This document shows positions 1 through 29,059 of a stretch of 29,059 nucleotides of DNA, piece after piece (position 1 is the first letter of the stretch; every line of letters starts with the position of its first letter). This DNA comes from a virus, in IMG/VR virus record IMGVR_UViG_3300024273_000421, positions 1-29,059 of that record. One strand, written 5' to 3'. Below the pieces are notes generated by a model. It ran no database searches. It was not told where the DNA came from and saw only the letters and a program-made list of their open reading frames with translations. A program made the translations under genes and the position numbers.

Positions 1-840
1 TCAAAATACTATAGCAGTGAGATAGATAAATACGCTAATCAAGCCACAAAAGCTTTATTCCCTGATACAATTCAACTTGGTGATATCACCAGGTGGCGAG
101 AATGGGCCCTTGATTGGTCCAGTATTGACTTAGTTACTGGCGGCTTTCCTTGTCAAGCGTGGTCAATGGTAGGTAATCAATTAGGGGATAAAGATAAGCG
201 TGGTATGTTATTCTGGACTATGTTAGACATTATAAAACATGTTAAACAACATAACAGAAAAGCTAATTTTTTAATTGAAAATGTAAGGATGAAAAAAGAG
301 TTTGAAGAATATATTACGATGCATACTGAAAACGCATTAGGTCACGTTCACAAAATATTAATTAATAGCGCGTTAGTTTCTGCTCAGAATCGTAATAGAT
401 ATTATTGGACGAGCTTTGAAGTTGAACAACCAGAAGATAAGGACCTATTATTACAGCATATAGTTGAAAGCAAGGTTTCCAGTAAATTTACATTATCAAA
501 TAAAATGATGAATGGTTTTTATAATAAAAAAGGTGATTTTGGGAAGCGTTTCAAGCCATTAATTGTTGGGGAAACAGCAAAAGCGAATACGCTAACCGCT
601 CGTTACTTTAAAATGGCTATAACAGATAATTATATTAAAATAAGTACTACACTATCAAATGGCTATGGGATTAACGTTAGAAAACTAACACCACGCGAAT
701 GCTTCAGGCTTCAAACAGTACCAGAACAACATATAGACACACTACTAAACTCAGGTATTAGTAATACACAATTATATAAAATGTGTGGTAATGCCTGGAC
801 ACACGCCGTAATAACTCACATATTAAAGGGGATTAAATAA
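1..840 (+). CDS. DNA (cytosine-5) methyltransferase, 5' end cut by window
   Basis: The protein transfers a methyl group from S-adenosylmethionine to C5 of cytosine in DNA. The reading frame is open from base 1, so the true start and motif I lie to the left; 279 residues are visible. Motifs run in canonical order: GDI (motif III), GGFPCQ with the catalytic Cys at visible residue 51 (motif IV), ENV (VI), SAQNRNRYYW (VIII), KLTPRECFRLQ (IX) and a C-terminal MCGNAW (X). The stretch between motifs VIII and IX, which carries the target-recognition domain, is short, and the recognised sequence cannot be read from it. An internal ATG at 166 lies after the catalytic motif and is not a plausible start. 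In a lytic phage the usual inferred role is protection from host restriction, though modification of host DNA is possible. Its stop overlaps the next gene's start (TAATG). Confidence 0.93.
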   Translation, partial: SKYYSSEIDKYANQATKALFPDTIQLGDITRWREWALDWSSIDLVTGGFPCQAWSMVGNQLGDKDKRGMLFWTMLDIIKHVKQHNRKANFLIENVRMKKEFEEYITMHTENALGHVHKILINSALVSAQNRNRYYWTSFEVEQPEDKDLLLQHIVESKVSSKFTLSNKMMNGFYNKKGDFGKRFKPLIVGETAKANTLTARYFKMAITDNYIKISTTLSNGYGINVRKLTPRECFRLQTVPEQHIDTLLNSGISNTQLYKMCGNAWTHAVITHILKGIK

Positions 841-1085
841 TGACTATAGAAAACCAAATTTCAGTACACTGTGATGAACCAGAACAGCTAAGTGCTAGTG
901 AGTTGCTGAGTATACTTGTTAAAGGCATAGAAGTATTAATAAATAATGAGTATTACGCACTTGACGAGATAACAGACATGCTTGTTGGTACAGAAATCAG
1001 GTTAGCTGCTGAGGAATCATTAACAGATAATAAAAACGCTATTAGTGAACTTTATATCAAGCAAATAAACGAAATGAGGGGATAA
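840..1085 (+). CDS. hypothetical protein, 81 aa
   Basis: I do not recognise this protein. Its ATG overlaps the last base of the methyltransferase stop codon, so translation is probably coupled. It is acidic and looks mostly helical, with no Cys pairs, membrane segment or signal peptide. It is the first of a run of small genes between the methyltransferase and the RNA polymerase, the position where T7-like phages keep early accessory and host-takeover genes. That role is inferred from position only. Confidence 0.7.
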   Translation: MTIENQISVHCDEPEQLSASELLSILVKGIEVLINNEYYALDEITDMLVGTEIRLAAEESLTDNKNAISELYIKQINEMRG

Positions 1086-1091
1086 AAAACA

Positions 1092-1265
1092 ATGAAAAAC
1101 ACAGAATTATGGGTAGATAGTAATGATATCAATTACATATTAAATACATATGACATAAGAGAGCATAAAGACACAATAGAAAACCTCTTACAAGATATAA
1201 GAACGCTAAAAAGTGAGGTCGCTGTGCTTATCAAGGGTATAGAAGACACTAAAGGTAATACATAA
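1092..1265 (+). CDS. hypothetical protein, 57 aa
   Basis: This short ORF starts at ATG 1092, six bases after the preceding stop, and ends in TAA, whose last A is the first base of the next gene's ATG at 1265. It exactly fills the gap between its neighbours, which supports it as a real gene despite its size. The C-terminal two thirds are rich in Leu, Ile, Lys and Glu at helix-like spacing and could form a short coiled coil. A purine-rich GAGGGG lies at about 1075-1081, inside the end of the upstream gene. Function is unknown. Confidence 0.6.
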   Translation: MKNTELWVDSNDINYILNTYDIREHKDTIENLLQDIRTLKSEVAVLIKGIEDTKGNT

Positions 1266-1801
1266 TGAAAATTAAAGCAGGTGATAAAGTCAAACTAACA
1301 TACGCTAAAATGCTTAGTGGTTTAAATAGAGATACAGTATACACGGTAGCTAAAACAGAAAGAAGCTTCGTATATCTAGATATTTTAGACACAGAACGTG
1401 GTTGTTGGTATGAGTCAGACTTTGAAAAAGTAGAGGATAACAAACATGTACACCACGAGTTAATAATTCAACATGCTAACGACTGTACTCTTAAGATAGA
1501 GGTTAAAAACTCTGTTGGTAGATGGGTTGTAATAAGATATCCTCTCTGGGTAAATACCAAAGAGTACCGCATCAAACCTAAGCCTGAGCGTCAGCCATTC
1601 AATCTTGAAGAAGCTTTAGCAGGAAAGCGAGTTGTTACTCACGAGGGTTATGAAGTCACTCAGCTGGTACAGTTTAAAACACTTAGCTACCCTGATAATA
1701 TCTACGGTGTTGTTAAAAGTGTTGTTGGATGTTGGAATGAAGATGGATCTTATAACACTAAGTCTAGAGTTAAAAGTTTATACATGCAGGAGTTAAGCTA
1801 A
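1265..1801 (+). CDS. hypothetical phage protein, apparently three small modules, 178 aa
   Basis: The ATG overlaps the upstream TAA (TAATG). Three parts can be seen. Residues 1-57 begin AGDKVKL and look like a small beta-barrel or SH3-like fold. The middle has a W...P.W...EYRIKPKP pattern (PLWVNTKEYRIKPKPERQ), which I know from many phage proteins of unknown function. The C-terminal part, from PFNLEEALAGKRVVTHEGYE to GVVKSVVGCWNEDGSY, matches another widespread unnamed phage module (PFxLEEAxAGxxVxTRDG type). Such modules occur in different combinations across phages and no activity is established for them. No catalytic residues stand out. Probably early-expressed. Confidence 0.75.
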   Translation: MKIKAGDKVKLTYAKMLSGLNRDTVYTVAKTERSFVYLDILDTERGCWYESDFEKVEDNKHVHHELIIQHANDCTLKIEVKNSVGRWVVIRYPLWVNTKEYRIKPKPERQPFNLEEALAGKRVVTHEGYEVTQLVQFKTLSYPDNIYGVVKSVVGCWNEDGSYNTKSRVKSLYMQELS

Positions 1802-1890
1802 TGAACATATATATTAATTTACTCTACAACAATAAAGCATAGTAAATGTGTACACAGTTGTAATACAGTAAACAACCAAGGAAATACATA

Positions 1891-2319
1891 ATGAACAAAC
1901 ATATACTATTCGTGATGAGAAGCTTGGATAATCCTGAGTTATTCACACAAGAAGAGAAAACAGGTAACAGCCAAGCCGCCTTTGCTGCCGATACTGCTTG
2001 CGCTATTTATGATAATGCTACTGCTGCTGCTTGGTATGCTGCGGTTGGTGTTAATGCGGAGTTGTGGGTTAATGCGTTTTTTAGAAGAACAAGTGAAGAT
2101 AGGCAAGAGTATATTGATGAAGTTGAAATGCTTAAGAAAACCAAAGCACCTTGGCACACACTAGCAGGAGAAACACCTGCCAAAGGTGAACGCCTGGAGA
2201 TGACACAAGACAACTTCTATCGTGTAATAGCTATGAATGATGAATTGATACATCAACAGAAAGCTGAGATAGCTAAACTTAAGCAAACAGTGAATAAGTT
2301 ACAAATGAAAGGCGAGTAA
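1891..2319 (+). CDS. hypothetical protein with Ala/Tyr-rich segment, 142 aa
   Basis: The gene is preceded by AAGGAAATACATA, a plausible ribosome site. Residues about 29-65 are strongly biased to Ala, Tyr, Asp and Asn (FAADTACAIYDNATAAAWYA), followed by WVNAFFRRTSEDRQEYIDEV. I have seen similar Ala/Tyr-rich segments followed by a W-N-x-x-F motif and a Ser/Glu/Arg-rich helix in unnamed phage proteins, but know no function. The C-terminal 40 residues look helical and possibly coiled-coil. An 89-bp spacer upstream (1802-1890) is AT-rich and holds only a 13-codon ORF that I do not call. Confidence 0.75.
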   Translation: MNKHILFVMRSLDNPELFTQEEKTGNSQAAFAADTACAIYDNATAAAWYAAVGVNAELWVNAFFRRTSEDRQEYIDEVEMLKKTKAPWHTLAGETPAKGERLEMTQDNFYRVIAMNDELIHQQKAEIAKLKQTVNKLQMKGE

Positions 2320-2321
2320 TA

Positions 2322-2471
2322 ATGATAGAAGCAAACACAATAATGTGCTTTAATACAACATACGTCATTGCAGTTTTAGAAGTATCCTTAATTTGTATTG
2401 GTGGTTTTGTAGGATACATAGTAGGTTTAAAAGACGGACATAATAACAACAAAAGAGGATTAAAAACATGA
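2322..2471 (+). CDS. small single-pass membrane protein, 49 aa
   Basis: ATG 2322 follows the upstream stop by two bases, with GGCGAG as a weak ribosome site. The 49-residue product has one clear hydrophobic stretch at about residues 14-36 (TYVIAVLEVSLICIGGFVGY), then a basic tail (KDGHNNNKRGLKT). The positive tail suggests a cytoplasmic C-terminus. Its stop overlaps the next start as ATGA at 2468-2471, which supports the ORF. The function is unknown. It could be a membrane-acting early protein, but nothing in the sequence marks it as a holin. Confidence 0.6.
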   Translation: MIEANTIMCFNTTYVIAVLEVSLICIGGFVGYIVGLKDGHNNNKRGLKT

Positions 2472-2659
2472 GCTATAACGAATTTTTACTATCACATATA
2501 CTTAGAAACAATGAAGAGTATAAAGCACTACCTTATTTAGAGCTATACGAGGAGACCAGAGCGTTGTATGAGCTATTCGACTATGATAGTGATAACTACT
2601 ATAGTAAGACGATTCCAGAGTGCCTACAGGACTTCGTAGACGCTCTAGACAATCCTTAA
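2468..2659 (+). CDS. hypothetical acidic protein, 63 aa
   Basis: It starts within the ATGA overlap with the membrane protein and has AAAGAGGA just upstream. The product is acidic and Tyr-rich (LYEETRALYELFDYDSDNYY), with no Cys or membrane segment. It is the last gene before the putative phage promoter at 2676, so it probably closes the early transcription unit read by host RNA polymerase. Small acidic early proteins in T7-like phages often bind host enzymes; whether this one does is unknown. Confidence 0.65.
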   Translation: MSYNEFLLSHILRNNEEYKALPYLELYEETRALYELFDYDSDNYYSKTIPECLQDFVDALDNP

Positions 2660-2675
2660 AACATAGGTATTAATT

Positions 2676-2692
2676 TTAAGGTGTCGGTATAG
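2676..2692 (+). promoter_or_regulatory. putative phage RNA polymerase promoter, copy 1 (upstream of RNAP)
   Basis: The sequence TTAAGGTGTCGGTATAG is repeated, with one Y position, at 5422 and 15702. All three copies are on the + strand in intergenic DNA at the head of a gene block. The 3' end TATAG is the same as the -4 to +1 bases of T7-family promoters, so transcription would start at or near G2692. Its place 73 bp before the RNA polymerase gene implies autogenous expression. The promoter function is inferred. Confidence 0.8.
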
Positions 2693-2721
2693 CTGCAAAC
2701 CAAAAGAAAAACTACAGTTAC

Positions 2722-2747
2722 ATAGTACTATAGTATACTTAAGTATA
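2722..2747 (+). promoter_or_regulatory. overlapping palindromes before RNAP ribosome site, including copy 1 of a 14-bp repeat
   Basis: Three perfect palindromes overlap here: TAGTACTA (2723-2730), TACTATAGTA (2726-2735) and TATACTTAAGTATA (2734-2747). The 14-mer ATAGTACTATAGTA (2722-2735) recurs exactly at 5319-5332, just after the RNAP stop codon. The element ends four bases before the GGAGG ribosome site at 2751-2755. It could be a protein-binding operator, an mRNA processing site, or an mRNA hairpin that limits RNAP translation. The sequence alone does not decide. Confidence 0.5.
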
Positions 2748-2764
2748 ACGGGAGGGATATAATA

Positions 2765-5317
2765 ATGATTAATATTGATAATGATAATGATAATAAACTT
2801 ATACTAGAACAGATAGCTATTGAAGATAAGTTCATGGAGGATGCCACAACTAAGTATGAGAACAGTATCTCTCGTATGGCCTCTGCAGGACTCTTCAGTA
2901 ACACTTCAGAGGGTTCTATACTACAAAAGATGACTGTAGAAGCTGTAGCAGATCAAATGAGGGAGTATTTCAATGCGAAGCTACGGGGGCACAGTGCAAC
3001 ATACCGTAATTTCCTTAGGGATTCCTTCCAGGGCAGAGAGGAGGTATTATCATTTATAATTATCCAACATTTACTTAATGCGGTAGCAACTAGGACACCT
3101 AAGTTAACCGCATTAAGCATATCAGTTACTAATGATGTATTAAATCTAATAACAGTAGAACAATTTAAAGAAAATCAACCTAAGTTTTATGCTTATTTAG
3201 AGTATGAGTATAAGAGCCGTGGTATAGGGTATATTAATTCAAGAAAGAAGAAGCTGGCTAAGATAGATAAGGCCACTGAGGGCACTCCAGAGACACGAGA
3301 GGCCACTTTTAAGGTTAACCTAGGTACACGCCTCATTGATGTAGTTTTAAAGTCAGGATGTAATCTGTTTGAGACCAGAACAGTCCACTTAGGTAAGAAA
3401 AGACAGAATACCTTAGTCATAACAGAGGATGCTATGAAAATCATAGGTAAAGTTAAGGATAGGAACATACTCTTTAGCGTTACTTATAAACCTTTAGTAG
3501 CACCACCGATACCATGGGATAATATATATGGCAATGGTGGTTACTACACACCTAATTCATTACAATTTATTAGAAATAATAAAGCTAGTAAACATATTAG
3601 TAGTAGTATGCCTGAGGTAGACTTAACTAGAATATATTCAGTTATTAATCATATTCAAGATACAAAGTGGAAGATTAATAATTATATACTGGAGGTAGTA
3701 GAACAGATTATAGGAGACACTATGGTCGATCCTACGACACCTCAGGGCAATCCTAAGTACTATGGCAACATTCCCTACATGGATAGTCTAGATGTGTACG
3801 AGATGATACCTAGGGAGCGCTACGGGGCCCTTGATGAACGTGGTATGCACATAGATAAAGACGCTTACAAAAGATGGTTTAAAGATAAAGAGGTACAACT
3901 TAAAAAACTGGAAGCTATACGCAGCAAGCGTATCATGTTTTTACTAGCATACAACTTAGCTAATGAGTATAGAAAACGGGACACTATGTATTTCACATAT
4001 AATACTGATTTCCGTGGACGTTTATATCCGATACAACAGATACTTAATCCACAGTCCACTGGTGCTGTCAAGGCATTCCTGGAGTTCTCAGACGCTACTT
4101 TGTTAACTGAGGAAGGACTTTACTGGTTAAAAGTTCACACAGCTAATAACTATGGTCTAGACAAAGCCTCTTATGATGATCGTGTTAAATGGGTAGATGA
4201 TAATATAAATGAGATAGTACGTATTGCGAAGGACCCTATGGGAACTATAGAAATCTGGAACGATGCCGATGAACCTCTAATGTACTTAGCCGCTTGTAAG
4301 GCTCTATTAGACCACTCAGAGGGTCTTCCTGTTAGACTACCCGTTTCCTTAGATGCAACCTGTAGTGGCTTACAGTTGTACTCAGGGCTCCTTAAGGACA
4401 AACAGGGGGCACAAGCAGTCAATGTAGTAGACCGTACAGATAAAGGGTCCACTGTTAAGCCTGCTGATGTATATACCGATGTTGCTATTCAAGTTGAGAA
4501 GTACTTAGAACAAGGTGAGTATCCTACGCAGTTATCATTTACTACTCGTGATGGGGAACGTAAGGTGACTAGTACAATTAAGGAGGCTAATGATTTACAG
4601 GGTAATGTGACACGTAAGCTAACTAAACGTAATGTTATGACAGTTCCTTACAGCGTTACTAAACGTGGTATGTACGACCAAGTACGTGACTTACTAGATG
4701 AGATGGAAGACAACGACAACGTGTTCTGGAGAGGTGACAAATGGATTGTAGCTAAGTTACTAGTTGAGTTAAATAGTAAGGCTATTAATCATGTAGTCGA
4801 GGGTGCTAGTGTAGGACAAACCTTTATAAAGGATGTGATACATACTTACTACGAGGAACAGAATGAGAAACCTTTAGTATGGAAAACACCGCACTTCAAT
4901 TTTCCAGTAGTTCAATGGAAAGTTAAGAATATAGAGAAGAAAATTAAGACTTGTTTAGGACAGTTAGCATTACGCTCTCCTACTACTAAAATTAATAAAC
5001 AACAGATGTATAATGGTATAGCACCTAATCTAGTACACAGCCTGGATGCTACTCTAATGTACCTAGCGGTTGAAAAGGTACGTGACCAAGGGGGTAACTC
5101 ATTTATGCTAATACACGACTCCTTTGGTGTACCACCTAATGATGTACCTAAGTTGAACGTGGCAGTACGTGAGGCATTCGTTGAATTATTTGAGGGTGAA
5201 CCACTAAAAGATTGGGTAGCTCAAGTTGAACCTACTCGTGTTGCAGATGTAGATAGTATTATGATGAATACATTAGACATCCAAGATGTACTAAAGAGTA
5301 CTTATATATTTAGTTAA
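2765..5317 (+). CDS. T7-like single-subunit DNA-directed RNA polymerase, 850 aa
   Basis: The protein transcribes phage genes from phage-specific promoters and corresponds to T7 gp1 (883 aa). Landmarks lie in order and at the expected spacing: FTYNTDFRGRLYPIQ with downstream NPQ; SLDATCSGLQLYSG with catalytic Asp at residue 530 (T7 D537); KRNVMTVPYS with Lys621 and Tyr629 (T7 K631 and Y639); a specificity-loop region before NGIAPNLVHSLDA; and MLIHDSFGVPPND with the second catalytic Asp at 785 (T7 D812). It ends YIFS rather than T7's FAFA. A good GGAGG sits nine bases before the ATG. The N-terminus carries Asp-Asn repeats from a GATAAT hexamer repeat. The likely promoters are the three 17-bp repeats, one of which precedes this gene. 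Confidence 0.98.
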   Translation: MINIDNDNDNKLILEQIAIEDKFMEDATTKYENSISRMASAGLFSNTSEGSILQKMTVEAVADQMREYFNAKLRGHSATYRNFLRDSFQGREEVLSFIIIQHLLNAVATRTPKLTALSISVTNDVLNLITVEQFKENQPKFYAYLEYEYKSRGIGYINSRKKKLAKIDKATEGTPETREATFKVNLGTRLIDVVLKSGCNLFETRTVHLGKKRQNTLVITEDAMKIIGKVKDRNILFSVTYKPLVAPPIPWDNIYGNGGYYTPNSLQFIRNNKASKHISSSMPEVDLTRIYSVINHIQDTKWKINNYILEVVEQIIGDTMVDPTTPQGNPKYYGNIPYMDSLDVYEMIPRERYGALDERGMHIDKDAYKRWFKDKEVQLKKLEAIRSKRIMFLLAYNLANEYRKRDTMYFTYNTDFRGRLYPIQQILNPQSTGAVKAFLEFSDATLLTEEGLYWLKVHTANNYGLDKASYDDRVKWVDDNINEIVRIAKDPMGTIEIWNDADEPLMYLAACKALLDHSEGLPVRLPVSLDATCSGLQLYSGLLKDKQGAQAVNVVDRTDKGSTVKPADVYTDVAIQVEKYLEQGEYPTQLSFTTRDGERKVTSTIKEANDLQGNVTRKLTKRNVMTVPYSVTKRGMYDQVRDLLDEMEDNDNVFWRGDKWIVAKLLVELNSKAINHVVEGASVGQTFIKDVIHTYYEEQNEKPLVWKTPHFNFPVVQWKVKNIEKKIKTCLGQLALRSPTTKINKQQMYNGIAPNLVHSLDATLMYLAVEKVRDQGGNSFMLIHDSFGVPPNDVPKLNVAVREAFVELFEGEPLKDWVAQVEPTRVADVDSIMMNTLDIQDVLKSTYIFS

Positions 5318-5318
5318 T

Positions 5319-5332
5319 ATAGTACTATAGTA
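5319..5332 (+). repeat. second copy of 14-bp palindrome-containing repeat, after RNAP
   Basis: ATAGTACTATAGTA is identical to 2722-2735. It begins two bases after the RNAP stop codon and ends five bases before the terminator stem. The two copies exactly bracket the RNAP gene. Possible roles are paired processing sites, binding sites for one factor, or the trace of cassette insertion. Confidence 0.6.
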
Positions 5333-5337
5333 AAGCT

Positions 5338-5361
5338 AAGGCTCCTTCGGGGGCCTTTTTT
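5338..5361 (+). terminator. intrinsic terminator after RNAP gene
   Basis: An 8-bp stem (5338-5345 with 5350-5357, one T-G wobble) closes a TTCG tetraloop with a C-G closing pair and runs into six Ts (5356-5361). This is a textbook rho-independent terminator. It probably ends transcription of the early region by host polymerase and/or reduces read-through from the RNAP unit into the replication unit, which has its own promoter 65 bases further on. Confidence 0.9.
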
Positions 5362-5421
5362 GTGCCTATAATAAGGGGGTATTAAAGCACGTTTTCCTTA
5401 TATAAATCAGCACTTTAACGT

Positions 5422-5438
5422 TTAAGGTGTCGGTACAG
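5422..5438 (+). promoter_or_regulatory. putative phage RNA polymerase promoter, copy 2 (upstream of SSB)
   Basis: TTAAGGTGTCGGTACAG matches copies 1 and 3 except for C in place of T in the TATAG end. It lies 40 bp before the SSB gene and after a terminator, so it should drive the replication and nucleotide block. The one-base change falls in the initiation (melting) region and might make this promoter weaker. That is inference. Confidence 0.8.
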
Positions 5439-5478
5439 CAGAAAAAACATTTTTTATAATTAATGAGAGAGAATCAAG

Positions 5479-6096
5479 ATGGCTAAGAAAGTTATTAATA
5501 AGACGAAAGGCAAGGCAGTAGTATCACCTGCAGGTTCAGCACTATGGACTAAGGTTATTACACCAGATACACAATTTGATCGTAATGGGAGTTATGAGAC
5601 AAGTTTAGTATTAGACCCTGCTGACGAGAAGACATCTATATTCTTAAATAGTTTAGAGGCATTAAGTGCACAAGCTGTTAAAGAAGTTAAAGAGAATTTA
5701 GGTGATAAAGGCGATACATTAAAAGTATTCCCTATTACTAAGGATGAACTCACTAAAGATGGTGAGCCCACAGGTAATATAGTCATCAAAGCTAAGTTAA
5801 AGGCTAAGGATTATGAGTTTAAGGACCAGAAAGTAGATGTATATGACGTTAGAGGCCGTAAGGAAGACAACTGGAGTACTGATATTGGTAATGGTTCAAC
5901 TATTAAGATTGGCGCATTCGCTTTTCCATACTACATGGCAAAAGATAATATCGTAGGTATTAGTTTAAAACTTAATAAGATTCAGGTTATTGAACTAGTT
6001 GAGTATGAAAATGATGGTGGCTTCGGTGATGAGTCTGGAGAAGCAGGTTTTGGTGATACGACTGAAACATTTAAAGATAATAACGCAGACTTTTAA
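5479..6096 (+). CDS. single-stranded DNA-binding protein, T7 gp2.5-like, 205 aa
   Basis: It binds single-stranded DNA during replication and recombination. The length is close to T7 gp2.5 (232 aa). The N-terminal core begins with a basic segment (AKKVINKTKGKAVV) and has the beta-rich pattern of an OB fold. The C-terminal 35 residues are acidic and end in Asp-Phe. In T7 gp2.5 the acidic tail with terminal Phe contacts the DNA polymerase and helicase, and the primase-helicase here has a similar tail. It is the first gene after promoter copy 2, with GAGAGAGAA as ribosome site. The fold assignment rests on composition, tail and position more than on a unique motif. Confidence 0.88.
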   Translation: MAKKVINKTKGKAVVSPAGSALWTKVITPDTQFDRNGSYETSLVLDPADEKTSIFLNSLEALSAQAVKEVKENLGDKGDTLKVFPITKDELTKDGEPTGNIVIKAKLKAKDYEFKDQKVDVYDVRGRKEDNWSTDIGNGSTIKIGAFAFPYYMAKDNIVGISLKLNKIQVIELVEYENDGGFGDESGEAGFGDTTETFKDNNADF

Positions 6097-6110
6097 CTAG
6101 GGGAAATCGC

Positions 6111-7721
6111 ATGAGTGATGAAGGTACATATATTAAGAAGGTAAGCTGTGATGACTGTGGTTCATCTGATGCTAAGGCCCTCTATACTGGTGGTAACACC
6201 CATTGTTTCTCATGCGGCCATACTACATTTGCAGATTCCGAGGGAACTGGGGATATTGCTGGAGGCACTAAGATGAGCAGAGATTTATATAGAGGTGAGT
6301 ATAAAGCTCTTAATAAGCGTAATATCTCAGAGGCTACTTGTCGTAAGTATAATTATCAAGTAGGCGAGGATGCTAATGGCACACCTCTTCAACTAGCTAA
6401 CTATTGTGACTCAAGTAAGAAGATGGTAGGTCAGAAAATTAGAAAGCCTAATAAGGAGTTCTCATTTAAAGGGGACTCTAAGGTTACTCTATATGGGCAA
6501 CATTTGTTTGCTGCAGGAGGGCGTAAGGTCATCATTACTGAGGGTGAAATTGATGCCTTATCAATAGCTGAGGCTTTTAACTGTAAATGGCCCGTAGTAA
6601 GTCTTATAAATGGGGCTAACGCAGCGAAAAAAAACATCAAGGCTAACTTAGAGTGGATACTTTCGTTTAAGGAAGTAGTGCTTTGGTTCGATGATGATGA
6701 GGCAGGCCGTATAGCCACAGAATCAGTAGCTGAACTCTTTAAACCGGGGCAGCTTAAATCGGTTGTTAGTACTGGTTACAAGGACGCTAACGAGCTCCTA
6801 GTTGCTAAAGGTACACATGCTGTTGTATCCGCTACGTACAATGCGGAGTCAATAAGAATTGATGGTGTTGTTAATGGCAAGGACATATGGGAACTCCTAA
6901 GTAAGGAGGAAGTATTTGAAACCTACAGCTACCCTTTTCCTGCATTAGAGGATAAATTCAAGGGCATCCGCAAGGGTGAACTAGTAACTTTTACAGCAGG
7001 CTCAGGCGTAGGTAAGAGTACAATAGTAAAAGAGATTGCATACCATTTACTGATGAAAGAAAAACTTAAGATAGGTTATGTAGCTCTGGAAGAGAATGTT
7101 AAGAGGTCGGCCCTAGGTTTCATGGGTATGTACCTAGATAAACCTCTATTCTTTGAGTATGACAAAATTAGTATTGAGGATAAGAAGGAAGCATGGGAAG
7201 CTACCATGGGTGATGGGAGATTATTCTTCTATGACCACTTCGGTTCCCTTGATAGTGACAACCTAATGACTAAGTTACGCTTACTGATAACACAGGAAGG
7301 TGTTGACTTTATAGTATTAGACCATGTGTCTATTGTTGTTAGTGGTGGAGAAGAGCAGGACGAGAGAAAGGCAATTGATAAACTGATGACTAATTTACGT
7401 AGTCTAGCTGAGGAAACTCAGGCAGGTATCATAATAATTTCACACTTAAGGCGCCCTCAGGGTGACTCAGGCTTTGAAGATGGCAAGCAGATTACATTAG
7501 GTCATTTACGTGGCTCAGGTGCTATCGCTCAGTTATCTGATGCGGTCATAGGTGTCGAGAGAAACATGCAGGACTCAGAGTTTGGTAACCACGTAAACTT
7601 AAGAGTACTTAAAAATCGCTTTGTTGGGGATGTTGGATTAGCTGATACATTAGCTTTCAATAAAGAAACAGGCCGTATGAACGTAGTCGATGAAGACTTT
7701 GCACTGGAGGGGGAATTTTAG
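6111..7721 (+). CDS. bifunctional DNA primase-helicase, T7 gp4-like, 536 aa
   Basis: It unwinds DNA at the fork and makes RNA primers. The N-terminal zinc-binding domain has CDDCG and CFSCG pairs. The TOPRIM primase domain shows VIITEGEIDALS (Glu144, Asp148) and VLWFDDDEAG. The RecA-like hexameric helicase domain has Walker A GSGVGKST at 297-304 (Lys302), YVALEEN, VDFIVLDHVS as Walker B, and IIIISHLRRP. The acidic C-terminus ends in Phe (DEDFALEGEF), as in T7 gp4, where the terminal Phe docks on gp5. T7 gp4A has 566 residues. The stop codon is immediately followed by the polymerase ATG. I see no strong internal start for a primase-less short form. Confidence 0.97.
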   Translation: MSDEGTYIKKVSCDDCGSSDAKALYTGGNTHCFSCGHTTFADSEGTGDIAGGTKMSRDLYRGEYKALNKRNISEATCRKYNYQVGEDANGTPLQLANYCDSSKKMVGQKIRKPNKEFSFKGDSKVTLYGQHLFAAGGRKVIITEGEIDALSIAEAFNCKWPVVSLINGANAAKKNIKANLEWILSFKEVVLWFDDDEAGRIATESVAELFKPGQLKSVVSTGYKDANELLVAKGTHAVVSATYNAESIRIDGVVNGKDIWELLSKEEVFETYSYPFPALEDKFKGIRKGELVTFTAGSGVGKSTIVKEIAYHLLMKEKLKIGYVALEENVKRSALGFMGMYLDKPLFFEYDKISIEDKKEAWEATMGDGRLFFYDHFGSLDSDNLMTKLRLLITQEGVDFIVLDHVSIVVSGGEEQDERKAIDKLMTNLRSLAEETQAGIIIISHLRRPQGDSGFEDGKQITLGHLRGSGAIAQLSDAVIGVERNMQDSEFGNHVNLRVLKNRFVGDVGLADTLAFNKETGRMNVVDEDFALEGEF

Positions 7722-9530
7722 ATGTTAATATATGATATAGAAACCAATGGCTTACTAGAAACAGTGAGTGTTATACACTGTGGTGTTACTTATGACACTG
7801 AAACAAAGGTATATACTAGGTATGATAATAAGCAGATTAAACATTTGCTAAAGGCTTTACAGGATGCCACGGCATTAGGTGGGCATAATATTATTGGGTA
7901 TGATAACGAAGTAATAAAGAAACTTTATGATATCGATTTGAATACTAAAGAAACTTGTGACACCTTAATACTTTCACGTATAGCTTATTACAATTTGATG
8001 GCTATAGATGCCAATAGTAGACGGGTGCCTCCGAGACTTAACGGTTCACATGGCCTTAAGGCTTGGGGGTACAGACTAGGTAATAATAAAGGTACTTATG
8101 GGGAACAGGATGACGCATGGGATGTATATTCAGAATCTATGCTCGAATACTGTGAACAAGATGTAAGGCTCAACGTTAACCTATGGGAAAAGTTAGAATC
8201 CAAGAGTGTTCCTTTTGCTGCACTAGATGTTGAGCAGGAATTCGCTAAGATTATTATTAGACAATCTAAGTTTGGTTGGAAGTTTGATGTTAAGAAGGCA
8301 CAGGACTTACATGTAGAATTAGCTAAGGAAAAAGATGTTTTACATAAAGAGTTGATTGATACCTTTAAACCTTTACAAAACTGGGTTGTGATTAAAGAAG
8401 TTGCTCAGTACCGTAAGGATGGGAAGGAAAGTTTAGTATATAAAAATCAGCTTGCCAAGGGTGCACTTAGACGTTCTGATGGTGCATGGGGACGTTGGGA
8501 AGAAATATGTTTTAACCCAGGAAGTAGACATCATATTATACGATGGATGCAGGAAGTATACGGTTGGACTAGCCCAGAAACCACGGAGAAAGGCACACCT
8601 ATTATTAATGAGAAAGTTCTTAATGGTGTTGCATTACCTGAGGCTCAACTATTACGTCAGTACTTCTTAGTTCAGAAAGTACTAGGTATGGTTGCTGAGG
8701 GAGCGAATGCTTGGCTGAAGTGCGTTGGGGATGATGACCGTATACATGGGCAAGTGAATACGTTAGGCGCTGTTACGGGCCGCTGTACTCATAATAAACC
8801 TAATGTTGCACAAACCCCTAGTTCTAGGTCTTTTAAAGGCTCTGAGTGTCGTAAGTTATGGACGGTGCCTAAGGGTAAGAAGATTGTTGGCTGTGATGCT
8901 AGTGGTTTAGAATTACGTATGCTTGCACACTATATGGCAGCGTTTGATGGAGGGGACTATGGTGACCAAGTAGTAAACGGAGATATCCATACTATAAATC
9001 AACAGGCTGCAGGACTACCTACTAGAGATGATGCAAAAACATTCATCTATGGGTTTTTATATGGAGCAGGAAGTGCGAAGCTAGGTGAAATAGTCAATGG
9101 TACATCTAAGGATGGTCAACGATTAAAAAAATCATTCCTTAAGAAACTACCAGCACTTAAGAAACTCTCGGAAGCTGTTAAAACTTCTAGTAGTAAGGGT
9201 TTCCTAGTAGGTCTTTCTGGTCGTAAATATGCTATACGCAGTGAACACTCAGCACTTAATGTATTACTACAGGGCGCAGGTGCCTTAGTGATGAAGTACT
9301 ATTTAATAGAGTTAGATATTCAACTTAAGAAACACTTTACACCAGGTAAGGAGTATGAGTTCATTGGTAATATACACGATGAAGTTCAAATTGAGGTTGA
9401 AGATGCTCACGTTGAAAAGGTTGCTCAATTAGCTACAGAAGCTTTTGGTGCTGTGGAGAAGCAAATTAACTTCAGAGTTAAACTAGAGGGTGAAGCTAAA
9501 ATAGGAACAACTTGGTATGATACACATTAA
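7722..9530 (+). CDS. DNA polymerase I family, T7 gp5-like, with 3'-5' exonuclease, 602 aa
   Basis: This is the replicative family A polymerase. The exonuclease domain has YDIETNG (Asp5, Glu7) and YCEQDVRLN (Asp147). The polymerase domain has motif A VGCDASGLELR (Asp392), motif B KTFIYGFLYGAG, and motif C NIHDEVQIEV (Asp553). It is about 100 residues shorter than T7 gp5 (704). By eye, part of the difference lies between the thumb helices, from TFKPLQNW (about 227) to FNPGSR (about 278), where T7 carries its thioredoxin-binding insert. The insert here is about 25 residues shorter, so the processivity factor may differ. The ATG directly follows the helicase stop, and the ribosome site lies in the helicase 3' end (GGAGGGGG). 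Confidence 0.97.
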   Translation: MLIYDIETNGLLETVSVIHCGVTYDTETKVYTRYDNKQIKHLLKALQDATALGGHNIIGYDNEVIKKLYDIDLNTKETCDTLILSRIAYYNLMAIDANSRRVPPRLNGSHGLKAWGYRLGNNKGTYGEQDDAWDVYSESMLEYCEQDVRLNVNLWEKLESKSVPFAALDVEQEFAKIIIRQSKFGWKFDVKKAQDLHVELAKEKDVLHKELIDTFKPLQNWVVIKEVAQYRKDGKESLVYKNQLAKGALRRSDGAWGRWEEICFNPGSRHHIIRWMQEVYGWTSPETTEKGTPIINEKVLNGVALPEAQLLRQYFLVQKVLGMVAEGANAWLKCVGDDDRIHGQVNTLGAVTGRCTHNKPNVAQTPSSRSFKGSECRKLWTVPKGKKIVGCDASGLELRMLAHYMAAFDGGDYGDQVVNGDIHTINQQAAGLPTRDDAKTFIYGFLYGAGSAKLGEIVNGTSKDGQRLKKSFLKKLPALKKLSEAVKTSSSKGFLVGLSGRKYAIRSEHSALNVLLQGAGALVMKYYLIELDIQLKKHFTPGKEYEFIGNIHDEVQIEVEDAHVEKVAQLATEAFGAVEKQINFRVKLEGEAKIGTTWYDTH

Positions 9531-9906
9531 AATATGTAATACCTGTGAGGGGATTATACCTCACTCAGGTTACTATAAACGTAAAACAGCTAAAGGTGGG
9601 ATAGGTAACTCATGTAAGAAATGTGATATAAAAAAACAACTCTTGCGTGTTAAGAAAAGGAAGCAAGAACTCTTTGAATATAAAGGTGGGGAATGTTTCC
9701 GTTGCGGTATTGTAGATGATCCTAGTTTCTATGATATGCACCATAGAGACCCTGCTCTTAAGAAGTTTAGAGTGGGTATGTCGTACTCGATGCGGGAAGA
9801 GGATACATATAAGGAAGCAGATAAATGTGATATGTTATGCCCTAACTGCCATCGAAGAGCCCATATGAGGATGCGTGATGATAGAAATAAAGATAAAACC
9901 TCTTAG
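9517..9906 (+). CDS. HNH endonuclease with extra zinc-binding Cys pairs, 129 aa
   Basis: The start overlaps the polymerase end by 14 bases. Residues 7-36 hold CNTC and CKKC pairs, a likely zinc ribbon. A second half has CFRC, then YDMHHRDP, then CDMLCPNCHRRAH, the usual His and Cys arrangement of a zinc-containing HNH nuclease. HNH enzymes nick or cut DNA. In phages they may be homing endonucleases, packaging partners or host-DNA degraders. Being a compact gene inside the replication operon, rather than an insertion with flanking repeats, it looks resident, but a homing origin cannot be excluded. It ends after the downstream RusA gene starts (29-base overlap). Confidence 0.88.
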   Translation: MIHIKICNTCEGIIPHSGYYKRKTAKGGIGNSCKKCDIKKQLLRVKKRKQELFEYKGGECFRCGIVDDPSFYDMHHRDPALKKFRVGMSYSMREEDTYKEADKCDMLCPNCHRRAHMRMRDDRNKDKTS

Positions 9907-10204
9907 TACCAATGAGATGTATGGAGGGAGGAAGGTTAAGTCTTATAAGTATAGAGACTTTCAAAAGCAGATACTGCCTCTTCTACCTCCTGACCTAGTA
10001 ATACCTAAAGGTAAATTACAATTATGTGTTGCTGTAGGTCTCAGTAGTAAACTAGCGGATTTAGATAATACACTTAAACCTTTTATAGATTGCTTACAAC
10101 TTAAATATAGCTTTAATGATAAATGGATATATAGTATCTCCGCATCTAAGGCAGATGTTAGTAAAGGTGAAGAATTTATACATTTTAGTTTGGAGGAATT
10201 ATGA
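9878..10204 (+). CDS. RusA-like Holliday junction resolvase, 108 aa
   Basis: RusA-type enzymes cut four-way DNA junctions. The signature is SSKLADLDNTLKPFIDCL followed by FNDKWI, matching the D-x-DN-x-x-K-x-x-x-D-x-L...DD/ND pattern with the acidic residues and Lys used for metal binding and catalysis. The N-terminus has the I-K-P-L-S-x-N pattern common in the family. I chose ATG 9878 because GAGG at 9867-9870 is seven bases upstream; a GTG at 9875 would be too close. It probably does the job of T7 endonuclease I (gp3), of which I see no homologue here: resolving replication branches before packaging. The last bases overlap the DUF3310 start. Confidence 0.88.
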   Translation: MIEIKIKPLSTNEMYGGRKVKSYKYRDFQKQILPLLPPDLVIPKGKLQLCVAVGLSSKLADLDNTLKPFIDCLQLKYSFNDKWIYSISASKADVSKGEEFIHFSLEEL

Positions 10205-10416
10205 GTAAGAAGACACATAAGCAAGTAGGGGGTAACCACTATGACCTAGCTATACAACCAATTGAGTATATAATGGGTAATGGTTTAGGTTTTTGTGAGG
10301 GGAATGTAGTTAAGTATATCACTAGACACCAAGATAAGAATGGTGCTGAGGATGTACGTAAGACAATCCAATACTGTACTTATATACTAGAGGAAGTCTA
10401 CGGGGAGGACCCATGA
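10201..10416 (+). CDS. DUF3310 family protein, copy A, 71 aa
   Basis: The core GGNHYDLAIQPIEYI, then LGFCEGNVVKYITRH, then KNGAEDVRKTIQYC is the diagnostic DUF3310 pattern found in many phages, often near replication and nucleotide genes. The molecular function is not established to my knowledge; some annotations call it a nucleotide kinase without good evidence. It overlaps the RusA stop (ATG at 10201) and its own stop forms ATGA with the exonuclease start at 10413. A divergent second copy lies at 11215. Confidence 0.88.
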   Translation: MSKKTHKQVGGNHYDLAIQPIEYIMGNGLGFCEGNVVKYITRHQDKNGAEDVRKTIQYCTYILEEVYGEDP

Positions 10417-11174
10417 TAGCTTTAATTGATGCAGATAGTATTGTATATAAGTATGCAAGCATCTATCAGGATACAGTTATATGGGATGATGATGAAGATA
10501 ATCCTATAGTATCCACAGAAATTGATTTAGTAAAAGCTAAGTCTGAGATGCATCTATTTATAAAGGAGATGTTAGCACACACTAAGACTACCTCTAGTAT
10601 ACTAGTACTTAGCCCTAAGAGAACTTTCCGTTATGATGTAGCGGCGAATTACAAAGGTAACCGTAAGGCGCCTAAGGTCCCTCTAGAAATGTTAGAGCCC
10701 TTACGACAGGAACTCCTTAACATGGGCGCCCTACTCTTTGACAATGTAGAGGCTGATGACGTATGTGTTACACGTATGTACAAGGAGCCAGATACTTATG
10801 TTCTATGTCATATTGACAAAGACTTAAATCAGGCCCCTGGAAAGCACTACAATTATAATACACAAGAGAAATATACTATTGACCAAGAGTCTGCTGATTA
10901 CTGGTTTTATTCTCAGATTCTAGAGGGTGATAGTGTCGATGGTATTAAAGGGTGCCCTGGCATAGGTAAGATTAGAACAGCTAAGATACTTGGCGCAGTA
11001 CAACCTTCCGAGTATTGGGATGTTATAAAAGAAACGTATGAGAAAGCTAATAAGGACTATGATTATATGATTCAACAAGCCCGTTTAGTTTACATGCTTA
11101 GAGATTTTAATGAAGACACACAGGAGTTTACCTTATGGCTACCAGAGGAAAACAACGTACAAAAAGACTTATAG
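10413..11174 (+). CDS. 5'-3' exonuclease, T7 gp6-like (FEN/PIN family), 253 aa
   Basis: It degrades DNA from the 5' end, removing RNA primers and host DNA and acting in recombination. The N-terminus LIDADSIVYK supplies metal-binding Asp6 and Asp8. Further family marks are YKGNRKAPK, NVEADDV, CHIDKDLNQ, and a helix-hairpin-helix region EGDSVDGIKGCPGIGKIRTA. T7 gp6 is 300 aa; this one is somewhat shorter. It is coupled to the upstream DUF3310 gene by ATGA. Together with the SSB, RusA and HNH genes it would form the DNA recombination and degradation set. Confidence 0.94.
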   Translation: MIALIDADSIVYKYASIYQDTVIWDDDEDNPIVSTEIDLVKAKSEMHLFIKEMLAHTKTTSSILVLSPKRTFRYDVAANYKGNRKAPKVPLEMLEPLRQELLNMGALLFDNVEADDVCVTRMYKEPDTYVLCHIDKDLNQAPGKHYNYNTQEKYTIDQESADYWFYSQILEGDSVDGIKGCPGIGKIRTAKILGAVQPSEYWDVIKETYEKANKDYDYMIQQARLVYMLRDFNEDTQEFTLWLPEENNVQKDL

Positions 11175-11214
11175 CACGCCGCTTAACATTACATCATTTA
11201 CGGAGATTAAAATC

Positions 11215-11499
11215 ATGAGCCATTACGCAGAGCAGAGAGAAAAAGAATACGAATATAAAGAGTACGACCAAGGTGCTTATAAGGAGCCCTCAGAAAAGTA
11301 TGCAGCAGGTGGAACATACTTTGATAAAGTCATAAATCCTCTAGAGTATATAATGAATAATGACTTAGGGTTTCTTGAGGGGCATGTAGTTTCTTATGTT
11401 AGCCGCTGGGAGACTAAGGGTGGCTTAGAAGATTTAAAAGCAGCACAATACTATCTAGAGCAGTTAATTGAACTAGCAGAGTATGACAACTGTCGTTAA
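11215..11499 (+). CDS. DUF3310-like protein, divergent copy B, 94 aa
   Basis: The start ATG 11215 has CGGAGA nine bases before it. The frame stays open upstream to 11110, but that would overlap the exonuclease by 65 bases, so I take 11215. An N-terminal extension rich in Glu, Tyr and Lys (residues 1-35) precedes a DUF3310-like core: GGTYFDKVINPLEYI, LGFLEGHVVSYVSRW, KGGLEDLKAAQYYLEQL. It aligns with copy A across the core, but family residues differ: HY has become YF, and KYxTRH has become SYVSRW. It is therefore a paralogue that may have a changed or partner role. Confidence 0.8.
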   Translation: MSHYAEQREKEYEYKEYDQGAYKEPSEKYAAGGTYFDKVINPLEYIMNNDLGFLEGHVVSYVSRWETKGGLEDLKAAQYYLEQLIELAEYDNCR

Positions 11500-11522
11500 T
11501 AAATGAGAGAGGGAGAGAGATA

Positions 11523-12176
11523 GTGACTGATATGAAAGTAGAATACATAGACCACATGGGTAGTGATGACTCAGTAGTAAAAGCAGCAAGGGTATCCTTT
11601 GCAGGTGATAATGAAGAAGCTAGAGGTGAGGCTAAAGATGTTAATCTTATAAATTATTTAGCTAATCACGGCCATTGGACCCCATTCAGTCACACAAGTA
11701 TAACCTTACGTATGACAGCACCTGTACCTATTCGTACTCAATGCTTTAAACATAAGGTGGGTTTCTCTGAGAACGAGGAAAGCCGTAGGTATATCTCAGG
11801 AACCCCAGAGTTATTCACACCTTCCTTCCGTGTTAAAGTGAAGAATAAGAAGCAAGGTTCAGGTGACACTCTTATCGGTAAAGCGCAAGATAGAGCTGAG
11901 GAAATTTACAAATATTCAACACTAAGAGCTATATCATCTTATGAGGTACTACTATCTATGGGTGTATGTGAAGAACAAGCACGTTTCGTACTCCCTCAAG
12001 GTTGTTTAGTAAATTGGTATTGGACAGGCTCACTAAGCGCATTCGCTAGATTTGTTAAACAACGCTCAGACAGTCATGCGCAACTAGAAATACAAGAGTT
12101 AGCTCAGATGGTGAGCGATATAATTAAACCGCTATATCCTATTTCATGGGAAGCTTTGGTTTATACAGAGGAATAA
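11523..12176 (+). CDS. thyX: flavin-dependent thymidylate synthase ThyX, 217 aa
   Basis: It makes dTMP from dUMP with FAD, NADPH and methylenetetrahydrofolate. Family marks are HWTPFSHTS near residue 55, the FAD/dUMP motif region FKHKVGFSENEESRRY (residues 75-90), and the C-terminal block FVKQRSDSHAQLEIQELA. The usual RHR-x7-S motif is altered here: Lys-His-Lys at 76-78, with one extra residue before S-x-N-E-x-S-x-R-Y. I use GTG 11523 because GGGAG at 11511-11515 is seven bases away, whereas the in-frame ATG at 11532 would be sixteen away. It starts a nucleotide-supply cluster with MazG-like and Nrd genes. Confidence 0.95.
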   Translation: MTDMKVEYIDHMGSDDSVVKAARVSFAGDNEEARGEAKDVNLINYLANHGHWTPFSHTSITLRMTAPVPIRTQCFKHKVGFSENEESRRYISGTPELFTPSFRVKVKNKKQGSGDTLIGKAQDRAEEIYKYSTLRAISSYEVLLSMGVCEEQARFVLPQGCLVNWYWTGSLSAFARFVKQRSDSHAQLEIQELAQMVSDIIKPLYPISWEALVYTEE

Positions 12177-12180
12177 TATA

Positions 12181-12297
12181 ATGGATAATTGGGTAACAAG
12201 TAGCGGTCTTTCTAATAAGAAGCAAGAAGATTTAGCACCTGAAGAACAAATAATAGAAGAGGAAATTCAAGATGATGAAAATACGAGTAGTGAATAG
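12181..12297 (+). CDS. hypothetical acidic peptide, 38 aa
   Basis: A short ORF starts four bases after the ThyX stop, with CAGAGGAATAAT as a ribosome site. The product is very acidic in its second half (APEEQIIEEEIQDDE), and its 3' end overlaps the next small gene by 26 bases. Its size makes it uncertain. Position and ribosome site are the only support, and the function is unknown. Confidence 0.45.
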   Translation: MDNWVTSSGLSNKKQEDLAPEEQIIEEEIQDDENTSSE

Positions 12298-12442
12298 TGA
12301 TGGGCGTGATGAGTTATATACAGAGGTAATGAAGTATATTGTCACAAAAACAAGTCATTTAATTTACACAGACATTAGTACCTTTACAATACCTGCTTAT
12401 GAAGTAGAGTTTGTACAGGCATGGGATGAAGCGAGCGAATAA
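12272..12442 (+). CDS. hypothetical protein, 56 aa
   Basis: It starts with two adjacent Met codons (12272 and 12275). GAGGAA near 12258-12263 fits the first. The reading frame fills the gap to the MazG-like gene exactly, and its TAA shares a base with the next ATG at 12442. The protein mixes short strands and helices (MKIRVVNSD, FTIPAYEVEFVQAWDEA) and has no known motif. The tight coupling to the MazG-like gene suggests co-expression. Confidence 0.6.
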   Translation: MMKIRVVNSDGRDELYTEVMKYIVTKTSHLIYTDISTFTIPAYEVEFVQAWDEASE

Positions 12443-12744
12443 TGAAAGTTTACTTAGATAAGAAAATTGATACTTGGTTTCACGATAGAGGTATTATTGA
12501 GAATGGTAAGCCTATGGGCCAAGCTATTAAGACATTAGAGGAAACCACTGAATTACTTGATGCCTTGAACAAAGGCGATGAAGCTGAAATCAAGGATGCC
12601 ATTGGGGATATTTATGTCACATTACGAGGCGTATGTTTAACCTCAGGCTTCTTCTTAGATGAATGTGTTGCATTAGCATATGAGGAAATTAAAGACCGTA
12701 AGGGCCATCTAGGTTCAGACGGTGTATTTGTTAAGGATGTTTAA
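12442..12744 (+). CDS. MazG-like nucleotide pyrophosphohydrolase, 100 aa
   Basis: All-alpha NTP pyrophosphohydrolases hydrolyse nucleoside triphosphates to monophosphates. The metal-binding pattern is visible: LEETTELLDAL (Glu33, Glu34, Glu37) followed by EIKDAIGDIYV (Glu49, Asp52, Asp56), which fits EExxE...ExxD. It has one domain, as in phage MazG-like proteins and unlike the two-domain E. coli MazG. Lying between ThyX and ribonucleotide reductase, it may clean or balance the dNTP pool. A role in lowering (p)ppGpp has been proposed for marine phage MazG proteins but cannot be judged here. Confidence 0.85.
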   Translation: MKVYLDKKIDTWFHDRGIIENGKPMGQAIKTLEETTELLDALNKGDEAEIKDAIGDIYVTLRGVCLTSGFFLDECVALAYEEIKDRKGHLGSDGVFVKDV

Positions 12745-12945
12745 ATGATTGATATCATATTAGTAAGTATATGTTGGGCAATAGCAGGTATTATTTGTAT
12801 ATATTGTGTGGATAAAAAAGCTTACAACGAGGGTATAGTTGATGCGGTTATTATGCACAGTGAGGGTAAATTAACTTATGAGTTCTATGAGGATGAGGAC
12901 AAAAAAGAAATACTTGAGATAAAGAGGGCCAAACATGAAGACTAA
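12745..12945 (+). CDS. small N-terminally anchored membrane protein, 66 aa
   Basis: The ATG immediately follows the MazG-like stop. Residues 3-22 form one hydrophobic helix (DIILVSICWAIAGIICIYCV), then a soluble tail with YNEGIVDAVIMHSEGKLTYE and an acidic-basic end. Similar small proteins with a membrane anchor and an M-H-x-x-G-x-L-T-Y motif occur in other phages without known function. It overlaps the NrdA start by 11 bases. Confidence 0.7.
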   Translation: MIDIILVSICWAIAGIICIYCVDKKAYNEGIVDAVIMHSEGKLTYEFYEDEDKKEILEIKRAKHED

Positions 12946-14719
12946 ATACTTAGGTATTACTATAGATAGAGAGCGGGATAAGACAATGACGCCTCAGTCA
13001 TTAGAATTAGTTAAGGGGTACTACCTACATAAGAATGAGAAGTCACCACAGGAAGCATATGCTAGAGCATGTGTGGCCTATAGTGGTGGTGATAATTTAT
13101 TGGCCCAACGTTTATATGATGCCATTAGTAACGGTTGGTTTATGTTTAGTAGCCCAATACTTAGTAATGCACCTGCTCCAGGGGAGGTAGCTAAAGGTTT
13201 ACCTATAAGTTGTTTCTTATCTTATGTACCAGATACACTAGAGGGTCTTATAGACCATCAAGCAGAGATGGCTTGGTTATCTGTTAAAGGTGGTGGCGTA
13301 GGTGGGCATTGGTCTGATGTTCGTGCGGTAAGTGATAAAGCACCCTCACCTATACCATTCATTAAAGTGGCTGACTCAGCGATGACAGCTTACAAACAAG
13401 GTAAAACTAGGAAGGGTAGTTATGCAGCTTATATGGACATCAGTCATCCAGATGTGGTTGAATTCCTCAATATACGTATTCCTACGGGGGGCGACAGTAA
13501 CCGTAAGTGCTTTAACATTAATAATGCTCTTAATATTACCGATGATTTTATTAATCGTGTCATTAGCGGTGGTTATTGGAATCTTGTTGATCCTCACGAT
13601 GGTGGTTACAGAGAATCAGTAAACGCTAGGGAACTATGGGAACGTATTTTAGAAACACGCTTTAGAACTGGTGAACCTTACCTTAACTTTATTGATGAGG
13701 CTAACCGTAAGTTACCTCAGGAACTTAAAGATAAAGGCCTAGAGATTAAAGGTAGTAATCTATGTAATGAAATACATTTACCTACTAATGCAGAGAGAAC
13801 AGCAGTATGTTGCCTTTCTAGTGTTAATCTTGAAAAATTTGATGAATGGAAAGATACATCATTGGTAGCTGATTTAATTACCATGTTAGATAATGTACTA
13901 ACCTGTTTCATAAATGATGCTCCTTCTTCTTACATGCGTAAAGCTATACTATCGGCCACGAGAGAACGTTCTTTAGGTTTAGGTGCTATGGGTTTCCATG
14001 CATTCCTACAGTCTAAAGGTATACCATGGGAATCAGCATTAGCCGTTGGTCGTAACAAACAGATGTTCTCATTAATTAAAGAGCAAGCTGTTGCAGCAAC
14101 CGAGGTTTTAGCTAAGGAACGAGGGGAGTACTTAGATGGTGAGGGTAGTGGCAGACGTAATTCACACTTACTAGCTATAGCACCTAATGCTAACAGTGGT
14201 ATGATACTAGGGACATCCCCCAGTATTGAACCTATTAAGTCCAACAGTTTTGTACATAAGACACGTATTGGTTCTCATTTAATTAAGAACAAATATCTTG
14301 AGACTTTAATGGAAGAGCAGCGTCTACGTCTTGGTAAGGATGAGGAGTGGTTAGTTAAGGAGTGGCGAGGTATAGGACACCATCAAGGTAGTGTTCAACA
14401 TTTAGAATACCTATCAGATTGGGATAAGGATGTATTTAAAACTGCATTTGAATTAGACCAACATTGGGTAGTACAGCATGCCGCAGATAGACAAGAGTAC
14501 ATCTGTCAAGGGCAATCAGTAAACTTATTCTTTCCTGCGGGCTCGGATAAGAACTATGTTAATACTGTACATATTAAGGCTTGGAAAGGGAAACTTAAGG
14601 GTTTATATTACCTACGTACTAGTGCAAATTCTAGTGCTGAGAATCTTGGTAAAAGCGTAGTACGTGTAGCATTAAAAGACTTTATGGAGGAAGACGAGTG
14701 TTTAGCTTGTCAGGGGTAA
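12935..14719 (+). CDS. nrdA: class I ribonucleotide reductase, large (alpha) subunit, 594 aa
   Basis: It reduces ribonucleoside diphosphates to deoxy forms with the NrdB radical. Catalytic residues are present: Cys93 (PISCFLS) and Cys292 (AVCCLSSVNL) as the redox pair, Asn275-Cys277-Glu279 in GSNLCNEIHLP as the active-site triad, and a Tyr-Tyr pair in KGLYYLRT for radical transfer. The C-terminus ends CLACQG, the CxxC tail (589 and 592) that thioredoxin or glutaredoxin re-reduces. At 594 residues it is much shorter than E. coli NrdA (761), and the N-terminal ATP-cone is absent, so dATP inhibition is probably lost. It lies upstream of nrdB with three bases between the genes. Confidence 0.96.
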   Translation: MKTKYLGITIDRERDKTMTPQSLELVKGYYLHKNEKSPQEAYARACVAYSGGDNLLAQRLYDAISNGWFMFSSPILSNAPAPGEVAKGLPISCFLSYVPDTLEGLIDHQAEMAWLSVKGGGVGGHWSDVRAVSDKAPSPIPFIKVADSAMTAYKQGKTRKGSYAAYMDISHPDVVEFLNIRIPTGGDSNRKCFNINNALNITDDFINRVISGGYWNLVDPHDGGYRESVNARELWERILETRFRTGEPYLNFIDEANRKLPQELKDKGLEIKGSNLCNEIHLPTNAERTAVCCLSSVNLEKFDEWKDTSLVADLITMLDNVLTCFINDAPSSYMRKAILSATRERSLGLGAMGFHAFLQSKGIPWESALAVGRNKQMFSLIKEQAVAATEVLAKERGEYLDGEGSGRRNSHLLAIAPNANSGMILGTSPSIEPIKSNSFVHKTRIGSHLIKNKYLETLMEEQRLRLGKDEEWLVKEWRGIGHHQGSVQHLEYLSDWDKDVFKTAFELDQHWVVQHAADRQEYICQGQSVNLFFPAGSDKNYVNTVHIKAWKGKLKGLYYLRTSANSSAENLGKSVVRVALKDFMEEDECLACQG

Positions 14720-14722
14720 TAT

Positions 14723-15673
14723 ATGTTATTAGAAGAGAGTAAAGTTTATAAACCCTTTAAACATGCTTGGGCTGTAGAGTATGCAGAACAACATGAAGAT
14801 TTACATTGGACTGAGAAAGAGATTAACCTTAGTGATGATGTAACTCAGTGGAAAGATGGTACGCTATCGGATTCTGAGAAGAACCATATCACTCAGATAC
14901 TTAGGTTATTCACTCAGTCCGATGTAGTGGTCGCAGGTAACTACTGTAACTACTACATACCTAAGTTCTTGAATAATGAGGTGCGTATGATGTTAATGTC
15001 ATTCGCAGCTAGGGAAGGTATTCATGCCAGAGCTTATGCATTACTTAATGATACGTTAGGACTACATGAGAAAGAGTATAGTACCTTCTTAGAGTATGAT
15101 GCCTTAGCTGAGAAAGTAGAATTCATGAAGGATGCTGATGTACACTCCATACATGGGACAGCTAAAGCATTAGCTTTAACCGTGTTCAATGAGGGTGTAA
15201 GTCTATTCAGTGCATTCGTTATGTTATTAAACTATCAACGTATGGGTAAGATGAAGGGTATGAACACCGTCATCGAGTGGTCAATCAGAGATGAGACATT
15301 ACACACAGAGGGTATGTCACGTTTATTTAGAGAGTTTTGTAATGAACATGGGAGAATTGTCAATGATAGTTTCAAAAAAGAAATCTATGAGATGGCGAGA
15401 CAGATTGTTGAGTTGGAAGATAAGGTTATTGATCTTGCATACACGGCTGGTGATGTTGAAGGTCTCGATAAAGGTGAGGTTAAAACGTATATCCGCTATT
15501 TGGCAGACAGACGTTTAATACAGATGGGTCTCAGAGGTAACTTTGGTATTAAGGAAAACCCTTTACCATGGGTCGAAGAATTAACCAGTGGTGATAGTAT
15601 GTCAAACTTCTTTGAGAAGACCGTGACGGACTATAGTGCCGTTGGTATGACTGGTGATATTGTCTGGGAATAA
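14723..15673 (+). CDS. nrdB: class I ribonucleotide reductase, small (beta) subunit, 316 aa
   Basis: It forms the di-metal cofactor and radical for NrdA. The ligands can be assigned: Asp67, Glu98 and His101 (EGIHARAY), Glu157 (VFNEGVS), and Glu191 and His194 (RDETLH). Tyr105 lies four residues after His101, the same spacing as the radical Tyr122 in E. coli, so a tyrosyl-radical enzyme is likely. It is the last gene of the replication and nucleotide block. No terminator follows; the next element is promoter copy 3. Confidence 0.96.
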   Translation: MLLEESKVYKPFKHAWAVEYAEQHEDLHWTEKEINLSDDVTQWKDGTLSDSEKNHITQILRLFTQSDVVVAGNYCNYYIPKFLNNEVRMMLMSFAAREGIHARAYALLNDTLGLHEKEYSTFLEYDALAEKVEFMKDADVHSIHGTAKALALTVFNEGVSLFSAFVMLLNYQRMGKMKGMNTVIEWSIRDETLHTEGMSRLFREFCNEHGRIVNDSFKKEIYEMARQIVELEDKVIDLAYTAGDVEGLDKGEVKTYIRYLADRRLIQMGLRGNFGIKENPLPWVEELTSGDSMSNFFEKTVTDYSAVGMTGDIVWE

Positions 15674-15701
15674 TACAATAGTAGCCTATATCGTATACAG
15701 C

Positions 15702-15718
15702 TTAAGGTGTCGGTATAG
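15702..15718 (+). promoter_or_regulatory. putative phage RNA polymerase promoter, copy 3 (virion genes)
   Basis: TTAAGGTGTCGGTATAG is identical to copy 1. It lies in the 104-bp gap after nrdB and before the virion genes, in the position of a T7 class III promoter. Transcription would start at or near G15718, and the leader would fold into the hairpin at 15737-15764. It is the only copy I could find in the right half of the window. Confidence 0.8.
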
Positions 15719-15736
15719 GACTGATTTAACAGTACA

Positions 15737-15764
15737 TCTTAGTGAGGAACTCGAAGCACTAAGA
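15737..15764 (+). promoter_or_regulatory. 8-bp perfect hairpin in late transcript leader
   Basis: TCTTAGTG (15737-15744) pairs perfectly with CACTAAGA (15757-15764) around a 12-base loop (AGGAACTCGAAG). It begins about 19 bases after the inferred transcription start and ends 13 bases before the next ATG. No T-run follows, so it is not a terminator. A 5' mRNA stabiliser or an RNase III-type processing hairpin, as known in T7, are the obvious options. Function is inferred. Confidence 0.55.
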
Positions 15765-15777
15765 ACCTAGAGGATTT

Positions 15778-15942
15778 ATGGAATACTTACCCCCAAAGAC
15801 CTTAGACTTATTAAGGCAATTAGCAGAGGCATATCCCGATAAGATAATAACTCGAGAATTATCTTCATATGAACAAGGGAAACAACATGGTGTGGTAGAA
15901 TTAATACGGCACCTTACTATATTAAAAGATCAAGGAGAATAA
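15778..15942 (+). CDS. hypothetical protein at head of virion operon, 54 aa
   Basis: It starts at ATG 15778 with TAGAGGAT six bases upstream. The protein is LDLLRQLAEAYPDKIITREL, then SYEQGKQHGVVELIRHLTIL. The Y-x-Q-G-x-x-x-G-V-V-E-x-I-R-x-L pattern occurs in small proteins of other phages, but no function is known to me. It ends just before the next gene, with AAGGAG at 15932-15937 serving that gene. Confidence 0.65.
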   Translation: MEYLPPKTLDLLRQLAEAYPDKIITRELSSYEQGKQHGVVELIRHLTILKDQGE

Positions 15943-15943
15943 T

Positions 15944-16147
15944 GTGGGCGGATTATTTAGCTCAAAAACACCATCAGTACCAGAACCTACTATACCTACT
16001 GCACCTGCAGAGGAAGCAACCTTTAAAGCAGGTGGTTCTGATGAAACAGGTCGTAAGAAATTAAAGACACTGGCAACGGGTAAAAAACGCTTGCAGATTC
16101 CATTAACTAAAACTGGTGCAAAGGCCGCAGTTAATACAGGTGCATAA
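15944..16147 (+). CDS. small virion-associated protein, probably T7 gp6.7/gp7.3-like, 67 aa
   Basis: The start is GTG 15944, six bases after AAGGAG. An ATG at 15942 overlaps it in a different frame and opens only a short reading frame that does not resemble a phage protein, so GTG is preferred. The N-terminus GGLFSSKTPSVPEPTIPTAP (Gly-rich, then Pro-rich) and the position just before the portal gene match small head or tail-assembly proteins of podoviruses. The C-terminal half is basic (GRKKLKTLATGKKRLQIPL). The T7 counterpart is inferred mainly from position and style. Confidence 0.65.
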   Translation: MGGLFSSKTPSVPEPTIPTAPAEEATFKAGGSDETGRKKLKTLATGKKRLQIPLTKTGAKAAVNTGA

Positions 16148-16149
16148 TT

Positions 16150-17685
16150 ATGGAAATGGATAGAATAAGCTTAAAAACCCGTTGGACTAAGCTAGACAGT
16201 GAGAGAACCGCTGTAATCGATAGAGCAAAACAATGTACTGAGCTTACTATTCCTTCACTACTTGTTGATACATCGCACACAGAAGAAGCGACACTCTCTA
16301 CCCCTTACCAATCATTAGGCGCTAGAGCAACTAATAACTTAGCTAGTAAATTACTATTAAGTTTGTTACCTCCTAATGCACCATTTTTTAGATTCGTACC
16401 TGATAAGATAGCTATGCAAGAAATTGAAGCTAGTCAACCAGGTTCTATGGCTCAGATACAAGAAAAGCTAGCGGATTTAGAACGAGGTTTAGCATCTCAA
16501 ATTGAAAGAGAGGCACTTAGAGTACCAATCTTTGAGGCCCTTAAGCTACTAGTGGCTACTGGTAATGCACTAGTGTACCGAGATGCAGAGGATGGGACCC
16601 GAGTATTTAACTTAAATGCTTATGTTGTTAAGAGGAGCCCCGAGGGTAAACTTAAAGAACTTCTCACAAAAGAAGCTGTTAAGTATGATGACCTTCCTCC
16701 AGAAATGGATACCTCAGGAAGTGAGGATAAGGACATTGACCTATTTACCATTGTTAAATGGAATGGTACTAAATGGGATGTGTGGCAAGAGGCTTTAGAT
16801 ACTGAAGTTCCTGGCACCCGTGGTTCTTACACCACAAAAAACTTACCTTATATACCATTAAGATGGACTGCTATTCATAATGAAGATTATGGCCGTGGTC
16901 TTGTTGAGCAGTACCTAGGTGATTTACGTTCTCTAGAGGCACTGTCAATGAGTATTGTTGAGGCATCTGCAGCAGCAGCAAAGGTTTTATTCTTTGTTGA
17001 CCCTGTAGGTTCTACACAGATATCTGCAGTAGCCAGTGCCGCATCAGGCGCTATTATCAAAGGTCGTGCGCAAGATGTCTCAACACTGCAGGTGGATAAA
17101 TCTCACGATTTAAACATTGCTTACCAAACGATGAATGATATTCAACGTAGATTAGCCTCAGCATTCTTACTAAATGAGAGTGCGCGTAGAGATGCTGAGA
17201 GAGTTACAGCAGAAGAAGTGAGGTTAATGGCGGGTGAACTTGAGGATGCCTTAGGTGGTATATACTCAATCCTGACTCAAGAATTACAATTACCATTAAT
17301 TAAATTGATGATGATTACTTCTAAGGTTAAGTTCCCTGAGGGCCTAGTGGAACCTGTTATTGTTACAGGTGTTGAAGCATTAGGGCGTGGTCATGATTAT
17401 AATAAGTTAGTACAATTCTCACAAACACTTCAGCAACTATTAGGCCCTGAGATATTCGCTCAGTATACTAATGTTGATGCAGTAATCGAGCAAATTGGTA
17501 CAAGCTTAGGTATCGAGACCGAGGGTTTAATTAAATCTAAAGAGCAGATACAGCAGGAGCAACAACAAGCACAGCAAGCACAACTAATGCAACAGGGGTT
17601 AGGAGCAGCAGCAGAGTCTGGTGGTCAAGCCGCAGGAGAGCAGATGGGTGCCCAAGGTGCACAAGCATTAATGGAAGAGGGTTGA
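16150..17685 (+). CDS. head-tail connector (portal) protein, T7 gp8-like, 511 aa
   Basis: It forms the dodecameric ring through which DNA enters and leaves the capsid. Length is close to T7 gp8 (536). Typical stretches are the N-terminal RISLKTRWTKLDSERTAVID, ATNNLASKLLLSLLPPNAPF, an RRDAERVTAEEVRLMAGELE helix, and a Gln/Ala-rich C-terminus (EQIQQEQQQAQQAQLMQQGL) that in T7-like portals is flexible. The gene order small protein - portal - scaffold - capsid supports the call. The ribosome site is weak; the gene starts two bases after the preceding stop. Confidence 0.95.
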   Translation: MEMDRISLKTRWTKLDSERTAVIDRAKQCTELTIPSLLVDTSHTEEATLSTPYQSLGARATNNLASKLLLSLLPPNAPFFRFVPDKIAMQEIEASQPGSMAQIQEKLADLERGLASQIEREALRVPIFEALKLLVATGNALVYRDAEDGTRVFNLNAYVVKRSPEGKLKELLTKEAVKYDDLPPEMDTSGSEDKDIDLFTIVKWNGTKWDVWQEALDTEVPGTRGSYTTKNLPYIPLRWTAIHNEDYGRGLVEQYLGDLRSLEALSMSIVEASAAAAKVLFFVDPVGSTQISAVASAASGAIIKGRAQDVSTLQVDKSHDLNIAYQTMNDIQRRLASAFLLNESARRDAERVTAEEVRLMAGELEDALGGIYSILTQELQLPLIKLMMITSKVKFPEGLVEPVIVTGVEALGRGHDYNKLVQFSQTLQQLLGPEIFAQYTNVDAVIEQIGTSLGIETEGLIKSKEQIQQEQQQAQQAQLMQQGLGAAAESGGQAAGEQMGAQGAQALMEEG

Positions 17686-17693
17686 GAAAAATA

Positions 17694-17852
17694 ATGTTAA
17701 TTAAAAAGTATGAAGAGGTGATGAAAAAAACACCTCAAGAGAGGATGTTAGAGGCACAGCGTAAAGCTGCTGCTCCTATCGTTACAGAAGTTAATATGCT
17801 GGAGGGCGAACAACAATGTCAGAAGAAAGTCAAAACCAAGAAAGCCAAGTAG
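17694..17852 (+). CDS. hypothetical basic protein overlapping scaffold gene, 52 aa
   Basis: The ORF fills the 130-bp gap between portal and scaffold and runs 37 bases into the scaffold gene in another frame. The ATG at 17694 follows GGTTGAGAAAAATA, with no strong ribosome site. The product is helical and basic at its C-terminus (KKVKTKKAK). The gap would otherwise be unusually long for this compact operon, which supports a real gene, but homology is needed. The scaffold ribosome site (GGAGGG) lies inside it. Confidence 0.5.
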   Translation: MLIKKYEEVMKKTPQERMLEAQRKAAAPIVTEVNMLEGEQQCQKKVKTKKAK

Positions 17853-18610
17853 TACTTACCCCTGAGGAACAACAGGCCGCACATGACCAAGCGATGGTTG
17901 CTAAGGTAGATGCGCAAGCCGCTAATGTTGATACCTCATTACAGACAGACCAAGAGGTTATGTTTGCAGGTAAGTATAAATCTGTGGAAGAGCTTGAAAA
18001 AGCTTATGAACATCTACAGAGTAAAATAGGTAAGCCAGAGGAAAGTACTGAGGAAGTAAAAACTCCTGAGATTACTCCTGAGATTACTCCTGAGGCCCCT
18101 AAGGAAGAAGCAGAGCAATTAGTAGCTACTAAAGGTATTGATTATTCTGCTCTTGAATCTGAGTGGCAAGATAAAGGTTCACTATCTGAGGATACCTATA
18201 AGCAATTAGAGGATGCTGGTATCCCACAGAATATGGTGGATGCTTACATTGCTGGTCAAGAAGCACTTACTCAATCAGCTATTAAGAGTATGCACAGTAT
18301 CGCAGGTGGCGAAGCTGAGTATAATGATATGATTGAGTGGGCGCAGGACTCCTTAAGTGAGTCTGAGATTGGAGCTTTCAATTCGTCTTTAACAGACAAT
18401 GCAAAAACAGAGTTCGCTGTACAAGGTTTAGCTGCCAGATACAGAGCTGAGAAAGGGCCCTCATTAATTCGAGGTAGCAGTTCTCCCTCATCATCCGCAG
18501 GTTTCAGCAGTAAAGCTGAGATGACCCAAGCGATGTCTAACCCACAGTATGCACGAGACCCTGCTTTTAGAGCAGACGTGCAACGAAAGGTTGCCCTTAG
18601 TTCATTCTAG
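17816..18610 (+). CDS. capsid assembly (scaffolding) protein, T7 gp9-like, 264 aa
   Basis: It guides procapsid assembly and is removed before maturation. It is acidic and Gln/Glu-rich, with the AGKYKSVEELEKAYEHLQSK element seen in podovirus scaffolds near residues 51-71, a Pro/Glu linker with short repeats (PEITPEITPEAP) encoded by a 12-bp tandem repeat at 18071-18094, and a basic, Ser-rich, helical C-terminus (QYARDPAFRADVQRKVAL) that in T7-like scaffolds binds the capsid protein. T7 gp9 is 307 aa. The location between portal and major capsid genes is standard. Confidence 0.92.
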   Translation: MSEESQNQESQVVLTPEEQQAAHDQAMVAKVDAQAANVDTSLQTDQEVMFAGKYKSVEELEKAYEHLQSKIGKPEESTEEVKTPEITPEITPEAPKEEAEQLVATKGIDYSALESEWQDKGSLSEDTYKQLEDAGIPQNMVDAYIAGQEALTQSAIKSMHSIAGGEAEYNDMIEWAQDSLSESEIGAFNSSLTDNAKTEFAVQGLAARYRAEKGPSLIRGSSSPSSSAGFSSKAEMTQAMSNPQYARDPAFRADVQRKVALSSF

Positions 18611-18884
18611 GGTAAGCATTGGTGGCGTTGATTACTCTCATCTCCTTAGGCTTTAAGATAACCCCTCCCTCTATATCTTATGTTAGTCCTATCGCCACCG
18701 ATTTACCTCCTCAGGTTTACCAGGGGTCCCCATTCAAGTACAGCTATATTGTTGCCCAGATGTTTATACCGAGGTATGAGCTGAAGGATACCCTCAGTTA
18801 ATAGTACTGACAGGTCGCGTAGTAACCTAAATACTACAAAAAAACAAAACGTACAATAATCTAATTTAATAGGAATAAAATAAA
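18611..18884 (+). other. 274-bp non-coding stretch with nested base-pairing potential before the capsid gene
   Basis: No convincing gene lies here; a 60-codon frame opened only by a TTG at 18619 has no ribosome site and no family resemblance. On the + strand, pairings nest: GGTGGCG 18621-18627 with CGCCACC 18693-18699; AGGCT 18648-18652 with AGTCCT 18685-18690 (one bulge); TAAGATA 18654-18660 with TATCTTA 18674-18680. Further on, GGTAT 18773-18777 can pair with ATACC on either side (18766-18770 or 18788-18792). The last 80 bases are A-rich up to the capsid ribosome site (AGGAA). I see no copy of the 17-bp promoter. Confidence 0.5.
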
Positions 18885-19814
18885 ATGGCATACTCAAATG
18901 TATCCACAGGTGTAGGCACAACTCGTACATTAGGCGTTTCAGACCGTTCTTTAGCGGTAAAAGTTTTCTCAGGTGAAGTATTAACTGCCTTTGAAAGCGC
19001 AAACATTTTCTTAGGTAAAGTACAAAATCGTACTATCGCCTCTGGTAAGTCAGCGTCTTTCGCTGTAATTGGTAAATATGCTTCAGCAGTAGATACTCAC
19101 GTACCTGGTACTGATATCACTCCGAACCTTATTAACGCAGGTGAGCGTGTAATTGAGATTGATGATCTTAAGTATGCCTCAGTATTCGTTGATAGCTTTG
19201 AAGAAGCAATGCAACATTATGAGACTCGTTCTCAGTACTCAACAGAAATGGGTCGCCGTCTTTCTAAGACCGTAGATTTAGCTGTTATCGCTCAATTAGA
19301 TGCCTGTGTCGCAGGTACTGCTAACGCTGGTGATACTAATGGTGCTGAGGGTCAACCTGCTGCACAAACAGCTATCGCAATCGGTACTATTGCTGCAGGC
19401 GTAGCTAGTGGCCTTAAAGGTGATGCTATTCTTGCTGCATTGTTTGATGCTGATACTGCTATGGAAGAAGATGATATCCCTGGTGACCGTACAGTAGTAA
19501 TGTCTCCTAAGAACTACAACCGTCTAGTACAGTCTGGTGCAGTTAATAAAGATATGACTACTGCTAATGGTGGTCTTGATTCTGGTACTGTAAGTATGGT
19601 TGCTGGCCACAAAATCTCTGTGTCTAACAATGTTAATACTAATGATATCTACGTGTTCACACAGAATGCTGTTGGTGTTGTTAAGTTACTTGACATCAAA
19701 TCTGAAGTTAACTATATCCCTGAGAAATTAGGTGACTTAATGACTTCAACTTACGCTATGGGCTTCGGTATTTTAAATAACGGCTGTGTAGTTAAACTGT
19801 CTACTGACGATTAA
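18885..19814 (+). CDS. major capsid protein, T7 gp10-like, 309 aa
   Basis: It is the HK97-fold shell protein. Residues SDRSLAVKVFSGEVLTAFES near the N-terminus, the E-loop region (GKSASFAVIGKYASAVDTHV), and the later GDRTVVMSPKNYNRLVQSG are typical of T7-like capsid proteins. Length is slightly below T7 gp10A (345). T7 makes a longer gp10B by frameshifting, but here the stop is followed at once by a terminator and I see no slippery site with an extension. A dedicated terminator and a long leader suggest control of a highly expressed gene. Confidence 0.96.
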   Translation: MAYSNVSTGVGTTRTLGVSDRSLAVKVFSGEVLTAFESANIFLGKVQNRTIASGKSASFAVIGKYASAVDTHVPGTDITPNLINAGERVIEIDDLKYASVFVDSFEEAMQHYETRSQYSTEMGRRLSKTVDLAVIAQLDACVAGTANAGDTNGAEGQPAAQTAIAIGTIAAGVASGLKGDAILAALFDADTAMEEDDIPGDRTVVMSPKNYNRLVQSGAVNKDMTTANGGLDSGTVSMVAGHKISVSNNVNTNDIYVFTQNAVGVVKLLDIKSEVNYIPEKLGDLMTSTYAMGFGILNNGCVVKLSTDD

Positions 19815-19831
19815 TACACAATAGTATAACT

Positions 19832-19859
19832 AAGGGTTCCTACGGGAGCCCTTTTTTTT
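19832..19859 (+). terminator. intrinsic terminator after major capsid gene
   Basis: A 9-bp stem (19832-19840 with 19845-19853, one T-G wobble) closes a TACG tetraloop with a C-G pair, followed by eight Ts (19852-19859). It sits where T7 has T-phi, directly after the capsid gene, and should reduce but not abolish transcription into the tail genes. Confidence 0.9.
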
Positions 19860-19878
19860 GATTTTAAAGAGAGATTCT

Positions 19879-20469
19879 ATGACAGAACTTGAAGGGGTAA
19901 ATATTATACTCCAAACAATAGGTGAGATGACAATAACTTCAGCTACTAATATAGCGGATGTGTATGAGGCGAGTGCTGCCCTAGAAATTCTTACTGAGAC
20001 TAGACGCACTATATTAACAGAAGGTTTAAATTGTAATACAGATACTAAATGGGAAATAACAGCAGATACTAGTGGTTATGTAGCCATCCCAGCTAACATG
20101 TTACGCTTAGAGGCTACTTCACCTAGTTATTTTTACATCATGAAAGATAATAAGATGTATAATAAAATAGACCACACGTTTATATTTGAGGCTTCCTCTA
20201 CACATGAAGTAGATGTTGTATGGGATTTAGATTTTGATAATCTACCTCACACTATAGCTTACTATACTACTATAAGAGCAGCACGTATGGCTTATCAAAG
20301 GTTGATAGGAAGTACGGATATAGTACGTATACTAATGGATGACGAGCAGAAAGCTAAAGAGAAGATGATTGACCATGATACAGATACACGTAACTATAAT
20401 ATCTTTGATAACATAGCTAATAGCAGAATAATTACAAGAACAAGGAATCCTCAGGGAATCCGTGGATAG
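19879..20469 (+). CDS. tail tubular protein A, T7 gp11-like, 196 aa
   Basis: It is the adaptor ring between portal and nozzle. The start ATG 19879 follows AAAGAGAGA; the frame extends upstream to a TTG inside the terminator, which I reject. Length is identical to T7 gp11 (196). Typical features are ELEGVNIILQTIGEMTITS at the N-terminus, a WEITADTSGYVAIPANMLRL strand region, and HTIAYYTTIRAARMAYQRL near the middle. It is followed nine bases later by tail tubular protein B. Confidence 0.93.
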   Translation: MTELEGVNIILQTIGEMTITSATNIADVYEASAALEILTETRRTILTEGLNCNTDTKWEITADTSGYVAIPANMLRLEATSPSYFYIMKDNKMYNKIDHTFIFEASSTHEVDVVWDLDFDNLPHTIAYYTTIRAARMAYQRLIGSTDIVRILMDDEQKAKEKMIDHDTDTRNYNIFDNIANSRIITRTRNPQGIRG

Positions 20470-20478
20470 GAGAATAAA

Positions 20479-22929
20479 ATGGGCTTAGTAAACCAAACAC
20501 TGCCTGGGCTATACAATGGTGTCTCGCAGCAACCTGATGAGCTACGCCTAGATACTCAGGTTACCGAAATGATTAACTGTCACCCCAGTATTGTTGAGGG
20601 TGTCCAGAAGCGTCAACCTGCAATTAATGTTAATACAATTTCCGCTATACCTCTTGATGTGTTTATACATATGTATGACCGTGGGGCTGGAGATGAACAG
20701 TATATGCTCGTGGTTAGAAACGGGGGTTGGAAAGTTTTTGATGCGAACACAGGAATAGCTATAGACGGTATGAATTGGGTATATGATACATACCTCAATT
20801 TACCTAGTGGTGCTACAGCAGCTTCCTCATTTTCTATGGTAACCGTTGGTGATACCACGTTCGTAGTTAATAAAACTAAAACTATTACTACCGATGGAAT
20901 TACCTCGGATAATGGAGACCCTAATTGGGAGACTAACTTCTACTACTGGGTTAAGAGAACGACAGAAATAAGATTCGGACAGAACAGTTCTGAAACTAAG
21001 GGTTACGACTATTACATTTATAATAATGGTGGTCAAATATCAACGGCTATGGGTTCAGATTCCACTGGTATTATAGCTGCCCTAGCATCAAATATTGCAA
21101 GTGGGTCGGGATTAACCTTCATAGAAGACTCTACTGATACATGGCTCGTATCAGGAGCAGTGGGCACTAGTAAGGAACTCTTGTTTTACCAAGGTGCCTT
21201 TATAGCCTCCACCAGTGATGTACTCGATCCTATTACGCTCGATGTCGTCACACCTGGAGTAGTTGGTAGTTCCATGAGTATAAGTGGTAGTGATGATGGG
21301 ACCTCTTGGGTCAGCTTATATTCCGATGGTCCTAGTTATTCTAATACACCATCTAAAACAGTCACCTTACAGAGTACATACAAGTACTTTCTTGTAACTA
21401 AAGATAGAACAACAGGGTACCTTTATAGTGCTATAGACTTAAATTCTACAGCTACTACTAATGTTAATATAAAAGGTTCAGTACTTAAGATAGCAGATAC
21501 CTCAGGCTCCTCCTATTCAGGTGCTGATTCATGGGGTAACCAAGCCACAGAGGCGTGGACAGGTACAATAGCTAAACTACAAGATTTACCTACGGCACTA
21601 GGGTTCCCTGGGGCAGTAATAGAGGTCGCAGGGGATGATTCTAATTCCTTCGATAACTTCTATGTTAAATTTGACAAGGTATATAAAGAAACTTTTAGAC
21701 CTGGTTTAGTGAATGCGTTTGATGCCGCTACGATGCCTCAGAAACTTGAACGTTTAGCTAATGGCACCTTTTCAATGTCTCCAATAAATTGGAAATCTAG
21801 AAAGGTAGGGGATGAAGATACAGCACCTATGCCTTCCTTTGTAGGTAACACAGTGACCGATGTATTCTTCTACAAGAACCGTTTAGGATTCCTAAGTGGC
21901 GATAATATACTATTATCTGAGACAGGGGAGTTCTATAACTTCTTTCCTACTACGGTTACTGATGTACTCGATAGTGACCCTATTGATGTCGCAGTAGATA
22001 GTAATCAAGCTGTTAAGTTAGTTTACGCTATTCCTTACAATAAGGAACTCTTAGTATTTGGGGAGGAACAACAATTTATACTATCTGCTAGTAAGGCCTT
22101 AAGCCCGAAGGATGTTAACATTCAACAGTCTACGGCATACTCTATTAATAAAAATGTCGCCCCAATTACCTTAGGTCCTAATGTATTCTTTACTACCAAT
22201 AAGTTAAATAGTTCAATTGTAAGAGAATACTTTGTTGTTCCTGATACCTCTACTAATACAGCGGATAACATAACGGCCCATTGTCCCTCTTATATACCTA
22301 ATGATTTAATTAAATTAACAGGTTCTGAGAAACATGATATGCTCTTTGGTATTACAGGTCTTGATAATAAGATTTATGTTTATAATTATTATTGGCAAGG
22401 AGCTGAGAAAGCTCAGTCTGCATGGCACACTTGGGAAATCGAGGCTGATGAAAGGGTTTTTAATATTGAAGTACTAGATAGTAAATTAATACTAATAACA
22501 TCAAACACTAATTTGACTAAAACCTTTAAGACTATTAATCTTGAAATGCCTACGGACCTTACAACGGTTGTCTACACAGATGGTGGAGATACTCCAGTAC
22601 GCTCTAGTATTTTAATGTCTAAATGGGGAGTACCTAATGGTTCCTCTAATGTCGATAGTAATCGTGCCTCGCTTTTATTAAGGGATTTACGCTTGAGTAT
22701 GGGAGATAATTCCTATTATGGGGTGAGGGTTACTAGGGGGGACTTGACAAGCACATGGCTAAACTATAATGAAAACACACTTGCTATTATTGGGGACCAT
22801 AAGTACCCTGTAATTGGCAATGCAAATAACCTTAAAATTGAACTTGTTAATGAAATTAATAAAGGTTTTAAATTAAATTCGTTATCTTGGAGAGGGCAAT
22901 TACACCTCAAAGGTTCACGAGGAATATAG
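20479..22929 (+). CDS. tail tubular protein B (nozzle), T7 gp12-like, 816 aa
   Basis: It forms the hexameric nozzle of the short tail. The N-terminus VNQTLPGLYNGVSQQPDELR is diagnostic for the family. Other matches are a FYKNRLGFLSGDNILLSETG block and EEQQFILSASKALSPKDVNI. T7 gp12 is 794 aa. AGGAGAATAAA precedes the ATG. In T7 the internal core genes (13-16) follow, but here a fibre gene comes next, so the core genes must be elsewhere. Confidence 0.95.
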   Translation: MGLVNQTLPGLYNGVSQQPDELRLDTQVTEMINCHPSIVEGVQKRQPAINVNTISAIPLDVFIHMYDRGAGDEQYMLVVRNGGWKVFDANTGIAIDGMNWVYDTYLNLPSGATAASSFSMVTVGDTTFVVNKTKTITTDGITSDNGDPNWETNFYYWVKRTTEIRFGQNSSETKGYDYYIYNNGGQISTAMGSDSTGIIAALASNIASGSGLTFIEDSTDTWLVSGAVGTSKELLFYQGAFIASTSDVLDPITLDVVTPGVVGSSMSISGSDDGTSWVSLYSDGPSYSNTPSKTVTLQSTYKYFLVTKDRTTGYLYSAIDLNSTATTNVNIKGSVLKIADTSGSSYSGADSWGNQATEAWTGTIAKLQDLPTALGFPGAVIEVAGDDSNSFDNFYVKFDKVYKETFRPGLVNAFDAATMPQKLERLANGTFSMSPINWKSRKVGDEDTAPMPSFVGNTVTDVFFYKNRLGFLSGDNILLSETGEFYNFFPTTVTDVLDSDPIDVAVDSNQAVKLVYAIPYNKELLVFGEEQQFILSASKALSPKDVNIQQSTAYSINKNVAPITLGPNVFFTTNKLNSSIVREYFVVPDTSTNTADNITAHCPSYIPNDLIKLTGSEKHDMLFGITGLDNKIYVYNYYWQGAEKAQSAWHTWEIEADERVFNIEVLDSKLILITSNTNLTKTFKTINLEMPTDLTTVVYTDGGDTPVRSSILMSKWGVPNGSSNVDSNRASLLLRDLRLSMGDNSYYGVRVTRGDLTSTWLNYNENTLAIIGDHKYPVIGNANNLKIELVNEINKGFKLNSLSWRGQLHLKGSRGI

Positions 22930-22940
22930 GATAAATAATT

Positions 22941-25900
22941 ATGATATCTGATAAGGTATTTAATACTACAGGCACACAAAGAATCTTTGGGTCGGACTTT
23001 AAGATTATATCTGAGGACCACCTTCGGGTGTTCTTAGATGGCGTAGTAGTCTCTAGAGATGATTACGACTTAATAAATAATGCTGCTATATTTAATGTAG
23101 CTCCTCTAACAGGACAAAAATTATTTTTACAAGTAGGTACTACCCCTGCTGATATACTAGACTCTCCTACAGACATAGGTATAGTATCAGCTAATATAAG
23201 TGATGTTAATCTTGTTGCTTCTAAGCTCGCGGCATTAAGCTCTCTCTCAGATGTAGCCGCTATTAGTGCGTTAAAAGATGATGTAACCGCTTTATATGGA
23301 GAGTTTAAAGATGATTTTGCTGGGCAGGGGAATACACTCCCTCTTATAGAGAATGATGGTACATTATTTTATTATTCTGGCCCAGACTTCTTCAATGGTT
23401 TATATATATACTATACAAATAATCCTATAGCTAACACAGGTAAATGGCGTATTGTAGGTATAGGCCCTCAAGGCCCTCAAGGCCCCGAAGGTATCCAAGG
23501 TAATATAGGGCTACAAGGTATCCAAGGTGAAACTGGTACGACAGGTATCCAAGGACAGCAAGGTATTCAAGGCCCCATGGGTGACACTGGTATCACAGGT
23601 ATCACAGGTGCCACAGGTCCCACAGGTCCTCAAGGTGTCCAAGGTGTCGTAGGTCCTGAGGGTGCTGTAGGCCCAGATGGTCCACAAGGTATCCAAGGTA
23701 ACATTGGTATTACAGGTGATGAGGGTCCTTTAGGTCCTACAGGCCCTTCTGGTGCCACAGGTCCCACAGGGCCTACAGGCCCCACAGGTCCCCAAGGTAT
23801 TCAAGGTGAGATTGGTTTATTAGGAGCAGCAGGCCCTACAGGGCAGCAAGGTATTCAAGGTACTCAGGGTGATGAAGGTCCTACAGGCTCTACAGGTCCT
23901 ACAGGTAGTATAGGTGCCGTAGGCCCTACAGGTAGTACAGGTGCTATAGGCCCAGATGGTCCACAAGGTACCCAAGGTATTCAAGGTGAGTTAGGTAATT
24001 TAGGTCCTACAGGTCCTCAAGGCCTTATAGGTGTAGATGGTCCCCAAGGTATTCAAGGTCTTACAGGTGATTTAGGGCCTATAGGTGCTACAGGTGCTAC
24101 AGGTTCTTTAGGACCTACAGGTTCTACTGGTCCTATTGGTTTTACTGGACCACAAGGTGCTTTAGGTACTACAGGTGCCACAGGTGCTCAAGGCCTTATA
24201 GGTGTAGATGGTCCCCAAGGTATTCAAGGTGACCAAGGTGACTTAGGTAATACAGGTACTACAGGTTCACCTGGACCTACAGGTGCTACTGGTCCTACAG
24301 GACCACAAGGTGCTTTAGGTAATATAGGTTACACAGGTTCTACGGGACCCCAAGGTATCCAAGGTAACCAAGGTATCCAAGGTATTGAGGGGCAATCCTT
24401 CACCTTGGATGAAGTAGGTACATTAGCAGGGCGCTCAACCTTTGATTCAGAAGTGTTGGGATTCTCTTACTATGCTACAGATTACAGTGTAACAGCTAAC
24501 GTATCTCCAGATTATGAACGTTTCACTGGTGATAATTCAACAGTTTCTTTCGCACTCCCTTTTATCCCTGATGGGCCTCAATCTATAAGTGTTACAGTAG
24601 CAGGGGTATTACAGACACCTGATATGTACACAGTTACTGTAGTTGTATCCCCTGAAAGTTATACTATTACCTTTAATGAGGCTCCTGCTGCAGGCGCTAC
24701 TATAGCAGTACGTGAATTCAGTATTGCTACAGGTTATGGTGCCTTATTTCTTAAAGAATCTAATACTAGTGGTGATTGGGGACCTGCTATACCTTTTGGT
24801 AAAGGTCCTCGTGGTACCCAAGGTAGTATAGGTATTACAGGTAGTACAGGTCCTCAAGGCGCTACAGGTGATACAGGTCCTTTAGGTCCTCAAGGTCCTC
24901 AAGGTATACTAGGTCCTCAAGGCGCTGTTGGTTCAACAGGTCTTACGGGGAGTATAGGCCCTACAGGTAACCAAGGTATTGCAGGTAGCCAAGGCCCTAC
25001 AGGTAGTACAGGTATTCAAGGTATCGTAGGGGATACTGGTCCAGAAGGGCCTCTAGGTCCTCAAGGTATCTTAGGACCGCAAGGCGCTGTTGGTTCAACA
25101 GGTCTAACAGGGGATACAGGTGCCGTAGGTGCCCAAGGTACCCAAGGTGACCAAGGCCCTACAGGTAGTACAGGTATTCAAGGTCTCATAGGGAATACTG
25201 GTCCAGAAGGGCCGCTAGGTCCTCAGGGTATAATAGGACCTCAAGGCTCCGTAGGTATACAGGGTGCTGTAGGTGATACAGGTGCAACTGGTTCAACAGG
25301 TGACACAGGTATTACAGGGCCGCAAGGCTCAGTAGGTATTCAAGGTCCTCAAGGTGACTCAGGTCCTATTGGTATCCAAGGTGAACAAGGTATACTAGGG
25401 GGTACAGGTCCCCAAGGTGCTACAGGTTTAGTAGGCCCACAAGGTGCAGTAGGTGTTACAGGTGACACAGGTGCTATTGGTTCTATAGGTCCTCAGGGAG
25501 CTACTGGTACTGAAGGTATTAGAGGGCCAACAGGTTCCACTGGTCCCCAAGGTTCCGCAGGTATCGTAGGGCCACAAGGTGCTACAGGTGATTTAGGGCC
25601 ACAAGGTCAGATAGGTGATGTAGGCTTAAGAGGTCCCACTGGTATCCAAGGTCCTGAGGGGGCTAAAGGAACTACAGGTGACCAAGGTTTACTTGGTGTT
25701 ACAGGTGCTACAGGTCCTCAGGGTCCTCAAGGGCCTATAGGGGACCAAGGTTTAGTTGGTTTACAAGGTGCGCTAGGTGGCGATGGTCTCGATGGTGCTA
25801 ATGGTACTGATGGTACTGATGGTGCTGATGGTCGGAGTTCTAGTGGTAAGGTATATATATTCCCTGTTACGTTCTTTCCTGACGGAGACACTACTGTAAA

Positions 25901-26246
25901 GACTTTATTTACTTTTAATGTTACTAATACACAAGCCTTTGACCGTACCTTAATGTTATCTAATATTAAAGTTGACTCAACATCTACTATACCTGGGGAT
26001 TTTGAAACTCTTTTAAGATTAGATATAACACTAACTTATGATGGGGGAGCACATTCAGTAATATGGTTATATCGTAATTTCGGCAACCCTTCTGAACACG
26101 TAGTATCAAAAAACATGGTAAACTTACCTGCAAACAAAACAGGTGTAGTTACAGTAACTGGGTACGCTGTTATTAGTCAAAGAGAAGTAAAAACATATGG
26201 TAAGCTACTTGTTGAGATATTACCTAATTCAACAGAGTTATCTTAA
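22941..26246 (+). CDS. tail fibre with two collagen-like triple-helix regions, 1101 aa
   Basis: Residues 1-120 resemble the tail-attachment domain of T7 gp17-like fibres ([20 protein letters not shown]). Residues 175-486 are about 104 unbroken Gly-X-Y triplets and residues 622-966 about 115 more, rich in GPQ, GPT, GIQ and GAT. Between them is a 135-residue globular part (487-621) in which a fibre module (GFSYYATD at 507-514, then [16 protein letters not shown] ending at 622) is split by an inserted beta domain (about 520-597) similar in pattern to the N-terminal domain. Residues 967-1101 are a C-terminal domain that may trimerise or bind receptor. Collagen-like segments are known in phage fibres as trimeric stalks. 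The gene starts 11 bases after the nozzle gene. Confidence 0.93.
23463..24395 (+). repeat. collagen-like Gly-X-Y coding repeat, tract 1
   Basis: This is nine-base periodic DNA coding about 104 in-phase Gly-X-Y triplets with frequent GGTCCTACAGGT, GGTATTCAAGGT and similar units. Near-identical segments recur (for example [13 protein letters not shown] twice), so unequal recombination could change stalk length without breaking the frame. Confidence 0.9.
24804..25838 (+). repeat. collagen-like Gly-X-Y coding repeat, tract 2
   Basis: The tract codes about 115 in-phase Gly-X-Y triplets. A longer unit of about 40 residues, containing [10 protein letters not shown] and PTGSTGIQG, recurs between about 24,990 and 25,250, which suggests block duplication. 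The end shifts to Asp-rich triplets ([10 protein letters not shown]). Confidence 0.9.
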
Positions 26247-26255
26247 GGATAAATA

Positions 26256-29059
26256 ATGACAGATAAAATACAAGATGCAGGTTTAGTCAACCCCATCTCA
26301 GAGGCTGCCCAGGCAGCATTAGACTTAAAAGTTGATACAACTGGGGGTACTATTACTGGTAGCCTAGAGGTAGTTGGGGATTTAACTGTATCAGGTACAA
26401 CTACAACTATAAGCGCAGTTAACTTAGCTCTTGCGGATAATATGATTTACCTAAATGATGGTAATGCGACAGTTAACCCAGATATAGGTTTTGCAGGAAA
26501 TTATAATGATGGGACTTACGCGCACACTGGGGTGTTCCGTGATGCAACAGATGGCGCTTGGAAGTTCTACGATAGTTACACACCAGAGCCAGATGCTTCT
26601 CCATACATTGATGCAGCCCATGCCTCATTTAACCTTGCTCCAATTGAAGCTGGTCCAATTACTGCTACAGATTTCATCGGGCCTTTAAATGGAGCTGTTC
26701 AATTTACAGCTAAGAACGCTGAAGGTATTGCAATTACTAAAGGTCAGGCGGTATACATCAAAGGTGTCTCTGGCGATGTAGCTACGGTAGGTCTTGCTGA
26801 TGCTAATGATAGTGCTAAGATGCCTGCCTTCGGTTTAGTTGCTGCTAATGCTAATAATAATGCAGAAGTGAAGATTGTAACCTTTGGTTCTCTTGTAGAT
26901 ACTAAGACAGATTATACTGGGTGGGCTTTTGGGGATACCTTATATATCTCTACAACTCCAGGTTTACTAACTAATAGTGCCCCTGCAGGTGAAGCCTCTA
27001 AAATCCAGAACATTGGTAAGGTACAGAGAGTTCACGCTTCTGCAGGTATCATTAGAACAGGTGGTGCAGGGCGTACTAACGCTACTCCAAACTTGGATGA
27101 TGGTAATGTATTCATTGGTAACGCAAGTAATCAATCAGTACCTAGAGCTTTAGTTGTTGCAGATACTACAGGCTTACAGACTGAACTAGATGGTAAGGTT
27201 GATGATAGTCAGGTGTTGACTGATGTTCCTTCAGGTGCGGTATTTACAGATACTACTTACTCAGAGGGAGATGGTGGGCTTTCACAAAAGAACTTTACTA
27301 CAACTCTAAAAACTAAGTTAGATGGTATAGCTACAAGTGCGAACAATTATGTTCTTCCTGCTTCTGTTGTGCATGATACTGAAAAGAGTGCATTGCATAT
27401 ATCAGATGCTTTACGAATCAGTGGTCATACTATTTCTTTGTATAAAGGTGATGGTACGTCTGAATCTGTTACTGTTCCTGATAATAATACTGATACTAAT
27501 ACTTGGAGGCCAGAATATGTATTACCTGCTTCTGTTGTGCATGATACTGAAAAGGGAGCTTTACATGCAACTGACGCTTTAAGAATTTCTGGTCATACTA
27601 TAAGTTTATACAAAGGTAATGGCACATATGAATCTGTTGTTGTTCCTGATAACAATACTGATACTAACACTTGGCGTGGACTAGGTACTACTTCAACTAC
27701 AGCTTGTGCAGGTAATGATTCTAGATTAAGTAATGCTAGAACTCCTACTAGTCATACTCATAGCTATGTATCAGAAGGTGGTACATCTTTCAATGGTGAA
27801 TATCCGATAGCCGTTAGAGTCTCAGCTAATAGCTTCTATTCGGATAATAATATAAGATTCAGAGGTTCTGATTCTAGGTTAAGTGTTGATGGTAGTGTAC
27901 TTATTTCTAACAACACCGCGTGGCACGCAGGTAACGATGGTTCAGGTTCTGGACTAGATGCTGACTTACTTGACGGTAAACAGGCTTCTCAGTTTGCTTT
28001 AGCTCATAGTCATCCTTACTTACCTACTTCTGGAAAAGCTGCTGATTCTAATTTGTTAGATGGTATTGATTCGACTGGGTTTAATGCAATCCTTGCTCGA
28101 TATGTAACAACAGCAGGTAGTAGCGGTAGAATTAAAATACGATTACCGTGGAATACTAACACAAATAAGATGTTTAAGTTTTCCATTTCTCAGTATAGTA
28201 GCTATACCCAACACTCGTATGAAGTGAGTGCTTATATGTATAGTTCAACTAACCAATGGTATTCACCTAAAGTTGTGTATTCAGGTACAGGCGCTCCTGA
28301 TATCCTTGTTGGTAGGGATGCAGATGGTAGGGCTTATGTGAGCATTGCTAATGGTAGTTATACTGGTGTTATAGTCCATAGTTTTGTGAGTGCATACTTA
28401 GCATCTGTAGCTGATGGCTATAACCAAGGGTGGTCTATCGCTGTAGATGCTACGACACCAAACAGTATTACTCCTGCTATTACTAACATATGGACAAGCA
28501 CTAACGATGGTTCTGGTTCTGGTCTAGATGCTGATTTACTTGACGGTAAACATGCTTCTGCTTTTGCTTTAGCTCATAGTCATCCATATGCTCCTACTAG
28601 TCATACTCATAGCTACTTACCATTAAGTGGTGGAACACTGACTGGCAATCTGTCAATAGGCACATACAATACCACAAATACGGGGACATTGATTTTAAAT
28701 GGCTCTACTGTCAATAAACAAGCGGCTTTAAAGTGTACTAATGGTAATTTACATATGGATGCCAACACTAACAATACTATGTACCTAAACTATTATAGTG
28801 GTTCAGGCGTCGCGTTTGGTAATGGCAGCTCGCTGGTGAAGGCATGGATGGGTAATGATGGGGATTTATGGAAAGGCCCTTCAGATAATAGTGGCAGTAA
28901 ATATTGGCACGCTGGTAACGATGGTTCAGGCTCAGGATTAGACGCTGATTTATTAGATGGTAAACAGGCTTCTCAGTTTGCTTTAGCACATAGTCATCCA
29001 TACTTACCAATTGCAGGTAAAGCTGCTGATGCTAACTTGTTGGATGGTGTGAATGGTGC
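26256..29059 (+). CDS. second tail fibre / receptor-binding protein, at least 934 aa, 3' end beyond window
   Basis: ATG 26256 follows AAGGATAAATA, and the frame is open to the last base. It begins DKIQDAGLVNPISEAAQAAL, then a module of about 120 residues from NAEGIAITKGQAVYIKGVSG (near residue 152) that I recognise in other phage structural proteins. TKLDGIATSANNYVLPASVV belongs to a common fibre repeat (LDGIxxxAxNY). Two tandem 53-residue repeats follow at 27348 and 27516, then three copies of GNDGSGSGLDADLLDG...LAHSHPY, a widespread tail-fibre motif. The call rests on these repeats and on the position after the collagen fibre. How it attaches, and whether it ends in a self-cleaving chaperone, cannot be seen. 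Confidence 0.85.
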   Translation, partial: MTDKIQDAGLVNPISEAAQAALDLKVDTTGGTITGSLEVVGDLTVSGTTTTISAVNLALADNMIYLNDGNATVNPDIGFAGNYNDGTYAHTGVFRDATDGAWKFYDSYTPEPDASPYIDAAHASFNLAPIEAGPITATDFIGPLNGAVQFTAKNAEGIAITKGQAVYIKGVSGDVATVGLADANDSAKMPAFGLVAANANNNAEVKIVTFGSLVDTKTDYTGWAFGDTLYISTTPGLLTNSAPAGEASKIQNIGKVQRVHASAGIIRTGGAGRTNATPNLDDGNVFIGNASNQSVPRALVVADTTGLQTELDGKVDDSQVLTDVPSGAVFTDTTYSEGDGGLSQKNFTTTLKTKLDGIATSANNYVLPASVVHDTEKSALHISDALRISGHTISLYKGDGTSESVTVPDNNTDTNTWRPEYVLPASVVHDTEKGALHATDALRISGHTISLYKGNGTYESVVVPDNNTDTNTWRGLGTTSTTACAGNDSRLSNARTPTSHTHSYVSEGGTSFNGEYPIAVRVSANSFYSDNNIRFRGSDSRLSVDGSVLISNNTAWHAGNDGSGSGLDADLLDGKQASQFALAHSHPYLPTSGKAADSNLLDGIDSTGFNAILARYVTTAGSSGRIKIRLPWNTNTNKMFKFSISQYSSYTQHSYEVSAYMYSSTNQWYSPKVVYSGTGAPDILVGRDADGRAYVSIANGSYTGVIVHSFVSAYLASVADGYNQGWSIAVDATTPNSITPAITNIWTSTNDGSGSGLDADLLDGKHASAFALAHSHPYAPTSHTHSYLPLSGGTLTGNLSIGTYNTTNTGTLILNGSTVNKQAALKCTNGNLHMDANTNNTMYLNYYSGSGVAFGNGSSLVKAWMGNDGDLWKGPSDNSGSKYWHAGNDGSGSGLDADLLDGKQASQFALAHSHPYLPIAGKAADANLLDGVNG
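27348..27674 (+). repeat. two tandem 159-bp repeats in second fibre gene
   Basis: Copies at 27348-27506 and 27516-27674 (period 168 bp, 9-bp spacer) each encode 53 residues from YVLPASVVHDTEK to DNNTDTNTW. They are in frame and close in protein sequence, with mostly synonymous or conservative differences, so the duplication is fairly recent or under selection. Confidence 0.85.
27921..29009 (+). repeat. three dispersed repeats of the GNDGSGSGLDADLLDG fibre motif
   Basis: Copies lie at about 27921-28023, 28498-28590 and 28905-29009. The first and third start Trp-His-Ala-Gly-Asn-Asp; the second starts Thr-Ser-Thr-Asn-Asp. Each runs through LDADLLDGK to ALAHSHPY. The His-rich ends may bind metal in the trimer, as in other phage fibres with H-x-H motifs; that is inference. 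Confidence 0.85.

What the first reader, a model, noticed from the sequence alone, without database searches (positions are those of the whole stretch)
24390..24806. Beta domain inserted inside another fibre module between two collagen stalks
Residues about 493-514 (ending GFSYYATD) and 598-621 ([20 protein letters not shown]) read like two halves of one module common in phage fibres. Between them is a 70-80 residue domain ([10 protein letters not shown] to REFS) with the same pattern as the N-terminal attachment domain. A domain nested in a domain and set between two long triple helices would make a hinge, a node or a branching point in the fibre.
Basis: partly seen in the sequence, partly recalled or inferred. 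Interest (0 to 1): 0.55.

Follow-up and report, generated by a model that had tools for sequence, protein, structure and literature searches.

The report
Domain nested inside a collagen-like fibre
A virus of bacteria carries a long collagen-like tail fibre with one small domain inserted inside another halfway along it, and comparison with related viruses suggests, without proving it, that the insert is the socket onto which a second receptor-binding fibre is plugged.

Summary
The nesting is real. In the 1101-aa fibre (22941-26246), residues 484-514 and 599-622 are two halves of one ~55-aa module, set between collagen runs of 104 and 115 triplets. Profiles made only from uninterrupted modules match the halves at 41 and 39 bits; the best of 1000 shuffles gave 5 and 3. 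Among 78 modules the gap between halves is 0-8 aa in 64 and 76-85 aa in 14. The insert has the predicted jelly-roll fold of T7 gp17-N and CBA120 TSP4 XD2, a branching domain. New here: the gene after a nested fibre starts M(x)D[KRIV]I[QK] in 12 of 14 cases against 0 of 45 after uninterrupted fibres (looser motif: 14 against 4). Vibrio phage VP41s3 lacks the insert and also the two genes that follow the ICP2 fibre. In L012 and L014 a short tag replaces a long N-terminal region. Best reading: a mid-fibre docking node for a second fibre. Binding is not shown; independent evolutionary contrasts are too few to decide; no trimer could be modelled. New variant of the known anchor-branched systems.

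The parts
22941..26246 (+). tail fibre gene, 1101 aa, collagen-like
   Evidence: translation; PF01391 309.8 bits
22941..23462 (+). N-terminal region (residues 1-174): presumed virion anchor, then a short GLYIYY...GKW module just before the collagen
   Evidence: PF03906 E 0.084 (weak); phrog_24456 at residues 1-52, E 7.6e-7; BLAST: the part before the collagen is shared with L002, L003, L012, L014, L045, L117
23463..24398 (+). first collagen stalk, 104 Gly-X-Y triplets (residues 175-486)
24390..24482 (+). left half of the host (clamp) module, residues 484-514
   Evidence: profile of uninterrupted modules, 40.9 bits
24483..24734 (+). inserted jelly-roll domain with its linkers, residues 515-598 (aligned fold core about 519-596, 24495-24728)
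24735..24806 (+). right half of the host module, residues 599-622
   Evidence: 39.1 bits for 600-622
24804..25838 (+). second collagen stalk, 115 triplets (residues 622-966)
25839..26243 (+). C-terminal domain, residues 967-1101; no detectable relation to the C-termini of the other nested lineages
26256..29057 (+). next gene, second fibre-like protein (934 aa, runs off the fragment), the proposed docking partner
   Evidence: tail fibre families
26256..26273 (+). proposed N-terminal docking tag MTDKIQ

Best explanation
The fibre is a homotrimer: N-terminal anchor, long collagen helix, compact clamp module, second collagen helix, C-terminal domain. The clamp is a ~55-aa phage module that on its own recurs between collagen segments and looks like a trimerisation element. 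Here a jelly-roll domain of the T7 gp17-N / TSP4 XD2 type is inserted in the turn of its beta-hairpin, which works because the ends of that jelly roll are adjacent. Three copies held by the clamp would make a lateral socket mid-fibre. The protein of the next gene, a second fibre or spike, docks there by its short N-terminal tag M(x)D[KRIV]I[QK], giving a branched receptor-binding complex. Shown: the nesting, the predicted folds, the tag and its association with the insert. Inferred: that the fibre and the node are trimeric, that the tag binds the insert, and the branching itself.
For: Nesting and two gap classes. Models: nested pLDDT 84, unbroken module pLDDT 86 with the corresponding flank elements. 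The insert matches T7 gp17-N (Z 7.8-9.7) and CBA120 TSP4 184-253 (Z 8.5-8.8); by the linkers given in the paper that range is XD2, a jelly roll with antiparallel adjacent ends in a region that binds other tailspikes (passages and section 9 of PMC8825819). Strict tag after 12 of 14 nested and 0 of 45 testable uninterrupted fibres. Fibre-sized control: of 155 ORFs of 350 aa or more with a ribosome-site-like start, 13 rows (11 genes) carry the strict tag and all 11 genes follow nested fibres. L117 was fetched after the idea was noted and carries the tag MLDRIQ. Downstream proteins fall into several groups with no BLAST relation while sharing the start; 7 of 10 scanned match at least one tail family. 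ICP2 versus VP41s3: alike N-terminus, proximal C-terminus and flanking genes, but VP41s3 lacks the insert and has no gp24 or gp23 in between; it is not among the 25 records with a gp23 match, all listed. In L012 the homologous body begins at residue 14-18 against 243-549 in four other phages; L014 at 15-24 in three of the four. C-termini of ten nested lineages: 0 of 45 pairs over 50% probability, the best 13%. A T7-type N-terminus alone (Pasto, Lo5R7ANS) comes without the tag.
Against: No physical contact is shown. The tag is 5-6 residues. L036/L037 deviate (MTDLLVNG) and miss the strict rule; a looser motif that takes them in gives 14 of 14 nested but also 4 of 45 uninterrupted. On the module tree only 2 supported independent contrasts exist (4 on all branches): with the strict tag one agrees and one does not differ, with the looser coding about 1.9 of 2 agree; neither can reach significance. 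A single origin of the insert is not rejected (p-AU 0.146), so the Fisher p of 8e-11 is inflated by relatedness. Many uninterrupted fibres have no second fibre gene beside them, so they control poorly for the tag itself. The second tagged gene of L117 matches a common fibre N-terminal domain and is not independent evidence. One nested fibre, L048, has no collagen at all. The fold is not specific to docking: T5 and DT57C neck-region proteins match at Z 8.2, and Foldseek gave only one hit below E 0.001. In CBA120 TSP2 also bound a TSP4 fragment lacking XD2. VP41s3 also differs in its distal C-terminus.
Confidence: 0.6

Rival explanations
1. Passive node: the insert only thickens or stiffens a registration clamp between two collagen helices, as a joint or hinge, and binds nothing; the downstream tag is carried along by linkage.
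For: The unbroken clamp itself recurs between collagen runs: 10 of the 35 uninterrupted modules have at least 0.9 Gly-phase on both sides. E. coli prophage EPclB fibres are described with a globule between two collagen stalks (PMC3368898, passages). Few independent contrasts link insert and tag.
Against: Does not explain why bodies of downstream proteins change while the start stays, the joint absence in VP41s3, or the tag standing in the place of a long N-terminal region.
Confidence: 0.2
2. Second anchor: as a T7 gp17-N fold, the insert binds the virion again and holds the fibre folded up against the tail or capsid.
For: Fold match to fibre anchor domains of T7, P-SCSP1u, Kp9 and Kp7 (Z 9.7 to 6.7).
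Against: The same nested module occurs in phages of different kinds (T7-like window, Zobellviridae ICP2, a 130-kb Vibrio phage), whose tails would all need the same socket (inference); the tag association is left unexplained.
Confidence: 0.08
3. The insert is a receptor- or glycan-binding decoration in mid-fibre.
For: Beta-sandwich decorations are common in phage fibres (recalled). A review says that changes in ICP2 gp25, a nested fibre, alter host range (PMC10264812, passages; the original paper is not held).
Against: The fold is one of assembly domains, and the insertion site is the same in all 14 nested modules. Neither excludes receptor contact.
Confidence: 0.07

Closest known systems
Anchor-branched receptor-binding systems of phages (G7C, K1-5, Klebsiella KP32 group A): T4gp10-like docking domain plus conserved peptide
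   Same: A docking domain in the first fibre, and a second receptor-binding protein with a short conserved N-terminal peptide in place of an anchor (PMC6872550, passages).
   Different: In the passages the docking domain lies by the N-terminal anchor; here it is nested inside another module, mid-fibre, between two long collagen helices. The paper says its peptides differ by phage group; the tag here is shared across several groups.
CBA120 TSP4 XD2/XD3 and T4 gp10
   Same: Same jelly-roll fold by model; the paper gives XD2 and XD3 as the binding sites of partner trimers (PMC8825819, passages and section 9).
   Different: In TSP4 the domains follow one another near the N-terminus and are not inserted in a host module. 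TSP2 binds by its own XD2 domain, a TSP4 fragment without XD2 also bound TSP2, and the role of the TSP1 N-terminal 13 residues is unknown.
T7 gp17 N-terminal domain (PF03906)
   Same: Predicted fold of the insert (Z up to 9.7) and a weak sequence match.
   Different: Position internal, not N-terminal; bit score below the family's cut-off.
EPclB collagen-like prophage fibres of E. coli
   Same: Two collagen domains with a non-collagen element between them (PMC3368898, passages).
   Different: The element there is a Pf2 repeat; no nested domain is described in the passages seen.
Collagen XV/XVIII trimerisation domain
   Same: Among the nearest structures to the host module: Z 3.9-4.5 over 52-56 residues and the top Foldseek rows, not significant (E 0.4-0.8).
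   Different: The top aligned row is another protein (Geobacillus virus E2 ORF18, Z 4.8), such low Z may mean only a common arrangement, and no match by sequence profile was found.

Membership tests
Anchor-branched receptor-binding system | T4gp10/XD2-like docking domain in the first fibre | tested here: met
   by predicted fold: Z 8.5-8.8 to CBA120 TSP4 184-253, which is XD2 by the linkers given in PMC8825819
Anchor-branched receptor-binding system | second receptor-binding gene with a conserved N-terminal peptide | tested here: met
   12 of 14 against 0 of 45 (looser 14 against 4); 7 of 10 scanned partners match a tail family, the window's among them
Anchor-branched receptor-binding system | N-terminal anchor domain on the first fibre | tested here: inconclusive
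   window N-terminus PF03906 E 0.084; relative L002 7.5e-22
Anchor-branched receptor-binding system | second protein physically bound to the docking domain | not testable with these tools
   no complex could be predicted or measured
PF03906 Phage_T7_tail (insert) | whole-protein score above the curated cut-off | tested here: not met
   22.1 against 25.2 bits
PF03906 Phage_T7_tail (insert) | gp17-N fold | tested here: met
   7ey9 Z 9.7, 7boz 8.9, 8e4g 8.3, 9jz0 7.9, 7ey7 7.8
PF03906 Phage_T7_tail (insert) | N-terminal position | tested here: not met
   residues 515-598 of 1101
PF13799 DUF4183 (insert) | score above the curated cut-off | tested here: not met
   20.3 against 25.1 bits for the 138-aa stretch
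Collagen XV/XVIII trimerisation domain (host module) | same fold | tested here: inconclusive
   Z 3.9-4.5, Foldseek E 0.4-0.8
Collagen XV/XVIII trimerisation domain (host module) | sequence relationship | tested here: inconclusive
   not among the PDB profile hits nor the Pfam hits
Collagen triple helix PF01391 | Gly-X-Y repeat above cut-off | tested here: met
   309.8 bits, 11 stretches

The most novel reading that the evidence does not exclude
A transferable branching cassette for phage fibres: an XD2-type socket threaded into the hairpin of a collagen-trimerisation clamp that resembles the collagen XV/XVIII trimerisation domain, paired with a short address tag M(x)D[KRIV]I[QK] that unrelated spikes acquire in place of their own anchors, in at least three phage groups including the V. 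cholerae phage ICP2.
Probability: 0.4. Interest if true: 0.75.

Novelty: new variant of a known kind. Interest (0 to 1): 0.6.

Why it matters
It would give a sequence-readable rule for which spike hangs on which fibre in collagen-fibre phages, add a mid-fibre branching point to the N-terminal ones described, and suggest a role for globules between collagen stalks. It bears on ICP2, whose gp25 is a nested fibre that a review ties to OmpU recognition. It offers a small testable pair (a ~140-aa node and a short peptide) and a natural empty-site control, VP41s3.

Tried and rejected
One continuous domain: rejected by the empty-site modules and the two-unit model. Docking on the C-terminal domain as the common rule: disfavoured, since C-termini of ten nested lineages show no relation (one search was a first attempt whose parser printed nothing). 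Docking on a T7-type N-terminus: disfavoured, since Pasto and Lo5R7ANS have one without the tag. Homology of the host module to collagen XV/XVIII by sequence: not found. PDB sequence search with the nested stretch: nothing useful. Phylogenetic test of insert against tag: too few contrasts to decide.

Dropped before counts: two apparent gaps of 113 and 115 aa (L074, L098), which bridge separate modules; ten uninterrupted fibres with too little downstream DNA. In one search the traits were coded by hand, and one fibre called untestable there (L059) was coded as lacking the tag. Several loci are the same contig fetched again; modules were counted once per identical sequence, but near-copies (L036/L037, L002/L003, L006/L016) count apart. 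The 46 loci were a hand-made list of uninterrupted loci, not all of them. A notebook entry calls chain 5iv5_A T4 gp10; I did not verify that and do not use it. Another lists the L117-type evidence before L117 was known only as a prediction to test.

Not found in print: eight searches of the held library. Only the listed titles and abstract starts were seen (up to 15 rows each, of up to 509 papers); none of them describes a nested docking domain in a collagen fibre or this tag. Subscription papers are mostly not held, Lim et al. 2021 among them.

Full report
WHAT IS THERE. The window is a 29,059-base virus record, possibly a fragment, of a T7-like podovirus: phage RNA polymerase, primase/helicase, DNA polymerase, ribonucleotide reductase, head-tail adaptor, head assembly protein, major head protein, tail protein. 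The finding lies in the gene after the tail protein, 22941-26246, 1101 aa. It has 104 uninterrupted collagen triplets (175-486), a non-collagen stretch (484-622), 115 more triplets (622-966) and a C-terminal domain (967-1101). A second fibre-like gene starts at 26256 and runs off the fragment.

THE TWO HALVES ARE ONE MODULE. A query of the two flanks without the middle found the module unbroken in phages of Rhizobium, Erwinia, Mesorhizobium and Vibrio. The whole 138-aa stretch was found with its insert in ICP2-group phages and in Vibrio phage 1.101.O: 14 of 40 matching records cover at least 80% of the query. With profiles for the halves I listed 80 paired modules in the loci then held; two are bridges between separate modules and were dropped. 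The remaining 78 fall into two classes: 64 with 0-8 residues between the halves and 14 with 76-85. A profile from the 64 alone scores the window's halves at 40.9 and 39.1 bits, against at most 5.0 and 3.0 in 1000 shuffles. In an earlier set, 10 of 35 uninterrupted and 4 of 13 nested modules have at least 0.9 Gly-phase in the 60 residues on both sides, the window's among them; one nested fibre, L048, has no collagen. So the collagen setting is common but not universal.

FOLD. The nested stretch modelled with 37 sequences gives mean pLDDT 84 but pTM 0.54, so the relative placing of the two parts is unsure. The strands before and after the insert (E29-36, E119-125) correspond in sequence to the strands E29-32 and E37-41 of the unbroken module modelled alone (pLDDT 86); that they pair as a hairpin was not read from coordinates. 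In the structure library the alignments covered the insert (model 39-116): LME-1 tail Z 10.0, T7 gp17 N-terminus 7.8-9.7, cyanophage P-SCSP1u 9.0, CBA120 TSP4 residues 184-253 at 8.5-8.8, but also neck-region proteins of T5 and DT57C at 8.2. Foldseek had one hit below E 0.001, LME-1 at 6e-4; the T7 entries lie at E 0.05-0.23 with probability 1.00. By the linkers given in PMC8825819 the TSP4 range is XD2. The paper calls XD2 and XD3 jelly rolls with adjacent antiparallel ends and the binding sites of partner tailspikes, though TSP2 also bound a fragment without XD2. Adjacent ends are what a domain needs to be threaded into a hairpin. The unbroken module's near structures include collagen XV/XVIII trimerisation domains at Z 3.9-4.5 and Foldseek E 0.4-0.8; the top aligned row is a Geobacillus virus protein at Z 4.8. 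This is suggestive only and was not seen by sequence profile.

THE NEXT GENE. In nested loci the following gene begins M(x)D[KRIV]I[QK]. Counted by script within -30 to +250 nt of the fibre stop: 12 of 14 nested and 0 of 45 testable uninterrupted (55 fibres, 10 without enough downstream DNA), Fisher p 8e-11; a looser motif gives 14 of 14 and 4 of 45. The two strict misses are a near-identical pair starting MTDLLVNG. Among 973 ORF starts with a ribosome-site-like sequence in the loci then held, 12 carry the strict motif; 11 of them are the first or, once, the second gene after a nested fibre, and one (L083) is not. Among 155 ORFs of 350 aa or more with such a start, 13 rows (11 genes) carry it and all 11 genes follow nested fibres. 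In 46 uninterrupted loci (424 kb) the only ORF of 100 aa or more with it is the L083 one. L117 was fetched after the hypothesis was noted and fits: MLDRIQ. Its second gene MIDKIQFKR matches a common fibre N-terminal domain, so I give it no weight. By BLAST the downstream proteins are related within L012/L014, within L002/L003 and within the ICP2 group, with parts of the 1.101.O protein shared with the ICP2 group; no other relation passed E 1e-3 among the 14 compared. Of 10 scanned, 7 match at least one PHROG tail family (window, L003, L045, both L117 genes, L005, L006), two (L012, L002) only families of unknown function and one (L068) none.

TWO NATURAL EXPERIMENTS. ICP2 has gp25 (nested fibre), gp24 (MVDKIQ), gp23, gp22, gp21, gp20. 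VP41s3 has a fibre alike at the N-terminus and the proximal C-terminus, no insert, then directly the homologues of gp22 (63% over 27 aa), gp21 (68%) and gp20 (90%). It is not among the 25 records that match gp23, all listed; the gp24 search listed 40 of 125 records, so there I rely on the locus. Insert, gp24 and gp23 are thus absent together. The distal C-terminus differs too, so the contrast is not clean. Second, the L012 partner body starts at its residue 14-18, where four other phages have 242, 307, 381 and 548 residues before it; L014's starts at 15-24 in three of the four. A long N-terminal region is replaced by a short tag, or the other way round.

LIMITS. On the tree of the joined halves (55 columns, many forks unresolved) the insert needs four changes, two forced by well-supported branches. 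VP41s3 lies inside the main nested group, which reads as a loss, with weak support; L036/L037 lie with uninterrupted modules on a supported branch and L048 elsewhere on a weak one, which reads as separate gains; one origin is not rejected (p-AU 0.146). Only two supported independent contrasts are available, so insert and tag cannot be shown to have changed together beyond chance and descent. The better argument is that unrelated bodies keep the same start.

COMPARISON. It works like the anchor-branched systems of G7C, K1-5 and Klebsiella phages: docking domain plus conserved peptide on the second protein (PMC6872550, passages). Two defining features are met, binding is untested, and the window's own anchor is inconclusive. 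What differs is the place (mid-fibre, between collagen helices), the nesting inside another module, and a tag shared by several phage groups. A review says that changes in ICP2 gp25, with help from gp23, alter infection of OmpU mutants (PMC10264812, passages); where in gp25 they lie I could not read.

VERDICT. Observation confirmed; nested domain established from sequence; docking node for a second fibre the best explanation at 0.6; new variant of a known kind.

Noticed in passing
window 24836-25347: Period-162 DNA repeat (54 aa) in the second collagen stalk, 2.5-2.8 copies at 78-82% match: the stalk may lengthen by unequal exchange.
   Followed up: no
window 27357-27674: Period-168 DNA repeat (1.9 copies, 82%) inside the second fibre gene.
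   Followed up: no
window 23331-23462, residues about 131-174: A second small module ([10 protein letters not shown]...GLYIYYTNN...GKWRIVG) directly before the first collagen run, shared with L002, L003, L012, L014, L045 and L117 at 32-59% identity; possibly another collagen-starting clamp.
   Followed up: partly
window 12935-15673: Large and small subunits of a ribonucleotide reductase in a T7-like phage.
   Followed up: no
L010 (VP41s3) residues about 205-570: Five copies of a short module (W-x-G...R-F...W-G-x-W/Y-x-D-L type) alternating with collagen in the VP41s3 fibre; two in ICP2 (read by eye).
   Followed up: no
L027, L050, L053, L055, L056: A class of unbroken modules with six extra residues in the same hairpin turn (ATDHV...GTGSLF), grouping on the tree with nested L036/L037: either a precursor or a scar of the insert.
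   Followed up: partly
L019, L040, L109, L110: Fibres with two copies of the unbroken module; collagen lies between them in L019 and L040.
   Followed up: no
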